Positions 1-64,000 of a stretch of 64,000 nt of DNA are shown piece by piece (the first letter of the stretch is position 1; every line of letters begins with the position of its first letter). This stretch comes from Eubacteriaceae bacterium ES3 (lineage in GTDB: Bacteria > Bacillota > Clostridia > Eubacteriales > Eubacteriaceae). The position numbers and the translations under genes were made by a program. The notes under the pieces are model-generated. The model was not told the origin of the DNA. It saw nothing but the letters and a program-made list of their open reading frames with translations, and did not search any database. The stretch lies in NCBI GenBank assembly GCA_030586155.1, contig CP130741.1, positions 1,358,680 through 1,422,679 of the forward strand, in the 5' to 3' direction.

Positions 1-4
1 GGAA

Positions 5-1849
5 ATGAGCGTATCTGAATTTAGTGAATTATTAGAACAATTATCTAAGGCAATTGAGACAGGAGAATTACCTGCGATTGCTTTATCAGGAGCTTTTGGC
101 ACCTCGGGGAAAAAAATACTGGGTGTTATTGAAGCTCTTATGAAAGAAAGAGACTTTTATCTGGCTTTACTAGACGCATTGCCGTATCGTATTACCGGGA
201 TTGATCTTGATATGCAGATTACTTTTATTAATAAAACACTAGAAGATTTATGTTTATTTACTGGGTCGATAGAACATGATCGCAGCGAAATGGTGGGGAC
301 TAAATGTAAAGATTGTGGTTTGGAAATGTGCGGGAATGAAAATTGTGGTGTAAGACGATTAAATGAAAAAGGATTAACGGAATACCCTTTTGTTTTCATG
401 GATCGACACTATCGTATGGATACAGTAGCGCTGTTAAATCGAAGTGGTCAAAAAATTGGATATGTAGATATTTCCCATGATACGACATCTACAGCCAGTG
501 TTTCTGCTTATTCTGCTGTTGAAGTTCAAAGACTTGATGAAAATCTGGCGAGTCTTGCAGCAGGTAACCTTGATTTGGATCTTACAATAGCTGAAGGTAA
601 TGAGTTCACAGGTGAAACTGAAGCTCAATTCCAGGGAATTGCTGAAAACTTACAAAATGTAAAATCATCTATTGGATCGCTAATTGATGAGGTGTCGATA
701 ATGACCAGATCGGTGGTTGATGGAAATCTTGACGCGCGATCCGATGAGGCAGCTTTTAGTGGAGCATGGCAGGATTTGATTAGTGGCATGAATCTTCTAT
801 TAGAAAGTGTTAGTCTACCAGTTGAAGAAGTGACCAATGTAATGGAAGCAATTTCTAATGGAGATCTTAATTTAGCAGTTGAAGGCCAGTATAACGGGCG
901 TTTTGAGGATCTGAAAAACACGGTTAACCAGATGGCAGTGCGCTTTAAGGAAATAATTGAACTGATTTCAAATGTTACTGGCGAAATTGGTCGGGGTAAT
1001 CTAGCTATTGACAGATTATCTTCATTTGGCGGTGATTTTGATGGGATTTCAAATGCATTAAATATTATTATTGAAACGCTAAATGGCCTGTTTAAGGATA
1101 TTAATAACGCATCAGAGCAGGTTAATTCTGGAGCAGAACAAGTAGCTGACAGTTCACAGAGTTTGGCTCAAGGCTCTACTGAGCAGGCCAGTTCAATTGA
1201 GGAGCTTACTGCATCAATTGCTGAAATTGCAGATCAAACTAAAAACAATGCAGTTAATGCTAATAAAGCGCGTCAGTTAACTAATAGCGTAATGGTGAAT
1301 GCTGAAAGAGGAAATGCTCAGATGTCGGAAATGCAAGTTTCTATGGTTGGAATAAATCAAAGTTCTGAAGATATTACAAAAATTATTAAAGTCATTGATG
1401 ACATTGCTTTCCAGACAAATATATTAGCCTTGAATGCAGCAGTTGAAGCAGCCCGTGCTGGTCAGCACGGAAAGGGGTTTGCAGTTGTTGCTGAGGAAGT
1501 AAGAACGCTGGCTGCACGAAGTGCAGATGCGGCTAAAGAAACGACGATACTAATTGAAGATTCCATTTCTAGAGTCCAGGAAGGGACTAAGATAGCTGAT
1601 GAAACGGCAGTGGCTCTTAATGAAATTGTCGCTGGAATAGATCAGATCAATAATTTAATTGGCAATATTGCTACTGCATCAAATGAACAGGCATCTGGAA
1701 TAGCACAGATTAATACTGGCGTTGAACAGGTTGCTCAGGTGGTACAACAGAATTCGGCGACCGCTGAAGAAAGTGCTGCTTCCAGTGAAGAACTATCTAG
1801 CCAGGCGACATTACTGAAGGAACGAATTAATAAGTTCAATTTACGATAG
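5..1849 (+). CDS. Soluble methyl-accepting chemotaxis protein with Cys-rich PAS-like sensor
   Basis: Cytoplasmic chemoreceptor that should signal to CheA/CheW. Of 614 residues, about 1-150 form a PAS-like sensor ([17 protein letters not shown] and following). Residues about 170-370 are HAMP-like repeats, and 380-614 are the coiled-coil signalling domain with the canonical hairpin tip around [20 protein letters not shown]. No transmembrane segment or signal peptide is visible, so the sensed signal is intracellular. The sensor carries C101, C104, C109 and C114 in a CxxC-x4-C-x4-C arrangement that could bind a metal, Fe-S cluster or act as a redox switch (inference). The start codon is 4 bases from the window edge, so only a GGA of its ribosome site is visible and an upstream start cannot be excluded. 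Family call is very secure; ligand unknown. Confidence 0.95.
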
Positions 1850-1851
1850 GC

Positions 1852-1882
1852 ATTAATGGATACGTTTGAGGTATCCATTAAT
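1852..1882 (+). terminator. Hairpin between chemoreceptor and aminopeptidase genes
   Basis: A perfect 12-bp stem (ATTAATGGATAC, 7-nt loop, GTATCCATTAAT) lies directly after the chemoreceptor stop. No T-tract follows, so it is a weak terminator or an mRNA-processing/stability hairpin rather than a clear intrinsic terminator. An in-frame ATG at 1856 lies inside this stem, which argues against its use as the start of the next gene. Confidence 0.5.
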
Positions 1883-1933
1883 ATTAAAGATAAGCTATAT
1901 AACGTTAGGATTAAGATTGAATTAGGAGTTAAC

Positions 1934-3163
1934 ATGGAGTTAAAAAAAAAACTAAAAGAATACGCTCGACTAATTGTACGTACCGGAGCTAATGTTCAAA
2001 AAAATCAGGATGTTGTTGTCAGCATCTCAGTTACCAATTTTGAATTTGCCCATATGCTAGTAAAAGAAGCTTACGAAGCGGGAGCAAGAGAAGTCATTGT
2101 TTTTTGGAATGATATCGAAACAAGCAGAATGAAATATGATTATGGCAATATTGATATATTTGAAAAGGTACCTGACTGGTTGGCAGAGTCCAGAAATTAC
2201 TATGCTCAGAAGAAAGCAGCTTTTATAAATATTACAGGAAATGACCCAGAAGCCTTTAAAGGGGTTGATAGCGAAAAGCTGAAGTTAAATGCCAAAGCTA
2301 CCCATAAGGCTTTTGAAACCTACTACAAAAAGACAATGAACAGCGAAGTGCAATGGTGTGTAGCTGCAGTTCCACAACTCGATTGGGCTAAAAAAGTATA
2401 TCCGGATTGTGCTGATTCAGAAGCAATGGATAAATTGTGGGAAGCAATTCTTTTTGCTGTCCGAGTTGATGATGGCGATTCAGTAGAGAAATGGCAAATA
2501 CATAATTCATTTTTAAGAGAGAAGTGTGAACAATTAAATAAGTATCATTTTAAAAGTCTCCATTATTCCAATAGTTTGGGGACAGATTTGACCATCGGAC
2601 TTCATCCGAAACATCAATGGGAGGGTGGAGCTGAAATTTCTAAAGATGGTATAGATTTTGTGGCCAATATGCCTACAGAAGAGATATTCACATGTCCGAA
2701 TTGTTATGAAGCTGACGGTCGTGTTGTTGCGGCGATGCCATTGTCATATCAGGGTAATATTATTGATAAGTTTACCCTTACATTTAAAGATGGAGAAGTC
2801 GTTGATTACAGTGCTGAAATTGGTTTAGAGATTTTAAAAGTTCTTCTGGAAAGTGATGAAGGTGCCAAACGTCTAGGCGAAGTGGCCTTAGTTCCGGATA
2901 ATTCTCCAATTTCCAATATGGGAATATTATTTTATGAGACTTTATTTGATGAGAATGCAGCTTGTCATCTGGCTCTTGGGGAATGTTATCCTACGACTAT
3001 TTGTGGCGGCGAAAAGTTATCAACTGAGGAACTTAAGTCATCTGGCGGTAATAAGTCTCAAGTTCATGTTGATTTTATGATCGGCACGTCTGACTTGAAC
3101 ATTTCCGGTATTACTGAAGAGGGTGAAATAGTGCCAATCTTTAAAAATGGAAATTGGATTTAA
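1934..3163 (+). CDS. M29-family metallo-aminopeptidase
   Basis: Intracellular two-metal aminopeptidase of the AmpS/AmpT type (peptidase family M29), which trims N-terminal residues from peptides. The metal-ligand blocks of the family are visible: Glu in MPTEEIFT, Glu in RLGEVALV, His in AACHLALGECY, and the His-x-Asp pair in SQVHVDFM. The length (409 aa) is normal. ATG 1934 is chosen because AGGAG at 1924-1928 sits at correct spacing. The longer in-frame start at 1856 would add 26 non-conserved residues encoded by a hairpin. No signal peptide. It follows the chemoreceptor by 84 bp with only a weak hairpin between, so partial cotranscription is possible. Confidence 0.93.
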   Translation: MELKKKLKEYARLIVRTGANVQKNQDVVVSISVTNFEFAHMLVKEAYEAGAREVIVFWNDIETSRMKYDYGNIDIFEKVPDWLAESRNYYAQKKAAFINITGNDPEAFKGVDSEKLKLNAKATHKAFETYYKKTMNSEVQWCVAAVPQLDWAKKVYPDCADSEAMDKLWEAILFAVRVDDGDSVEKWQIHNSFLREKCEQLNKYHFKSLHYSNSLGTDLTIGLHPKHQWEGGAEISKDGIDFVANMPTEEIFTCPNCYEADGRVVAAMPLSYQGNIIDKFTLTFKDGEVVDYSAEIGLEILKVLLESDEGAKRLGEVALVPDNSPISNMGILFYETLFDENAACHLALGECYPTTICGGEKLSTEELKSSGGNKSQVHVDFMIGTSDLNISGITEEGEIVPIFKNGNWI

Positions 3164-3202
3164 ATTACTTCTACAAGTATATAAGCATGAAAGCGAGAGA
3201 AA

Positions 3203-5203
3203 ATGAAAAAATTACTATCACTTATTCTAATTCCCGTTTTAATAGGTATGTTTTTTCCGGCGATAACATTAGCAAACTTTGAATCAGATACACTTATGAT
3301 TCAAAGTTTAGATGAGATTAACGATATTCGAGTTGACAGTCAGATTAGTGATCAGATTGTTATCATATATAAAGACTCGGCAAGTATCAGCGATCTGGCG
3401 CTTACGACTAATGAGGTGAAAGCAGGTGAAAGTTTAGGCGTTCAGGTTGATTTGATTGAAGTGGCAGATTCTCAGAACGCTGATGAGTTAGTCGATAGAT
3501 TAGCAGATAATCCTAATATCCTTGCCGTCGAGAAAAACAGTACAATAACAGCCTCTGCTTTGCCTGATGATCCGGATTTGCCCCAGGAATGGCAGTTTGA
3601 ACGAGTCGGGGCAGACAAAACTTGGAATCAGGTAGAAAATCGGGATGCAGTTGTTGTTGCCGTAATTGATACAGGTGTTAATATTAATCACCAGGATTTA
3701 GTTGGTCGAACAGTTACTGGATATGATTATATAAACGGAACAACAACTGCAATTGATATAGCTGGACATGGCACAATGGTTGCAGGCTGTATTGTTGCAA
3801 CGGCTAATAATGCCACTGGAATTGCTGGGATTGCTGGTAATGCTAATATTTTAGTCGCGCCATATCGGGTTGGTGGCAAAGAAGAAGGCGATTTTCAGCT
3901 AGATGTTGGATATATTTGCGCAGCTCTCTATGATGCTGCGAGCCGAGATGATGTGCGGGTTATAAATATGAGTTTTGGTGGGTACGGTGTAACAACCGTA
4001 TTGAGAACTGCTATAGCTCATGCTGCAAATGCAGGTAAAGTATTGGTGGCATCAGCTGGTAATGAAGGAGGTAATGAAAACTATAGTGGAGAGATGGCTG
4101 TTCCAGCTTCTTATAACAACGTTATCTCAGTCGCTGCAACAGATATTAATAATCAAACTGCGTCATTTTCGCAACATAATAGTCTTGTTGACCTTAGTGC
4201 GCCAGGAAAAAATGTCTATACTACAACTACAGATGGTGGCTATGAAGGTGTAAATGGAACATCTTTTTCGAGTCCTATCGTTGCGGGTGCTTGTGCGGTC
4301 CTTTTAGCTCAGAATCCTGAATTATCCCCGTCGGAGGTTGAAACAATTCTAAAAGATACTGCACTCGATTTTGGTGAACCGGGAAGAGACGATTATTTTG
4401 GATATGGTATGATACAGCTTGATCAGGCGCTTCAACAGGTGATGCCATATACTCCATTGGCAATCGATACATTTGAGATAGATCAGCAACCGGATATTTC
4501 GCTAGGAACAGCAATAACACTAAGTACCCTGGTTAGTGGAGGGAGTGCACCGTACACATACAGCTTTTATTATGAACTAGATGGTGAGAAATTTTTGATA
4601 CAGCCATTCAGTGAATATGCTTCAGTAGTATTCACCCCGATGAACACTGGAATTTACACACTTTGGGTGCAAGTTCTTGATGCACAGGGACTATTAGTAC
4701 AACAATCAATAGATAATTTTGTTGTAAAAGCTCCTGAGTCAGTTTCTGTAGTTTATCGGACGCACGTTCAAAATGAAGGCTGGCAGAACTACGTGAATGA
4801 TGGTGCAATTAGTGGGACTGTTGGAAAAAGTTTGCGGTTAGAAGCGCTGCAAATAGAGACACTTACAGATAACTATGACTTGGGAATTCAATATCGAACG
4901 CATGTTGAGAATCTTGGCTGGCAGGATTTTGTACAGAATGATGAATTAAGTGGGACAGTAGGAGATGGTCTACGATTGGAGGCTGTTGAAATTTCTCTGA
5001 CTGGTGAAGATGCAAATTTATTTGACGTATATTATCAGGTACAGGTTGAAAATTTAGGATGGTTAGATTATGCCCAAAATGGAGAATCGGCTGGTAGCGA
5101 GGGATATGGATATCGTTTAGAAGCTGTTAGAATTGAGATTCTTCCGAAAGGGAGTGCTTCTCCTGGAGATACAGGAAAAGCTTTCTTAATAAGCTTAAAT
5201 TGA
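3203..5203 (+). CDS. Secreted subtilisin-like serine peptidase with three C-terminal ChW repeats
   Basis: Exported S8-family protease. Residues 1-24 are a signal peptide (KK, hydrophobic core, ALA-like site); about 45-115 look like an inhibitor I9-type propeptide. The catalytic domain carries Asp156 (AVIDTGVN), His189 (AGHGTMVAG), oxyanion Asn287 (ASAGNEGG) and Ser354 (NGTSFSSPIVAG). A beta-rich linker (about 405-500) leads to three clostridial hydrophobic-W repeats, each ending in a GxxLRLEA-type motif, which probably mediate cell-surface or protein binding. 666 aa in total. It is followed almost without gap by the acetolactate decarboxylase-like lipoprotein gene, so the two are probably one transcript. 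All catalytic residues are intact. Confidence 0.95.
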   Translation: MKKLLSLILIPVLIGMFFPAITLANFESDTLMIQSLDEINDIRVDSQISDQIVIIYKDSASISDLALTTNEVKAGESLGVQVDLIEVADSQNADELVDRLADNPNILAVEKNSTITASALPDDPDLPQEWQFERVGADKTWNQVENRDAVVVAVIDTGVNINHQDLVGRTVTGYDYINGTTTAIDIAGHGTMVAGCIVATANNATGIAGIAGNANILVAPYRVGGKEEGDFQLDVGYICAALYDAASRDDVRVINMSFGGYGVTTVLRTAIAHAANAGKVLVASAGNEGGNENYSGEMAVPASYNNVISVAATDINNQTASFSQHNSLVDLSAPGKNVYTTTTDGGYEGVNGTSFSSPIVAGACAVLLAQNPELSPSEVETILKDTALDFGEPGRDDYFGYGMIQLDQALQQVMPYTPLAIDTFEIDQQPDISLGTAITLSTLVSGGSAPYTYSFYYELDGEKFLIQPFSEYASVVFTPMNTGIYTLWVQVLDAQGLLVQQSIDNFVVKAPESVSVVYRTHVQNEGWQNYVNDGAISGTVGKSLRLEALQIETLTDNYDLGIQYRTHVENLGWQDFVQNDELSGTVGDGLRLEAVEISLTGEDANLFDVYYQVQVENLGWLDYAQNGESAGSEGYGYRLEAVRIEILPKGSASPGDTGKAFLISLN

Positions 5204-5210
5204 GGTGGAT

Positions 5211-6002
5211 ATGAAATCAAAAAAAGGAATTGCATGTCTCTGTTTGATAATTTTTTTTATGATGACAGGGTGTACAGATAAGACGAAAGAAGCAGAGCTT
5301 GGACTTAAAAAAGATGACACAATTTTCCAGGTTTCGACGATTCAGGCACTACTTGAAGGGAATTATGACGGATATGTAAGCTTTTCTGAATTGAAAAAAC
5401 TGGGTGATGTAGGAATTGGCACTTTTGAAGCTGTTGATGGTGAGATGATTATGATTGAAAATATTGTATATCAGGCAAAAGATGATGGCTCAGTTGTCAT
5501 TGTCGCAGATGACGAAAAAACTCCGTTTTCTGTTGTAACATCATTTGATGTTGATAATACGGCTGAATTACAATCTGTTGCAAGTCTTGACGAGCTGGAA
5601 GAGCAGCTTGATCAATTTATTACCAGTAAAGACCTGTTTTATGTATTCCGAGTTGATGCAGTTTTTGATTCAATCAAGGTTCGTTCTGTTTCAGAGCAGG
5701 AAAAGCCTTATCCGGTATTAAGTAAGGTTGTAGAAAAACAATCAGTATTTGACTACTCAAAGAGTTCAGGTACATTAGTTGGTTTCTGGTGTCCAGATAA
5801 TCTTGGTGGTATTAATGTATCAGGCTATCATTTTCATTTTATTTCTGAAGATCGTAGTCAAGCCGGTCATGTCTTAGATCTTGCTTTAACAGCTGGAGAA
5901 GTATCAGTAGATGAAAGCAACGGCTTTGAAATGGCAGTTTATGATACTGGAGAAGGAGAAGAAGTTAACAACGTACAAGAGGCTATCGATTCAGTTGAAT
6001 AG
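5211..6002 (+). CDS. budA: Lipoprotein-type alpha-acetolactate decarboxylase
   Basis: Member of the acetolactate decarboxylase family (converts 2-acetolactate to acetoin). Family features: DVGIGTFEAVDGEMI near residues 65-80, a GTLVGFWCPD block, and the zinc ligands in GYHFHF (His207, His209) and AGHVLDL (His220). Unusually it begins with a lipoprotein signal (hydrophobic stretch ending MMTGC, lipobox Cys21), so the enzyme should be anchored outside the membrane. Secreted acetolactate decarboxylase is known from Brevibacillus; the lipid anchor here is read from sequence. ATG 5211 is preferred; its GAGGTGG site overlaps the stop of the subtilase, implying translational coupling. An in-frame GTG at 5205 is the alternative. 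A budA-like fold with another substrate remains possible. Confidence 0.85.
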   Translation: MKSKKGIACLCLIIFFMMTGCTDKTKEAELGLKKDDTIFQVSTIQALLEGNYDGYVSFSELKKLGDVGIGTFEAVDGEMIMIENIVYQAKDDGSVVIVADDEKTPFSVVTSFDVDNTAELQSVASLDELEEQLDQFITSKDLFYVFRVDAVFDSIKVRSVSEQEKPYPVLSKVVEKQSVFDYSKSSGTLVGFWCPDNLGGINVSGYHFHFISEDRSQAGHVLDLALTAGEVSVDESNGFEMAVYDTGEGEEVNNVQEAIDSVE

Positions 6003-6042
6003 ATTTAAAATATGATTAGAATAATCCATAGTAATAGTTTTC

Positions 6043-6080
6043 AAATTTAAAAGACCGAAGAAAATCGGTCTTTTAAATTT
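6043..6080. terminator. Bidirectional intrinsic terminator
   Basis: A 16-bp perfect stem (AAATTTAAAAGACCGA at 6043-6058 and its complement at 6065-6080) with a 6-nt AGAAAA loop. A/T tracts on both sides let it serve the budA-like gene on the plus strand and the convergent dCMP deaminase gene on the minus strand. Confidence 0.88.
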
Positions 6081-6109
6081 GTCTGTTTACAGCTATAATT
6101 ATACAAGAG

Positions 6110-6574
6110 TTAAAGAACAGGTTGTTGAGTAAAAGGCTGATAAAGTACGCCGGTCATACGAAAGAGTTTTTTTGCTGCTTTAACTTGATCAGAATCTGGA
6201 TATTTATCTTCCAGATAAATGATCTTTTGAATACCAGCTTGAATAATTGCTTTAGCACATTCGTTACACGGAAAACAGGTGACATAGAGGGTTGAATAAG
6301 CAAGTGAACGGCCATCTGAATTCAAAATAGCATTTAGTTCAGCGTGGCAGACATATGCGTATTTTGTTTTTTCAAAATTGCCTTCTCGGTCCCATGGTAG
6401 ATCATCATCACTACAGCCCTTTGGCATGCCATTATAGCCAGTGGATAAGATAATATTATTTTCATTGACGATGCAGGCGCCGACCTGAGTGTTTGGGTCT
6501 TTACTTCGCATTGCTGAAAGCTGGGCGATGCCCATAAAATACTGATGCCATGAGATATAATCTTTTCGTTTCAT
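6110..6574 (-). CDS. Deoxycytidylate (dCMP) deaminase
   Basis: Cytosolic zinc enzyme deaminating dCMP to dUMP for thymidylate synthesis (ComEB/DCTD group of the cytidine deaminase superfamily). Zinc and catalytic residues are all present: His77-Ala-Glu79 (VCHAELNAI) and the PCNEC motif with Cys103 and Cys106. The 154-aa length is typical. Start ATG at 6574 follows a minus-strand GGAGAC-like site. It stands alone, convergent with the upstream budA-like gene. The 266 bp beyond its start (6575-6840) contain no gene and no promoter I can assign firmly. Confidence 0.93.
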   Translation of the reverse strand: MKRKDYISWHQYFMGIAQLSAMRSKDPNTQVGACIVNENNIILSTGYNGMPKGCSDDDLPWDREGNFEKTKYAYVCHAELNAILNSDGRSLAYSTLYVTCFPCNECAKAIIQAGIQKIIYLEDKYPDSDQVKAAKKLFRMTGVLYQPFTQQPVL

Positions 6575-6840
6575 AATGTCTCCATATCTTTTAAATTCTT
6601 ACGATTAATTTTTTTAAGTGCTGGTCTGATTTATAGAAATATTGTAAGCATTTACTGATCTAGCATCTAGATTTCAGTTACCAACCAGACAAGTAGATTT
6701 GAGATAGTTATTTGTTATATAATTAAAGTATATATAAATTAGTCCGTTCTTTCAATAATAATTAACATCATTAATGAATATTGATGTGATTTTAATTGAG
6801 GAAATTAAATATTATATTGTAGAGTAGAAAAGGAGAAACA

Positions 6841-8166
6841 ATGCCCAAAATTGGAATGAGAATTTTTAAAACTTTTGTCGCAGTTTATCTTTGCTTTATA
6901 ATTTATTTATTGAGGGGAGAACAAGGATCACCCTTTTATTCAAGCATAGCAGCAATTTTATGTATGCAACCCTATGTACAGAATAGCTTAAATGTAGCTC
7001 TTAACAGAACTATCGGTACATTTATGGGGGGAGCTATGGGCCTTTTGTTTCTCCTATTAGAGAGGAGCTTAATTCCTGATAATATGCTTGCACTTCAATA
7101 TTTGATATTATCTTTATGTGTAATCCCGTTAATCTATTTGTCCGTTAAAATCAATAAACCAAGTGCGGCATATATAACGTGCGTTGTTTTCATGAGCATT
7201 ACGGTAACCCATGGAGCCGATATAAATCCGGTAATTTTTACATTTGATCGAATCCTGGATACATTAATCGGAATCTTTGTATCTTTAGCTGTAAATATTT
7301 TCCATCTCCCCCGAAAAAGAAATAAAAATTTACTTTTTGTTACTAATCTTGATGGATCACTTCTAGCCTCAGATGGAAAGGTCAGTGATTACACAAAAAT
7401 TAAACTCAATACGATGATAAGGCAGGGCGCTTTGTTTACTGTCGCGACGAGTAGAAGCGTTGAAACAATAATTCCAATATTAAAAGGCGTAGAAATTAAC
7501 CTGCCTATTATTATAATGAACGGTTCAGTCCTATATGATCTAGAGAAAAGAAAATTTTCACACTGTATAAAAATGAATTCTAATATAGCGAGACAAATTA
7601 TTGATCTTTTTGATGGAAAAGGTTTAAATTGTTTTACTTACGCAATTATTAATGATGTGTTGCATGTTTATTACTCCAGACTGATTAATCCTGTTGAACA
7701 AAAGGTTTACCATTCTAAGAAAAGAATGCCCGAACAGAGTTTTATATGTGGAGATTTACCTGAACAACAAAGTGTTTTGAGTGTTGTTGCAGTTAATCAG
7801 AAAGAAATGATTATGGAGATGGAGAGCGAGTTAGAGTTTTTAAAAGTATCTGGGAAGATAAATGTTACAACATACCCGGATGAAGAGCATGAAGGGTATT
7901 ATTATATTGAGATTACAAGTTGTGAAGCTTCAATAAAAAATGCAGTAGAATGGCTTAAAAATGACTTAGAAGTCACAAAAGTTATCGCATTTGGAAGTGA
8001 AACTCGCAATATGCCAATGCTTGATTATTCAGATTATCCATATGTTCTCGATAATGCTGCAGATTCTTTAAAATTGAAAGATTATTTTAAAATTGACAGT
8101 AATGACCAGGATGCAGTTGTTAAAACGATGACTAAACACTTTTACAACAGATTTTTAAGTAATTAA
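6841..8166 (+). CDS. Aromatic-acid-exporter/FUSC-like membrane domain fused to a degenerate HAD domain
   Basis: 441 aa. Residues about 1-155 carry several membrane helices resembling the aromatic acid exporter/FUSC family; residues about 160-430 follow the layout of Cof-type HAD phosphatases. The HAD catalytic residues are lost. Motif I reads FVTNLDGSLL, so the nucleophile Asp is Asn. Motif II reads ATSRS. The acidic motif IV, normally GDxxND, reads GSETRN. The domain is thus probably a non-catalytic ligand-sensing or regulatory module on a transporter (inference). ATG 6841 has a good AAAGGAG site. Monocistronic; a terminator lies 2 bp after the stop. Exporter substrate unknown; HAD homology secure, membrane family moderately so. 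Confidence 0.75.
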   Translation: MPKIGMRIFKTFVAVYLCFIIYLLRGEQGSPFYSSIAAILCMQPYVQNSLNVALNRTIGTFMGGAMGLLFLLLERSLIPDNMLALQYLILSLCVIPLIYLSVKINKPSAAYITCVVFMSITVTHGADINPVIFTFDRILDTLIGIFVSLAVNIFHLPRKRNKNLLFVTNLDGSLLASDGKVSDYTKIKLNTMIRQGALFTVATSRSVETIIPILKGVEINLPIIIMNGSVLYDLEKRKFSHCIKMNSNIARQIIDLFDGKGLNCFTYAIINDVLHVYYSRLINPVEQKVYHSKKRMPEQSFICGDLPEQQSVLSVVAVNQKEMIMEMESELEFLKVSGKINVTTYPDEEHEGYYYIEITSCEASIKNAVEWLKNDLEVTKVIAFGSETRNMPMLDYSDYPYVLDNAADSLKLKDYFKIDSNDQDAVVKTMTKHFYNRFLSN

Positions 8167-8168
8167 CA

Positions 8169-8212
8169 AAAAGCCACAAGAACAATTAACAATAATTAAT
8201 CTTATGGCTTTT
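8169..8212. terminator. Intrinsic terminator between convergent genes
   Basis: Stem AAAAGCCACAAG (8169-8180) with CTTATGGCTTTT (8201-8212), one mismatch, 20-nt loop, A/T tracts on both sides. It can end the plus-strand membrane/HAD gene and the minus-strand ECF gene. Confidence 0.75.
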
Positions 8213-8246
8213 AAGAATATGCTGTGTACTATATCAATATAAGAAG

Positions 8247-8738
8247 TTATTGATTTAGATTTAAACGAAAGCGATTGAGGGGTTTGTGTAAAATAAATAC
8301 TAGAGTGCCACCAAAAACTCCTTGAAGCAAACTAAATGGAACATTAATCAATGGACCGGCAATATTTCCGTACATAATAACCTCTGAAATGTAATAAATG
8401 GCAGCCATTGTTACAATAGCTGGCAACATAGAAAAAAGAATATTTTTTTCAGGAAAACGTCTCATCAGATAGCCAAATATATATGCCATCAAACCTTTAG
8501 CAATTAAAGTTGGAACGATATAAGCTCCATAGCCTGCAAAATAATCAGCTGCAGCAGATCCTATAGCAGCTGCAACCATTCCACCTACAGGTCCTAAAAT
8601 GTAGGCAGATAGGAGCACTGCTCCATCGCCTGGATGGATATATCCGGTAAGAAGGGGAATCTTTATCATGGATGTCATAATAAAAGTGAGTGCTGTTAAT
8701 AAAGCAGTATAGGTTAGTTTTTTTGTCTGTTCGTTCAT
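8247..8738 (-). CDS. ECF transporter substrate-binding S component
   Basis: Integral membrane protein of 163 aa with about five or six hydrophobic helices. It begins with the TALLTALTFIMT-type N-terminal helix typical of ECF S components, followed by the YIHPGDGAVLLSAYILGP block seen in this group. It would capture a vitamin or metabolite and work with a shared EcfA/A'/T energising module, which is not in this window. I see no diagnostic substrate motif and no recognisable riboswitch in the 5' region, so the cargo is unknown. ATG 8738 is preceded by an AGAGGT ribosome site. Solitary gene. Confidence 0.85.
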   Translation of the reverse strand: MNEQTKKLTYTALLTALTFIMTSMIKIPLLTGYIHPGDGAVLLSAYILGPVGGMVAAAIGSAAADYFAGYGAYIVPTLIAKGLMAYIFGYLMRRFPEKNILFSMLPAIVTMAAIYYISEVIMYGNIAGPLINVPFSLLQGVFGGTLVFILHKPLNRFRLNLNQ

Positions 8739-8799
8739 TGACGTACCTCTTTCTTTACTTAAAATGAAGAAGATTTCTTATAATAGTTGTCCTGCTATA

Positions 8800-8827
8800 A
8801 TTATCGCAGATAAATAGCTCGTTACAA
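8800..8827 (-). promoter_or_regulatory. Candidate sigma-A promoter for the ECF S-component gene
   Basis: On the minus strand TTGTAA (8827-8822), 16-bp spacer, GATAAT (8805-8800), leaving a leader of about 55 nt. Reasonable match, not unique. Confidence 0.45.
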
Positions 8828-8970
8828 GGGTTTGATTCATTTGGTTTAGGGGTAAATCTGATACCATAATATATAGAATTATTAAATATACAACAAGTTC
8901 AGATTATCTGAGTTTAGAATAACGATATTAATCTATTGAAATATTTCAAAATAGGAAGGAAGAGCAAAGT

Positions 8971-9486
8971 ATGGATTGTAAAAAGAAGGACAAAAAGAAA
9001 TTACTAAATGTTGAAATCCATAAGTTTAGGCCCTTTTATTCAGATAATTCTCGGATTCTTATTTTGGGGTCTTTTCCATCAGTTAAATCCAGGGAAGCAG
9101 GGTTTTATTATCAACACCCACAGAATCGTTTTTGGAAAGTATTATCAAATGTTTTTGCTCAACCTCAACCAGACACAATTGCAGAACAGATGAAGTTTCT
9201 GGAAACTAATCAAATTGCACTTTGGGATGTTATAGCTTCTTGTGAAATTAATGGTTCTAGCGATAGCTCAATAAAAAATGTTGTTGCAAACGAAATTGAA
9301 AAGGTATTATGTGAATCAGATATAAATAAAATTTTTGCTAATGGGAGTAAAGCGTATGAATTGTACAATCGTAATTGTTTTAATAACACAAAGCAAACTA
9401 TTGTCAAACTACCTTCTACAAGCCCAGCCAATGCAGCATGGTCGTTGGAAAAACTGATAGAACAATGGAAAATAATTAAAATTTAA
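8971..9486 (+). CDS. Hypoxanthine-DNA glycosylase (uracil-DNA glycosylase superfamily)
   Basis: 171-aa base-excision repair enzyme of the family-6 UDG/HDG group, which removes deaminated purine (hypoxanthine) from DNA. Diagnostic segments are the LILGSFPSVKSRE active-site loop (about residues 29-41), GFYYQHPQNRFWKVL, and the C-terminal LPSTSPANAAWS motif. Length is normal for the family, with a short basic N-terminal extension (KKKDKKK). ATG 8971 follows AGGAAGG. Cytosolic, solitary; no terminator is clear on the plus strand downstream. Confidence 0.88.
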   Translation: MDCKKKDKKKLLNVEIHKFRPFYSDNSRILILGSFPSVKSREAGFYYQHPQNRFWKVLSNVFAQPQPDTIAEQMKFLETNQIALWDVIASCEINGSSDSSIKNVVANEIEKVLCESDINKIFANGSKAYELYNRNCFNNTKQTIVKLPSTSPANAAWSLEKLIEQWKIIKI

Positions 9487-9603
9487 TATGCAACAAGATG
9501 CTTGAAGGTTGGCTTAGTGCGATTATTAAAGTAGAAATAGCAGCAATTTCTATACCTATTAAAGAAATTGTAAATGAGAATTCTTTATCTTGATGAGAAT
9601 GAT

Positions 9604-9634
9604 TTAAAAAAGACCTTACTTTGTTCGTAAGGTC
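9604..9634 (-). terminator. Terminator of the crcB pair
   Basis: Stem GACCTTAC (9612-9619)/GTAAGGTC (9627-9634) with a 7-nt loop. On the minus strand it is followed by a run of T (9611-9604), which marks the end of the crcB transcript. Confidence 0.75.
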
Positions 9635-9690
9635 AAAGAATAAGTATTAAATAGGTTGAATATTTGGCCGAATTGACTCAATAAATATAT

Positions 9691-10035
9691 TTAAAGATGA
9701 TATCCAAAGTAAAAAAACAATAAGCTTAAAAGTATGGTTGAAAAAACATAAATGAAAGCACTAAAAATTTTATTATTTTTTATCAGGACAAAATCTTCAT
9801 ACATAAAAGTTGAAAATGTAGTGTAAGCCCCTAAAAATCCTTCAGCTAACAAAAGGTAAGATAAGTTTGAAACATTTAAATGGCTAACTAAGCCTAGTAA
9901 AAAAGCGCCAGTGATATTGATAAAAAAAGTGCCAATAGGAATATTTTTTTGGATTGATGAAAATTTTTTTCCAAGAGAATATCGTGTAATACTACCTAAT
10001 GCACCACCAGTTAAGACACAGAATATTTCTATCAT
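9691..10035 (-). CDS. crcB: CrcB/Fluc fluoride channel, second subunit
   Basis: 114-aa, four-helix fluoride-selective channel subunit. Conserved blocks are visible: GGALGSITRYSLG, IGTFFINITGAFLLG and the FLGAYTTFSTF pore motif. It is 16 bp downstream of a second crcB gene, the usual arrangement in Gram-positive bacteria that build a heterodimeric channel from two non-identical subunits. Function is fluoride resistance at the cytoplasmic membrane. Expression depends on what reaches it from the disrupted region upstream of the first crcB gene. Confidence 0.93.
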   Translation of the reverse strand: MIEIFCVLTGGALGSITRYSLGKKFSSIQKNIPIGTFFINITGAFLLGLVSHLNVSNLSYLLLAEGFLGAYTTFSTFMYEDFVLIKNNKIFSAFIYVFSTILLSLLFFYFGYHL

Positions 10036-10051
10036 ATATGCTCACCTTAAG

Positions 10052-10489
10052 TTAAGATTGTTCTAATTCGGAGCGAGCTTGTAGGCCATTAAAATAGGGA
10101 TGAAGGACATAAGTTCCTAAAAGATGGCCTATATAGACAAATAATACCCCCAAGAAAATTGATGCAGTAAGATAGATACCAAAGAAAGTAATATAATCGG
10201 CATCTAAAATTAGAATACTCTGCTTGCAAAAAGTTGAGAATGTTGTGAATGCGCCAATCAATCCAGTTGTTAAGCCCAACTTCAAATCATCACTGATACG
10301 ATCGGTTTTCGAAAATAAAGCGTTTAAAATACCTAATAGAAAACTCCCAATCAAATTTATTAGAAGAATATTCAAAGAAACATTAACTAATTGATCAGGT
10401 GAGTTGAACAAAGTGGGAATATTTTTTATTTGAAACCGAAGTAATGCACCGATTGCACCACCCGCGCCGATGATATAATATTTTTTCAT
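10052..10489 (-). CDS. crcB: CrcB/Fluc fluoride channel, first subunit
   Basis: 145-aa four-helix fluoride channel subunit with GGAIGALLRF, NLIGSFLLGIL and GLIGAFTTFSTF motifs. It has a longer C-terminal tail than its partner. ATG 10489 has an exact GGAGG site. An IS4-like element begins only 25 bp upstream of the start, so the original promoter is now about 4.3 kb away. I see no fluoride riboswitch in the remaining leader or in the leader reconstructed by removing both insertion sequences. Confidence 0.93.
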   Translation of the reverse strand: MKKYYIIGAGGAIGALLRFQIKNIPTLFNSPDQLVNVSLNILLINLIGSFLLGILNALFSKTDRISDDLKLGLTTGLIGAFTTFSTFCKQSILILDADYITFFGIYLTASIFLGVLFVYIGHLLGTYVLHPYFNGLQARSELEQS

Positions 10490-10503
10490 TTTACCTCCAT
10501 ATC

Positions 10504-10514
10504 ATACTATTATA
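10504..10514. repeat. Left target-site duplication of the IS4-like element
   Basis: ATACTATTATA, repeated exactly at 12265-12275. The match extends through TAG because the element itself begins with TAG, so the boundary is ambiguous by up to 3 bp. Confidence 0.85.
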
Positions 10515-10537
10515 TAGGCATTTGCGAAATGCCATAA

Positions 10538-10561
10538 CCCGCATAATAGCGGGATATTTTT
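10538..10561 (+). terminator. Terminator inside the left end of the IS4-like element
   Basis: CCCGC/GCGGG stem with a 6-nt loop followed by ATATTTTT. It reads toward the transposase and probably blocks outside transcription from activating it, a common IS protection device. Confidence 0.55.
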
Positions 10562-10646
10562 AACATAAAAAAATATAACTCCTCACCAGATTATGATAAA
10601 ATTGAGTTACAACCACAACAATCCATCATCCTGAAAGGAGTTATAT

Positions 10647-12104
10647 ATGGATATTTTACCACAAAAACAGCTTTCGTTTGCTGAAATTTATGCTGATTGC
10701 ACTCATTTTTTTGAACAGGACAAACATCACTTTCTTTCACTGCTGGAAGAAAAACTTGACCTTCATGCTCTGGTTCCACATTCTTTTTACAGTCATTACT
10801 ATGCTTGTAATGGGCGACACCGTGATTTTGAGCTTTGTTCCATTCTTTGGGCATTCATTCTGCAGCGAATTTTTTCCATTCCCACTGACACCCTGCTGAT
10901 CACTTTTCTCAAGTTTTCCAGCGAATTAAGGGATTTCTGCGGTTTCAGCAGAGTTCCCCACGCATCCCAGCTGACTCGCTTCAAGCAAGATTATCTTCCG
11001 GACTTACAATCGTTTTTTCATCAACTTGTTGATGTAACTGAACCAATCTGCCAAAAGATCGATGCTCATAAGGCCATGATGACCATCTTTGATACTTCGG
11101 GAATTGAAGCCTATGTTACTGAAAATAATCCCAAATTTGCCAATAAAATCATCAAACAGCTCAAAGCTTTCAAGAAAACCCATCAGCTGAATGATTCCTA
11201 TGATCCCTACAAGGCCGCCTATGGCGCCATGCCCACCCACGCTAAAGCCAATTCTTCTATTAAACAGCTTTATATCAACGGTCATTTCTGTTATGTCTAT
11301 AAATTCGGCATGATCACCAACGGCCTTGGCATTGTCCGGGATATCTCTTTTTATGATGCCAACTTTCTGGTTGATCATCCTGATATTGCTGTTGAGAAAA
11401 AGTCTGATTCTCCCGACGAGGACAAGTCGCTCCATGATACCAAAGCACTTATTCCTGTTCTTTCCGACTTTTTTAAAAAGCATCCGCTGATTGTTCCCAA
11501 ACTTTTTATTGGTGATGCCGCTTTTGACAGCTCAGTCATTTATCACTCGCTGCTGACTGATTTAAAGTTTGAAAAAGCCTTCATTCCCCTCAATTCGCGG
11601 GGCTCCCTTTCTTATTCCGATTGCCCGGTTAATGAGCATGGTATCCCCTGTTGTCCGGACAACCCTTCACTTCCCATGAAACCGGAAGGTAAAACCAGGC
11701 GTAAAAATGGTCTCGTCCGCTTTAAATTTACCTGTCCCAAAACCCGATGGGTCAGGCAGCAATCCGGTAAATCCAAACGTCAGTGTTTCTGCGAAAAACC
11801 CTGCACACCTTCTTCCTGTGGCCGGATGTTCTATGTTTACCCTGAAAAAAACCTTAGAGCTTACCCAGGTACGCTTCGGGGTACTGACGAGTGGCAGCAA
11901 ATCTATAAAATTCGCGGTGTTGTTGAACAGTCACTCAATCATTTCAAAGATTCTTTCTGTGTTGCCGGTCGCAAAACAAGAAATGCTCGGACGCTTCGCG
12001 CGGATCTGCTCCTGGCTGGCATTACCCAGCTGATTACTGTCATTCTTGCTGACAACATTCATCAGCTTCAATACATCCGCAGTCTTAAAAAACTGATTGC
12101 CTAA
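10647..12104 (+). CDS. IS4-like DDE transposase
   Basis: 485-aa transposase. The N-terminal part (about 50-120, with GFSRVPHASQLTRFKQDY) resembles the InsH/DUF772 region. Catalytic Asp residues fit MTIFDTSGIEAYV and LFIGDAAFDSS. The C-terminal YREK signature Y-x2-R-x3-E-x6-K is exact in YKIRGVVEQSLNHFK. A Cys-rich segment (QCFCEKPCTPSSCG, about 380) is inserted before it. The reading frame is intact, so the element may be active. IS5 or IS1182 relatives also carry YREK-like motifs; the 11-bp target duplication favours IS4. Confidence 0.88.
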   Translation: MDILPQKQLSFAEIYADCTHFFEQDKHHFLSLLEEKLDLHALVPHSFYSHYYACNGRHRDFELCSILWAFILQRIFSIPTDTLLITFLKFSSELRDFCGFSRVPHASQLTRFKQDYLPDLQSFFHQLVDVTEPICQKIDAHKAMMTIFDTSGIEAYVTENNPKFANKIIKQLKAFKKTHQLNDSYDPYKAAYGAMPTHAKANSSIKQLYINGHFCYVYKFGMITNGLGIVRDISFYDANFLVDHPDIAVEKKSDSPDEDKSLHDTKALIPVLSDFFKKHPLIVPKLFIGDAAFDSSVIYHSLLTDLKFEKAFIPLNSRGSLSYSDCPVNEHGIPCCPDNPSLPMKPEGKTRRKNGLVRFKFTCPKTRWVRQQSGKSKRQCFCEKPCTPSSCGRMFYVYPEKNLRAYPGTLRGTDEWQQIYKIRGVVEQSLNHFKDSFCVAGRKTRNARTLRADLLLAGITQLITVILADNIHQLQYIRSLKKLIA

Positions 12105-12264
12105 CTGCTAAAATAAAGTTTTTTTCAGGCTTTTCTCAGGCTTTTATTTTTGCGCCTTTTTTTTGCAACGCTTCCTGCTTTTTTTGTCATACTTTTTTAA
12201 TCAGCTCTCTTCATGCTCTACTTTCTCATTTTTTTCATTTTTGTTTTCATTTCGCAATTACCTA

Positions 12265-12275
12265 ATACTATTATA
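12265..12275. repeat. Right target-site duplication of the IS4-like element
   Basis: ATACTATTATA, identical to 10504-10514. Confidence 0.85.
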
Positions 12276-12318
12276 TAGAATCGCTTTTTATTCAGTTTTA
12301 TGAGTATTCTGCCGATGT

Positions 12319-12405
12319 AGAGCCACTCAATCCGATACCCAAAACCATGCAATCCGAAGCTGAGAGCCACCTGTTTAAAAAATCAAATCCGCTATAGAGA
12401 GCCAC
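12319..12405. repeat. Three left-end transposase-binding repeats of the IS21 element
   Basis: AGAGCCAC occurs at 12319-12326, 12363-12370 and 12398-12405. Inverted counterparts lie at the right end (14794-14866). Multiple subterminal repeats are typical IstA binding sites. Confidence 0.7.
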
Positions 12406-12468
12406 TTTTGTAAGTATTAAAATGAAGATGCGGGATAACCGTTATACTTACGGAAGGAGGACATAATT

Positions 12469-14031
12469 ATGTCCAAAGAAAAACAAATTTTGCAGCTCCG
12501 CCTTAAAGGATTCAGCCAGCGAAGAATTGCGGATACTTTAAAAGTATCCCGAAACACGGTATCCAAGGTGGTCAAAGCATGGGAAGCTCATCCAATTGAT
12601 GATCCGGAGTTCCAGGCAATTGATGAATCAAAGTTACACAGCCATCTGTTTCCGGAAGAAGAAAAAATTCCAGTGATGGTACCTCCTGACTATGATTACA
12701 TCCACAAAGAATTGCTGAGAAATGGGGTGACCTTAAAACTGCTGTGGGAAGAATACGTTGATACCTGTCGGCAGACAGGCAAGCCGCCTTATATGTATTC
12801 TCAATTCTGCAAGCTATATCAGGATCATGTCAGTCAGAACCGTCTAACGATGCACATTCACCATAAGCCAGGCGACAAAATCATGGTTGACTGGGCAGGC
12901 TCGACCATGCCGCTATATGATCAGGTTACGGGTGCAAGCTGCAAGGTATATCTCTTTGTTGCAACGCTGCCGTTTAGTATGTACTGTTTTGCAAGAGCCT
13001 GTCTGACGATGAAGGAAGAAGACTGGATTAATGCCCACATCAGTATGTATGACTACTTTGGAGCGTCAACACGGCTGCTCATCCCCGACAATCTGAAAGT
13101 TGGAGTGCTGAGCCATAAAAAGCATGAAGATCCAGTCATCAACCGGGCTTATCAGGAACTGGCGGATCATTATCATACGGCTCTGCTGCCAGCTCGAATC
13201 TTATCGCCAAAAGACAAAGCTGCTGTGGAGGGCTCAGTTGGTCTGCTGACCAGTCATGTAATTGGAAGACTCCGTAACCGTCAGTTTTTCAAACTGGAGG
13301 AGATGAATCAGGCGATTGATAAAGAACTGGAAGAATTCAATCATTCTGATTTTCAAAAAAAGGAGGGTTCCCGCTACTCTGTCTTCGAGGAAGAAGAACT
13401 ACCCTTTATGCAGTCGCTTCCCAGATTCCCCTATGAGTTTGCCCAATGGAAAACAGCAACGGTGCAGATGAACTACCACGTTTCAATTGACCATCAGTAT
13501 TATTCGACGCCGTATGAATATGTCCGAAAGAAAGTGGATCTACGTTATACCAAAAATATCATTGAAGTTTTCTACAAAGGAACCCGTCTTTGCAGTCACA
13601 AGCGGCTATACGGACGACGAGGCCAGTATTCAACTAATGTGGATCATATGCCGATCAACCACCAGCTTTACAGTGAATGGGATTCAGACCGTTTTTTAAA
13701 ATGGGCCGAAGGTATTGGTCCGTCAACCAGAGAAGTGGTCCAAAAGTTGTTTGCTTCTTATCGTGTTGAAGAACAGGCTTACAAGGGGTGTCTGTCTCTG
13801 TTAAAACTGGCTGATCATTATACAAACATTCGTCTGGAAAATGCCTGCAGCGTCGCACTTGAACATATTCCCAATCCACGGTACAAGAATATTAGACTGA
13901 TTCTGGAAGCAGGGCAGGATTCAGCCAGCGTTAAAAATCAAACCAAATCTGAACCATCATCTTCTGAAACGATCAACAAATATGCTTATGTTCGTGGCTC
14001 AGCTTATTATGGAGGTGACCATGATGAATAA
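12469..14031 (+). CDS. istA: IS21 transposase IstA
   Basis: 520-aa DDE transposase. An N-terminal helix-turn-helix (GFSQRRIADTLKVSRNTVSKV, about residues 14-34) recognises the IS ends. The catalytic core has Asp in MVDWAGST, Asp in LIPDNLKVG and Glu in KAAVEGSVG, followed by an IS21-type C-terminal beta domain. ATG 12469 has a strong GGAAGGAGG site. The 3' end overlaps istB by 11 bp, the normal translational coupling of this family. Intact. Confidence 0.95.
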   Translation: MSKEKQILQLRLKGFSQRRIADTLKVSRNTVSKVVKAWEAHPIDDPEFQAIDESKLHSHLFPEEEKIPVMVPPDYDYIHKELLRNGVTLKLLWEEYVDTCRQTGKPPYMYSQFCKLYQDHVSQNRLTMHIHHKPGDKIMVDWAGSTMPLYDQVTGASCKVYLFVATLPFSMYCFARACLTMKEEDWINAHISMYDYFGASTRLLIPDNLKVGVLSHKKHEDPVINRAYQELADHYHTALLPARILSPKDKAAVEGSVGLLTSHVIGRLRNRQFFKLEEMNQAIDKELEEFNHSDFQKKEGSRYSVFEEEELPFMQSLPRFPYEFAQWKTATVQMNYHVSIDHQYYSTPYEYVRKKVDLRYTKNIIEVFYKGTRLCSHKRLYGRRGQYSTNVDHMPINHQLYSEWDSDRFLKWAEGIGPSTREVVQKLFASYRVEEQAYKGCLSLLKLADHYTNIRLENACSVALEHIPNPRYKNIRLILEAGQDSASVKNQTKSEPSSSETINKYAYVRGSAYYGGDHDE

Positions 14032-14767
14032 CGATACGCTAAGAAAGCTGAAACATATGCGTTTGCCGGTTTTTGCGCAAATTTACCAGGACCAGCTTGA
14101 AGATGAAATGGCCTATCTTTCAATGTCTTTTCAGGAAAGACTGGCTCTGATGGTTGATGCGGAGTTTGATTCCCGACATAATAACAATATTAAACGGCTT
14201 ATCAAGGAGGCGAAATTCAACAACTCAGCAGCATTTCTTGGTAATATCGAATATCTGCCGGATCGCCATTTAAACCGTGAATTGCTGGAAAGTCTGGCCA
14301 CTAATGAATACATCCGTCAGGGGCTGAACGTCATTCTTGTCGGAGCCACCGGTTGCGGAAAAACCTATATTTCCAATGCCCTCGGGGTAAACGCCTGTCA
14401 GTCCGGTTACAAGACCCGGTATATTCGTTTGCCGGATCTCTTTAGCGCCTTTGAAGCTGCCCGTATTCAGGGGAAGTATCATCATCTTCTCAATCAGTAT
14501 AAAAAATGTTCTCTGATGATTCTGGATGAGTTTCTGCTTGTCCCAACTACAGATACTGAGCAGCGGGATCTTCTGGAACTTGTGGAATGTCGTTGTGATC
14601 AGGCATCCATTATTATCTGTTCACAGCTAACTGCCGAAGGCTGGCATGAACGTTTAGGTGGTGGTGCGCTGGCTGATTCAATTCTTGACCGCATTGTTCC
14701 ATCTGCTTATTCAATGATTATTGATGGCGATGTTTCAATGCGCTGGCGAAAACGAACCATTAAATAA
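14021..14767 (+). CDS. istB: IS21 helper ATPase IstB
   Basis: 248-aa AAA+ ATPase that selects targets and stimulates IstA. Walker A is GATGCGKT and Walker B is LMILDEF. ATG 14021 is chosen because GGAGGTGA lies just upstream inside istA; a longer in-frame start at 13982 lacks a ribosome site. Overlaps istA by 11 bp. Intact. Confidence 0.94.
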   Translation: MMNNDTLRKLKHMRLPVFAQIYQDQLEDEMAYLSMSFQERLALMVDAEFDSRHNNNIKRLIKEAKFNNSAAFLGNIEYLPDRHLNRELLESLATNEYIRQGLNVILVGATGCGKTYISNALGVNACQSGYKTRYIRLPDLFSAFEAARIQGKYHHLLNQYKKCSLMILDEFLLVPTTDTEQRDLLELVECRCDQASIIICSQLTAEGWHERLGGGALADSILDRIVPSAYSMIIDGDVSMRWRKRTIK

Positions 14768-14793
14768 TTCAACTACCAGGGAGCTATCTCTAG

Positions 14794-14866
14794 TGGCTCC
14801 CTCTTTCGGAGCACTGGCTCTCGATAAAAGATTACCTGGCTCTATCACAGGAGATTGGTTGGCTCT
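14794..14866. repeat. Four right-end repeats of the IS21 element
   Basis: TGGCTCC at 14794-14800 and TGGCTCT at 14815-14821, 14837-14843 and 14860-14866, inverted relative to the left-end AGAGCCA repeats and spaced about 22 bp apart. Confidence 0.7.
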
Positions 14867-14884
14867 GTCGCTTCATAATATACA

Positions 14885-15159
14885 GTTTTATAGAATAAAC
14901 AATGATAATATGCTAACATGGCGTGTTTAATAGTGTCAATCTAATCAGGTATTGAAATCGAAATCAAAATAAGAATATATAAGTTGAATCATTCAGTCTT
15001 TAGGTCTTGTGTTCTGGAGATGATATCCAATATAGTATAGCTGAAATTACTAGATGATTTAATAAGCCATTCGCTGAAAATTAAACTTATTTAACAATGA
15101 CATTTTTGACATTGCGGAAATCCCACAAATTCGGTGAATTATTTTTAATAATAATTTAA
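14885..15159. other. Non-coding remnant of the crcB-marR intergenic region
   Basis: Between the IS21 right end and the marR promoter there is no coding sequence. It contains the probable displaced crcB promoter (14910-14939, minus strand) and otherwise AT-rich DNA with no other structure I can name. Confidence 0.5.
14910..14939 (-). promoter_or_regulatory. Probable original crcB promoter, displaced by IS insertions
   Basis: Minus-strand TTGACA (14939-14934), 18-bp spacer, TAGCAT (14915-14910). Removing both insertion sequences and one copy of each target duplication puts this -10 box 69 bp from the crcB start codon, a normal distance. The -35 box is consensus but the -10 box is only a 4 of 6 match. 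Confidence 0.45.
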
Positions 15160-15187
15160 TTGACATTAAAATTTATTCTGATAAAAT
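15160..15187 (+). promoter_or_regulatory. Promoter of the marR-MATE operon
   Basis: TTGACA (15160-15165), 16-bp spacer, TAAAAT (15182-15187). The predicted start site is near 15195, about 21 nt before the marR start codon. Confidence 0.65.
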
Positions 15188-15215
15188 AGATAGCGTGCTA
15201 AGTAATGGAGAAATT

Positions 15216-15668
15216 ATGCAAGAAAGTAAATTTAATTTTGGAGCAACGGTAAAACAATTAAATAATATTATGGAAATACGATTTAATAAATCTTTAAAAA
15301 GGTGGGATCTAACATATTCACAGTTTTCGGTGATTATGTACCTAGTTCAGAATCAGGATTCTAAAATAAATCAGAAAAAAATTGAAGAAGTATTTTTATT
15401 AAAGGGTCCAACGGTGACTGGCATATTAAAACGATTAGAAGATAAGTCTTTTATTGTTCGGCAGGTAGATTCAACAGATAGACGTGTAAATTATTTGACA
15501 TTAACTTCAAAAGGGCTTGAACTTGAAAGAATTGTTTGTCAGGAAGTCGAACGATTGGAGAAAGAAACACTTAATAATATTTCGGAAAGTGAATTAAATA
15601 CATTGGAAAACCTGTTAAAGCAGATACAAGAAAATCTAATGTCCATTTCCACTGAAACATTTAGTTGA
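15216..15668 (+). CDS. MarR-family transcriptional regulator
   Basis: 150-aa winged-helix regulator: dimerisation helices at both ends, recognition helix in KGPTVTGILKRLEDKSFIV, and the wing motif DSTDRRVNYLTLTSKG (D-x-R-R). Probably a ligand-released repressor of its own operon, which includes the MATE exporter 85 bp downstream. ATG 15216 follows GGAG with 5-nt spacing; an upstream in-frame GTG at 15195 would coincide with the predicted transcription start and is rejected. Ligand unknown. Confidence 0.92.
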   Translation: MQESKFNFGATVKQLNNIMEIRFNKSLKRWDLTYSQFSVIMYLVQNQDSKINQKKIEEVFLLKGPTVTGILKRLEDKSFIVRQVDSTDRRVNYLTLTSKGLELERIVCQEVERLEKETLNNISESELNTLENLLKQIQENLMSISTETFS

Positions 15669-15753
15669 ACAACCGGTGGTATGAATAATATTCTAAAAAA
15701 TAGTTTATTAGAATTTTATAAATAAAATTTTTATTTGAAAGAAAGGTAAAATC

Positions 15754-17127
15754 ATGAAACAGGACTTATTTGAAAAATATCCAATTCCCAAAGCAGTTAT
15801 GACTTTGGCAATACCAACTATGTTAAGTATGTTAGTTACGATTATTTATAATATGGCAGATACTTTTTTTGTTGGACAAACTGGAGACCCTAATCAGGTT
15901 GCTGCTGTTACACTTGCTATGCCGATATTCTTTTTATTAATGGCATTTGGTAATGTTTTTGGAATTGGTGGAGGTGCTTATATTTCTCGACTTCTGGGCG
16001 AACGCAGACTAGAGGATATAAAGCACACTTCATCTTTTAATTTCTATGGTGCAATAGCTATTGGAATTGTCGGAATGCTAATTTTCATTTTATTTATGGA
16101 ACCGATTTTAAGCGTAGCTGGTGCCAGTGAATATACAATTGGTTTTGCAACAGGCTATCTGAGAATCATTGCAATTGGAGCAGTAGCGGTAACGCTTCAA
16201 TGTACGCTTTCACAAATAGTAAGGTCAGTAGGGGCTGCCAAAGAATCGATGATCGGTATGATGCTGGGAACGATTATTAATATTATTCTAGATCCAATTA
16301 TGATTTTATTTTTAAATTTGGGTGTTGTTGGTGCGGCGTGGGCCACAATTATTGGAAATGCATGTGCGGTCTTATATTTTATTATATATATTATGCGTCA
16401 TAGTGATGTTTTATCGATTAATCCTAAAGATTTTAGGGTGGAGTCGCATATTCTAAGAAATACTTTTGCAATCGGAATCCCTGCTTCAGTAAATAATGTG
16501 TTAATGAGTTTTTCGATGATGATTTTAAATAATTTTGCATCGGCTTATGGTGATATTGTTATTGCATCACTAGGAGTTGCAGGTCGAGTTTTTTCTATTG
16601 TTGTCATGCTTTCTATAGGGTTAGCAATGGGCATTCAACCTTTCATTGGTTATAACTATGCACAGAAGAAATATCATCGAATGAATGATGCAATAAAATT
16701 CACTGCAGTTGTGGGAATGATTATGGGGACTGTTATTATGGTTATCATGATGCTTTTCTCAACTGAAATAGTAACATTCTTCATTAATGATGCAGAAGTA
16801 ATTCTAAATGGTTCGCATATGCTTGTAATTCAAATGATTGTTAGTCCTATTTTGATCCTTCAGTTTATTGTAATGACAGTATATCAGGCCCTTGGAAAGG
16901 CTATTCCTTCATTGATTTTGACAGTTACCAGACAAGGATTAGCATTTTTCCCGGTTTTGATTATTGGCTCTTCGCTTTTCGGACTACAAGGGATAATCTG
17001 GGCTCAGCCTCTAGCAGATATTTTTTCGGTGATTTTGGCTGTAACTATGTATGCATTCACTTATCGTAAGCTAAAAAGTGAGTTGACGGAACCCAGTTCA
17101 ATAGCAGTTGAAGATAGTTGTATTTAA
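15754..17127 (+). CDS. MATE-family multidrug/cation antiporter
   Basis: 457-aa, twelve-helix exporter of the MATE family (DinF/NorM-like branch common in Clostridia). It starts with the MTLAIPTMLSMLVTIIYNMA segment typical of the family, and the second half repeats the fold from about residue 230. Exports cationic drugs or metabolites against Na+ or H+. Second gene of the marR operon and closed by a strong terminator. Regulation by the adjacent MarR protein is inferred from the arrangement. AAAGG site before ATG 15754. Confidence 0.93.
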   Translation: MKQDLFEKYPIPKAVMTLAIPTMLSMLVTIIYNMADTFFVGQTGDPNQVAAVTLAMPIFFLLMAFGNVFGIGGGAYISRLLGERRLEDIKHTSSFNFYGAIAIGIVGMLIFILFMEPILSVAGASEYTIGFATGYLRIIAIGAVAVTLQCTLSQIVRSVGAAKESMIGMMLGTIINIILDPIMILFLNLGVVGAAWATIIGNACAVLYFIIYIMRHSDVLSINPKDFRVESHILRNTFAIGIPASVNNVLMSFSMMILNNFASAYGDIVIASLGVAGRVFSIVVMLSIGLAMGIQPFIGYNYAQKKYHRMNDAIKFTAVVGMIMGTVIMVIMMLFSTEIVTFFINDAEVILNGSHMLVIQMIVSPILILQFIVMTVYQALGKAIPSLILTVTRQGLAFFPVLIIGSSLFGLQGIIWAQPLADIFSVILAVTMYAFTYRKLKSELTEPSSIAVEDSCI

Positions 17128-17137
17128 TAGATAAATT

Positions 17138-17185
17138 AAAAATCTCCAATATAAATTTCATTTTTAATTTATATTGGAGATTTTT
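17138..17185. terminator. Strong terminator after the MATE gene
   Basis: A 20-bp perfect stem (17138-17157 with 17166-17185) around an 8-nt loop, beginning with A5 and ending with T5. It can also terminate the convergent ChW gene on the minus strand. Confidence 0.92.
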
Positions 17186-17239
17186 GCACATTTATATTCA
17201 CTAGTTCTAGAATTGATTTACAATTTTATGTTGCCAGGT

Positions 17240-17923
17240 CTAGCCTTGAATAAAGTGATTATCAGTTTCACCTGGAGCAGCCGTTCCGACAGGTTGAATT
17301 ATAATCCGTATCGCTTCAAGACGAAGTCCAAGATCACAAGTTCCAGCATTTTCTCCATTTTTGGCCCATCCCATCCAGCCAATATTTTCTGCATGAACTT
17401 GATAATAAATATCAAATAAATCAGCATCTTCACCAGTTAACTCGATATGAGTAGCTTCCAGTCTGAGACCAAAACCTTCAGTACCGCTACCTTGTCCGCT
17501 GTTACGAATACCCAACCAGGCGAAATTTTCGACAAAACTTTGATATTCGATGTCAAGATCGTAATCACCTTCTGATAATGAGATTCCATATGCTTCCATT
17601 CGAAGACCTTGGCCTACCGTTCCACTAATTTCATCATTTTGTGCCCAAGCTAACCAACCGTTATCTTGTATATGTGTGCAATACTGGATACTCGGCTGAA
17701 CAAGCTCTGTTTCTTCATCAGTTTCGTCTTCTGGTTGTGTCGTATCATCAGTAGAATCAGATGTGTTATCGGTTTCTTCATCAGCGAAAACTGTTAGAGG
17801 GCTATTTTGAACAGGCAATGGTGGATCGATGATTGGGTTGGCATTGACGCTCAAAGGGAACATATAAATTAGAGCTAATACAATGACCAGGTAATTAATT
17901 GTTTTTTCGAAATGTTTTTTCAT
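17240..17923 (-). CDS. Secreted protein with three ChW repeats
   Basis: 227 aa: signal peptide (about 1-30, ending VNA), an acidic Thr/Asp/Glu-rich linker, then three clostridial hydrophobic-W repeats reaching the C-terminus. Repeat hallmarks are a GW core and a G-x-G-LR-x-EA end in each unit. It has no catalytic domain, so it looks like a binding or scaffold protein. The same three-repeat block occurs at the C-terminus of the subtilase (3203-5203) and the N-terminus of the C39-type peptidase (54110-55705). ATG 17923 is preferred (AAGGAGA, 7-nt spacing); GTG 17926 is possible. The middle repeat deviates (FAWLGIRN in place of GW core). Confidence 0.85.
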   Translation of the reverse strand: MKKHFEKTINYLVIVLALIYMFPLSVNANPIIDPPLPVQNSPLTVFADEETDNTSDSTDDTTQPEDETDEETELVQPSIQYCTHIQDNGWLAWAQNDEISGTVGQGLRMEAYGISLSEGDYDLDIEYQSFVENFAWLGIRNSGQGSGTEGFGLRLEATHIELTGEDADLFDIYYQVHAENIGWMGWAKNGENAGTCDLGLRLEAIRIIIQPVGTAAPGETDNHFIQG

Positions 17924-18132
17924 CACGATTCTCCTTAAAAAGTTTAATTAATTTCAAATATGAGTTAGATTACTATATATTATAACCAAAAAACGGATTG
18001 TTAATCAAGAAAGTTGATTTTTCATAGGAATCCTTTACGTAAAGCAGTAAATCTAATCAATCTATGACTTTTAGTCTTATTCTTTTGTTGTCTTGAATAT
18101 GTTATAATATTCAAAAAAGGCGGAAAAGAGAT

Positions 18133-18438
18133 ATGAAAAGATTTGCAAAAGAGTTAAGGGGGTATCACCATAGACTGGGAGATCTAATAGGTAGTTTAGA
18201 ATCAAAGGGTTATAAACTTCCATTTGAGATTGAAAAAATGGATGGCTTTTTTAGAAACTCAGCTCCCGGGAAAAATTCTACTGTATGGAGTGATGAAAAT
18301 GGAAATATTATTGTTGTTGAGTATGTAGTTGAAGCTTTTAACGATGATATCTTGGATTCATTATTAACGATAGTAGACGCAAATTATATCGATATAACCA
18401 TATTAAGCAGTGAAATTAAAGATTATTTGAAAAAATAA
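18133..18438 (+). CDS. Small hypothetical protein upstream of DAACS-fusion transporter
   Basis: 101 aa, no membrane segment or signal peptide, mixed alpha/beta character; not recognised. It has a basic N-terminus (KRFAKELRGYHHRLG) and an acidic C-terminal half. AAAAGAG ribosome site and an upstream extended -10-like box TGTTATAAT near 18101-18109. It ends 33 bp before the transporter gene with no terminator between, so the two are probably cotranscribed and functionally linked. Real gene status is supported by spacing and composition only. Confidence 0.6.
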   Translation: MKRFAKELRGYHHRLGDLIGSLESKGYKLPFEIEKMDGFFRNSAPGKNSTVWSDENGNIIVVEYVVEAFNDDILDSLLTIVDANYIDITILSSEIKDYLKK

Positions 18439-18471
18439 TTCTTAGGCATTGTATTAATTTTAGGAGGAGAA

Positions 18472-20055
18472 ATGAAATCAAGTTCATTCCCGTTAAGCCT
18501 CTCAAGCATTAAAGAGACAAATGAGATGGTTAATGAAATTCTGACAAAATATAAATGTAGTCGAAATGATAATATAAAGGCGCAATTATTTGTGGAAGAA
18601 GCAATTGTCTTTTGGGAAAGATACAAACACACAAATGATCAATTTGAAGTCAGTATTACAAAACGTTTTAAGACGATTACGCTAACACTTAATTTTTGTG
18701 GTGAATCATTAAATCCATTGATGGCAAATGATACATATCCAAATCAGGATGATTATGATGCTTTGAGTCAGAGTATCTTAATTGGCTTGTCGTCAGTTAC
18801 TTATTCTTACGAAAATGGTTGCAATAAAATTGCGTATACAATTAAGCAAAAACCGATTAATCCAGCAGTTTCTACTGCTACTGCTCTTGTTGCAGGAGTA
18901 GTTTTAGGGTTAATGTTATTAAATATTTCTCCAGATCTCAGTAATTCAATCGGAACAAAAATCTTGACGCCCATTAGTTCTACATTTTTTAGTTTTTTGA
19001 ATGCGATCGTGATACCGGTGTTATTTTTTTCAGCTATTGGCAGTATATTTAATATGGAGAATTTATCACAGATGAAGCGTATCTTTCGATTGCTTATTTA
19101 TTGGTGTGTAACGATGCTTGTGGTTGCAGCGCTCTTTACACTGCTGGCAGCGAATATTTTTCTGGTCAGTGATGAGTCATCTCTGGTTTCAGGATCCAAT
19201 GCAGATTTGTGGAATCAAATTGGTACGATGTTGTTTGGAATTATTCCAACAAATATATTCCAGCCTTTTTTGGATGGGAATACTTTACAAATTATGTTTT
19301 TAGCTATTTTGGCAGGAATTGTAATGCTCACTTTAAAAGGAAGGTTTCCGATGCTTTCAAAATTTATTATGGAAGGAAATCTAATATTTTCAACTATTTT
19401 AGACGGAGTTTGTTCATTAATGCCAGTGATTGTTTTTATCAGTATTTTAAATATGGTGCTTTCTGGTGCTGCCAGTGAATTATTAGGAGCAGTCAGTTTA
19501 CTTGTTCTAATTATTGGCGTGTTGGCTGCGATGCTAATATTTGGTTTATTATCTGTACTTCTGCTGGAAAAAATTAATCCTATAACATATCTTAAAACCG
19601 TCTTTCCTTTTGTGTTGATCGCATTTTCTACTGCCAGCTCCAGTGCGACATTCGCCAGTCATTCGATGATTGCCACAATGAAACAGGATATTCGTGATTA
19701 CGTAGTACGCTTCTCAATTCCGGTTGGAGTGCTTTTCAATAAACAAGGTGCCATAGCGATGCTTCTATTAACATCTCTTTTTATTGGGAAGCTTTATGGT
19801 ATAACTTTTACAATGGCCAGTTTAATACCGGTTGTATTTCTTTGTATGATATTATCTGTAGCAGTTCCGCCATCTCCTGGTATGGGAGCGTTTTTATTTA
19901 CAGTAGTCTTTAATATGTTGGGAATTCCGCTGGATGGGCTTGCCCTGGCGGTGACAGTATCAATTTTTATTGATTATCCGGAAACTGCTGGTAATATATT
20001 GGTTACAAATATTGGAATGTTACACACTGAGTATTTTTTATCAAAAAAAGATTGA
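18472..20055 (+). CDS. DAACS (dicarboxylate/amino acid:cation symporter) protein with extra N-terminal domain
   Basis: 527 aa. Residues about 1-125 are soluble and weakly resemble GHKL/anti-sigma-type ATPase folds (LFVEEAIVFWERY could be an N-box-like helix; low certainty). Residues about 130-520 are a GltP/SDF-type transporter with the serine-rich hairpin FSTASSSATFASHS. Substrate-site motifs deviate from glutamate/aspartate transporters. The NMDGT motif reads NKQGA. The D-x-x-R-T-x-x-N segment reads DYPETAGN, replacing the Arg that binds the side-chain carboxylate. The cargo is therefore probably not an acidic amino acid. AGGAGG site before ATG 18472. Likely an operon with the 101-aa gene upstream. 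Confidence 0.82.
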   Translation: MKSSSFPLSLSSIKETNEMVNEILTKYKCSRNDNIKAQLFVEEAIVFWERYKHTNDQFEVSITKRFKTITLTLNFCGESLNPLMANDTYPNQDDYDALSQSILIGLSSVTYSYENGCNKIAYTIKQKPINPAVSTATALVAGVVLGLMLLNISPDLSNSIGTKILTPISSTFFSFLNAIVIPVLFFSAIGSIFNMENLSQMKRIFRLLIYWCVTMLVVAALFTLLAANIFLVSDESSLVSGSNADLWNQIGTMLFGIIPTNIFQPFLDGNTLQIMFLAILAGIVMLTLKGRFPMLSKFIMEGNLIFSTILDGVCSLMPVIVFISILNMVLSGAASELLGAVSLLVLIIGVLAAMLIFGLLSVLLLEKINPITYLKTVFPFVLIAFSTASSSATFASHSMIATMKQDIRDYVVRFSIPVGVLFNKQGAIAMLLLTSLFIGKLYGITFTMASLIPVVFLCMILSVAVPPSPGMGAFLFTVVFNMLGIPLDGLALAVTVSIFIDYPETAGNILVTNIGMLHTEYFLSKKD

Positions 20056-20191
20056 GATTGTTATCAGCATTTAGAAATATTGTTAGTATTATGAGACTGA
20101 TTTAATATTTGAGATTGTTTTGTTTAATTCGGTTAAACTGTTAATAGCTACATTAAATTTTATTTAGATGCATAAGTGGAGGAAATACTGA

Positions 20192-20863
20192 ATGCGAATT
20201 TTACTAGTTGAGGATGAACCAGGTTTATCAGAGGCTTTAAAAAGTATTTTAATAAAAGAAAATTACGCGGTTGATTTAGCACTAGATGGTGTTACCGGCC
20301 TTGATTGCGCGTTAACAGGGATTTATGATGTGATAATCCTAGATATCATGTTACCTGAAATGAATGGGATTGAGGTTTTAAAAGTCCTTCGTATAGAAGA
20401 TATAAAAACGCCGATTATTATGTTAACTGCGAAAACAGAACTGGAAGATAAAATAGTTGGCCTTGATGCAGGAGCAGACGATTATTTAACAAAACCCTTT
20501 CACTCTGGAGAATTACTAGCTAGAATTCGGGCGATTTTGCGACGAAAAAAGGAAGTAAGATCAGAACGGTTGACTTTTGGAGATCTTGTTTTGCGTCAGG
20601 ATACTAGAGAACTATTCTGCTTGGAAGATTCGGTAAAACTGGCACAGAAGGAATTTTTATTACTTGAAACATTAATGCTCAACGCTAGACAGGTGGTTAC
20701 GAAAGAGCAGATTTATGATAAAGTATGGGGATACGATAATGAATCAGAATATAATAATGTGGAAGTATATGTTTCTTTTGTTAGAAAAAAGATGAACTTC
20801 ATAAATTCGAAAGTTCTTATAAAAGTTAATCGAGGTCTCGGTTATTTTCTAGATGTTGAATAG
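20192..20863 (+). CDS. OmpR/PhoB-family response regulator
   Basis: 223 aa. Receiver domain 1-120 with acidic pocket (VEDEP), phosphoacceptor Asp51 (ILDIMLPEMNG), Thr in MLTAKTE and Lys in YLTKPF; winged-helix DNA-binding domain about 130-223 (VWGYDNESEYNNVEVYVSFVRKK). Followed 8 bp later by its histidine kinase. GTGGAGGAAA site before ATG 20192. Signal and regulon unknown. Confidence 0.95.
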   Translation: MRILLVEDEPGLSEALKSILIKENYAVDLALDGVTGLDCALTGIYDVIILDIMLPEMNGIEVLKVLRIEDIKTPIIMLTAKTELEDKIVGLDAGADDYLTKPFHSGELLARIRAILRRKKEVRSERLTFGDLVLRQDTRELFCLEDSVKLAQKEFLLLETLMLNARQVVTKEQIYDKVWGYDNESEYNNVEVYVSFVRKKMNFINSKVLIKVNRGLGYFLDVE

Positions 20864-20871
20864 ATAGATTA

Positions 20872-22086
20872 ATGATTAAAAAATTAAAACGAAGATTTAT
20901 AATTACAATAATGGTCTTATTAGGTGTGGTCTTTTTATTAATAATTGCAGCAATAAATTATACTAATTATTCATACAGCCGATCTCACAGTTTGAATTTA
21001 CTAAAAACGCTTATCAGTAATGAAGGTGTGCTGAAGACAGATATCAACCAAACAGATAAGATGCCATTTTTATATCCACGTAATGATTTTGAATTTCAAC
21101 AGTTTATTACAGTAAAAACTGATAAAAATCGAAATATTATAGAAATAATTGGTACTCAGGGATCTTCTGAATTGACTGATGATTGGACTGAGGTTGTTAA
21201 AGGGATTCTCAGTGTAGGTGCAGATAATGGAATCTGGGATGGGTATCGGTATCTTTTTGTTCCAGACCAAGAAGGATATATTTTAGCCGTTGTTGACCAA
21301 CGCATATCTAATGCAATGAATCGCAGGACGCTAATTACTTCGCTTATTATTGGTGGTTTAGGACTTTTAGTTTTCCTTTTTATTGCTATTTTCCTTTCCA
21401 GTCTTTTAGTTAAACCTGTTGAGGAGGCGTTTGACAAGCAGAAACAATTTATTTCAGATGCTAGTCATGAGCTTAAGACGCCAATATCAGTGATTGCAAT
21501 TAATGCAGATGTTCTTGAAAGTGAAATTGGACAAAATTCTTATTTATCATTTATACAGTCTGAATCCTGTAGAATGGAATACCTGGTAAATGATCTTTTA
21601 ATTTTGGCCAGAATGGATAGTACAAAATCCTGTTGTCAATTTAATACTCTTGATCTAAGTCAGATTATAGAAGGAGTGGTACTGACATTTGAAAGTTGTG
21701 CGTATGAAGCGCATAAAGGACTTCAATCTGAAATTCAGAAGAATATCAATTTCAAAGGGGATTCAGAAAAAATTAAACAGTTAATGTCTATATTATTAGA
21801 TAATGCTATCAAGTATGCAAACGATGGTGGTATGATCAAGGTTATTCTAGAGATGAAAAATGAACATAGAAGACTTGCGGTTTATAATACAGGACAAGGC
21901 ATTTGTGAATCTGAAAAAGAAAAAATATTTCAAAGATTTTATCGTGTAGATGCTTCTCGTTCAAAACAGACCGGTGGTTATGGTTTAGGCCTGGCGATTG
22001 CTAAATCAATAGTTGAAGCACATGAAGGAAAGATTTGGGTTGAGGGTGAAGCAGGTAGTTGGATCTGTTTTGAAATGCTCTTTTAG
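20872..22086 (+). CDS. Membrane sensor histidine kinase
   Basis: 404 aa. Transmembrane helices at about 8-28 and 154-178 flank a small extracytoplasmic sensor of about 125 residues. The HisKA motif SDASHELKTPIS carries His199. The ATPase domain has an N-box (LLDNAIKYAND), a G1-like segment (VYNTGQGI) and a G2 box (GGYGLGLAIAKSIVEAH). Class-I kinase paired with the adjacent OmpR-type regulator. The start overlaps the regulator region with an 8-bp gap and only a weak ribosome site, so coupled translation is likely. No known sensor family recognised. Confidence 0.93.
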   Translation: MIKKLKRRFIITIMVLLGVVFLLIIAAINYTNYSYSRSHSLNLLKTLISNEGVLKTDINQTDKMPFLYPRNDFEFQQFITVKTDKNRNIIEIIGTQGSSELTDDWTEVVKGILSVGADNGIWDGYRYLFVPDQEGYILAVVDQRISNAMNRRTLITSLIIGGLGLLVFLFIAIFLSSLLVKPVEEAFDKQKQFISDASHELKTPISVIAINADVLESEIGQNSYLSFIQSESCRMEYLVNDLLILARMDSTKSCCQFNTLDLSQIIEGVVLTFESCAYEAHKGLQSEIQKNINFKGDSEKIKQLMSILLDNAIKYANDGGMIKVILEMKNEHRRLAVYNTGQGICESEKEKIFQRFYRVDASRSKQTGGYGLGLAIAKSIVEAHEGKIWVEGEAGSWICFEMLF

Positions 22087-22115
22087 ATCTGAAGAGGTAT
22101 GACTCTGGAGGGAAT

Positions 22116-23450
22116 ATGAATCATTTAATTTCAAATTTAATACTTTATACTAACGAAATGAAAGATGATAACACGAAAAATCTGTTATATGAAATGAGCA
22201 CTTTTTTTAATCGTCTTGCCTGTAACAATGAAAAGAAAGCCGATCTTACCATTGAAGCATTCAGATTGATTAAAAAACTGCTGGAAGTTTCAACTGATTT
22301 CGGATTTGATGAAAATCTATGGCAGTGTTATTTAACCTACTATATTATGATGAATGAAAATCCTTTTAGCCTGACCTGTGAGAAAGTCGGAAAAAGTGAA
22401 GGTAGTGTTAATCATTTTGCGCAGAATGATTTTGAAATATTCTACAAACTCTATAATTTTGATTTTTCAAAAGTTGAAGAAACTTTGGGGATTGATTGTT
22501 TTTCGAGTGTAAGCAGTTATCAGGCGATTAAAAAACCAGAATTCTCTTACAATCAAAATGTAAGTAAGCTGGTTATGAATCTTTACAAGCAGCTTAAAGC
22601 TGCTCAAAATGGACGTGAATTTTTTGATTTGATGACACAGTTCCATCAGGATTATGGGGTCGGAAAATTTGCTGTAAATAAAGCTTTCAGAATAAATAAT
22701 TCTAAAACTGGAGGTTTAGTGGAATTCATACCTATAAATAATCTGGATAGAGTTATGCTTGATGATCTAATTGGATATGATCTACAAAAGAAGAAATTAA
22801 TTGAAAATACGAGCGCTTTTGTAAAGGGATACCGCGCCAATAATGTACTGCTTTTTGGCGATAGTGGGACAGGAAAATCCACAAGTATTAAAGCAATTGT
22901 AAATGAATTCTACGATCAGGGTTTAAGAATGATTGAGATATATAAACATCAATTCGAAAATCTTTCAGACATAATAGCCGAAATAAAAAACCGAAATTAC
23001 CGTTTTATTATTTTTATGGACGACCTGTCTTTTGAAGAATTTGAGATTGAATATAAATTCTTAAAAGCGATAATTGAAGGTGGGATTGAAACAAAACCCG
23101 ATAACATCCTGATTTATGCTACATCGAATCGACGGCATCTGATTAAAGAAACATGGAATGACCGAAATGATATGGAAAATTCTCAGGATTTACACCGTTC
23201 AGATACAATGCAGGAAAAACTGTCTTTAGTAAATCGTTTTGGTGTCAGCATTTTTTATGAGAGACCAAGTCAGATTGAATACTTTCATATTGTTGAAGAG
23301 CTTGCAAAATCAGAAAAAATTGATATCGATATAGAAACTTTAAAAGCAGAAGCTAATATTTGGGAAATGCATCACGGAGGAATATCTGGACGTACAGCAC
23401 AGCAGTTTATAAATCATCTTTCGTCATTACAGCAATTAAATAAAAACTGA
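22116..23450 (+). CDS. DUF815-type AAA ATPase
   Basis: 444 aa. An N-terminal helical region of about 190 residues precedes a single P-loop domain of the DUF815 family: Walker A LLFGDSGTGKST (about 245-256), Walker B-like FIIFMDDLSFEEFE, and a C-terminal GGISGRTAQQFINHL helix. The family is widespread in Clostridia and of unknown role. It sits 29 bp after the histidine kinase with a GGAGGG site, so probably the third gene of the two-component operon. No membrane segments. Confidence 0.87.
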   Translation: MNHLISNLILYTNEMKDDNTKNLLYEMSTFFNRLACNNEKKADLTIEAFRLIKKLLEVSTDFGFDENLWQCYLTYYIMMNENPFSLTCEKVGKSEGSVNHFAQNDFEIFYKLYNFDFSKVEETLGIDCFSSVSSYQAIKKPEFSYNQNVSKLVMNLYKQLKAAQNGREFFDLMTQFHQDYGVGKFAVNKAFRINNSKTGGLVEFIPINNLDRVMLDDLIGYDLQKKKLIENTSAFVKGYRANNVLLFGDSGTGKSTSIKAIVNEFYDQGLRMIEIYKHQFENLSDIIAEIKNRNYRFIIFMDDLSFEEFEIEYKFLKAIIEGGIETKPDNILIYATSNRRHLIKETWNDRNDMENSQDLHRSDTMQEKLSLVNRFGVSIFYERPSQIEYFHIVEELAKSEKIDIDIETLKAEANIWEMHHGGISGRTAQQFINHLSSLQQLNKN

Positions 23451-23597
23451 TGGAGTTAAAAGTATATATAAATAAAACCGTATTAAATGAATCATAGTTT
23501 AAGCCTGAGCTTCCAATAATGAGTTTTCGAAAAGAGATATAAGTTAGAAATTTAAAGAAAGCAATTATTTAAAGAGAATAAATCATAAGAGGTAACG

Positions 23598-25292
23598 ATG
23601 CAAGGAATTAACTGTGAAAAAAAAGATAACTACTCAATTAAGGATGTCGTTCATGATTATGTCAATTTATTGGAAATTGATGTTAAAATCATCGATTCCA
23701 TTCAGTTTCAGCGATTAAAAGATGTGAAACAATTGACTAGCGAAACAGTTTACCCCAGTTCAAATCATACCCGTTTTGAACACTCACTTGGGGTAATGGA
23801 ATTATGCCGCCAGGCTGTCAAACATTTAGCCAGAAATACCGAAAAGATTTTCTTAGAGAATGTTGACTGGTGTGAATTGTGGATCAATTCAGGATTGGCA
23901 GGATTGCTACACGATATTGGACATTTGCCGCAATCTCATCTGGGGGAATCTATGTATGAGATCACTGGTGACAATCAATTTAATGTAGTTGTTAAGCGAA
24001 TAATTTCTGCAATAGAGGTTTTCAATCAAAAATATCAAACTCATAATATATTCTGTTCTAATGATTCGTTGGATCAGGATATGCTCAGTAGACTGAATAA
24101 GCATCAATCATTGCATGAAATGATTTCTGTTGTCTTAATACTCGAAGTATACAGCAAGTTATTGATAGAAAATGATGCTGATATAGAATTGATCATACGG
24201 GCTATTTTGGGTTATTTATATTGTGATCAGAGCCATTGGGCAAAAAATGTTGTGATCAATCTTTTAAACTCAAAGACAATTGATATGGATAAACTTGATT
24301 ATATAATGCGCGATGCTTACTATACAGGCGTAAGTATACCACCTATTGACACAAAAAGACTTTTTAAAAATATGACGATTCATCATGAATTAAAGACTAT
24401 TACATATAAAGCCGGTGCAATTTCAGTAATTCAGAATATTATTGAAGCCAGAAATAATCTTTATTTTTTTGTTTACAATCATCATGTTTCTATTTATACA
24501 GAGTTTTTATCAAATTATTTTTTGAGAACCATGAATAAAGCTTTTTTAAAATGTGTATTAAAAGATACCTGGGACAATGAAGACTTATGTTACAGTGATT
24601 TTGCAGTTCTAGATGTAAATTTTTATTGCTCTATTGACTCTATTGAGAAAAAATACATATCAGATGCTGATTTATTACATTTAATGAAGAAAAAATATCT
24701 GGCTCTAAGAGAACGAAAAGGATGTGTTTCATGTATACATCATGAATGTGAAATTAAGCAGTCAAAGCTATTTGAAATTCAAACTAAAATTGGTCAGCAG
24801 ATTTATGAGCGGGTTTATCTTAAACCGGTATGGAAGACAATTTTTGAATTTAATCTGTTTATGAATCAAAATTTTGCGGATGAGAATATCAGAAATGAAG
24901 TTGTTAATAAGATCTGTTCAGACGATTACCAATTTCGTGCAAAATTGGTTGAAGAAATGATTTCTAATGGCGGAAATGAATTCATTGAGCTAGATCTGAC
25001 CCATGGAGACTTGTATATTATTCCACGATCAAACCGTTTCTATACGATGGATAATATTAAGCAGATTTTTATTTATGTTAAGTCTAGTGCAATCATGAGT
25101 AAAGATGAAAAGGATGTTTACACTAACCAATTGTTTACTGATGTAATTCCGCAAAGAAATTTTGATGACTTGTATTCACGAAAACATTTCTATTTATATT
25201 GTACAGATGAAATTAGGCGTAATAAAAATTTATTTCAACAATTCATTAATAATTTTGTTCAAACAGCAAAACGATTAGTGACAGACAGCTGA
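23598..25292 (+). CDS. HD-domain phosphohydrolase, SAMHD1/dGTPase-like
   Basis: 564 aa. Metal-binding HD signature is intact: HTRFEHSLGVMELC (first His), LLHDIGHLPQSHLGE (His-Asp) and the later D in MDKLDYIMRD. The layout matches the COG1078-type HD proteins that hydrolyse nucleotide phosphates. A Cys/His cluster CVSCIHHEC near residue 375 is unusual and may bind zinc. Cytosolic. GAGGT site before ATG 23598; no partner gene. Substrate (dNTP or signalling nucleotide) cannot be deduced. Confidence 0.88.
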   Translation: MQGINCEKKDNYSIKDVVHDYVNLLEIDVKIIDSIQFQRLKDVKQLTSETVYPSSNHTRFEHSLGVMELCRQAVKHLARNTEKIFLENVDWCELWINSGLAGLLHDIGHLPQSHLGESMYEITGDNQFNVVVKRIISAIEVFNQKYQTHNIFCSNDSLDQDMLSRLNKHQSLHEMISVVLILEVYSKLLIENDADIELIIRAILGYLYCDQSHWAKNVVINLLNSKTIDMDKLDYIMRDAYYTGVSIPPIDTKRLFKNMTIHHELKTITYKAGAISVIQNIIEARNNLYFFVYNHHVSIYTEFLSNYFLRTMNKAFLKCVLKDTWDNEDLCYSDFAVLDVNFYCSIDSIEKKYISDADLLHLMKKKYLALRERKGCVSCIHHECEIKQSKLFEIQTKIGQQIYERVYLKPVWKTIFEFNLFMNQNFADENIRNEVVNKICSDDYQFRAKLVEEMISNGGNEFIELDLTHGDLYIIPRSNRFYTMDNIKQIFIYVKSSAIMSKDEKDVYTNQLFTDVIPQRNFDDLYSRKHFYLYCTDEIRRNKNLFQQFINNFVQTAKRLVTDS

Positions 25293-25420
25293 TTTCTTAT
25301 CTAATAAAATGGAATAATACTGAATAGGTAAAAAATGCTTTACAATGGCTGTTAAAAGTGTTCAAATAATAGCATGGAATAAGACTTGTAAAATATTCTT
25401 TAAAATGTGGCGGTGATTGA

Positions 25421-28093
25421 ATGAAAAAGAAGATACTTAAAAATTTTCTAATAATTTTTTTCCCAATTCTGATTATTGGTTTAGGGATAATTATTGGCAA
25501 TCTATCACGGGAAAAAGCTTATACTATTGAAGCGATTTCTTCAGAAACATTACTGAAGGCTGAGAATACATCAATTCTTATTGAAAAATATATGACGGAG
25601 ATTATTGAAAATTTAAGTGTAATTCGTGATGCGAATGAAATGAATAATTACGCAAACAATCTGACTGATTCGGATTTTAAAGAATTAAATGCTATGTTTG
25701 GCAGGGTAATGAACAATAAACCAGATTATGACAAGATACGTTTTATCGATGAAAATGGTTTTGAATTGATTTCTGTTGTTCGTAATGGATCTGGGAATGA
25801 AAATATTAGTCTTCTTGATCAGTCGGATAGTGAGTATTTTAAAGCCTCAAAAGAACTTAAAAAAAATCAGATTTATATTTCTTCTATCGATCAAGTAACT
25901 GCCGTTGATGATGGTTCTAAACTAGATGTTTTAAGATTTGCGGTACCTATTTACAATCAAATCAATCAGTTTAAAGGTATTCTAATTATTGATTATAATG
26001 CATCATTTCTGCGTGATTTAATTATAAATCAAAATGGCACAATAAATGAATTGCCTGATCAATTTATAATTTTAACTGGAAGCGGTGAGGCTATTTTCAA
26101 CTCCGAAGCTAATCAAACAGATAGATCTGAATTAGAGCAAATAAGCGAAATTCAAACTCAAATAGCGAATAGTACTTCTGGTATGATAGAAAATAGCAAA
26201 GAGCTTATCACCTATTATGATGTACTTAACACTTTCAAACAGGTTTATCCTGATTATCAAGACAACTGGCTTCTACTGCATATTGTTGACACTTCTGAAT
26301 TGCTTTCAGTCAATGCATTTTTGAGTGAAGCGGCAAAACCTAAGAATATTATAAGTTTATTCGTTACTCTGGCTTTATGTTTAGGTATGGGATTTGCTCT
26401 AGAGAAAATTAGACAGAAGGACAATCAACTTAAAATTACGATGAAAATTGCTGCATCAAGTAATGATGCTGTAATTATTACTGATGAGAAAACAGTAATT
26501 ACTTATGTAAATCAAGCCTATGAAACTGCTACCGGTTATACGATGTCAGAAGTATTAGGAAAAAAACCCAGCGCTTATAAATCGGGAAAACATAGCCCCC
26601 AGTTTTATCAGGCTATGTGGAGTCAGATTAATGCGACGGGACATTGGGAAGGGATGCTGTGGGATCGAAAAAAGGATGGTTTGCTGTACCCCAAAAAATT
26701 GCATATTATTGCTGTAAGAGGTAGAGATAAAGGAAAGGCTCATCACTATATCGGAATTTTCACAGATCTTTCATCAAATAAGCGAAAGTCAGACATTTTT
26801 CAGGCCCTTCAATTTAACGAAGGACAACTTGTTTTGCCAAACGAGAATATGATGATGGAATTATTGGAACAGAGCATCACCGGTGATAATCTGAATATAA
26901 TGGTGATGAATATTGCAATAGAAAACTATAATCAGCTGATTTCATCCTTCGAAGGAACCAACTTCAACAGTTCGGATGTTTTTATCAGCCTAATTAGACC
27001 ACTCATTCACGATGATGATTTTGTTGCACAGACAGGTCGAAATCTTTTTGTTGTTATGGTTAATCTTAATAATTTGGGTATCCGCTCTGAGCGTTTTGCC
27101 CAAAAACTTTACAATGAAATCACCCGGGTAATGAATGTTTCCGGACGCGATCTGTTCTTTAAAATCCGTATTGGAATATCTTACTGGCCAGAAGATACAA
27201 ATGATCTTAAAAAACTTTTGCTTAACTCAATGATTGCACTTGATTGGTCACAAAAAAATTTAGATTCTGAGATTGTGTTTTTTAAAGAAGAGATGACTCA
27301 TAAACTAAATCAGGATAATACAATAGAAGGATATTTGCGAAAAGCTATCGAGTTGAATGAATTTTACTTGGTTTATCAGCCGCAAATTGAAATTAGAACT
27401 GGTGACCTAATTGGGATGGAAGCACTGCTTAGATGGAATTGTGAAGCAATGGGAGAAATCTCACCAGCTGTCTTTATTCCAATTGCAGAGAAAAGTAATC
27501 TGATTGTTGAAATTGGAAACTGGGTTATTGAGAATGTCTGCAAGGATTTGGTGAAAATTAATGAAACCTGTCCTAATATTAAAACTACACTTCGTTGCGC
27601 TATAAATATTTCAGCAATACAAATGGAAGAAAATGGATTTCTCACACATTTGTTGTCAATACTGAATGAAAATCATATCGATCACTCCCAAATTGAAGTA
27701 GAAATCACTGAAAGCATTTTACTGAGAAACCACAATAAACATGTAGAAACGCTGAATAAAATTAGGGATCTGGGAATTAAAATTTCGATTGATGACTTTG
27801 GAACAGGATATTCCTCGCTTTCATATTTGAACGCCCTGCCGGTAGATAAAATCAAAATTGATCGTAGCTTCATCAAAAACTATCCAGAAACTGACGACGG
27901 TACACTAATTGAAATTCTAGTCGATATGTCTAAAAAGCTTAATAAAACCGTTTTGACAGAGGGCGCTGAAACAATAGATCAGGTTAATTATCTTGAGAAA
28001 ATTGGATGTCATTTTGTTCAGGGTTATTATTACAGTAAACCATTATGTTTAACAGACTTTATTGAATACGCTGAAAAAATGACAGTCTGTTAA
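25421..28093 (+). CDS. Membrane c-di-GMP phosphodiesterase: Cache-PAS-degenerate GGDEF-EAL
   Basis: 890 aa. TM helix about 8-27, an extracytoplasmic dCache-like sensor (about 30-300), a second TM (about 310-327), PAS (about 340-450), a GGDEF-like domain (about 460-620) and EAL (about 640-885). The GGDEF motif is replaced by QTGRNLFV, so no cyclase activity is expected. EAL residues are complete: GMEALLRW, N in INISAIQM, E in ITESILL, IDDFGTGYSSLSYL, K in KIDRSF, E in LTEGAET and the Q before GYYYSKP. It should hydrolyse c-di-GMP in response to an external ligand. ATG 25421 has a GTGGCGGTGATTGA leader. Confidence 0.93.
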   Translation: MKKKILKNFLIIFFPILIIGLGIIIGNLSREKAYTIEAISSETLLKAENTSILIEKYMTEIIENLSVIRDANEMNNYANNLTDSDFKELNAMFGRVMNNKPDYDKIRFIDENGFELISVVRNGSGNENISLLDQSDSEYFKASKELKKNQIYISSIDQVTAVDDGSKLDVLRFAVPIYNQINQFKGILIIDYNASFLRDLIINQNGTINELPDQFIILTGSGEAIFNSEANQTDRSELEQISEIQTQIANSTSGMIENSKELITYYDVLNTFKQVYPDYQDNWLLLHIVDTSELLSVNAFLSEAAKPKNIISLFVTLALCLGMGFALEKIRQKDNQLKITMKIAASSNDAVIITDEKTVITYVNQAYETATGYTMSEVLGKKPSAYKSGKHSPQFYQAMWSQINATGHWEGMLWDRKKDGLLYPKKLHIIAVRGRDKGKAHHYIGIFTDLSSNKRKSDIFQALQFNEGQLVLPNENMMMELLEQSITGDNLNIMVMNIAIENYNQLISSFEGTNFNSSDVFISLIRPLIHDDDFVAQTGRNLFVVMVNLNNLGIRSERFAQKLYNEITRVMNVSGRDLFFKIRIGISYWPEDTNDLKKLLLNSMIALDWSQKNLDSEIVFFKEEMTHKLNQDNTIEGYLRKAIELNEFYLVYQPQIEIRTGDLIGMEALLRWNCEAMGEISPAVFIPIAEKSNLIVEIGNWVIENVCKDLVKINETCPNIKTTLRCAINISAIQMEENGFLTHLLSILNENHIDHSQIEVEITESILLRNHNKHVETLNKIRDLGIKISIDDFGTGYSSLSYLNALPVDKIKIDRSFIKNYPETDDGTLIEILVDMSKKLNKTVLTEGAETIDQVNYLEKIGCHFVQGYYYSKPLCLTDFIEYAEKMTVC

Positions 28094-28478
28094 TAGTTAT
28101 ACTTTTAATGATGGTTCTGTAGTAATGAAGGGCAAAGAAAAGGTGGCTGCCAATCTGAAGCATAATAGAAAGGTTGGCTGATTCGCATATTATACGGTTT
28201 AACTCATCGGCGCAATTTATAATAACAATTCCCAGTAAGATGAGGGTAATAGATACAAGTCTATTATGGCTTTCAAATTTAAACGTTAAGTGACCGCAAA
28301 CAAGAGTTTGTATCAGAATAACAATCCCGACTACATTTAGGTTGTATGGAAGGATTCCATTAAGAGTAATAATAGCAATATAGAAACTTATATAGACAAT
28401 TAATGAGAAATAGGCTTTTTTAATTTCAACTGGGTTTTCGCTTATTTGTTGATTGATGCTAAGTATTAATGCTTTCAT
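28059..28478 (-). CDS. Small membrane protein, hypothetical
   Basis: 139 aa with about four hydrophobic helices and a basic C-terminus; not recognised. The 3' end overlaps the end of the convergent phosphodiesterase gene by 35 bp. ATG 28478 is favoured because AAGGA lies 8 nt upstream, whereas ATG 28487 has no spacing. The left IS256 copy begins 53 bp upstream of the start and has probably removed or displaced the native promoter. Confidence 0.6.
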   Translation of the reverse strand: MKALILSINQQISENPVEIKKAYFSLIVYISFYIAIITLNGILPYNLNVVGIVILIQTLVCGHLTFKFESHNRLVSITLILLGIVIINCADELNRIICESANLSIMLQIGSHLFFALHYYRTIIKSITINRLSFFQRIQ

Positions 28479-28522
28479 TCTAAACATCCTTCTCGTAGTT
28501 ATTTTATAAACTTATTCTACGG

Positions 28523-28530
28523 CAGAGAAT
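28523..28530. repeat. Target-site duplication, IS256-family copy 1 (left)
   Basis: CAGAGAAT, repeated exactly at 29885-29892 on the other side of the element. Confidence 0.9.
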
Positions 28531-29884
28531 AGTCAAGTCCAAAATAGTGTGTAAAAACCTCGGTGGGTTTAACTAGGCTGCTGATGAAACAGCAGCCGTC
28601 TGTTCTTTTAAAAATTCATAGTAATCCTGCATATCCAGATATTTTCTGCCGGAAGACCATTTTTCATCCTGTTCCATAAGCAGCGCACCCAGTAAACGGA
28701 TAACCGATTTTTCGTTGGGATAAATGCGGATCACGCGATCACGACGCCTGATTTCCTCGTTGAGTCGTTCGATACTGTTGGTTGTGCGCAGTCTTTTCCG
28801 GTATTTCTCAGGAAGACTCATTACAGCCATCACATCATCAAAACCTTCTTCGAGTATTTCAATCGCTTTTGGTGCTTTGGATTCAAAATGTCTCAGTGTG
28901 TCTTTCAGCAGGTTGCGGGCATCTTCAATATTTACTGCATTGTAGATGCGTTTCAGATAGGATTTCAATTCGGACTGCTGATTTTTGGGCGTTTTATCCA
29001 GTACATTTCTTGAGAAATGTGTCTGGCATCTCTGCCAGGTGGATCCCTGAAAATGTTTTTTAATCGCATTTACAAGTCCTTTGTGATTATCGGATACTAT
29101 CAGATCAACGGCTGTCAGACCACGCTCTTTGAGATTTTGAAAAAAATCTCCCCAGCTTGATTCTGTTTCGGTATCATTCAGCTGAAAACCAATTACTTCA
29201 CGATTGCCATTTTCGTTGACTGCGGTTGCTACCAATAGACCTTTTGACCGGACTCTGCTGTCTTCGCGAACTTTGAGATATAAAGCATCCACAATTATAA
29301 ATGGATAATGCTTTTCAAGCGTTCGGTTACGAAAACCGTTTACTACCGGATCCAGATTTTCACACAGCTTTGAAACTGTTGATTTTGAAAAGCTCTGGCC
29401 ACAAAGTTCTTCTGTAATGTTTTCGATTTTGCGGGTTGAAACCCCATTAATGACCATTTCGATCATTGCCAGCATCAGAGCCTGCTCGCTCCGCTGGTAG
29501 CGCTGAAACATCGTCGTGCTGAATTCGCCGTTACGATGACGAGGGATCCGCAGGGTGATACCACCGATTCGCGTTGTTAATTCACGATCCCTAAAACCGT
29601 TACGGTAAGCTGTCCGATCCTCGCATCGCTCATAGCGTTCAGCACCAAGTTGCTCAGCCGATTGCGCTACAAGCACCTGGTTAAGAATTGTTTCCAGAAG
29701 CTTTGAAAAAGCCTCATCCCGGGAATCTTTTGTAAAAAGTCCGTGCAAAAGTTCTGTGTCCAGTGTAATATTTAATTGAGCCATTTGTTCATCTCCTCGA
29801 TTAGGTATTGGGTGGTACTTTTATTTTAACCGAGGTTTGAGCTCTTGGCTCATTTTCTTTTTACACCATTATACGGACTTTATC
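28531..29884 (-). mobile_element. IS256-family insertion sequence, copy 1, 1354 bp
   Basis: One transposase gene between imperfect inverted ends: AGTCAAGTCCAAAATAGTG on the left and, read inward on the minus strand, GATAAAGTCCGTATAATGG on the right. An 8-bp duplication CAGAGAAT flanks it. Same length and sequence as the plus-strand copy at 39755-41108. Ends were fixed by comparing both copies: identity stops exactly at these borders and both target duplications begin there. Confidence 0.95.
28573..29784 (-). CDS. IS256-family (Mutator-type) transposase, copy 1
   Basis: 403-aa transposase, protein identical to the copy at 39855-41066. Catalytic DDE: Asp in FIIVDALYLKVRED, Asp in LIVSDNHKGL and Glu in RTTNSIERLNEEIRRRD. 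The CQTHFSRN motif typical of Mutator-type enzymes is present. GAGGAG site before ATG 29784. Intact, so presumably active recently. Confidence 0.96.
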   Translation of the reverse strand: MAQLNITLDTELLHGLFTKDSRDEAFSKLLETILNQVLVAQSAEQLGAERYERCEDRTAYRNGFRDRELTTRIGGITLRIPRHRNGEFSTTMFQRYQRSEQALMLAMIEMVINGVSTRKIENITEELCGQSFSKSTVSKLCENLDPVVNGFRNRTLEKHYPFIIVDALYLKVREDSRVRSKGLLVATAVNENGNREVIGFQLNDTETESSWGDFFQNLKERGLTAVDLIVSDNHKGLVNAIKKHFQGSTWQRCQTHFSRNVLDKTPKNQQSELKSYLKRIYNAVNIEDARNLLKDTLRHFESKAPKAIEILEEGFDDVMAVMSLPEKYRKRLRTTNSIERLNEEIRRRDRVIRIYPNEKSVIRLLGALLMEQDEKWSSGRKYLDMQDYYEFLKEQTAAVSSAA

Positions 29885-29892
29885 CAGAGAAT
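29885..29892. repeat. Target-site duplication, IS256-family copy 1 (right)
   Basis: CAGAGAAT, identical to 28523-28530. Confidence 0.9.
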
Positions 29893-30025
29893 TGAGTTTG
29901 AAATGTTGGCAATCTGATTATTATGTGAAAGATAAATGAGTTTTCGATGAGTCAACGGTTACAATCATTTTTTATAAAAAATCCTAAACATTAGTTAACT
30001 GATAATTAAATAGTTCTTCTATCAT

Positions 30026-30061
30026 AAAAGAATCCGTCGTATAAACCCGACGGATTCTTTT
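30026..30061. terminator. Bidirectional terminator after the diguanylate cyclase gene
   Basis: 14-bp perfect stem AAAAGAATCCGTCG (30026-30039) with its complement at 30048-30061, 8-nt loop; T-rich on both strands. Main client is the minus-strand diguanylate cyclase. Confidence 0.88.
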
Positions 30062-30145
30062 AATTGACAAATTAGTGGTATTGTTATGCGCCTATCATTG
30101 GCAAGTAATAACAAAGCTTTTATTTACAGAAGTATAGATCCAAGT

Positions 30146-32104
30146 TTATCTGAAAGTTTGGTAATTTTCGGCTTTTAAAACAACCGGTAGCTGAATTGAA
30201 TCTCCACAGATTACTTCAACTCTGTCTCGGCCTTTATCTTTGGCGTGGTAGAGAGCTTGGTCTGCCAGGTTAATCAGCATTTCATAGGAATTAGAATCGT
30301 TAGGTATTAATGAAGCTATTCCAATACTTACAGTTACTATTTCTTTTACAAGTGAAGATACATGGGGAATTGCAAGTTTCTCTATTTCATCAATTAACCG
30401 TTCTGCCATATTTAACGTTTCAGCGCAGTCTTCATTTGGGACAATTATGATAAACTCCTCACCGCCGTATCGAAAAACCATATCCGAAGATCTGGTTAGT
30501 TTATTACTCAGGCTTTTGCCAATTTTTCTAAGACAGTTATCTCCCTCTATATGACCATAAGTATCATTATAACGTTTAAAATAATCGACATCAATAAATT
30601 GTAATGATAGTGGAGAATGGTTCTTTTTGCATATTGACCATTGAGTCTCTATAACTTCATTAAATTTTCGACGATTCCAGACTCCTGTTAATGAATCAAT
30701 AAATGATAGATTTTTTAGTTCCTGATTGATTCGTTCAAGTTCCGAGTTTTGCAGCTCTATTTTTTTCTTAGAACTGGTGAGTTCTTGTGTTCTTAGCAAA
30801 ACTACTTCATCAAGATGAATATTGATTTCCTGTAGTTTTTCACTCATATTTGTCTTATATGTTAATGCTTCTGAGAAAACCTTTGCGAGCATAATAGCAT
30901 TACAGATAACAAATATAAATTGTCCTGTAGAGCTGTTATTATCACTTTGAATTAGAAATTTCAAAAAAGTAGGCCATGTGTCACTATATAAGGGGCTCAA
31001 ATATAGAATGTCGACTAAACTGGTTGTTATCAACGTAAGGCTGCCTACTACGACCAGCCAATTTTTCTTAAAGTCGCTTCGGACGAGTTTTATTAGGACC
31101 CATGTAATATAGAATATCAGAAAAACTGACCATGCCTGATAAATGGGATTGACCATTGCAAAGATAAAGGAAGGCATAAGCAAAACAAATAAAGTAAAAG
31201 CAACCCCGATGATAATGGATAATTGAATGATTCTATTATGAATATTACCTGGTAGGATTGAATTTAAGTATACGATGATTAGTGGTATACATAGATAAAA
31301 AATGCTGGTTTGGACCGTATGAAAAAATTCAAATGAAAGATTGGGGAATAAAACCTGAAAATAGGCAGTTCCCACAAGCATTGTTCGTATTCCGACCATT
31401 ATACAAAGGATACCAAAATATAATGAAGAGGGGTCCTTTTTTCTGAAAGCAAATAAGGTTAAATGGTAAATTCCCATCATTAGCAATGCACCAAAGATTA
31501 GAAACTCATAAGCAACTTGTCGAGTATAGGCAGCTGAAATAACTGACTGGCTGCCAAGTTGGATACTATACAAAAGCCCGCCACTAGGCCGATAATAGTT
31601 TGAAATCTGGATGACAATTTCGTTATCTCCAGATTCTGCTAAAAAAGAAACAACCTGAGGTAGATACTGCGGTTTCATTGAATCACGGGTGACGCCCACT
31701 TGTCCAACGGATGAGATTAGAGAGCCGTTTATGTATAAATTATAGGCAGTACGAACCTTTGGAATTCTAAGAGCCATGAGTTGGTTTTCAGAAAGCTTGA
31801 AAGTGATGCGGTATGTCGCATAACCATCACCGGAGATTTCATTTTCATTACTACTGTATTTCGTCCAGGAAGATGGGAATTTTTCATACTGGGCAAACTG
31901 GTTAGTGTTGAAATCAGAGGGTTCTAATAACTTGTTCCAATAGAATTCCCATTCACCATCGAGGGCAACTACATTTTCATCAAAATTAATTTGACTCAAA
32001 TCGATTTGCCCCTTACTGATCTGGTTTGCAGAATCTTGAATTTGGCAGCCTGTAAGAAACAGAGAAATCAAAATTAATACAATTATAAAATGTTTTTGTT
32101 TCAT
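30146..32104 (-). CDS. 7TMR-DISM diguanylate cyclase
   Basis: 652 aa. Signal/lipoprotein-like N-terminus (FLTGC), an extracellular 7TMR-DISMED2-type carbohydrate-binding-like domain (GEWEFYWNKLL, about 45-180), seven membrane helices (about 195-405), a coiled-coil linker and a C-terminal GGDEF domain. The active site is RYGGEEF, and the product-inhibition I-site RSSD lies the correct five residues upstream, so this should be a working, feedback-controlled c-di-GMP synthase sensing an external ligand. ATG 32104 is preferred over GTG 32110 on ribosome-site spacing. It may follow the Ig-repeat gene in one transcript (106-bp gap). Confidence 0.92.
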   Translation of the reverse strand: MKQKHFIIVLILISLFLTGCQIQDSANQISKGQIDLSQINFDENVVALDGEWEFYWNKLLEPSDFNTNQFAQYEKFPSSWTKYSSNENEISGDGYATYRITFKLSENQLMALRIPKVRTAYNLYINGSLISSVGQVGVTRDSMKPQYLPQVVSFLAESGDNEIVIQISNYYRPSGGLLYSIQLGSQSVISAAYTRQVAYEFLIFGALLMMGIYHLTLFAFRKKDPSSLYFGILCIMVGIRTMLVGTAYFQVLFPNLSFEFFHTVQTSIFYLCIPLIIVYLNSILPGNIHNRIIQLSIIIGVAFTLFVLLMPSFIFAMVNPIYQAWSVFLIFYITWVLIKLVRSDFKKNWLVVVGSLTLITTSLVDILYLSPLYSDTWPTFLKFLIQSDNNSSTGQFIFVICNAIMLAKVFSEALTYKTNMSEKLQEINIHLDEVVLLRTQELTSSKKKIELQNSELERINQELKNLSFIDSLTGVWNRRKFNEVIETQWSICKKNHSPLSLQFIDVDYFKRYNDTYGHIEGDNCLRKIGKSLSNKLTRSSDMVFRYGGEEFIIIVPNEDCAETLNMAERLIDEIEKLAIPHVSSLVKEIVTVSIGIASLIPNDSNSYEMLINLADQALYHAKDKGRDRVEVICGDSIQLPVVLKAENYQTFR

Positions 32105-32210
32105 TAGCACCTCGATGATAATAAGAGAAGTAGAATTCTAAACATATTATTGTATTATATCAAATCTAATTTATGGTATCCATCAATTTTATATAATTTG
32201 CTAAAATATA

Positions 32211-33737
32211 TTAATTCGCTTTAGCTCGCTTTCGATAGACCAGTACACCAATAATAGAAAGAACAATAATAACGGAAACTATGATAATAATCATTGTCGT
32301 AGTTGAGATTCCCAGGGTATATTCGTCAGCAATATATACCTCAGCTGTTGCAGTGGCTGATTGATATTGATCATTGCCGACAAATCTAACGGTTACTTCC
32401 TGTGCACCCTTTTCGCGATCATAGTTTAAGGTGATTTCCGATTGTTGAAAATCAATAGGATTATTTTCAGAATCGACTAGATTAAGATTTAAAGCATCAA
32501 TGATAGATTCGTCAAGGAGCTGCGAGTTTTTGTCATATGGAACTTCAATAGTATGTGCGCTGAAAACCAGATATGTAGGCTGAGGGTCAATAATTGTGAC
32601 TGTAACATTTGATTGGCTGGCATTATAGCGATCATTTCCAATATAGCGAACAGTGACAACCTGATCGCCAGACGCGTGGTTAAAGCTTAAATCAATTTCT
32701 GATGGTGTAAAAACAATGTTATTTCCTGTGTTATCTACAACTTGCACATTAATTGCATTATACACCTCGCTTGTCATTGTATCTGGATCTTCATTCAAGG
32801 CAAGTGTCGATTTTGGCATTGTCAAATTAATAACGGTGTTAGTTTTTTCTGGTTGAGGATTGGGGGCCTGACCAACAATCTGAACATTTGCTGTTGCCTG
32901 GCTGGGAAAATAAAGACTGTTGCCGATATACTTGACGGTGACGTCCTGTGTTCCTGTTTCACGATTATAGGAAAGTTGGATATCATTGGTTGTAAAATCA
33001 ACGGCAATATTATCCTGTGTAACGATCTGAACACTTAAAGCTTGAAAAACAGAGACATCAAGTGCAGAAGAATTGTTTGTGTAATTTACAGATGGAGTAT
33101 TAAGGTTTAAAATGACTCGAGTTTTTACAAGTGGTGTAATCGAAACAACTGAACTGGCGCTACTCCCATTATATTGGTCGTTTCCGGAATATGTGACCTG
33201 AACCGTCTGGTTTCCGACATTTCGGGTATATTCGAGCTTAATTTGATCATCCGAAAAATCAATCTTGTCATATTTTTCATCAACTACCTGAACACTTAAT
33301 GCTTTTAAGACTGCCGCATCTAAAGTGGCATTATCTGTTGAAAAAGAAACAGCAGGTGGATTGGCAATCAGAACTAGCTGGCTGTTTTGTTTTGTTGGTT
33401 CGGTGATAGAAACTGTACCAGTAGCTGAGCTAGGAGCATAATTGTCATTACCCAGATAGTCAACTTTAACAGACTGATTTCCAATTTCCCGATTATAGGT
33501 TAGTTGGATATCTTCTTTTGTAAAATCAATTTTATTAGAATTCTGGTCTATCACGACTATACATAAAGCTTCATATACCTCCTGATCTAAATCCTCTTCA
33601 GAATCTGTGAATGTTACAGGAGATGGAGAATCTGAAATTGATATTTCAGTTGATGCTGGATCTTCAGCAGCAAAAAGGTTGGGAGAGATAAACAAAAACA
33701 ATAAAAACATTAGGGATATTTTACGAAAATTCTTCAT
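32211..33737 (-). CDS. Surface protein with five Ig-like repeats and C-terminal membrane anchor
   Basis: 508 aa. Signal peptide (about 1-23), five tandem repeats of about 85-95 residues, then one transmembrane helix and a basic tail (YRKRAKAN). Each repeat runs from a V-x-F/Y strand through a 'DxxVxxALxVxVVD' helix-like segment, then 'IxLxYxRexGxQxVxVxYxGNDxY'. This resembles bacterial immunoglobulin-like surface repeats (MBG/Big type), but the exact family is not certain. No LPxTG motif; anchoring is by the TM helix. ATG 33737 is chosen because AAAGGA precedes it by 6 nt. Probable adhesin or envelope component; function not known. Confidence 0.75.
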   Translation of the reverse strand: MKNFRKISLMFLLFLFISPNLFAAEDPASTEISISDSPSPVTFTDSEEDLDQEVYEALCIVVIDQNSNKIDFTKEDIQLTYNREIGNQSVKVDYLGNDNYAPSSATGTVSITEPTKQNSQLVLIANPPAVSFSTDNATLDAAVLKALSVQVVDEKYDKIDFSDDQIKLEYTRNVGNQTVQVTYSGNDQYNGSSASSVVSITPLVKTRVILNLNTPSVNYTNNSSALDVSVFQALSVQIVTQDNIAVDFTTNDIQLSYNRETGTQDVTVKYIGNSLYFPSQATANVQIVGQAPNPQPEKTNTVINLTMPKSTLALNEDPDTMTSEVYNAINVQVVDNTGNNIVFTPSEIDLSFNHASGDQVVTVRYIGNDRYNASQSNVTVTIIDPQPTYLVFSAHTIEVPYDKNSQLLDESIIDALNLNLVDSENNPIDFQQSEITLNYDREKGAQEVTVRFVGNDQYQSATATAEVYIADEYTLGISTTTMIIIIVSVIIVLSIIGVLVYRKRAKAN

Positions 33738-33954
33738 TTGTATTCCTTTCATCTTACAATTTTAAATAAGCGTTTAGTTTTCGCTAAAGACGCATTAACA
33801 TAAACGAATTTTAAAAGTATATACCCCAAAAGTATTTATTTACACCTTATAATACAGTTCTTGAAAATTTTAAAAGATAAAAACTAATTTTTACTCGTTT
33901 TAGAAATATTGATTCGGGTAATATAATAAAAATAAAATAGAAGGAGAAACTACA

Positions 33955-34827
33955 ATGGAATTTAGAGAATTTACTATTAATAATCGATCTATCAGAGAGT
34001 TTGAACCGTATTATCTCAATGAAGAACAACTTCAAAAAATTCAGAATCGTATAAAAGTTTTGAACTCGACGGTCGGCAAAGAGGAGGGATTTTCATTTAA
34101 TTATTATGAGGATGGAGAGAGTATTTTTAATTTATTGGATGGTGTTGGTGGATATAATGGACTGATGATAAATGCTCCTCATTATATTGGTCTTGTACTC
34201 AATGAAGTGAATCATCGAACTGAGTTTTTAGGTGCATTTTATATGCAGGAACTTGTCAAAGATTTATATGACCTTAGAGTTGCCAGCTGTTGGGTTACTG
34301 TGATGGATGCTAACGAAGAACAGATGGAAACGCTGCTTCAGGGTAAAAAGGGAACAATTCAGTATCTGCTGGCTTTTGGTGGACCAGATGAGAAAGAGAC
34401 ATTTTTTGAAAAGCACCATGAAGTTATCAATACAGATGAAAAATATGAACAGGATCCTTATGGACTAGCTGTTATTAATACGAAAGAAGCTCGCCGTTCG
34501 TTAGTTGAGACCATCTTTTTTGAGGAATGGGGAAGTGTAGCTCCATATTCAGTAATGGAACAGCGGGGTGTATTGGATATTCTGTATTATGTCAGAAATT
34601 CACCATCACATATGAATTCACAGCCATGTCGTTTGATCCTCAAGAATGGCTCAGCTGATTTAGCGATTATCCATCCTGAATGCGAGGAAAATTATACTGA
34701 TGCGGGTGTATCGATGTTTATGCTTCAGGGATTAGCAAGGGAATTAAGTTTTCCAGCCAAATGGGATTATATTGAAGATGAATCAGATAACCCTGAATAT
34801 AAAGTTGTAGCAAGTATTAGTTTATAA
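33955..34827 (+). CDS. Nitroreductase-like protein (TM1586 type)
   Basis: 290 aa, matching the duplicated-half 'putative TM nitroreductase' family: RSIREFEP near the N-terminus, GGYNGLMINAPHYIGLV, and a second half beginning VRNSPSHMNSQPCRL, where flavin-binding Arg/Ser/Asn residues are expected. Probably an FMN oxidoreductase working as a single-chain pseudo-dimer. AAGGAG site before ATG 33955. Downstream genes have the same orientation but the 110-bp gap holds no terminator or clear promoter. Substrate unknown. Confidence 0.8.
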   Translation: MEFREFTINNRSIREFEPYYLNEEQLQKIQNRIKVLNSTVGKEEGFSFNYYEDGESIFNLLDGVGGYNGLMINAPHYIGLVLNEVNHRTEFLGAFYMQELVKDLYDLRVASCWVTVMDANEEQMETLLQGKKGTIQYLLAFGGPDEKETFFEKHHEVINTDEKYEQDPYGLAVINTKEARRSLVETIFFEEWGSVAPYSVMEQRGVLDILYYVRNSPSHMNSQPCRLILKNGSADLAIIHPECEENYTDAGVSMFMLQGLARELSFPAKWDYIEDESDNPEYKVVASISL

Positions 34828-34937
34828 GAGCTGAAAATGATAATTAATAAGTGGCGACTAGTATTGAGAAAAATTTAAAAAATGGTTATGATTATACAGT
34901 AGATTTCTAAAAATAAAATGACAATATAGGAGACCAA

Positions 34938-35432
34938 ATGGCAGAGAAAACCAATGTAATGCGTATCCTGGATCAAAAGAAAATCAAGTATAGTCACTAT
35001 GAATATGATACGAAAGGCGACATCAGTGGAGAAGCAGTAGCTGGCATGTTAAAGCAAAACCCGGCACAGGTTTTTAAAACTCTTGTAACAGTTTCAAAAT
35101 CGGGAGTTAATTATGTATTCATTATTCCTGTTAATCAGGAGCTGGATTTAAAAAAGGCGGCAAAAGCGGTGGGGGAAAAGTCTGTGGCGATGATAAAATC
35201 AAAAGAATTGCTACCCCTCACCGGATATATTCATGGGGGCTGTTCGCCAATTGGTATGAAAAAGTATTTTATAACAACTGTTGATTTGTCTGCAAAAGAA
35301 TATCAGACGATCTTTTTTAGTGCTGGAAAAATTGGTATTCAAGTTGAATTGAGCCTTGAGAGCCTAAAAAAAGTCATTCGTTTTGAGTTATGTGATCTGG
35401 TCGAAAATACCGCATTAAAGGAGATTTTATGA
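34938..35432 (+). CDS. ybaK: Cys-tRNA(Pro)/Cys-tRNA(Cys) deacylase
   Basis: 164-aa YbaK/EbsC-family trans-editing enzyme that clears mischarged tRNA. Family features: KTNVMRILDQKKIKYSHYEY start, the catalytic Lys region AQVFKTLV, and the GYIHGGCSPIGMKK loop. Cytosolic. Its stop overlaps the start of the clostripain-type lipoprotein gene (ATGA, 35429-35432), so the two are translationally coupled. GGAG site before ATG 34938. Confidence 0.94.
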   Translation: MAEKTNVMRILDQKKIKYSHYEYDTKGDISGEAVAGMLKQNPAQVFKTLVTVSKSGVNYVFIIPVNQELDLKKAAKAVGEKSVAMIKSKELLPLTGYIHGGCSPIGMKKYFITTVDLSAKEYQTIFFSAGKIGIQVELSLESLKKVIRFELCDLVENTALKEIL

Positions 35433-37567
35433 AGAAAAAGGTTTGTCTTTTTATCATTTTAGTTTTGTCATTCCTGTTAACTGGCTGTTTTTCTGAGGAA
35501 ATCTCAGATGGTGAAATGTATCGGCAATCAGGGATAGACACTTCTATTGCTAGAAGTACAGAAATGGCGCTTGGAGATGATGGCGGTTTGTCGATTGAAC
35601 GGGTTTCAAGAAATGAAATAGTTAGTATGGGAGATCCAGATACCTGGACTATTTTTGTGTATATGTGCGGAACAGATCTGGAAAGTGATTCAGGTCTTGC
35701 AACTACAGATTTACAGGAAATGATGGATGGAACATCCAACAAAAATGTTCGTTATATCGTCCAAACAGGCGGTACTTATTATTGGGATAATAATTTAGTT
35801 GATGAATCTATGAATCAACGGTTTCTGATTCAGAACCAGGATATTCAACTGATTGAAGAATCAGATTTGACTAATATGGCCAGTTCAGCAACACTAAGTG
35901 ATTTTCTCAATTGGGGTGTTGCTAATTATCCGGCAGAAAATATGGGGCTGATTTTTTGGAATCATGGTGGTGGCAGTATTGCTGGAGTCTGCTTTGATGA
36001 GTTGAATGAATATGATAGTTTAACTCTGTTAGAGATCGAAAATTCGCTGGCTTCAGTCTATCCTAATATGACCGACTCATTTGAATTTATTGGATTTGAT
36101 GCCTGCCTGATGGGGACCGTTGAGACGGCTAACATTTTGGCACCCCATGCCCGTTATCTTTACGGTTCGGAAGAATTGGAGCCAGGTGAAGGTTGGGATT
36201 ATACTGCAATTGGAAATGCCATTGGAGCTGATACTGGTCAGACTGGCGCCCAATTAGGAGTGACAGTAGTTGATTCATTTTATGATAATTGCGTGAAGAC
36301 AGAAAGCGAATCAGAGGCGACCCTTTCCTGTATCGATCTTTCAAAAATTGATGAGCTGATTTACGCGTTTAATACGGTAGCAGAAAATGTTTATGCAGGG
36401 AGCGATGACAGCAACTCTTTATCGGCAATTATAAAAGGTTTCACCTCGGCAGAAAATTACGGAGGGAACAATAAGTCAGAAGGCTATACTAATATGGTGG
36501 ATCTGGGGGCAATTCTGGAGAATATTTCAGGAACTGTTCCTGGTACAGATCAGGCCCTATCAGCTTTGGATGACTGTGTTGTTTATATGAAAAACGGCAG
36601 TAATAAGCCTGATGCTCACGGACTGGCAATTTACTATCCATTATCGATTCAGGGAACTATGGAACTAGGGATTTTTAAAGATATCTGTATCAGTCCATAT
36701 TATATGACCTTTGTTGATAAAATGGCATATGCAAATGATACAAACGGGATTTTAACAGCTTATAATGATTCGGGTTGGTTGGGTAGTGAATCTCCTTACT
36801 GGGGAAGTGGCTATTCAGAAACTATTGATGATTCCTATTGGTCTGGTTATAGCTATGAAGATGTTGAGACCTATAATTTTGATGAAAATAGTTCAGTGGT
36901 TACGTTTGCCAGTGAACCAGCACTTAATGAGTATGGAATGTATGCTTTTGCCATTACGCCTAATACGCTGGATTATATTGATGCAGTTTATTGTGATGTC
37001 TTTATGGATATGCCTGATGATGAAACGATACTCGAACTAGGCTTGGATGATAATGTTACAGCTGACTGGTATACCGGTGAATTTGAAGATAATTTCAGTG
37101 GATACTGGTTCGCTTTACCCGATTGGCAACCGCTTGCTACTTACATTGTGGAACAGGGTGATACTTACAACATTTATACATCGCCGGTCATGGTAAATGG
37201 AGAAGACACTAATCTGCGTATTAGACTCGATTTCTATGACGATGGAGACTATGTGATTCAGATTATTGGAACTTGGGATGGGATTGACCCGGAAACTGGA
37301 CAGTCAGCCCGAGAAATCCAGAAGCTCAAAACGGGTGATGTAATTATTCCCCTGTATGATGCCTATACCTACGATGGTGATTATGATGGTCAATATGTGG
37401 GATACGAATATGTATTTGACAACGACCCAATTATTTATGAGGAACTGTTACCAGAAGGTGATTATTACTATTCCTTCCAGATTGACGATATTTTTGGTGG
37501 ATCACTTTATACTGATTTTGAAGTATTTAATGTTGACGCTTATGGGGAAATCTACTTTTATGAATAA
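35429..37567 (+). CDS. Clostripain-family (C11) cysteine peptidase lipoprotein
   Basis: 712 aa. Lipoprotein signal with lipobox LTGC (Cys20). The C11 fold has catalytic His179 in IFWNHGGGS and Cys226 in IGFDACLMGT. Beyond about residue 450 there is a long acidic, Tyr/Asp-rich beta region (many GDYDGQY/DDGDY stretches) that could bind calcium. Surface-anchored, Arg-directed protease by family knowledge; specificity not proven here. Starts within the ybaK stop codon. No terminator visible downstream. Confidence 0.9.
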   Translation: MKKKVCLFIILVLSFLLTGCFSEEISDGEMYRQSGIDTSIARSTEMALGDDGGLSIERVSRNEIVSMGDPDTWTIFVYMCGTDLESDSGLATTDLQEMMDGTSNKNVRYIVQTGGTYYWDNNLVDESMNQRFLIQNQDIQLIEESDLTNMASSATLSDFLNWGVANYPAENMGLIFWNHGGGSIAGVCFDELNEYDSLTLLEIENSLASVYPNMTDSFEFIGFDACLMGTVETANILAPHARYLYGSEELEPGEGWDYTAIGNAIGADTGQTGAQLGVTVVDSFYDNCVKTESESEATLSCIDLSKIDELIYAFNTVAENVYAGSDDSNSLSAIIKGFTSAENYGGNNKSEGYTNMVDLGAILENISGTVPGTDQALSALDDCVVYMKNGSNKPDAHGLAIYYPLSIQGTMELGIFKDICISPYYMTFVDKMAYANDTNGILTAYNDSGWLGSESPYWGSGYSETIDDSYWSGYSYEDVETYNFDENSSVVTFASEPALNEYGMYAFAITPNTLDYIDAVYCDVFMDMPDDETILELGLDDNVTADWYTGEFEDNFSGYWFALPDWQPLATYIVEQGDTYNIYTSPVMVNGEDTNLRIRLDFYDDGDYVIQIIGTWDGIDPETGQSAREIQKLKTGDVIIPLYDAYTYDGDYDGQYVGYEYVFDNDPIIYEELLPEGDYYYSFQIDDIFGGSLYTDFEVFNVDAYGEIYFYE

Positions 37568-37850
37568 TAAAATTAGTTTCAAGACTAAAAGTTGTGAATA
37601 ATTGGCAAGATTGCGGTCAAACGACTTTGATAGTCACAAATTAAATCAATTTAATGCTGGAAATGATTATAAAATACGTTCTAAGCGATTTATTAGCCGG
37701 AAATGATTATTGTTGCGAAACAGAGAACAGGATATCAGCTGTTTATTCTGAAAGTAAGACTTGATCATGACCGGCTTTTTGTCATGAGCGTTAACTTTTC
37801 AAACACGCGGGTAAAAGTTTTATAATTAAAAGTTTATAAGAGGAGAGAAA

Positions 37851-39626
37851 ATGAAAGCATTGATGAGAATTACAGAAAAGTTTCATAGTCTATTTACTGC
37901 GATTTTTCGTTATCCTCTTGGATTGACATTTTTTTTCTTGGCATCCGTCGTAAACTTTTGGTCGATTGAAAACGAAAGTGATAATCTTTACCTTTTTTTT
38001 ACATTTCTGATTGGTGCATTTTGGGGCATTGTTATGGAAGCTGTTTGGGAGCGTTTCTTTAAGAAGTTACAATTGAGACTGCTGCTAAATGGTCTGGCTA
38101 TTATATCTGCATTAGTTTATTATTTTCTTGTAATCAGTCGTTTCAGTTCTAATCCAGAAACTCAAATCCGCACTATCGTAGCAGTCTTTGTACTATTTAT
38201 GGCTTTTATTTGGATTCCAACTATTCGCAATCCTAAGGAGGACTTTAACCAGCGTTTTATGGCAGTCTTTAAATTATTTTTTTCAACACTGCTATTTTCC
38301 GGTGTACTTTTAATTGGAATGTTTTTAATTGTAGCAGCAATAGATATTTTATTGTTTTCGCTACCTGAGACTGTCTATCTGCACATTTTAAATTTGATTG
38401 GAATGATCTTCTCACCAATGTTTTTTTTGGCTTCCATTCCATTTTATGATGGAGCATTAAAAGTAAACATTTCAGCAGAAAGGCGGGAATTCTTGCAAGT
38501 AAATACCTCAAAAGCTTTTCAAATTCCACGATTCCTGGAAATTCTTCTTTCCTATGTAGTGATACCGTTACTTACTTTATATACATTTATTTTGCTGATT
38601 TACATCGCCATCAATGTAAGAGCAGAATTTTGGCAGGACAACCTTCTGGAGCCGATGCTGGTTGGATTCTCGATTACAGTCATTTTTGTCTATTTTCTGG
38701 TCAGCCAAATTGAAAATAAATTTACCGTTTTATATCGAAAAGTTTTCCCCATGCTGTTAGTTCCGATTGCAATTTTTCAGATTATTGCTTCCGCATGGAA
38801 GATTCAGGATACGGGAATTACGTTTACACGTTATGATGTGATTCTCTATGGTATTTTTGCGGTAATTGCTGGAGTACTTTTTAATATTATGCCAATAAGA
38901 AAAAATGGATATGTATGCGCGTTACTAATCATATTTCTGATGATATCCATCATTCCACCATTTGATGCTTTTACTGTCTCAAGAAAAAGCCAAACTAGTC
39001 GTCTTGTCTCAGTACTAAATGAAAATCAGATGCTGACAGATGGTATGATTATTCCAAATTCGCAGGTTAACGAAGATGACCAGAGGACGGTCGCTTCGGC
39101 GACTGAATACCTATGGTCGATGGGCTATAGTGCTGAGATTGATTTTCTAGGAGAAAATTTTAATTTTTACAGTGACTTTTATGAAATTTTTGGTTTTAAT
39201 GCGATTGAGAAAAGCGAGGAAGAAAACTTATTTTTAAGTCTTAACCAGGAAGAACCCATCAACATTAATAGCTATGATCAACTTATGATGATCCATATCT
39301 ATCAGTCACAAAGTTTTGAATTTGAAAAAGACGGAAGAATATACCGTTTAGTTTTGGATTCAGATTTAAGCCCGGGAACACTGAAACTTTATGATAAATC
39401 TGGAAATGAGATTCAGATAATTGAGATGATTAAGGTGTTTAAGACTCTTGTAACTGAGGACGATGTTGTAAACAGCAAAAATCTTCTTTCGCCGGAAGAG
39501 GTAACAGTTGTTTTTGAAAATGAACAGTCAACTATTTCCTTTATTCCTATTTTTCTTGAAGTTGAAGGAAGTCAAGATGATAGTAACTATTATGGAGATT
39601 TTTATGTGCTGGTGAAGGTCAAATAG
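37851..39626 (+). CDS. DUF4153 multi-pass membrane protein
   Basis: 591 aa: about 11-12 hydrophobic helices over residues 15-390, then an extracytoplasmic C-terminal region of about 190 residues (SRKSQTSRL onward) ending in a soluble beta-rich tail. Matches the DUF4153 family of unknown function. GAGGAG site before ATG 37851. The 283-bp gap upstream (37568-37850) holds two near-identical GGAAATGATTAT boxes (about 37661 and 37698) but no gene. Closed by a terminator. Confidence 0.78.
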   Translation: MKALMRITEKFHSLFTAIFRYPLGLTFFFLASVVNFWSIENESDNLYLFFTFLIGAFWGIVMEAVWERFFKKLQLRLLLNGLAIISALVYYFLVISRFSSNPETQIRTIVAVFVLFMAFIWIPTIRNPKEDFNQRFMAVFKLFFSTLLFSGVLLIGMFLIVAAIDILLFSLPETVYLHILNLIGMIFSPMFFLASIPFYDGALKVNISAERREFLQVNTSKAFQIPRFLEILLSYVVIPLLTLYTFILLIYIAINVRAEFWQDNLLEPMLVGFSITVIFVYFLVSQIENKFTVLYRKVFPMLLVPIAIFQIIASAWKIQDTGITFTRYDVILYGIFAVIAGVLFNIMPIRKNGYVCALLIIFLMISIIPPFDAFTVSRKSQTSRLVSVLNENQMLTDGMIIPNSQVNEDDQRTVASATEYLWSMGYSAEIDFLGENFNFYSDFYEIFGFNAIEKSEEENLFLSLNQEEPININSYDQLMMIHIYQSQSFEFEKDGRIYRLVLDSDLSPGTLKLYDKSGNEIQIIEMIKVFKTLVTEDDVVNSKNLLSPEEVTVVFENEQSTISFIPIFLEVEGSQDDSNYYGDFYVLVKVK

Positions 39627-39678
39627 AATTGTATTCGATGGCGACAGACTTTTAACTAATTAAAAATTTCAGCGACGA

Positions 39679-39707
39679 CACGTATCAAACAATGATACGT
39701 GCCGTTT
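39679..39707 (+). terminator. Terminator after the DUF4153 gene
   Basis: CACGTATC (39679-39686)/GATACGTG (39694-39701), 7-nt loop, followed by CCGTTTTTA. Confidence 0.75.
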
Positions 39708-39746
39708 TTACTTATCGGCAAATATTATAAGTTTAAAATAAATGTT

Positions 39747-39754
39747 TTACAATT
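39747..39754. repeat. Target-site duplication, IS256-family copy 2 (left)
   Basis: TTACAATT, repeated exactly at 41109-41116. Confidence 0.9.
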
Positions 39755-41108
39755 GATAAAGTCCGTATAATGGTGTAAAAAGAAAATGAGCCAAGAGCTC
39801 AAACCTCGGTTAAAATAAAAGTACCACCCAATACCTAATCGAGGAGATGAACAAATGGCTCAATTAAATATTACACTGGACACAGAACTTTTGCACGGAC
39901 TTTTTACAAAAGATTCCCGGGATGAGGCTTTTTCAAAGCTTCTGGAAACAATTCTTAACCAGGTGCTTGTAGCGCAATCGGCTGAGCAACTTGGTGCTGA
40001 ACGCTATGAGCGATGCGAGGATCGGACAGCTTACCGTAACGGTTTTAGGGATCGTGAATTAACAACGCGAATCGGTGGTATCACCCTGCGGATCCCTCGT
40101 CATCGTAACGGCGAATTCAGCACGACGATGTTTCAGCGCTACCAGCGGAGCGAGCAGGCTCTGATGCTGGCAATGATCGAAATGGTCATTAATGGGGTTT
40201 CAACCCGCAAAATCGAAAACATTACAGAAGAACTTTGTGGCCAGAGCTTTTCAAAATCAACAGTTTCAAAGCTGTGTGAAAATCTGGATCCGGTAGTAAA
40301 CGGTTTTCGTAACCGAACGCTTGAAAAGCATTATCCATTTATAATTGTGGATGCTTTATATCTCAAAGTTCGCGAAGACAGCAGAGTCCGGTCAAAAGGT
40401 CTATTGGTAGCAACCGCAGTCAACGAAAATGGCAATCGTGAAGTAATTGGTTTTCAGCTGAATGATACCGAAACAGAATCAAGCTGGGGAGATTTTTTTC
40501 AAAATCTCAAAGAGCGTGGTCTGACAGCCGTTGATCTGATAGTATCCGATAATCACAAAGGACTTGTAAATGCGATTAAAAAACATTTTCAGGGATCCAC
40601 CTGGCAGAGATGCCAGACACATTTCTCAAGAAATGTACTGGATAAAACGCCCAAAAATCAGCAGTCCGAATTGAAATCCTATCTGAAACGCATCTACAAT
40701 GCAGTAAATATTGAAGATGCCCGCAACCTGCTGAAAGACACACTGAGACATTTTGAATCCAAAGCACCAAAAGCGATTGAAATACTCGAAGAAGGTTTTG
40801 ATGATGTGATGGCTGTAATGAGTCTTCCTGAGAAATACCGGAAAAGACTGCGCACAACCAACAGTATCGAACGACTCAACGAGGAAATCAGGCGTCGTGA
40901 TCGCGTGATCCGCATTTATCCCAACGAAAAATCGGTTATCCGTTTACTGGGTGCGCTGCTTATGGAACAGGATGAAAAATGGTCTTCCGGCAGAAAATAT
41001 CTGGATATGCAGGATTACTATGAATTTTTAAAAGAACAGACGGCTGCTGTTTCATCAGCAGCCTAGTTAAACCCACCGAGGTTTTTACACACTATTTTGG
41101 ACTTGACT
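39755..41108 (+). mobile_element. IS256-family insertion sequence, copy 2, 1354 bp
   Basis: Same element as 28531-29884 in the opposite orientation: begins GATAAAGTCCGTATAATGG, ends CACTATTTTGGACTTGACT, flanked by the 8-bp duplication TTACAATT. Different target duplications at the two copies show two separate transposition events rather than one composite transposon. Confidence 0.95.
39855..41066 (+). CDS. IS256-family (Mutator-type) transposase, copy 2
   Basis: 403 aa, identical in protein sequence to copy 1, with the same intact DDE residues (VDALYLK, VSDNHKG, NSIERLNEE). GAGGAG site before ATG 39855. Confidence 0.96.
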   Translation: MAQLNITLDTELLHGLFTKDSRDEAFSKLLETILNQVLVAQSAEQLGAERYERCEDRTAYRNGFRDRELTTRIGGITLRIPRHRNGEFSTTMFQRYQRSEQALMLAMIEMVINGVSTRKIENITEELCGQSFSKSTVSKLCENLDPVVNGFRNRTLEKHYPFIIVDALYLKVREDSRVRSKGLLVATAVNENGNREVIGFQLNDTETESSWGDFFQNLKERGLTAVDLIVSDNHKGLVNAIKKHFQGSTWQRCQTHFSRNVLDKTPKNQQSELKSYLKRIYNAVNIEDARNLLKDTLRHFESKAPKAIEILEEGFDDVMAVMSLPEKYRKRLRTTNSIERLNEEIRRRDRVIRIYPNEKSVIRLLGALLMEQDEKWSSGRKYLDMQDYYEFLKEQTAAVSSAA

Positions 41109-41116
41109 TTACAATT
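41109..41116. repeat. Target-site duplication, IS256-family copy 2 (right)
   Basis: TTACAATT, identical to 39747-39754. Confidence 0.9.
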
Positions 41117-41274
41117 GAAACGTGATCATTTAGAAAAATTATATGATGATAGAAAGAGGGATGGTTATAACTTTAATAGAGATAAAAAGCTGAAAATGTC
41201 ACTAAATTGACATAGTATACATGTAATATTAAATTAATCAAAGAAACAAAAAGTGATGTGAAAGGAGAATTATC

Positions 41275-41823
41275 ATGAAAAAGAAGCTATTTGTTTTAAT
41301 TGTTGTATTTTCGTTGCTACTTGGCACAGCTGGATTTGTGATGGCAGAAGAAAATAGTTATGGAGCTGAAGGGGCTTTAGCAGATCAGGATCTAACGCTC
41401 GAAGAAATGCTAATTTATTCAATACAAGATGAGTACATAGCTGAAGCTGAATATAAACAAATCATTAGTACATTTGGTTCTGTGAAACCATATACCAATA
41501 TTGTCTTGGCTGAAGGTCAACATATTGCAGCACTGGAACCTTTGTTTGAAGCTAATTGTTTTTCGATTCCAATTAATGATGCAACTAATAGAGTTGTGGT
41601 TCCTGCATCTTTACCAGACGGCTATCAGGTTGGAGTTTCTGCAGAAATTAACAATATTGCAATGTACGATAAGTTTTTAGCCCAAGATCTTCCTGACGAT
41701 GTCCGTTCCGTTTTTGAATCACTGAAAGCTGCGTCAGAAAATCACCTGAGTGCTTTCCAAAAGAATCTTGATAGAAGTACAAGCATCCAGACAACTAGTT
41801 CCAGCAGAGGAAGACGTTTTTAG
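41275..41823 (+). CDS. Exported DUF2202 ferritin-like protein
   Basis: 182 aa. Signal peptide ending FVMAEEN (about 1-24), then a four-helix bundle of the DUF2202 family. Ferritin-like acidic/His residues recur: EEMLIYSIQDEYIAEAEY, LAEGQHIAALE and SENHLSAFQ, giving E-x2-H motifs suitable for a di-metal site. Short Ser/Thr-rich C-terminus. Likely extracytoplasmic metal or redox protein; function unproven. AAAGGAG site before ATG 41275. Single gene closed by a terminator. Confidence 0.83.
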   Translation: MKKKLFVLIVVFSLLLGTAGFVMAEENSYGAEGALADQDLTLEEMLIYSIQDEYIAEAEYKQIISTFGSVKPYTNIVLAEGQHIAALEPLFEANCFSIPINDATNRVVVPASLPDGYQVGVSAEINNIAMYDKFLAQDLPDDVRSVFESLKAASENHLSAFQKNLDRSTSIQTTSSSRGRRF

Positions 41824-41843
41824 TTAATGATTAGAATGAAAAA

Positions 41844-41876
41844 AAAGCTCCGATTTATATAATAAATCGGGGCTTT
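41844..41876 (+). terminator. Terminator after the DUF2202 gene
   Basis: 15-bp stem AAAGCTCCGATTTAT (41844-41858) with ATAAATCGGGGCTTT (41862-41876), one G-T wobble, 3-nt loop. Confidence 0.8.
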
Positions 41877-41901
41877 CTTAGTCAGACATCACCAAAAACG
41901 A

Positions 41902-41920
41902 CGCGAAAATACGTTTCGCG
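41902..41920. repeat. CGCGAAA...TTTCGCG palindrome
   Basis: CGCGAAA (41902-41908), ATACG, TTTCGCG (41914-41920). It has no T-tract and lies just past a terminator. A closely related core forms the terminator at 58113-58147 and a sister palindrome at 46270-46299. Confidence 0.55.
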
Positions 41921-42050
41921 ACAATATAAGAATTTGTTTTATTTATGAATAGTGGTTGGGAACAAATCAAATTTCATGATTGCTAAATAAATGAAATGAT
42001 CATATAATTATACAAGTCCAATTCCATTTATATTTGCTGAAGGAGAAAAA

Positions 42051-42407
42051 ATGGTTGATTATTTAGTAGTTTTTAGTGGACTTTTTACGCTGATATCTCT
42101 TGCTGAAATAAAAGGTTCAATATTGAGACTTGAGAAAGGCATCAAATGGTCAAATATGTTTGTCGCAATCGGATTTTTTTTGATCTGTTTATCACAAAGT
42201 AGTTTTTTGCTGGATTTTGTGTTAGCTAACTATTTCTTCGGTCTGATTACCTTGATTTTTAATTTTGGAATAGTTTTTTTTATTTTAGGTTTATTTGTTC
42301 TGTTTATCTTCATGATGAATGACTATTTTTATAAATATTCACCTTATGTGTTTATCATTGGATTAAGTTTAATCCTTATCTATTTTCAGGTTATGCTAGC
42401 ATTTTAA
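42051..42407 (+). CDS. Small four-helix membrane protein, hypothetical
   Basis: 118 aa, four predicted membrane helices with a short cytoplasmic loop (EIKGSILRLEKGIKW). No family recognised. Good AAGGAG site before ATG 42051 and its own downstream terminator, so probably a real monocistronic gene. Confidence 0.65.
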   Translation: MVDYLVVFSGLFTLISLAEIKGSILRLEKGIKWSNMFVAIGFFLICLSQSSFLLDFVLANYFFGLITLIFNFGIVFFILGLFVLFIFMMNDYFYKYSPYVFIIGLSLILIYFQVMLAF

Positions 42408-42421
42408 TCGTTTTTTAAACT

Positions 42422-42453
42422 ACTGGAGGCAGTTTTTGCTTCCGGTTTTTTTT
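42422..42453 (+). terminator. Terminator after the small membrane protein gene
   Basis: ACTGGAGGCA (42422-42431)/TGCTTCCGGT (42437-42446) with two G-T pairs, followed by T8. Confidence 0.8.
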
Positions 42454-42494
42454 GAAATGAAACACCCTTTGTGTAAAAGGGATTTCAAACATGT

Positions 42495-43043
42495 TTATTG
42501 TTCATATTTCTTTTTCAGAAGTGTAAGTAGTTTTTTATAGCCTAAATCTGCTCCCAAGATGTATTTATTACTTTCAAAGTCAATAAATGGTCGGCTTTTT
42601 TCTAATAAGAGATGTTCCATTTTCAATGCTTCTTCTTTTGACTGAAGACGATCTGAAGGATCGTAGTCATCAACGCTATTAAGATGCAAAAAAACGCCGA
42701 TTGACTGATATTGAGTGGCGACATCACGTATTAAGTTTTCCAGTGATTCGGCAATAAAAGAATTTGTATTATAATAAATTGAATTTTCGATAGGGGAATC
42801 AGTAATGATAATGTCAACTTTTCCCATGAGTCTAAAAATTCGAAAATGCTGATTTCCGAAAATATAAAGCTGATCAGCCAGGGCTACAGTGTTATTTTCA
42901 TAAACCAGATCTTTGGCATATTCAGTGACCAATTCGCAGCGATATCCATCCTGCTTAAATCTGGAAAATAGATAGGCGGCACTCGTACTTTTTCCAGCGC
43001 AGGGTGCTCCAAACAAATTGATAATAACAGTATTTCTTTTCAT
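42495..43043 (-). CDS. P-loop kinase-like ATP-binding protein
   Basis: 182 aa with Walker A FGAPCAGKSTSAAYL (about residues 11-25), a DSPIENSIYY lid/base segment and a C-terminal KKLLTLLKKKYEQ helix. It resembles the NadR/T4-type small nucleotide-kinase folds grouped as AAA_28. Catalysis and substrate unknown. Solitary on the minus strand, GGAGC site before ATG 43043. Similar proteins are found in both phages and bacterial chromosomes. Confidence 0.75.
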   Translation of the reverse strand: MKRNTVIINLFGAPCAGKSTSAAYLFSRFKQDGYRCELVTEYAKDLVYENNTVALADQLYIFGNQHFRIFRLMGKVDIIITDSPIENSIYYNTNSFIAESLENLIRDVATQYQSIGVFLHLNSVDDYDPSDRLQSKEEALKMEHLLLEKSRPFIDFESNKYILGADLGYKKLLTLLKKKYEQ

Positions 43044-43310
43044 AAAGCTCCTTCAAAAATCTAGAATATAAAATCATTCAAACATAAATATTTTATTTTC
43101 GTATTTATTTTTCGATATCGTAATAAGATTATTATCAAGAAAAATTATGGATAATTTGAAAATCATACAAATGCAAATTAATTATAAATAATGTTTCGCG
43201 TTCTAGTTGCCAGCTCATTAGCAATGGTATGTTTATTTACGAAAATACAAACGTAAAACGATATATGTAAACGATAAAAACATCAATATGTATTAATTTA
43301 CTAAAATGTA

Positions 43311-43339
43311 TTGACAATATGGGCATAGTCTCTTATACT
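43311..43339 (+). promoter_or_regulatory. Consensus sigma-A promoter of the GPH transporter gene
   Basis: TTGACA (43311-43316), exactly 17 bp, TATACT (43334-43339). Predicted start near 43346. Confidence 0.82.
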
Positions 43340-43347
43340 ATCATTAA

Positions 43348-43363
43348 ATTAAGCATGCTTAAT
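43348..43363. promoter_or_regulatory. Operator-like palindrome at the transcription start
   Basis: ATTAAGCATGCTTAAT, a perfect 16-bp palindrome covering about +3 to +18 of the predicted transcript. Position is right for a repressor that blocks initiation or escape. Regulator unknown. Confidence 0.65.
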
Positions 43364-43484
43364 CAAAAGTCATTATTAAACATTGAAGAATTTAGACAAA
43401 TTCCAGGAGGTGATTAAAAAAACGTTTTCAAAGCATTTGCTAAATGCAAAACCAATTCGGCAATTATTTTTTTAGAAAGCCATC

Positions 43485-43631
43485 ATGGGCAACCTTAAAA
43501 AACAAGACAGAAATCATTTGGTCATTATTATTACTGCCATTGCAGTGGCAGCTGACCGATCCCTGTCCCGTTCGCATTACTATTATACTTCATTTTTGAT
43601 CAATTTTCCAGCTACTAACGAACACAAGTGA
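43485..43631 (+). CDS. Possible 48-aa leader peptide
   Basis: ATG at 43485 opens 48 codons, starting MGNLKKQDRNHLVIIITAIA and ending FPATNEHK, lying inside the long transporter leader. The central part is hydrophobic. The ribosome site (AGAAAG) is poor and there is no recognised homology, so this may be chance. Confidence 0.25.
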   Translation: MGNLKKQDRNHLVIIITAIAVAADRSLSRSHYYYTSFLINFPATNEHK

Positions 43632-43728
43632 TTTAATAGTAAATGTTATCTTCTTGCCGATAAATATTTTTCAATAGACCTTTGCCAATTGATTTTACTT
43701 TGAAAAATTTTATGAATGGAGAAAACAC

Positions 43729-45165
43729 ATGGATAACAGAGTATCAAAATTAAATGTCACCCGTCAGACGATGTACGGTTTTTCATCATCTTTGGCTGTG
43801 GCGCTTCAAATGACTTATATTACAATTTTTATGACTGATGGATTACTCATCCCTGCAGCAGTGATGGGAACAGTTTTACTTGCGGGTCGAGTCATCGATT
43901 TTATAATCGCTGTCATTGCCGGAGGTCTAATTGAACGGATAAAAATGCCCTGGGGTAAATATCGTTCATGGCTACTGGTTTTCAGATGGGTGATTTTAGC
44001 AGGTAATATTCTGATTTTTGTAAATACCGCTAACTTAGCTTTACCGATTCGTTTAGGAATTGTTTTAATCGGATATGTATTAATGAACGCATCGATGACT
44101 TTCCTCTCGACTGCGCAATTCGGTTCTTTAGCAACAATGTCCGGAACCAATATGGATGACCGAAATCTCATCGCCCGACGTTATGCTCAAGGGCTTGCTG
44201 CTGGCGGTATCGTAACAGCTATGGCAATTATTCCTTTGCTTACTTATTTCGGAGAAGTCATTGGGCCAACAAATGCTTACCTTTTAGTTGCTGTCGCTTT
44301 TACGCTCCCATTTTTCCTGGGCATTGGTTCTTTAGCCAAGGGTGTCAAAGAGTACGAAATCGGAGAGAAAGCTATTGTTGCACCACCGGGACCTAAAGTT
44401 ACCGTTAAGGATATGATTCAGTCAGTAGTTACTAATTCACAGCTTGTAGTTCTGATTATCGTATTCTCATGTGTTTATACTGGTATGTTTCTTTTAAATG
44501 GCGTTATGGCATATTATTTTACTTATGTATTAGGTGACTTTATGTTAATGACGATCACTTTAACAGTTAATACATTATTTGGCTTTATTGCCAGTGTATT
44601 TATTCCAAGAATTGGTTTAAAGCTTGGTAAAAAGCGCGCTATGGTGGTTGGTTTAGGTATTTACGGGATAATGTCCTGTATGATCACTTTCTTTGCGGCA
44701 GAATCATTTCCTATTTATATCGCAATTTCAGTTGTCAATATCATGGCGATGTATCTGTTTAACAGTTTTGGTGTCAACTATATGCTTGATGCAGGTGAAT
44801 ATGGTTTCTATACAACCAAAAAAGATAATCGGGCTGTTGCCATGTCAATGTTTAACCTCCCTATTAAAATCGGTTTAGCACTTGGAGGAGCTATTGGTGC
44901 ATTCGGTTTAGCATGGGCTGGTTACGAAGTTGGGGCTGAAATTAGTCCTGATTTTATCAGTAAATTTATGATTATTTTGGGGATCGCTCCTGGAGCTATT
45001 GCTTTATTCGGTGCAGTAGTTATGTTCTTTGGTTATAAGATTTCAGACGAAGATGCAGCAATGTATGCGGCTGAAAATGCTAAAGCAATGGGTATGCCAA
45101 TTCCTGGCGCACCGGAAGGACCTGATGTTCCCGGAGAAGAAGAAACTGTAGTCGTTACACAATAA
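43729..45165 (+). CDS. GPH-family (glycoside/pentoside/hexuronide:cation) symporter of the MFS superfamily
   Basis: 478 aa, 12 membrane helices, soluble acidic Pro-rich C-terminal tail. GPH features: GRVIDFIIAVIAG in the loop after helix 2 (the D-x2-D-like motif region), MPWGKYRSWLL, and the mid-protein soluble loop. Imports sugars, glycosides or, in acetogens, other organic substrates; cargo not deducible. Controlled by a strong promoter, a palindromic site at +1 and a leader of about 380 nt. GGAGA site before ATG 43729. Followed by a terminator. Confidence 0.87.
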   Translation: MDNRVSKLNVTRQTMYGFSSSLAVALQMTYITIFMTDGLLIPAAVMGTVLLAGRVIDFIIAVIAGGLIERIKMPWGKYRSWLLVFRWVILAGNILIFVNTANLALPIRLGIVLIGYVLMNASMTFLSTAQFGSLATMSGTNMDDRNLIARRYAQGLAAGGIVTAMAIIPLLTYFGEVIGPTNAYLLVAVAFTLPFFLGIGSLAKGVKEYEIGEKAIVAPPGPKVTVKDMIQSVVTNSQLVVLIIVFSCVYTGMFLLNGVMAYYFTYVLGDFMLMTITLTVNTLFGFIASVFIPRIGLKLGKKRAMVVGLGIYGIMSCMITFFAAESFPIYIAISVVNIMAMYLFNSFGVNYMLDAGEYGFYTTKKDNRAVAMSMFNLPIKIGLALGGAIGAFGLAWAGYEVGAEISPDFISKFMIILGIAPGAIALFGAVVMFFGYKISDEDAAMYAAENAKAMGMPIPGAPEGPDVPGEEETVVVTQ

Positions 45166-45168
45166 TAT

Positions 45169-45191
45169 AAGAGGCGTAATGCCTCTTTTTA
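45169..45191 (+). terminator. Terminator after the GPH transporter gene
   Basis: AAGAGGC (45169-45175)/GCCTCTT (45181-45187), 5-nt loop, then T-rich sequence. Confidence 0.82.
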
Positions 45192-45218
45192 TTATATAAA
45201 GAAAAGTGAATTTTGTTA

Positions 45219-46193
45219 CTACTGATCGTCTTGCTCCAATTGTGATAGGGGATTATTATTCATTGTTTCTCTTAACACTTCTTCGTTAGTATGGGTATAA
45301 ATCTGGGTAGTTGATACATTTTCGTGACCAAGTATTTCCTGGACCGATCTGATATCGGCATTACCGTAACGAAACATGAGGGTAGCTGCCGTGTGGCGCA
45401 ATTTATGAACGCTAATTTCATCAGCATTGAGGCCGCACTCCAGCAAATGTTTTTTAACCATGTGCTGCACTGCCCGATTACTGATCGGTCCATTTTTTTG
45501 GCTGAGGAAGAGATAGGGTGAATCAGACTCTGGCCGTATAACCAGATAAGCATTTATAGCTTTAAGACAGGCGTGGTTTAAAAAGACTGTACGTTCTTTA
45601 TTGCCCTTACCAATAATTTTTAAGGTGTCATTTTTTATATTGGTCATTTTAATCTGGGTTAGCTCAGATAAACGCATTCCGCAGTTTAAAAAGAGGGTAA
45701 TAATCGCAAAATCACGCTCTTTATGTCGTCCTTTAATTCCTTTTAGCAGATCTACTGCCTCATCCCATTCGAGATATTTTGCATGTCGGGCAGGAAGTTT
45801 AGGCATTTCCAGATCAATAACTGGGTTAGGACCAAAGTATTTTTGCTTATTACATAGATAATTGAAAAACGAGCGTAGGGAAGAGACTTTTCGACTTCTG
45901 GCATAATCTGAATTATTACGCTCTTTACTGACATATGACAAAAATGCGTATAGGATGCCTAAGTTAATTTCCATTAAGTCATCCAAAGAGACATCATTGA
46001 TCTGAATCTGATCAAAATCCTGAGATTGTGGAACCATAGCAAAATAGCGTTTGATGAACCGAAAAAAAATAATCAGATCATATTCATAAGCTTTAGCTGA
46101 TTTTTCTGAATAACCTTTGATGGTCAGTAGATAATTTAAAAATTCATCGATTATCGGATTTTGGAATTTAACTAAGTTTTCTTTTTGAACCAT
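45219..46193 (-). CDS. Tyrosine recombinase, XerC/XerD-like
   Basis: 324 aa. N-terminal SAM-like DNA-binding domain (about 10-110) and catalytic domain with Arg in NCGMRLSEL, Lys in KIIGKGNKERT, His-x-x-Arg in SVHKLRHTA, His in LGHENVSTT and nucleophile Tyr in QIYTHT. Length and domain order match housekeeping Xer recombinases, but there are no excisionase, phage genes or attachment sites nearby. ATG 46193 is preferred because GAGGT precedes it by 5 nt. Could act in chromosome dimer resolution or be a lone orphan integrase. Confidence 0.9.
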   Translation of the reverse strand: MVQKENLVKFQNPIIDEFLNYLLTIKGYSEKSAKAYEYDLIIFFRFIKRYFAMVPQSQDFDQIQINDVSLDDLMEINLGILYAFLSYVSKERNNSDYARSRKVSSLRSFFNYLCNKQKYFGPNPVIDLEMPKLPARHAKYLEWDEAVDLLKGIKGRHKERDFAIITLFLNCGMRLSELTQIKMTNIKNDTLKIIGKGNKERTVFLNHACLKAINAYLVIRPESDSPYLFLSQKNGPISNRAVQHMVKKHLLECGLNADEISVHKLRHTAATLMFRYGNADIRSVQEILGHENVSTTQIYTHTNEEVLRETMNNNPLSQLEQDDQ

Positions 46194-46548
46194 TGTTGAC
46201 CTCATAAGTTTGGATTTGATTTTGTGTTACAAAAGTGACTTTTACCATATTATAACAAAAAATGCAATAAATGTCACGAAACTTACATTTCGTGACATTA
46301 TATTTTATGTGTTTTAAGTGTTTGAATTATACTCACTACTTTTATCGTTAAAGATAAATTAGGTCCCTTTAATTAGTGACTGAACAATTTACGCTAAAAG
46401 CAGTTATACATAAAATGGCAAATATTTTTCTCGATGTTTTGAATTATTTCATTTATACTTTTCTAGCTTAAATATTTTTATAAATCCTAATTTGAATCGT
46501 ATCGTTTATAGACGGTAATTCACATATTATTTGAAAATTATCCCTTAT
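46194..46548. other. 355-bp intergenic region with a long palindrome
   Basis: Apart from the 46270-46299 palindrome, no gene, clear promoter or terminator is visible. It lies between the 3' end of the glycosyltransferase gene and the recombinase gene, both on the minus strand. Confidence 0.5.
46270..46299. repeat. 12-bp-arm palindrome upstream of the tyrosine recombinase gene
   Basis: AATGTCACGAAA (46270-46281), CTTACA, TTTCGTGACATT (46288-46299); perfect arms, 6-nt centre, no T-tract. It sits 77 bp upstream of the recombinase start. Could be a weak terminator, a regulator site, or a recombination site. Shares the CGAAA/TTTCG core with palindromes at 41902 and 58119. Confidence 0.6.
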
Positions 46549-47724
46549 TTACGTAATAATTTTACTCAGAATAAAATTACATGCGGCATCTGAACCACCG
46601 GCTGTCCTAAAACTTTTTCCAATTTTTTCTGCATTTTCTCGATAAGTCTGTTGATTGATGATTTGGTTAACTGCATCTCTAATATCATTTGGGTCACTTC
46701 TTTTAAGTCTAATACCAGCACCTAGTTTTTCAGTTTGGCTGGCTACTATTCCCTGTTCGCTGTGCTGTGGGAAAAGAACCATTGGAACCCCCCAATAAAG
46801 GCTTTCACTAACGCTGTTCATACCAGAATGTGTTAAAAAACAATCGGTATCCTTTAATACTTCAATTTGATTAACTCTACCTTGTATTTTAAAATTTTCC
46901 TGTAGTGTTTCTAATTGTTTTAGATCAGTTTTTTCACCAACTGACATAATTACATCAAAATTAGAATCTTTTAAGGCTTCAATGCATTGCTGATAAAATT
47001 TATCGTTCTGATTTAGTACTGTTCCAAGTGAAATATAGATTAGTTTTCGAGATTTTTTTTTCCGGCAGTTGTTTAAAGGTTCGAATAGAGAAGGTCCAAC
47101 AAATGCGAATCTGTCTGAGAAGGTGTCAGACATTGGTTGAAAAAGTTTTGATGTATAGACAATCGTATTGGTATTATTATCGTTTTGAATGATATCAACA
47201 AAACTATTGATTTCGTAGCCAAGTTTATTTAGCCTTCTAATTGAATGACTAATTCTAGGCATTCCCAGAAACATTCTAAAGATTTCCTTTATGCCTGGTT
47301 TCATCATTTTTGCCGAATACATATTAAAAGCAAATGTCGTTGTTGAACTGATATATAGGATATTTAGTTTTCGTGCAAACAGTTTTCCCCAGAAACAGAC
47401 AGAGTCTGAGACAATACAATCAGGACTAATAGCGTTAATTTGATTAAGAACTTCATTTTCCATATTAATGGTAGTATCGGTAACCATTTTAATTAAAGCA
47501 GAAAAATCTTTACCAGCTTTTTTATCCAACTCATCTTGGTTGGCTTGTGGTAAAAATACGTCACATCCGACAAAAAAGGCCCCAGCAGATTCTATTTTTT
47601 CGCGAAACATTTCAAAAGAAAAGTAGGTAACCTCACATCCGGATTTAACCAGAGCTTTAACGACTGGAATTGTTGGATTGGTATGACCATGCGCAGGAAT
47701 ATTAAAAAAAACAATTTTATTCAT
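46549..47724 (-). CDS. MGT/YjiC-type UDP-dependent glycosyltransferase
   Basis: 391-aa GT1-family enzyme resembling macrolide glycosyltransferases. N-terminal acceptor domain opens with FFNIPAHGHTNPTIPVV; the C-terminal donor domain has YISLGTVLNQN and FLTHSGMNSVSES with GVPMVLFPQHSEQ, the nucleotide-sugar binding signature. Cytosolic. Likely glycosylates a lipophilic acceptor such as an antibiotic, sterol-like compound or lipid; identity unknown. Starts inside the XRE-AbrB regulator gene (8-bp overlap), so regulation by that protein is likely. No clear terminator downstream. Confidence 0.9.
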   Translation of the reverse strand: MNKIVFFNIPAHGHTNPTIPVVKALVKSGCEVTYFSFEMFREKIESAGAFFVGCDVFLPQANQDELDKKAGKDFSALIKMVTDTTINMENEVLNQINAISPDCIVSDSVCFWGKLFARKLNILYISSTTTFAFNMYSAKMMKPGIKEIFRMFLGMPRISHSIRRLNKLGYEINSFVDIIQNDNNTNTIVYTSKLFQPMSDTFSDRFAFVGPSLFEPLNNCRKKKSRKLIYISLGTVLNQNDKFYQQCIEALKDSNFDVIMSVGEKTDLKQLETLQENFKIQGRVNQIEVLKDTDCFLTHSGMNSVSESLYWGVPMVLFPQHSEQGIVASQTEKLGAGIRLKRSDPNDIRDAVNQIINQQTYRENAEKIGKSFRTAGGSDAACNFILSKIIT

Positions 47725-48163
47725 CGCAGTCCCTCCCCGCCTTTTCGATCATTTTTGCAAAATTTAGAAATCTATTAGCTTTGATTATTGCAATCCCCTG
47801 AGAATCGTCATCACCTAGAATTACTAATTTATCGTCAGCTGAAAACTGGTATAATTCACAGGCATTTTTGGGTAAAATCAGTTCTCTGTTTTCATTCATT
47901 TTTATAACCCCAAAAAAATGTTTGCCTTTAGGTGCTAAAGACAACAGACTATCTTCGTCATGATCATAACACAATGCTTCCAGCGAAATCTCAAATATAT
48001 CTGATAAAATATGACATTGGTAGATATCTGGAACGGATACGCCATTTTCCCATTTTGCAATTGTTTGCCTAGAAACATCGACCTTTTCAGCCAGTTTTTC
48101 CTGTGACCAGTTTTTGCTTTTTCTTAAGATACGAATATTTTTATCGATCAAATTTTTCCTCAT
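47717..48163 (-). CDS. XRE-type regulator fused to an AbrB-like C-terminal domain
   Basis: 148 aa. Residues about 5-62 are a Cro/C1-type helix-turn-helix (NWSQEKLAEKVDVSRQTIAKW); about 80-130 (KMNENRELILPKNACELYQF and KLVILGDDDSQGIAII) match a SpoVT/AbrB beta-fold. Two different DNA- or dimer-forming modules in one protein suggest an autoregulated switch. The gene overlaps the glycosyltransferase gene by 8 bp. ATG 48163 has a weak site; a TTG at 48151 preceded by GAGG with 6-nt spacing may be the true start. Confidence 0.85.
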   Translation of the reverse strand: MRKNLIDKNIRILRKSKNWSQEKLAEKVDVSRQTIAKWENGVSVPDIYQCHILSDIFEISLEALCYDHDEDSLLSLAPKGKHFFGVIKMNENRELILPKNACELYQFSADDKLVILGDDDSQGIAIIKANRFLNFAKMIEKAGRDCDE

Positions 48164-48559
48164 TTCGTTGCTAGCGCTTATACTAAAAATATTTTGGTTA
48201 ATAAGTGAAGCATTAAATAATATGTTTTATAGATCTCTATATAATCAGTTTATTTCAGATAGACAGTTTTTAATAAATTTCTTATAAAATAAGTATAACC
48301 GAAAATATCGGATTGTCTATCAACCATTTGAAGCAATTTTTGTTAAAAATTATAGCATATTATATTAAATTAGATATTTTATTAATGATCTATGATGTAA
48401 CTTGAATTTCTAGCGTAAAGTGTTATAATAGTTCTAATAGTATGTCATTAAGAAAAGATTCAGATTCGATAAATTGCTCAAAATATACTGATATATAAAT
48501 GCAAACTGAGCGACTGCCTTCTTATAATGTTGTATCTAATTTATGAAAGGAGAATGATA
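48164..48559. other. 396-bp divergent intergenic region
   Basis: AT-rich, no gene. Contains the plus-strand promoter at 48402-48429 and a small inverted repeat CCGAAAATATCGG near 48299-48311. The minus-strand promoter for the regulator gene could not be assigned. Confidence 0.5.
48402..48429 (+). promoter_or_regulatory. Promoter of the 179-aa disordered-protein gene
   Basis: TTGAAT (48402-48407), 16-bp spacer, TATAAT (48424-48429) preceded by TGT. About 125 nt of leader follow. Confidence 0.6.
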
Positions 48560-49099
48560 ATGGAATTATTTCAAATGGATACCGTGAAACTTCAGACCAA
48601 CATGAATACAACCAGTCAGGTTGGTGCCACTGAACTAAAATCTGTTGCTGGTGAAAACGAAGGAATGGCTTCAGCAACGGAGGCTAACAGTAATTATCGT
48701 TATGATACCTTGGATCTCAGTGAGGGCTATTTGAATTTTAAAACCAAAGATGAAAATAGCAGCGCTGATGGAGATACGAATCTTCAAAACTCAAGTGAAC
48801 TATCACCCCAGAAATCTATTATTTCTGAAGAAATCCAAAATGCAATAGAACAACTGACTGGAAACAGTCAGAAAGCGGATGATAGCTCAGATTATGAGGA
48901 TTTGTCTGGTTATACCAGTATGGAACTGAGGGCGCTTTTTCAGGAAGGCAAAATCACAGCTTCCCAGTATAATGATGAGGCTAGTGCTAGGGCTGATGTT
49001 TTAGCACAAAGTGATCCAGCTCCTCAGGAAACTAAAGCACCTGATCCAGCTATGCTGAAAAAACAGCCAGAACCGGCCCAAGCGAATCAACTCTTTTGA
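48560..49099 (+). CDS. Low-complexity, probably disordered hypothetical protein
   Basis: 179 aa rich in Ser, Asn, Glu, Gln and Thr, without signal peptide or membrane helix. Only the stretch about 95-150 (SEEIQNAIEQLTG ... YTSMELRALFQEGKITASQYNDEA) looks structured and helical. The C-terminal 30 residues are Pro/Gln-rich. Not recognised. ATG 48560 is chosen for AAAGGAG at 7-nt spacing. It has its own promoter and terminator, so it is a genuine transcription unit. Confidence 0.7.
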   Translation: MELFQMDTVKLQTNMNTTSQVGATELKSVAGENEGMASATEANSNYRYDTLDLSEGYLNFKTKDENSSADGDTNLQNSSELSPQKSIISEEIQNAIEQLTGNSQKADDSSDYEDLSGYTSMELRALFQEGKITASQYNDEASARADVLAQSDPAPQETKAPDPAMLKKQPEPAQANQLF

Positions 49100-49109
49100 A
49101 GTAAATGAA

Positions 49110-49137
49110 AAAAGAACAGTTATCACTGTTCTTTTTT
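49110..49137 (+). terminator. Terminator after the disordered-protein gene
   Basis: AAAAGAACAGT (49110-49120), TATC, ACTGTTCTTTT (49125-49135), T8. Also usable by the convergent acetyltransferase gene. Confidence 0.88.
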
Positions 49138-49172
49138 TTGTATGGTTATCAATATAAATTGTGGTAACTGAG

Positions 49173-49676
49173 TTAAACTGTTTTTGCATACATACAGGAA
49201 TCTAGAATTTCTCCATTTTTGTAAATACTTTTCTTAAATATTCCCTCCAGCTCAAAGCCGGCATTTTCCAGGGTTTTTCTAGCAGCAGTGTTTTTTTCAA
49301 AAGGACGTGCATAGATTCGAAGCATATCAAAATCACTAAAACCCTTTTCACAAATATCTTTGATCGCTGAGACCATAATCCCTTTACCCCAAAACGGTTC
49401 ACCTAGCCAGAAGCCAAGCTCTCCACTGCGACAGCTCACGTCATCCTGTGACAGGAGGCTGATGGATCCAATTGGACTGTCATCGACGACTATGGCCTGA
49501 TTGAGTTGCTTTCGTTTATTGAGTTGAATACTTTTTGTAATAAACATATGCGCATCATCTAATGTGTAAGGATGAGGAAAAGTATTTCTAAGATTTCCTG
49601 CAATTTTATCGTTGTTAGCTAAAGGAACGATACTTTCCGCATCACTGAGTTTCCAAGGTCTTAAAATATAATCCAT
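49173..49676 (-). CDS. GNAT-family N-acetyltransferase (RimJ/RimL type)
   Basis: 167 aa with the RimJ/RimL layout: LRPWKLSDAESIVPLANN start, acetyl-CoA motif A in GELGFWLGEPFWGKGIM (R/Q-x-x-G-like WGKG), and ENAGFELEGIFKKSIYKNG near the end. Acetyl-CoA dependent transfer to a protein or metabolite amine; target unknown. GGAGG site before ATG 49676. A minus-strand TTGACA occurs near 49830 with an imperfect -10 box, so the promoter is uncertain. Confidence 0.9.
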   Translation of the reverse strand: MDYILRPWKLSDAESIVPLANNDKIAGNLRNTFPHPYTLDDAHMFITKSIQLNKRKQLNQAIVVDDSPIGSISLLSQDDVSCRSGELGFWLGEPFWGKGIMVSAIKDICEKGFSDFDMLRIYARPFEKNTAARKTLENAGFELEGIFKKSIYKNGEILDSCMYAKTV

Positions 49677-50266
49677 TTTATTTTCCTCCTGATTTAAAAG
49701 ATTTTAGTAACGTTTTCAGATTTTAATTTTTTTCAAAACATAGTAAAGCTTTAAAAATATTCAACTACTTCCCTTCTTAATGTTTCTCTCGGCCGAAGAT
49801 TTCATTAAGAGTAACATTAATATTTGATGATGTCAATATACTATCGATTTACAACAAAATAATTTCATTTATGTTTGTTATTTCTCAAACAATATCATGA
49901 ATGTTATATAAATAACGATTACATTACCGTTAATATGCCAATTTACATAAATATAATAAATGAGTACAAATAATAATAATTATATATATATTATCAAAAT
50001 TATCATAAAATGGAATATTTAATAATAATAAAAGTATCATACATAGATAATTAGTTTGATTAGTTTGATGATTAATTACTCATAAAGAATTTTATAACAG
50101 TGTAGGATATAAATTGAAGTTGTCGTGATTGATTGATAATACATAAAAAAAGAAAAAAATTACACAAGTTTTAGGTAGTCGATATAGGTTTAAGTAGACA
50201 ATAAAAGTTAGGGATTAAGAAATACTTAAGAATAATTGTTTGGTTTAGTAGATCCCTTGAACAAAT
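49677..50266. other. 590-bp AT-rich non-coding region
   Basis: Very AT-rich with many short direct ATAATAAT/TAATTA runs. I see no open frame with a ribosome site, no hairpin of note and no RNA gene. A possible TTGACA -35 box on the minus strand near 49830 may drive the acetyltransferase gene. Confidence 0.45.
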
Positions 50267-50311
50267 AAAAAAGCGTATCAGGCCAGATATCAGGCGATGA
50301 TACGCTTTTTT
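50267..50311 (-). terminator. Terminator of the dehydratase operon
   Basis: 14-bp perfect stem AAAAAAGCGTATCA (50267-50280) with TGATACGCTTTTTT (50298-50311), 17-nt loop, T-run on both strands. Confidence 0.88.
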
Positions 50312-50343
50312 AAAGAATAATGATAGTAATTTAAAAAATTGGT

Positions 50344-50865
50344 TTAATAATTTTTGTCAGCGTAACCTACCCATCCACCTTCTTTTACTAGTGTTTGGTC
50401 AAATTCTCCGACGGAAAAATCTATGACTTCTTCTTCCCCATCTTGCTCTAATGTAATTTTACTGGAATCTACGTCAATTTTGACATAAGTTGACTTTCCT
50501 GCGTACTTATTAAAGAGATGATCGATCGTTTCTTTTGGAAGTTCGATAGCGAACATTCCGCAGTTATACATATTTTGTCTGAAAATTCGAGCAAAATTTT
50601 CGGCAATAACAGTATTAATGCCATTGACTTCCAGTGCCCATGGTGCATGCTCACGGGATGAACCACATCCAAAGTTTTCACGGGTAACAATAACTGCCTT
50701 ATCCAGAACATCTTTCTGTTCAAAACCATTAAGAACAAGATCTTCCAGAAGATAAGGTTTTAAGGCCTCTTTTGTAATTTCTGTCAAATATTTGGCCGGA
50801 ATGATTTCATCCGTATTAATATCACTGCGATTTAAAAATAAAACATTACCGTCGAAATTTTTCAT
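50344..50865 (-). CDS. Aconitase-family hydro-lyase small subunit (isopropylmalate/2,3-dimethylmalate dehydratase type)
   Basis: 173-aa swivel-domain subunit. Signature ENFGCGSSREHAPWAL and the DEIIPAKYLTEI substrate-loop region are LeuD-like. Works with the large subunit encoded 7 bp upstream to isomerise or dehydrate a malate derivative. leuA and leuB are not nearby, so a catabolic role such as 2,3-dimethylmalate dehydratase (known in Eubacterium nicotinate fermentation) is as plausible as leucine synthesis; sequence alone does not decide. Cytosolic. Confidence 0.85.
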   Translation of the reverse strand: MKNFDGNVLFLNRSDINTDEIIPAKYLTEITKEALKPYLLEDLVLNGFEQKDVLDKAVIVTRENFGCGSSREHAPWALEVNGINTVIAENFARIFRQNMYNCGMFAIELPKETIDHLFNKYAGKSTYVKIDVDSSKITLEQDGEEEVIDFSVGEFDQTLVKEGGWVGYADKNY

Positions 50866-50872
50866 AGTTCAC

Positions 50873-52159
50873 CTAGCCTTTATATATTTCAGAATTTTTT
50901 ACAGTGCCACTGATTGCTGTCGCAGCAGCGGTAGCTGGACTCATTAGATGGACCATTCCACCCTTACCCATACGACCGTTAAAGTTACGATTGGTTGTAG
51001 AAGCACAGACTTCACCTTCGGCTAAAACACCATTACTCATCCCCAGACAGGCGCCACATGTTGGATTTGTCACACAAAAACCGGCATCCTGAAAAATTTC
51101 AATAATCCCTTCTTTAAGGGCCATAGAGTAGATTGCTGGTGTAGCCGGACTGACAATAGCTCTAACGTCAGCAGATATTGTATGACCTTTAAGTACTTCG
51201 GCAGCAACACGGAGGTCTTCGATTCTGCCGTTTGTACAGGAGCCAATATAAATCTGGTCGACTTTGGTGCCTTCCATTTCTTTAACTGTTTTAACCTGGT
51301 CAGGTTTGTAACCAACAGTCATCATAGGTTCAAGTTGAGATACATCATAGGTCAGTACATGCTCATATTCAGCATCTTCATCCGAAACCCATTTGGAGTA
51401 GTCTTGAAGAGCTGCTTCTTTGGAGTCAAATTCATCCTGAATAAAATCCCATAAGTAATCAACGGTGGTCATGTCTGGATAACAGATCCCACAGGTTCCG
51501 CCGGCTTCAATCGCCATATTGCATAAGGTCATTCGTGATTCCATGGACATATCATCAATCGCTTGGCCAGTGAACTCAATTACCATATTAGTCGCACCAT
51601 TAACCGTTAATTCTTTAATTATGAAAAGAATCAGGTCTTTTGCATAGACACCTGGTTTTAATTGGCCATTTAATACAATTTTGATGGTCTTTGGAAAATG
51701 GAAAGCGCAAACTCCCTTTAAAATACCAACTTCCAGGTCGGTTGTCCCAATACCTGCAGCAAATGCTCCAAAAGCGCCGTGAGTACAAGTATGTGAGTCT
51801 CCCATTATGATGGTGTATCCAGGACGAACAAAGCCTTTTTCCGGGAAAATAGCATGACAGACACCATTCTTTCCGATATCGAAAAAGTCTTTGATTTCGT
51901 GGCGTTTGGCCCAGTCTCTTAAAATTTTTCCCTGAGTAGCAGTTTTAGAATCTTTAGCTGGTGTAACATGATCAATAACAGCTTTTATTTTAGTAGGATC
52001 AAATACCCGATCCATGCCTCTGGCCATAAGATCAGTGATCGCAATTGGTGTTGTAATTTCGTGGCAGAAAACCCGGTCCAGTTTTAAAACATGGGTATCT
52101 GGAAATGGTTCTTCCACACGATGTGCATCAAATATTTTTTCTGCAATAGTTTTTCCCAT
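50873..52159 (-). CDS. Aconitase-family hydro-lyase large subunit
   Basis: 428 aa carrying the [4Fe-4S] cluster. Cluster cysteines are in YIGSCTNGRIEDL and NPTCGACLGM; the STTNRNFNGRMG block and MGDSHTCTHGAFGAFAAG are also intact. Pairs with the small subunit downstream. LeuC usually reads GPTCGACLGG where this has NPTCGACLGM, in line with the LeuC/HacA/DmdA subgroup. ATG 52159 is favoured (GGAG at 6 nt); ATG 52171 is possible. The operon ends with a strong terminator. Confidence 0.88.
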   Translation of the reverse strand: MGKTIAEKIFDAHRVEEPFPDTHVLKLDRVFCHEITTPIAITDLMARGMDRVFDPTKIKAVIDHVTPAKDSKTATQGKILRDWAKRHEIKDFFDIGKNGVCHAIFPEKGFVRPGYTIIMGDSHTCTHGAFGAFAAGIGTTDLEVGILKGVCAFHFPKTIKIVLNGQLKPGVYAKDLILFIIKELTVNGATNMVIEFTGQAIDDMSMESRMTLCNMAIEAGGTCGICYPDMTTVDYLWDFIQDEFDSKEAALQDYSKWVSDEDAEYEHVLTYDVSQLEPMMTVGYKPDQVKTVKEMEGTKVDQIYIGSCTNGRIEDLRVAAEVLKGHTISADVRAIVSPATPAIYSMALKEGIIEIFQDAGFCVTNPTCGACLGMSNGVLAEGEVCASTTNRNFNGRMGKGGMVHLMSPATAAATAISGTVKNSEIYKG

Positions 52160-52345
52160 TTTAATCTCCATTCTTTCTCTTTTTTAGTGTGATACTATTA
52201 TGACATAAATGCCTTTATAAAAGCAAATGCTATCCCCTTTTTATTGAAATTTTTCGGTTTTTTAAAGAATATAATGTAGAGACTCTACTAGAACAGAGCT
52301 ATGGCAAGATCCTGGATTGTGTTGAAAAGAACAAGACTTTAAATC

Positions 52346-52388
52346 ATAAAAAAAACGCCGAGTCGTTCAGAAAGTTCTGAACACTCGA
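52346..52388 (-). terminator. Terminator of the MFS transporter gene
   Basis: CGAGT-C-GTTCAGA pairs with TCTGAAC-ACTCG (52359-52387, one bulge). On the minus strand GGCGT and T8 follow. Confidence 0.85.
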
Positions 52389-52402
52389 CGAGATTAAACT
52401 GT

Positions 52403-53593
52403 TTAGGCTTCTGTATTTTCTGCAGGTTTAGGAGCCTCGCCTTTTAGCGGGTTAACAAACAGATAAAGTACAAAGAAGGCAGCAACAACGGCAGCTCCTA
52501 CCATGATTGGAGCAGTTACAGCGTCGCCGGTAATTGACGCAATTGCGCCAATCCAGTAAGTTGACATAAAACCGAAAAGGTTCATACCAGCCATAAAGAT
52601 TGATACTCCCAATGCCATTTGCGAAGGTTTAACGGTCATTGAAATAAGCATCATACTGGCAGGAATCAGTGTAGACATTGCAAAACCTTCAATAAAAACG
52701 CCGACTGAAAGAAGTGCAATATTTCCTGCGAAAGCAACAAGTGCCAGACCAACAGCGCCAAGACCATATCCAACAGCCATAATAAAGCGGCCGGACATTT
52801 TAAACACTTTACCGAATACAGAACCAGCAACCATACCACCGATGGTTAAGAGTGCTAAAATTATGCCAGCGGTAGCTGTTGTACCTAGACCACGATCAAC
52901 AATCAAGGTTGACATATTAACAAGCATTGGATAGATTGATAAAGTGTAAACACCATAAACGACTACGATGATCCATAATTTCATTGGCAGCTTATCTTTA
53001 GGAGCAGCAGCAGCTTCTGATTGTACTGGTGCTTTTGGTGGTTCAGGTAAGAAAAAGATTACCATTAATAACGAAACAACGCCTAATGCGTGAGGCAGGA
53101 AAGCATAATTCCAACCGATATTAGCTAAGTATCCGCCCAGGAACTGGAGAACCATACCACCAATATTCATAGACAAGGTAACAATCCCGGTCATTGTAGC
53201 GATTCTATCACCTTCATAAACGCCCATAACCAATGCGTTTGCAAGTGGAGACATGATACCAAGGCCGATTCCAAATATCGCACGTTGAATTAAGATATTG
53301 GTAAAGTCAGTCATAAAATATGGAGCAACACCACCGATGATAAAGAGTGTCATACCAATGACTGCCAAAATTTTAAAGCTAACTTTATTACCGGCAATCG
53401 AGCCAGAGATGATAGTTGCGGGAATGACCGTCAGTGATGGTAAGGTCGATACAAGTAAAAGCGTAGTGATCGGTAGATCAGAGAATTGAACAAAAATTGC
53501 ATTAAGAGCTGGGGTAATGGTTCCGACACCCATTCCAAAAAAGGCCATGGCCAAAATCGTAAATGTAGAGATAGGTTTGACAGATTGATTCAT
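52403..53593 (-). CDS. MFS transporter, 12 TM
   Basis: 396 aa with two six-helix halves joined by a charged loop (EPPKAPVQSEAAAAPKDKLP, about 185-205). Helix 2-3 region and the motif GIVTLSMNIGGMVLQFLGG identify a DHA-like MFS protein. Direction and cargo are unknown. It lies just upstream of, and in the same direction as, the dehydratase operon but with a terminator between them; the dehydratase substrate or a related acid is a possible cargo (inference only). Preceded by a consensus promoter with a palindrome at +1. GGAGG site before ATG 53593. Confidence 0.87.
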   Translation of the reverse strand: MNQSVKPISTFTILAMAFFGMGVGTITPALNAIFVQFSDLPITTLLLVSTLPSLTVIPATIISGSIAGNKVSFKILAVIGMTLFIIGGVAPYFMTDFTNILIQRAIFGIGLGIMSPLANALVMGVYEGDRIATMTGIVTLSMNIGGMVLQFLGGYLANIGWNYAFLPHALGVVSLLMVIFFLPEPPKAPVQSEAAAAPKDKLPMKLWIIVVVYGVYTLSIYPMLVNMSTLIVDRGLGTTATAGIILALLTIGGMVAGSVFGKVFKMSGRFIMAVGYGLGAVGLALVAFAGNIALLSVGVFIEGFAMSTLIPASMMLISMTVKPSQMALGVSIFMAGMNLFGFMSTYWIGAIASITGDAVTAPIMVGAAVVAAFFVLYLFVNPLKGEAPKPAENTEA

Positions 53594-53754
53594 ATTATTC
53601 CTCCTGTTTAAACAAATGCTGATTTTACGAAATAGTAATATAACATTCGTTATTAATTTAAGTAGTTCGGTTGACTGAAATACTTAGGTCTGATAACTCA
53701 AACTATGAAAATTTGAGTACAGATCAACCCATGCTAAAAACAAGACTATTTCTA

Positions 53755-53768
53755 CTAAACCGGTTCAG
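53755..53768. promoter_or_regulatory. Operator-like palindrome at the MFS transcription start
   Basis: CTAAACCGGTTCAG: perfect AACCGGTT core with CT/AG ends, one mismatched pair. Covers the predicted start site (about 53769) on the minus strand. Confidence 0.55.
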
Positions 53769-53775
53769 TAACTGT

Positions 53776-53804
53776 ATTGTAATCGGTTTTTTACGAATTG
53801 TCAA
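53776..53804 (-). promoter_or_regulatory. Consensus promoter of the MFS transporter gene
   Basis: Minus-strand TTGACA (53804-53799), exactly 17 bp, TACAAT (53781-53776). Confidence 0.82.
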
Positions 53805-54065
53805 GAACTTAAACTGATATAATTTTGTACTTGATTAAAATAATTTCAAATTCTTATGATTAATAAATTTGTCTAATCCCGTTCTAAGGATGTATAGACA
53901 GGCTGTTTAATTCAACTTAATAAAGCCAAATAGTCGTTACTTCTAAACAAATATTAGTTGCAACTGATTCTGACTAAGACTTGTAAAATGTTAAAATAAT
54001 ATCAAAATTAGAGAATTTACGGTTTGATGGAATCAGGATAAGAGGACTAACTGTAAATTTGGACT

Positions 54066-54103
54066 AAAAAAAGCTTTCATGATAAGAATCAGTGAAAGCT
54101 TTT
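54066..54103 (-). terminator. Terminator of the ChW/C39 peptidase gene
   Basis: AAAAGCTTTCA (54069-54079)/TGAAAGCTTTT (54093-54103), 13-nt loop; T-run on the minus strand from 54072 to 54066. Confidence 0.85.
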
Positions 54104-54109
54104 ACAAGT

Positions 54110-55705
54110 TTATTTTACAATATATGCAATATTTCCAGATTGTCCCCAGGCGCTTGAAAATTGGTCCAACCGGTAGTTTACTCGAACACCAGCATTAAAA
54201 CTGGCAGCCGGGTCATTAATAACAACATATTCAACGCCGTTGATTGTAGTGAAACCACATACGACGATAAGATGGCCGAAAGTTGAACTGATGGGAGCAC
54301 CATCGATTATCGGCAAGTTACCATATGCACTGGAAGAATTTTTGTAGGCAACGGCTACAGCAACAGGATGACCAGCAGCGATTTCTCTTTTTAATCCTTC
54401 AATGGTTGAATAGTCGACATAGGCTTGATATCCTAGACTGCCGGCATAGGCAGTATTGAAAGGCCAGTTGCCAAAGTCCCTATAAGCATAGTCATAAATC
54501 GCCCAGGCTGCAGTTTCTGGGGAGACACTGTAACCATAATAGTTTAGAATCATCGCCATACTAGTGGGGCTACAGATAGAATCTGCAATAGACGGATCAC
54601 GGAGCATCTGTGAAAGTTGTGGCACTGCTAGAATCGGCAGATTTGAAAGGTCTGGCGAATCGGTGTAAGTTTTATTAATGGTTGCAGAGGTGTTTCGAAT
54701 GGCTGCCGACACTAATGAGACTGTCGGTGTAACACCTGCCCGCGGCGACACGAGAACAACTCTATATTGGAGCTGACTGGCTGTCAGACCGTTTTTCACT
54801 TGTAAGGTATCTACGTCTACATAAGCAATGGCATCGGAGGTGATGCCGGTTCCGGAAAGCCTTTGAATATTAGACCCCCACTGCCCCCAGGAAAGCCAGT
54901 TTGACCAGCCTGAACTGGTATAAACTCGCGCTTCTAATTGGATCAGAGAATTTTCTGGAGTGGTGACATTCCAGGAACAGACCATTTTATTAAAGGGACT
55001 GGTTTTCATCTCTACCGAAGTGTATACACCAAAGATAGCTGAGGAATCAAGTGTAATCCCCTCATTAGTCAGAACAACAGAATCCAGCCCGAGAGCATAT
55101 TTATTAAAGAGATCGGTAGAATCGTGAAGCAACAGATTTCCAGAAACAGTTGGCCGCTCAAGAAAAGCCTTATTCTGGTCGATATTAGTTACTGGTGGAC
55201 TCTCCCCTTTGGGAACAATCACAATTCTGATTCCTTCTAAACGATAGGAATAGCCAGCTGTTCCCGAACTATCGCCGTTTTTGGCCCAGTTCATCCAGCC
55301 GAAATTTTGAGCATGAACCTGATAATAAATATCAAATAGTTCAGCATCAGATCCGGTAAGCCGGATCTGGATAGCTTCAAGCCTATAGGACAAGCCTTCG
55401 GTTCCGCTCATTTCTCCATTTGTTTTCCACCTGGTGCTGTTTTCTTCCCAGCCGATATTTTGAATGTGGGTCTGATAGGAAATTCCCAGATCATAACCGC
55501 TGTTGTCCAGATAAATCTTAATCCCTTCCAGCCGCAGACTTCTACCGGTGGTGCCACTCATTTCACCGGCCTCCAAAATTTCCTGCCATCCGTCATTTTG
55601 AACATGGGTTTGGTAATTTAAAACTGGAAGATCCTGTGCAAATACCGGTGACCAGCAAAAAAGCAAAAGCAGCGGTAATAAGAGGTAAGGTAATAATTTT
55701 TTCAT
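54110..55705 (-). CDS. Secreted C39-like cysteine peptidase with three N-terminal ChW repeats
   Basis: 531 aa. Signal peptide 1-24 (ending VFAQ), three ChW repeats (about 28-170), a beta-sandwich-like spacer (about 180-345) and a Peptidase_C39_2-type papain-fold domain (about 355-531). Catalytic residues visible: Cys378 (SICSPTSMAMILNYYG), His478 (TFGHLIVVCGF) and Asn497/Asp498 (VVINDPAA). Probably a peptidase or amidase acting in the cell wall or on secreted peptides. The repeat block is at the opposite end from that in the subtilase. Ends in a good terminator; the nitroreductase gene lies 26 bp upstream in the same direction. Confidence 0.9.
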   Translation of the reverse strand: MKKLLPYLLLPLLLLFCWSPVFAQDLPVLNYQTHVQNDGWQEILEAGEMSGTTGRSLRLEGIKIYLDNSGYDLGISYQTHIQNIGWEENSTRWKTNGEMSGTEGLSYRLEAIQIRLTGSDAELFDIYYQVHAQNFGWMNWAKNGDSSGTAGYSYRLEGIRIVIVPKGESPPVTNIDQNKAFLERPTVSGNLLLHDSTDLFNKYALGLDSVVLTNEGITLDSSAIFGVYTSVEMKTSPFNKMVCSWNVTTPENSLIQLEARVYTSSGWSNWLSWGQWGSNIQRLSGTGITSDAIAYVDVDTLQVKNGLTASQLQYRVVLVSPRAGVTPTVSLVSAAIRNTSATINKTYTDSPDLSNLPILAVPQLSQMLRDPSIADSICSPTSMAMILNYYGYSVSPETAAWAIYDYAYRDFGNWPFNTAYAGSLGYQAYVDYSTIEGLKREIAAGHPVAVAVAYKNSSSAYGNLPIIDGAPISSTFGHLIVVCGFTTINGVEYVVINDPAASFNAGVRVNYRLDQFSSAWGQSGNIAYIVK

Positions 55706-55731
55706 ATATGTGGGTTTATCGCTAATTCAAG

Positions 55732-56271
55732 TTAGAAAAATTTAGAGATTTCAGCGATTTCCTTCCGTTTAGGTCGTTGTGGAGAAGCTTCAGAATAACC
55801 GAGAGCAATCACTGAAACGATTTCTTCAGTCTCATCGATTGAAAGCATTTCACGAATTTTCACAGCATCGCGAATCCCCATAATCAGTGATTTTAAACCC
55901 AGCTCGGAGGCTTTTAGTAAAAGATTCTGATTGGCCAGTCCCAGATCATAATATCCCCATCCGTTACCACATTCGTTAATTGCTTCCCCGCCTTTTTCAA
56001 AACCGGAAACATCTTTGATAAAGGTTGTGACCAGAAGAACAGGAGCGTCAGCAGCATTTTTTTGATTGAATGGTGGCAGACAAGTGGCTTTTAAATTCTC
56101 CAGCAGCGGTTCGGTAACAACAAAATAATAACGTGCAGTCTGGGAATTTTTCCAGGAAGGCGCTAATTGAGCAGCCTTTACAAGATCTTCCAGTGTGGCT
56201 GGAGAAACTTTAGTTGAAGCATCATAGGTGCGCACGCTAACACGATTCTCTAATGTTTTTTGTAAATCCAT
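55732..56271 (-). CDS. Nitroreductase-family FMN oxidoreductase
   Basis: 179 aa. Family blocks: RVSVRTYDASTKVS near the start, LAPSWKNSQTARYYF (flavin-phosphate site), GWGYYDLGLANQNLLLKASELGL and IALGYSEASPQRPKRK at the C-terminus. FMN-dependent NAD(P)H oxidoreductase; substrate unknown. ATG 56271 is favoured (GAGG at 5 nt); ATG 56274 and a longer start at 56313 are in frame. Possibly cotranscribed with the C39-type peptidase gene. Confidence 0.9.
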   Translation of the reverse strand: MDLQKTLENRVSVRTYDASTKVSPATLEDLVKAAQLAPSWKNSQTARYYFVVTEPLLENLKATCLPPFNQKNAADAPVLLVTTFIKDVSGFEKGGEAINECGNGWGYYDLGLANQNLLLKASELGLKSLIMGIRDAVKIREMLSIDETEEIVSVIALGYSEASPQRPKRKEIAEISKFF

Positions 56272-56952
56272 CATAACCTCATTTCTGTACTTGGTGTACT
56301 TTAGAATTGACACGCAGTGATAGTAGAGTGTCTAAAAACCGGAAAAATCCAGCTAGTGATCTTTAACCTGTTTCTGGATACTTTAAGATGAAAGTTATCA
56401 CCCTTTTTTGATTGAAGGTGTTGAAACCATACAAGTTCTTATGACTTATTTAATCATAAAGATATCAGATTAAGGAAGATCAGGTTACCCTCATTTTAGC
56501 ATGGCAATAAAGATTAAACAAGCGCAAGTTGACTCCTTAAAATCGAGGGGAATCTGATTTTATCGGTTGAAAATATATTTCAAAACGGATTAACATCATC
56601 AGTTTAAGAACCAGATCACACCAAAGACACGCATGCATTCTGATTATGCTTCATGAGACAATTTTGATAAATACAAGATAAGTAATAATTGTAAATTTAG
56701 AGAAGTATATAGTCAATAATTTGAAAATAAAAAATAATCTATATTTACAAAAAAAACTATTGACGAATGTTTCGTAAAAGGATAGAATAATAGAAAATTA
56801 AACACGAATAAATTTCAACATTGGTTGCGCCTAGTAATGAGTGCCTGTTTCTTATTTGATGTAATCGTTTGTTCGGCTGTAATTTCACAATATAAGTCTT
56901 AAAGGTGATTCACACAAATCGCTTTTAAATATAATTTTAAAGGAGCTTAATA
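56272..56952. other. 681-bp intergenic region upstream of the methyltransferase gene
   Basis: The first about 480 bp hold nothing recognisable. A promoter with an inverted repeat in its spacer lies at 56760-56788, followed by about 160 nt of untranslated leader with no named riboswitch. Confidence 0.5.
56760..56788 (+). promoter_or_regulatory. Promoter of the UroD-family methyltransferase gene with operator in the spacer
   Basis: TTGACG (56760-56765), exactly 17 bp, TAGAAT (56783-56788). The spacer contains the inverted repeat ACGAA-TGT-TTCGT (56763-56775), well placed for a repressor or activator. Confidence 0.68.
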
Positions 56953-58035
56953 ATGCAGAAAATACCTTTTGAAGAAAAAGAATTACAAGTAGTCGCTGAA
57001 ATTCCTAATTTTTTTGGAGCTACCGACCCCCTTTATGATTTCCCGGTAAGCATGAGAGAAAATATGATTCGAACCATGAAGAAAGAACCAGTTTGGGAAT
57101 GTCTTGGTAATGAAGGGGCATTGTTCTGTCCTTCTGTAATTCCAGATAATATTGCCAGAGCTTTTGTATTTGAAGCAAACATGATGCCTCCCCAAGATGG
57201 TGTAGATATGTTTGGAATTCCTTGGGAATATGTACCGGATGCTCAGGGATCAATGGTGCGACCAGGCAATCATGTCCTGAAAGATGCTAATGATTGGAAA
57301 GAAGTTATTAAATTTCCAGATATTGACAGTTGGGACTGGGAAGGCAGCGCTAAAGCCAATAATGGGACTTATCTAAGCGGTAATTCTTTTATGCTGGCAT
57401 GGATGATTAATGGTTGGTGGTTTGAACGTTTAATCTCTTTCATGGGCTTTGAAGGCGCAGCAGAAGCTTTAGTAGATGAAGACCAGCAGGATGCAGTTAA
57501 AGAAATTTTTGAAGCAACAACTGATCTGGCCTGCCGCATCGTTGATAAAGTAGTTGAACATTTTGAAAATATTGATGGATTTACAGTTCATGATGACTGG
57601 GGTTCTCAGCGATCACCTTTCTTTTCAGAAGCGACAGCTCAGGAAATGATTGTTCCTTATATGCGTAAACTGACTGACCATATCCACTCAAAAGGACTAT
57701 GGGCAGACTTACACAGCTGCGGTCATATCGAGTCACGAATTCAGTGCCTGATCGATGCCGGATGGGATTCATGGAGTCCTCAGGATATGAACGATACCAT
57801 GAAATTATTCGAAGATTATGGTGACAAGATCTGTATTGGTATGATTCCTCAGGCTTTCAACCCAGAAACAACTAGTGAAGAAGAACAGCGAAAATATGCA
57901 AAAGATTTTGCAGAATCAGTATGTGTCCCTGGCAAATCTTCAATGGTCAGCATTTACGGTCTGATGCAGGGTATTATGACTCCAGCCTATCGTGAAGAGC
58001 TGTATAAACAGTCACGAATGATCTATTCAAACTAA
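56953..58035 (+). CDS. Uroporphyrinogen decarboxylase-family methyltransferase (MtaA/O-demethylase MTI-like)
   Basis: 360 aa. The fold family includes corrinoid methyltransferases (MtaA, MtbA, CmuA) and methyltransferase I of acetogen O-demethylases. Zinc-type HxC motif in LWADLHSCGHIES (about residue 255-268); the second Cys of MtaA is not obvious, so metal ligation may differ. WGSQRSPFFS and DWDSWSPQ-like segments fit the barrel. Probable role: transfer of a methyl group between a methoxylated or methylated substrate and a corrinoid protein; true UroD activity is unlikely since no other haem genes are present. Single gene with regulated promoter, AAAGGAG site and terminator. Confidence 0.8.
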   Translation: MQKIPFEEKELQVVAEIPNFFGATDPLYDFPVSMRENMIRTMKKEPVWECLGNEGALFCPSVIPDNIARAFVFEANMMPPQDGVDMFGIPWEYVPDAQGSMVRPGNHVLKDANDWKEVIKFPDIDSWDWEGSAKANNGTYLSGNSFMLAWMINGWWFERLISFMGFEGAAEALVDEDQQDAVKEIFEATTDLACRIVDKVVEHFENIDGFTVHDDWGSQRSPFFSEATAQEMIVPYMRKLTDHIHSKGLWADLHSCGHIESRIQCLIDAGWDSWSPQDMNDTMKLFEDYGDKICIGMIPQAFNPETTSEEEQRKYAKDFAESVCVPGKSSMVSIYGLMQGIMTPAYREELYKQSRMIYSN

Positions 58036-58112
58036 TAATTTACAGTTTCAACTATCCATTATCCTGATGTTTAAATCATTCCCCCGTGGTTTTAACAGAA
58101 AAGATTTAACTA

Positions 58113-58147
58113 AAAAACGGCGCGAAAATAGATTTCGCGCCGTTTTT
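58113..58147 (+). terminator. Terminator after the methyltransferase gene
   Basis: AAAAACGGCGCGAAA (58113-58127), ATAGA, TTTCGCGCCGTTTTT (58133-58147). Very strong 15-bp stem; core resembles the palindrome at 41902. Confidence 0.93.
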
Positions 58148-58243
58148 GTTTTGGGTCTTTGGTAGTGCAGAAATTACTGGCGAAAGAAGCTTCAACTAAA
58201 TCGCTGTTTTATTGGAGATATTATGCTCATACGCTATGATTTT

Positions 58244-59497
58244 TTATAAACTAAATAGAAGCATCACATTTAGAACTGTCAGGATGAGGGCAATAATTAC
58301 CAGGGTGACGGCTGTTGGCAGTGAGTTACGATGAGAGCCCATGACTTTTTCCGAAGAGGTCAGATAAACCTGTAAGACGACAGTAATTGGCAATTGAATA
58401 CTTAAAAGCATTTGTGAATAGATCAGGCCTTTGAAAGGATCAGAAATGATAAAGATCACAATGGTTGCCATTATGAGAATGGCAGCCACGCCAAAACGGG
58501 TATGGTTATCTTTTAAATCGTAGGGTTCTCCATACATTCCCGCAAAAATTGTCCCCCCTGCTATTCCTGCCGTAGTGGTGGACGAGATTCCTGAAAAGAG
58601 CAGAGCAACCGCAAAAATCACGGAGGCATGTTCTCCCAGAAGAGGGATCATCATCTCCTGAGCCTGTGATAACTCGGTCACTTGTATCTTGTTGGCAAAA
58701 AAAGTTGCAGCAGCCAGAATAATCATTGCCGAATTGATTGCCCATCCGGTAATCATCGAAAAAAGGGTGTCCAAAAACTCATATTTGAGCTGCTTTTTAA
58801 TAATTGTTTCATCTTCTAGATTCCACTGTCTGCTCTGGATGATTTCTGAATGGAGAAAAAGGTTGTGAGGCATAACTACTGCACCCAGCACCGACATGAT
58901 AATGGGCATGGAGCCTTCGGGGAAGCTAATGGTTGTCCAACCGGTTACCGTGGCCGACCAGTTGACGTCAACCAGGGTTAGTTCATAGAGGAAAGATAAG
59001 CCGATGATCGAGACAAATCCGATGATGTATTTTTCCAGGCGACCGTATGAATGACTGAAGAGGAGCCAGATCGTGACGGTCAGAATCATGATTGATCCGA
59101 TTCGGATGGGAATATTAAAAAGCATCTGCAGGGCGATAGCCCCTCCAAGGATCTCGGCCAGGGCGGTTGAAACCGAGGCGATCAGGGCAGTTCCCAGAGT
59201 AAACTGAGAAAGACGTTTAGGCAGATAGCGATTGGTCGATTCAGCCAGACACTCGCCGGTGGCAATGCCCAAATGGGCCACATTATGCTGAAGAATGATC
59301 AGCATGATGGTTGATAAGGTGACCATCCACAAAAGCTTGTATCCATATTCTGAACCGGCAGCAATATTAGATGCCCAATTGCCGGGATCGATGAAGCCAA
59401 CGGTAACTAAAAGACCGGGCCCGATGTATTTAAGAATGTTTTTGATCCCCAAATTGGGAAGATGATTTGTTCCAAGTTTTTTCGTCAACCAATCCAT
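58244..59497 (-). CDS. mntH: NRAMP-family Mn(II)/Fe(II) transporter
   Basis: 417 aa, 11 membrane helices. Metal-site motifs are present: FIDPGNWASN in TM1 (Asp37, Asn40) and AVVMPHNLFLHS in TM6. Imports divalent manganese or iron with protons; the metal is not deducible. ATG 59497 has no Shine-Dalgarno at normal distance: a hairpin lies immediately before the start, and the nearest GGGGAG is 43 nt upstream. No alternative ATG, GTG or TTG start fits. Solitary gene; no clear terminator downstream. Confidence 0.92.
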   Translation of the reverse strand: MDWLTKKLGTNHLPNLGIKNILKYIGPGLLVTVGFIDPGNWASNIAAGSEYGYKLLWMVTLSTIMLIILQHNVAHLGIATGECLAESTNRYLPKRLSQFTLGTALIASVSTALAEILGGAIALQMLFNIPIRIGSIMILTVTIWLLFSHSYGRLEKYIIGFVSIIGLSFLYELTLVDVNWSATVTGWTTISFPEGSMPIIMSVLGAVVMPHNLFLHSEIIQSRQWNLEDETIIKKQLKYEFLDTLFSMITGWAINSAMIILAAATFFANKIQVTELSQAQEMMIPLLGEHASVIFAVALLFSGISSTTTAGIAGGTIFAGMYGEPYDLKDNHTRFGVAAILIMATIVIFIISDPFKGLIYSQMLLSIQLPITVVLQVYLTSSEKVMGSHRNSLPTAVTLVIIALILTVLNVMLLFSL

Positions 59498-59505
59498 AAA
59501 ATTCG

Positions 59506-59546
59506 GGTTATAGCTAAAGATTTTTAGCTAACCGGGTTCACTCCCC
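59506..59546 (-). promoter_or_regulatory. Leader hairpin and distant Shine-Dalgarno of the NRAMP gene
   Basis: On the minus strand GGGGAG (59546-59541) is followed by GGTTAGCTAAA pairing with TTTAGC-TA-TAACC (59533-59506), then CGAATTTT and the ATG. If the stem forms, GGGGAG is brought to about 15 nt from the start. TATAAT at 59571-59566 gives a leader of about 60 nt. Not a full yybP-ykoY manganese riboswitch. Confidence 0.5.
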
Positions 59547-59713
59547 TCTTAAACTTATTTTTTCTATTATAGCGTAAAAAATGAATAATATGACATTAAT
59601 TTGTAACTTTTATATAGTGATGCCAATTAACTTGCTCGGATAAGATACCGCTGCATTTTCCTAGAAAACATGGGTATTTTTATATTTAGAAAGTTTATTG
59701 TTATTGCAGAACA

Positions 59714-59736
59714 TTTATATTGTAACACAATATAAA
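59714..59736. promoter_or_regulatory. Operator-like palindrome upstream of the broken lipoprotein gene
   Basis: TTTATATTGT-AAC-ACAATATAAA: perfect 10-bp arms, 3-nt centre, 33 bp before the start codon. Likely binding site of a dimeric regulator. Confidence 0.6.
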
Positions 59737-59768
59737 GATACATTTTTAAATTTAGAAGGGAGAAGAAA

Positions 59769-60311
59769 ATGAAGCGAGGGTTATTTTTAAATTTCAGCGT
59801 CATGTTGTTGGTGTTGATTGTAATTTTAAGCGGATGTTCAATAAGCATTGACAATACGAGTGCCGACAGCAGTTTAAAAAGCGCTCCCTAATTTTTCAAT
59901 AATCAAGTCTCATTGAGTGAATCAAAAGCAGATATCGAAAGCGATTTGGGTGTCGGTTCAGATGTTGGCAGTGGCTTATATAATTATGTTGATAATGAAA
60001 CGGGATTTGGTGTTTCGGTGGTTTATGATTCTGGTGAACAGGTCAGGATTAAAACCTTATATAACAGCAATACTAGTTAGATTCTAAAGCTTTGTGGCGA
60101 TACTCAAGTAACTGAAGATCAGGTTGCGATGATTACGAAAGGATTAACAGAAAAAGAAGTAAGAAATTTGTTAGGATCCGATGGTCTAGAATTATTCGAA
60201 ATGAAAAACCCCGAAGATCTGCATCAGGTTATCAAGCGTTATGTTTGGATGAACGCAGATGGAACTGGAATTTCGGTAGCCTTTATGGCAGAAGATATGA
60301 CCGAAATATAG
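59769..60311 (+). pseudogene. Lipoprotein gene interrupted by two in-frame stop codons
   Basis: One continuous frame of 181 codons. ATG 59769 follows GAAGGGAG; a lipoprotein signal ends LSGC. TAA (59889-59891) is codon 41 and TAG (60078-60080) is codon 104; downstream of both the frame stays coding-like to the TAG at 60309-60311. The product would have two related domains of about 60 residues (SKADIESDLGVG ... GFGVSVVYD and TEKEVRNLLGSDG ... GTGISVAFM), resembling small SmpA/BamE-like beta units. Either a recent pseudogene or a sequence needing readthrough. ATG 60129 could express the second domain alone (60 aa) but lacks a ribosome site. Confidence 0.78.
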
Positions 60312-60369
60312 AGCTAAAAATACATTAAACAGTTATTATCTTGCAGCCAATTATTAAATATTTTTTTAG

Positions 60370-60414
60370 AAAAAACCTGGATTTAATCAGTTAACTGGAT
60401 AATCCAGGTTTTTT
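60370..60414 (+). terminator. Terminator after the broken lipoprotein gene
   Basis: AAAAAACCTGGATT (60370-60383)/AATCCAGGTTTTTT (60401-60414), perfect stem, 17-nt loop. Confidence 0.9.
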
Positions 60415-60640
60415 GTATGTACTTTGGTGGCTAAAAAATTGATAAATTGGTTTAAACTTTCCCCAAATTGGTGGTCAAGATTAAACTAATGTGAATAATA
60501 AATTTACATTATCAGTCATAAGTAAATGAGCACGATGGATTAGAATATTTTTACTGCAAAATTTCACCATCCATAACCATAGAAATGTTTAAAAAAACCT
60601 TTAGAATCAGCTTTGTAAGAAAGCTGTGTTTCGTTTTCAA

Positions 60641-60669
60641 TTGAAAATTTACATTACTGATGTTACAAT
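60641..60669 (+). promoter_or_regulatory. Promoter of the 218-aa membrane protein gene
   Basis: TTGAAA (60641-60646), 17 bp, TACAAT (60664-60669); predicted start about 48 nt before ATG 60724. Confidence 0.68.
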
Positions 60670-60723
60670 AAGAATCATTATAAATTTCATAAATGTAAAA
60701 AGTGAAAATTAGAGGATAGAATT

Positions 60724-61380
60724 ATGAAAGAGTATTATCAAAACAACAAAGAAACCATTAAACCATTGTCAATAAAGTTAGTGTTTTTTACAATCTGTCT
60801 GATTGCCAGTTTAGGATTAAATTATTATTTAACCAACTTCGTCAGTGAAAGATTAGAGAGCATTCCCCTTGTTCTGTTTTTGGTGTTAAGCGTATTTATG
60901 ATCACAAAATCAGAGCTTAAACGATTGACTGTTGATAATCCAGGAAAAGTATCGCTTTCAAAATTTGAAGAAATTTATGAAAAATATGGTTATACGATTC
61001 AGTTATCTGGGTATGTAGAACATAAAGAAGATAAGTGTGCTATTTCCTACGAAAATGACCAGGACAAAGATCGTGTCTTGGGGATGAGTGCTTTTCACTT
61101 ATTCAATCAGTATATCAAAATCCCTTTCGTTTTTGATTTTACCAGAGACAGGGTAATCATTAGGTCTAAAAAGGTTGTTCTCGATTTGGACAAACTCTCT
61201 GAAGATGATCTGGAAGAATTTAATCCAAATATTTTAAATTTTTTAAAACTGGAATATAAACTATCTTTAGATAAGAAAAAATTGATACTGGCAATTTCCG
61301 ATGGCAATAAAGTCGATATGAGATTAAATTATAAGAATATCGAAAATTTAAAGCGAGAAATCAGACCTTCTGCCTTTTAG
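60724..61380 (+). CDS. Hypothetical protein with two N-terminal membrane helices
   Basis: 218 aa. Two hydrophobic helices (about 17-37 and 47-63) followed by a charged cytosolic domain of about 150 residues with alternating beta-strand pattern (RVIIRSKKVVLDLD, KLILAISDGNKVDMRL). Not recognised; the topology resembles small PH-like/YcxB-type membrane proteins, but this is only an impression. GAGGA site before ATG 60724, own promoter and terminator, so a real gene. Confidence 0.68.
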   Translation: MKEYYQNNKETIKPLSIKLVFFTICLIASLGLNYYLTNFVSERLESIPLVLFLVLSVFMITKSELKRLTVDNPGKVSLSKFEEIYEKYGYTIQLSGYVEHKEDKCAISYENDQDKDRVLGMSAFHLFNQYIKIPFVFDFTRDRVIIRSKKVVLDLDKLSEDDLEEFNPNILNFLKLEYKLSLDKKKLILAISDGNKVDMRLNYKNIENLKREIRPSAF

Positions 61381-61410
61381 TTTATTAAGATTATCCCCCA
61401 CCCCTTATAT

Positions 61411-61448
61411 AACAGAAATAAGTTATCCAAGCTTATTTCTGTTTTTTT
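61411..61448 (+). terminator. Terminator after the 218-aa gene
   Basis: AACAGAAATAAG (61411-61422)/CTTATTTCTGTT (61432-61443), 9-nt loop, then T6. The 3' arm covers the stop codon of the convergent minus-strand gene. Confidence 0.85.
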
Positions 61449-62128
61449 ATATTTTTAAAATAAAGATGGAAATTACTGCCTCGATGGAGAGAGTTATAGC
61501 CGTATTTGATATATTTCCAGGTTTGCTGATAGTTTCCAGTTATTTTTAGGTCTTTGCGGTTTAAAATTTTTATAAAGTCATAGGGGTGTTCATAAAAATG
61601 GTCTTCCAGTTGTTCGGCAAGATTTTTCTTATGGCTATTTGATAGTTCATCAATCTGATTATGAAGGGCATGTTCAAGATTGCGAGAGAAATAATATATC
61701 TGATATGGGATTCCGGCTATTTCTTTTTTATTATGAAGTCTGGTGACGATCTCCTTTTTCAAGTGATTCCTTAATATCATGGCCTGGCAGTCCCTGGCAT
61801 AAATCTTACTTTTGGAATAATGGGTTTTAGTCCGATCTGTAGGTACAACAGCTGAATCAGGAACAAAGGCGCCATCCGTATCAATCAGATGAATCACTTG
61901 CTGAATATCGTGTTTGTTATAGCGCTTTTTCCCCATAAAAACCTTGATCTGATGCCAGATCTTCTCTTCAATATTCTTGCTTGTTGTTCCATCACGAGAA
62001 GTCAAATCCCCTTCTGTTATTTCAAAATGTACCTGCCTGTTTTTTAAAAGCCTGGTGAGAACCAAACCCATCGAGACCTGATCGGTAATACCTTCCACTA
62101 AAAAGAGAACAACTTTTTTTCTAGTCAT
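61433..62128 (-). CDS. TOPRIM-like protein, partner of upstream AAA ATPase (putative defence effector)
   Basis: 231 aa. The N-terminus VVLFLVEGITDQVSM (Glu12) and LIDTDGAFVPD (Asp83, Asp85) fit the E and DxD metal-site motifs of TOPRIM nucleases (OLD/RloB-like). The rest is basic and helical, with many Lys/His. Its start overlaps the ATPase stop by 8 bp with GGGAGG 8 nt upstream, so the two are translationally coupled and probably form one complex. Resembles the ATPase plus small-partner architecture of AbiL or RloAB abortive-infection systems; exact family not proven. ATG 62128 chosen; a longer frame to 62293 lies wholly inside the ATPase gene. Confidence 0.7.
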   Translation of the reverse strand: MTRKKVVLFLVEGITDQVSMGLVLTRLLKNRQVHFEITEGDLTSRDGTTSKNIEEKIWHQIKVFMGKKRYNKHDIQQVIHLIDTDGAFVPDSAVVPTDRTKTHYSKSKIYARDCQAMILRNHLKKEIVTRLHNKKEIAGIPYQIYYFSRNLEHALHNQIDELSNSHKKNLAEQLEDHFYEHPYDFIKILNRKDLKITGNYQQTWKYIKYGYNSLHRGSNFHLYFKNIKKQK

Positions 62129-63491
62129 GCAAAAGCCTCCCGGCCTTTCTAAAGGCCCGACTAATTTCAAAGACATTGGTAGAGGCGTAAATCTCTTCTC
62201 TCTGGCCGCCCAGGTTAATTGTGCGCAAATAGAGATCGCGCATATTATTGTCGCCGTTATCTTCGGAAAAACGAATATAGCGGTTTTGCGCATTGGTGGT
62301 GGTAAAAAGCATTGAAGACTTATGAATCATTTCTAGCGGTCGCAGGTTGTGCGAGGTAAATAATAACTGGCCTTTGCCATTTTTTTCAAGGACTTCCAGC
62401 AGTTCACCAAGGAGATATTCGTAAACACCGGCATCCAATTCGTCAATGGCCACGCAGATTCCGGGGAAATGGTAAACAGCGATGAGCAGATTTAGGATTG
62501 ATAGAATTTTTTTAATCCCTTCGGACTCGTATCTTAAGGGGACTTGATGTTGATTGCGAACAGACAGGATTTCGAAACGAATCCCTTCCTCCCCACTTGC
62601 TGTCATCTGGGGTCCATAATTTTTAACAGTTAATGCCATGTCAGGGATCATGGCGGTGATGACCAGATTAATACTTTCGATTATTTGTTGAAGCAGTTGA
62701 AATGTTTTTTGGGGAAAAATTGAAGGTTCGGATAGTGAAATGGGCAGATCGCCAAAAACGTCCCGGTTGTCATATTCCTGAATAAATGAAAAGGGCATGA
62801 CCATATTGAGGTTGATAAAGCTGGAGTGAATGCTTTTAATGACAAACAGATTTTTAGTAGCGTAACGTTTTAAGATCGTTAAAAGGAGAGATAAATCTGG
62901 GATATCTGCTGTTTCTAAAAGATGGAGTAGCTCGTCAGAAAAGAAAAAGGAGCGACATTCCTTAAATGCCAGTTTTTTAGCTACGGCAGCATCGATGAAA
63001 CGATCCTGATTGTTTTGAATTAAGGCATTAAATTGCTCTTGTGGTGTAAAGAGTAGCTCTTGATTATCGATTTGATATTCCAGCTTTACCACTTGACTAT
63101 CGGTGAGCGCTCTTTTAAAGAAAAGTTTTTCCTCGGTGATTGCGGGACGGTTTTCCGAATTTTGTATTTTAAAGCGATAGTCAAAATTAAAGGCATCGCC
63201 ATTATGACTGATCCAAAAGGAAAACTGGCACTCAGCTGATTTTTCCCCCTTGGTTAGATAATTCATTATTTCAGGTGGTAAGGAGCTTCCCGACATCAAC
63301 CTCTTTAGGAAATCCAGCACTTCGATAACAGCTGTTTTACCTGAACCATTTTGGCCATAAATCCCTAGAATATCGGCATTCATTTCATCAATCGGCTCAG
63401 CCAGCTTGCCCAGATGATCTATTTTTCCGTAGCAGACATTTTTGATGTTGTTAATTTCAATTGTGCAGATTCTGACTATGATATCTTTCAT
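62121..63491 (-). CDS. ABC/SMC-type AAA ATPase of a putative defence pair
   Basis: 456 aa. Walker A GIYGQNGSGKT (residues 46-53), a long insertion of helices (about 120-310) instead of a full SMC coiled coil, an ABC-signature-like YESEGIKKIL, Walker B VAIDELDAGV and H-loop LFTSHN. Such AAA_15/AAA_21 proteins drive nuclease partners in OLD-family, AbiL, Septu and RloAB defence systems. It is the first gene of a two-gene operon; GGTGGAGA site before ATG 63491. No third gene upstream in the 168-bp gap. Trigger unknown. Confidence 0.82.
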   Translation of the reverse strand: MKDIIVRICTIEINNIKNVCYGKIDHLGKLAEPIDEMNADILGIYGQNGSGKTAVIEVLDFLKRLMSGSSLPPEIMNYLTKGEKSAECQFSFWISHNGDAFNFDYRFKIQNSENRPAITEEKLFFKRALTDSQVVKLEYQIDNQELLFTPQEQFNALIQNNQDRFIDAAVAKKLAFKECRSFFFSDELLHLLETADIPDLSLLLTILKRYATKNLFVIKSIHSSFINLNMVMPFSFIQEYDNRDVFGDLPISLSEPSIFPQKTFQLLQQIIESINLVITAMIPDMALTVKNYGPQMTASGEEGIRFEILSVRNQHQVPLRYESEGIKKILSILNLLIAVYHFPGICVAIDELDAGVYEYLLGELLEVLEKNGKGQLLFTSHNLRPLEMIHKSSMLFTTTNAQNRYIRFSEDNGDNNMRDLYLRTINLGGQREEIYASTNVFEISRAFRKAGRLLHD

Positions 63492-63659
63492 TCTCCACCC
63501 CCCTTTAATTTTCTGTACATTAGAACTGATAGCTGATAGTAATTTTATTCCCTTTCTTCATTTAGATAAACGACACAATTATTAATTCGAATCTCATGAT
63601 TGAAGAAACAGAACAGATTAAATATGCTTTGTCATGATAGGCAATTATAAAGAATTCGT

Positions 63660-64000
63660 TCAATTCGATAGTATAAGTTCCAAATCCGACTTGATATATG
63701 ATTCGTTCATTATATTATCCTGGGAAATTAAGTTAATGAAATATATTGGCAGTAAATATCTTTTTGTAATATCTTCACTAATATCAGAAGGTACAAGCAA
63801 GTTTCCGTTCTCATTGGAGGGTTTTCTATCGATATTTCAACATATCCTTCATTGTAGTCCCAGTCAGTAGCGTTAATAGCGCTGAGCTTGGAAAAATTCA
63901 GTACCCAGTAGCTGGCTGTATCATCGATGGTTGATTGGATTAGTATCATCACTCTTATAACCTGGCAACAGAGTATTTCTCAAATTTATGGTTGAGGAGT
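63660..64000 (-). pseudogene. Frameshifted gene remnant running off the window edge
   Basis: On the minus strand, protein-like sequence continues across three frames. NTLLPGYKSDDTNPINHR (about 63980-63925) shifts to SYWVLNFSKLSAINATDW and YNEGYVEISIEN (about 63915-63815), then to NENGNLLVPSDISEDITK and onward to a stop at 63660-63662. Each junction needs a single-base frameshift. The 5' end lies beyond 64000. Family not recognised; no single frame gives a credible gene. Sequencing errors could also explain it. Confidence 0.5.

Follow-up and report, generated by a model that had tools for sequence, protein, structure and literature searches.

The window analysed here, a stretch of 64,000 nucleotides from Eubacteriaceae bacterium ES3, contains a fusion gene whose product of 527 aa joins a soluble N-terminal region of 131 residues directly to a complete carrier of the SLC1/DAACS (SDF) type. 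This arrangement had been proposed from the sequence alone and was upheld. The Pfam profile PF00375 (SDF), whose cut-off is 27.9 bits, matched residues 134–513 with a score of 199.8 bits and an E value of 9.1e-59, and membrane helices were absent before residue 131 in the full-length predicted structure. The fusion gene was the single SDF match in the window genome, which is one contig of 3.39 Mb, has the window at 1,358,680–1,422,679 and probably belongs to the genus Acetobacterium. On its 5' side, a gap of 33 bases separates it from an ORF of 101 aa. The features of the locus are as follows.

18133–18438, + strand: 101-aa ORF, 5' of the fusion gene; no Pfam family at E ≤ 1
18472–20055, + strand: fusion gene ORF, 527 aa; ATG start preceded by AGGAGGAG
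18472–18864, + strand: predicted N-terminal SpoIIAB/RsbW-like pseudo-GHKL domain, residues 1–131 (AlphaFold, Foldseek, VIA-align)
18595–18612, + strand: degenerate N-box EEAIVF, residues 42–47; Glu kept, Phe at the place of Asn (GHKL alignment)
18694–18702, + strand: degenerate G1 box FCG where D-x-G is expected, residues 75–77 (alignment with intact GHKL domains)
18871–20010, + strand: SDF / SLC1-fold carrier domain, residues 134–513 (Pfam PF00375 and Foldseek)
19636–19644, + strand: HP1 serine triplet SSS, kept, residues 389–391
19738–19752, + strand: NKQGA at the place of NMDGT, residues 423–427
19864–19893, + strand: HP2 tip VPPSPGMGAF; the usual tip is of GxPGAG type
19972–19995, + strand: DYPETAGN, residues 501–508; equivalents of Asp394, Thr398 and Asn401 kept, equivalent of Arg397 is Glu
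20005–20007, + strand: Thr512 where GltPh has the Na+-site Asp D405

The 101-aa gene, 33 bp upstream, had been taken to be cotranscribed with the fusion gene. Its position was as described, but a conserved pairing did not survive a survey of 61 genomes. Homologues were present in 13 Acetobacterium genomes, that of the window included, and one weak order-level hit contained internal stops. Only two genomes, that of the window and its nearest relative, G006, had the homologue beside the fusion gene; of the 11 further Acetobacterium genomes, 8 had it on a separate contig and 3 at a distance of over 300 kb. A conserved operon of the two genes was thus rejected, adjacency being found in 2 of the 13 genomes with a homologue. 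No operon common to all Acetobacterium fusion loci was found either, the contexts differing between genomes; a Pfam scan covered five of eight selected proteins, the other three being Acetobacterium neighbours. There was no RNA element at gathering scores in positions 14500–24000 and no sigma-factor gene among the scanned neighbours in the window, and promoter and terminator scans of positions 17900–20300 gave results at about chance level.

Distribution and descent of the fusion

Full-length relatives were found in 17 of the 18 other Acetobacterium genomes, with 60–74% identity for the best copy per genome, and two copies were present in some Acetobacterium genomes. Among 21 genomes of other genera in the family there was no full-length relative, the matches spanning the SDF part only. 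Searching the contigs of the genomes with the alignment gave 25 loci and searching with the window protein alone gave none. The full-length fusion was present in at least 9 of 398 genomes in a phylum-wide sample and in at least 18 of 61 genomes of one family, referred to here as f114, with up to four copies per genome. Other fused members occur in Oscillospiraceae, Candidatus Mediterraneibacter and Solobacterium, and a truncated one in Phascolarctobacterium.

For the counts given below, fused proteins are SDF proteins of at least 500 aa. The resulting set of 71 includes L069, which was added by hand, and leaves outside L074 (truncated, 391 aa), the fragments L068 and L070, and L005; three profile-matching ORFs that are not SDF proteins, namely the PP2C protein in L134 and ORFs in L136 and L176, were excluded. 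In a FastTree phylogeny of the SDF domain, the 71 fused proteins were separated from 53 distinct unfused proteins by one split with a support of 0.83, and the same split received a UFBoot value of 100 when the set was thinned at 80% identity to 83 rows, 42 of them fused; the unfused set consists of Firmicutes matches only and the split holds against those. Among the sampled proteins the fusion is therefore one lineage with one origin, extending across several Firmicutes families.

The two domains of the fusion protein

The N-terminal domain was modelled by AlphaFold from 21 aligned sequences with a pLDDT of 86.0, a pTM of 0.81 and five residues below 50. The top Foldseek matches were SpoIIAB, the SigF anti-sigma factor, UsfX and RsbW. 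VIA-align gave a Z score of 15.4 for RsbW (110 aligned residues, 1.8 Å) and of 15.2 for SpoIIAB (128 aligned residues, 2.5 Å). The best ten rows, with Z scores of 15.4–14.1, were all RsbW, SpoIIAB, UsfX and their kin; the eleventh fell to 11.5 and the next to 10.7, with histidine kinases at 9.0 or below. The window's own N-terminal domain matched no Pfam or NCBIfam family at E 1, and a profile of 12 Acetobacterium N-terminal domains found no direct match among the sequences of solved structures up to E 10. HATPase_c_2 matched 5 of these 12 domains, with a best E value of 1.5e-4, the window copy not being among them. The kinship to GHKL proteins is thus drawn from these five matches and from the structure comparison. 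The domain is predicted to be the anti-sigma-kinase (SpoIIAB/RsbW) variant of the GHKL fold. The sequence-only reading had suggested a GHKL-like domain; the model has the stable fold that this supposes and narrows the guess to the anti-sigma-kinase type. A regulatory role for the domain is plausible. In the 391 genomes of the class, the profile of 12 domains found matches in 11: three are Acetobacterium, three carry other SDF fusions and the rest have SpoIIE-linked, stand-alone RsbW-like or histidine-kinase proteins.

In the GHKL family, the Asn of the N-box and the Asp of the G1 box serve Mg-ATP. When the fused SDF proteins were aligned with intact GHKL domains, the G1 Asp was present in 0 of 71 and the N-box Asn in 2 of 71, while the N-box Glu was kept in 54 and the G1 Gly in 68. 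The window copy has Phe at both the Asn and the Asp places. All four residues were present in 7 of 7 GHKL controls, from which a weak match, the histidine kinase L084, had been excluded. In fusions of a GHKL domain to a MATE transporter, Glu, Asn and Asp were present in 4 of 4 tested and the G1 Gly in 1 of 4. An earlier set of 42 fusions, which takes in L005, L069 and L074, had the Asn in 3 (one of them a truncated copy that was later not counted) and the Asp in none; the first, second and third glycines of the G2 box were present in 1, 0 and 26 of these, respectively. With the G1 Asp missing from every one of the 71 proteins and the N-box Asn from 69 of them, ATP binding by the domain, one of the roles considered in the sequence-only reading, is unlikely, and from its sequences the N-terminal domain of the fused lineage looks like a pseudokinase. 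It resembles the SpoIIAB and RsbW kinases in fold and length (Z of about 15 over 110–128 aligned residues) and in the N-box Glu, but differs from them in lacking the ATP-site Asn and Asp and in sitting on a membrane carrier.

The window protein is a member of the SDF/SLC1 family by descent and by fold. The full-length model had a pLDDT of only 74 and a pTM of 0.64 and matched GltPh and GltTk; all 50 of the Foldseek matches listed were SLC1 structures (E values of 4.4e-13 to 5.1e-11). TM scores by query were 0.58–0.63 for some conformers, mostly inward-facing entries, and 0.37–0.46 for the rest. For 4p19_B, one of the GltPh/GltTk chains, the TM score was 0.63 by query and 0.80 by target. The carrier domain is like GltPh, GltTk, GltP, DctA and SstT in its SDF sequence and predicted fold and in keeping the HP1 serines, Asp394 and Thr398, all of which have roles in SLC1 carriers. 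It is unlike them in that NMDGT, Arg397 and the Na1/Na3 aspartates are replaced, in the HP2 tip and in the extra N-terminal domain.

Pocket residues carry GltPh numbers, and NKQGA and DYPETAGN were placed by phmmer alignment to solved aspartate transporters. The alignment confirmed both substitutions that had been read from the sequence, NKQGA for NMDGT and DYPETAGN for D-x-x-R-T. According to PMC5110648, N310, D312 and D405 are Na+ ligands in GltPh numbering; N401 and R397, which are residues 405 and 401 of GltTk in the same source, were converted by the same offset. The residues NKQ were invariant in 22 of 22 Acetobacterium copies, with variation at the two residues that follow, and the altered pocket is therefore conserved in Acetobacterium. 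Asp312 is replaced by Gln and Asp405 by Thr in 21 of 21 copies; the change of Asp405 to Thr had not been listed among the altered residues in the sequence-only reading. The place of Arg397 in the 21 copies is occupied by Ala (16), Cys (3), Met (1) and, in the window protein, Glu (1). The Glu is private to the window genome, which weakens Glu-for-Arg as a meaningful change of specificity. None of the features of Na+-coupled acidic amino acid carriers that were looked for (NMDGT, Asp312, Asp405 and Arg397) is found in the window protein. The numbers of proteins keeping each residue are given below.

Unfused SDF (n = 55): N310 55, D312 47, R397 49, D394 55, N401 55, D405 55
Acetobacterium fused (n = 21): N310 21, D312 0, R397 0, D394 18, N401 13, D405 0
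Other fused (n = 50): N310 28, D312 17, R397 23, D394 20, N401 36, D405 12

The four Na+-site residues (N310, D312, N401 and D405) were all kept in 12 of 71 fused proteins, none of the 21 from Acetobacterium among them, versus 47 of 55 unfused proteins, the latter being the SDF genes of 20 control stretches, of the best-match loci L019–L030 and L108–L128 and one in L154, and thus not a random draw. With R397 added to the four, the counts were 10/71 and 47/55, and with all eight scored residues 0/71 and 46/55. Fused proteins have a degraded pocket much more frequently than unfused ones. By the sequence-only reading, homologues that combine the extension with canonical acidic-amino-acid motifs would count against it. 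Fused proteins with near-canonical sites do exist (the 10 that keep N310, D312, R397, N401 and D405, none from Acetobacterium), and therefore the extension and the change of the pocket are separable and not one event. With midpoint rooting, the 12 Na+-site-complete fused proteins lie in the part of the tree closest to the unfused ones. This position of the near-canonical members favours a carrier origin, and the protein that first acquired the extension was probably a functional carrier. Judged by these residues, the fused lineage as a whole appears to be released from the constraints of a Na+-glutamate carrier. The probable ligand of the Acetobacterium protein is a neutral or cationic amino acid, with no classical coupling to Na+, since Asp394 (18 of 21 copies, in each with Thr398) and the HP1 serines are kept while the Arg for the acidic side chain and the Asp ligands of Na1 and Na3 are lost.

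Partner-switch genes near the fused loci

A STAS or SpoIIE-type PP2C gene lay within 5 kb of 17 of 38 fused loci in f114 and of 0 of 20 unfused SDF loci in the same family (Fisher p 1.8e-4). When the gene had to be adjacent and on the same strand, the counts were 11/38 and 0/20 (p 0.011); related loci are not independent, so both p values overstate the significance. The 38 loci are those used of 40 fused matches in f114, two partial ones being excluded, and the STAS profile behind these counts was built from the first-round hits and two STAS proteins of the window genome. Such genes were found within 5 kb of 3 of the 11 other fused loci outside Acetobacterium (adjacent and on the same strand in 2) and not at the remaining 8, giving 20 of 49 fused loci outside Acetobacterium, of which 12 had less than 5 kb of sequence on one side of the fusion, as did 2 of the 20 controls, so that neighbours may be hidden. 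At the Acetobacterium loci, that of the window included, a STAS or SpoIIE gene was present within 5 kb in 0 of 21, and none was adjacent. Any link of the Acetobacterium fusion to a partner switch is thus by inheritance only.

Several of the linked loci are compact cassettes. In L071 and L134 the order is STAS, SpoIIE with an intact GHKL domain and fusion, with a gap of 20 and 26 bp, respectively, between SpoIIE and the fusion. In L140 a STAS gene is followed after 41 bp by the fusion and after a further 8 bp by a SpoIIE phosphatase with a dCache sensor. A SpoIIE gene lies 26 bp 5' of the fusion in L137 and a STAS-phosphotransferase ORF 9 bp 5' of it in L173; the STAS genes of L167, L175 and L177 lie on the opposite strand. 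The phosphosite pattern of STAS proteins was present in 14 of 15 first-round STAS proteins, and the fifteenth also has SSAG.

The linkage was compared with the state of the Na+ site across the 49 fused loci outside Acetobacterium. Linked genes lay beside 0 of 12 Na+-site-complete and 20 of 37 incomplete fused proteins (p 6e-4), although 10 of the 12 complete proteins form one f114 clade and the independent cases are few. In the linked copies L138, L140 and L180, Asp394 is lost too. The comparison suggests an association between linkage to the switch and lost Na+ coupling, which would be expected for a receptor or for a carrier of another type.

The window genome itself encodes three SpoIIE, three STAS and ten HATPase_c_2 matches (E ≤ 0.001), 6 of the 10 HATPase_c_2 matches being over the cut-off and some being on other kinds of protein. 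A spoIIA-like row of STAS, GHKL and sigma-factor-like genes is present at L222, where the sigma factor was recognised by eye. Two MATE transporters in this genome carry a C-terminal GHKL domain. One of their genes is directly 5' of a SpoIIE gene, with an RsbW-like gene nearby, and the other adjoins a STAS-phosphotransferase gene. The window genome thus has, as genomic presence only, the machinery of a switch, with such domains on transporters beside it. A STAS protein of 108 aa encoded at 1.91 Mb shares 45–46% identity with those encoded in the L071 and L134 cassettes and is a candidate partner of the window protein.

Possible roles of the fusion protein

The preferred reading, held tentatively and at slightly less than an even chance, is that the fusion is an SLC1-fold protein whose pseudokinase domain docks a STAS protein and so ties transport or amino-acid sensing to partner switching. 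An unphosphorylated STAS (anti-anti-sigma) protein would dock on the dead kinase domain, and docking would alter the behaviour of the carrier, the pseudokinase domain entering TM1, as it seems, without a long linker. In GltPh, TM1 belongs to the immobile scaffold of the elevator. Because the domain enters TM1 almost directly, a docked STAS protein would affect the trimer at its cytosolic side. The level of unphosphorylated STAS would be set by phosphatases of SpoIIE type and intact kinases of RsbW type whose genes lie elsewhere, and the fusion protein would be a membrane node of the switch, most likely an output.

The linkage pattern (0/12 versus 20/37) is explained no less well by a sensor or a role without Na+ than by control of an active Na+ carrier, and in the linked branches it favours a receptor or a non-Na+ role. 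A transceptor, whose SDF part binds an amino acid without transport and alters the hold on or release of STAS, would be an input to the switch and not an output. We regard this as rather unlikely, although the finding that all 20 linked loci have incomplete sites while none of the 12 complete ones is linked has raised our estimate of it and lowered that of an output. At least one of the four Na+-site residues is missing from 59 of the 71 fused proteins and from 21 of 21 from Acetobacterium, yet Asp394 and Thr398 persist in 18 of the latter, as such a receptor might be expected to show. The 12 fused proteins (of 71) with all four residues speak against it, since their place close to the unfused proteins in the tree with midpoint rooting makes a start as a working carrier probable, and at L140 the switch already has an input in the PP2C phosphatase with its dCache sensor.

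Both of these readings involve the switch. The protein might also work as a conventional secondary transporter, with neutral or cationic amino acids as substrates and a changed ion coupling, its N-terminal domain aiding only folding or trimer assembly; the SDF fold is complete and partner-switch neighbours are absent at the 21 Acetobacterium loci. We consider this quite improbable given the strong conservation of the N-terminal domain, in which residues 37–43 and 102–107 are invariant in 12 sequences, and the occurrence of the same type of domain on MATE transporters of the window genome whose genes adjoin partner-switch genes. An energy sensor that binds ATP or ADP and gates the carrier, the form of control put forward in the sequence-only reading, would account for the GHKL fold, the N-box Glu (54/71) and the G1 Gly (68/71). 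It appears very improbable indeed with the G1 Asp missing in 71 of 71, the N-box Asn in 69 of 71 and the first two G2 glycines kept in 1 and 0 of 42. STAS docking on the pseudokinase domain of an SLC1-fold protein is retained as the working account.

The fused loci recall the SpoIIAA/SpoIIAB/SpoIIE and RsbV/RsbW/RsbU modules in that, outside Acetobacterium, 20 of 49 have a STAS gene, a SpoIIE-type PP2C gene or both nearby. They are unlike these modules in that the GHKL domain is a seemingly dead kinase on a transporter fold, unlinked at the 21 Acetobacterium loci. The SLC26/SulP proteins with a cytosolic STAS domain, as described in the review PMC8256260, are likewise transporters bearing a domain of partner-switch type, but there it is the STAS half and here the kinase half, and the carrier folds are unrelated. 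Among the open-licence papers listed, no title or abstract beginning described a GHKL domain fused to an SDF or MATE carrier, and the NCBIfam matches to the scanned fused SDF proteins were far below the cut-offs. The parts, an SDF carrier and an anti-sigma-kinase domain, are known; their combination did not appear among these papers.

More broadly, and again with a confidence that stops somewhat below even, partner switching, familiar as a means of controlling sigma factors and other regulators, may also act directly on membrane transport proteins of Firmicutes. In the SDF fusions the kinase would have been killed and the docking of STAS kept while the Na+ sites were mostly lost, giving carriers controlled by the switch or amino-acid receptors; related domains occur on MATE transporters and perhaps on an ABC transporter. 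Such proteins would be non-transcriptional ends of switches or their amino-acid-sensing beginnings. If this is true, a phosphorylation switch familiar from sporulation and stress response controls, or obeys, membrane carriers without a transcription step. Several STAS proteins are without known targets, according to PMC8256260, and the fusions would suggest targets for orphan STAS and SpoIIE-type genes. The SLC1 proteins without side-chain ligands for Na+ would offer naturally occurring examples in which to study ion coupling and how a transporter turns into a receptor.

MATE transporters carrying a GHKL domain

Two loci of the window's own genome, L220 (at ~3.23 Mb) and L221 (at ~3.01 Mb), each encode a MATE transporter whose C-terminal domain is of the GHKL type and keeps the N-box Asn and the G1 Asp. 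SpoIIE/RsbW-like and STAS-phosphotransferase genes adjoin them. In other Acetobacterium genomes, similar MATE proteins were found ~1.5 kb from the SDF fusion (L040, L041) or 5.1 kb from it (L046, L047).

L220:7315-9042, - strand: MATE transporter with C-terminal GHKL domain
L221:5595-7367, - strand: MATE transporter with C-terminal GHKL domain
L221:4318-5526, - strand: STAS domain plus phosphotransferase (APH)-like domain, adjoining the MATE fusion
L173:7662-9341, - strand: STAS domain plus phosphotransferase (APH)-like domain, adjoining an SDF fusion in a different genome

Of the last two proteins, the one in L221 was analysed with Pfam.

Other genes of the window and neighbours of SDF fusions

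Within the window, the gene divergent from the fusion locus encodes a ChW-repeat protein, a relative of which occupies the same place in the nearest Acetobacterium genome (L031).

Window 12469-14767, + strand: genes of an IS21-type element (IstB and a transposase that has a Mu C-terminal domain)
Window 17240-17926, - strand: protein with three ChW (clostridial hydrophobic W) repeats
L072:7469-10873, + strand: polar amino-acid ABC transporter polyprotein with GHKL-like C-terminal stretch
L073:3649-4998, + strand: TIR-domain protein gene

In L072 the ABC polyprotein lies directly behind the SDF fusion; next come a STAS gene and the gene of a protein that combines a GHKL-like and a VOC part. Both GHKL-like stretches, like the VOC part, were recognised by eye, and the one at the end of the polyprotein was not among its Pfam matches. 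In the Solobacterium locus L073, the start of the TIR gene overlaps the end of the SDF fusion gene by 4 bases.

Overlapping fused and unfused SDF genes

L154:6056-9060, - strand: SDF fusion gene and unfused SDF gene

These two genes lie on the same strand with a 4-base overlap, and a mixed trimer of the fused and unfused proteins is conceivable.
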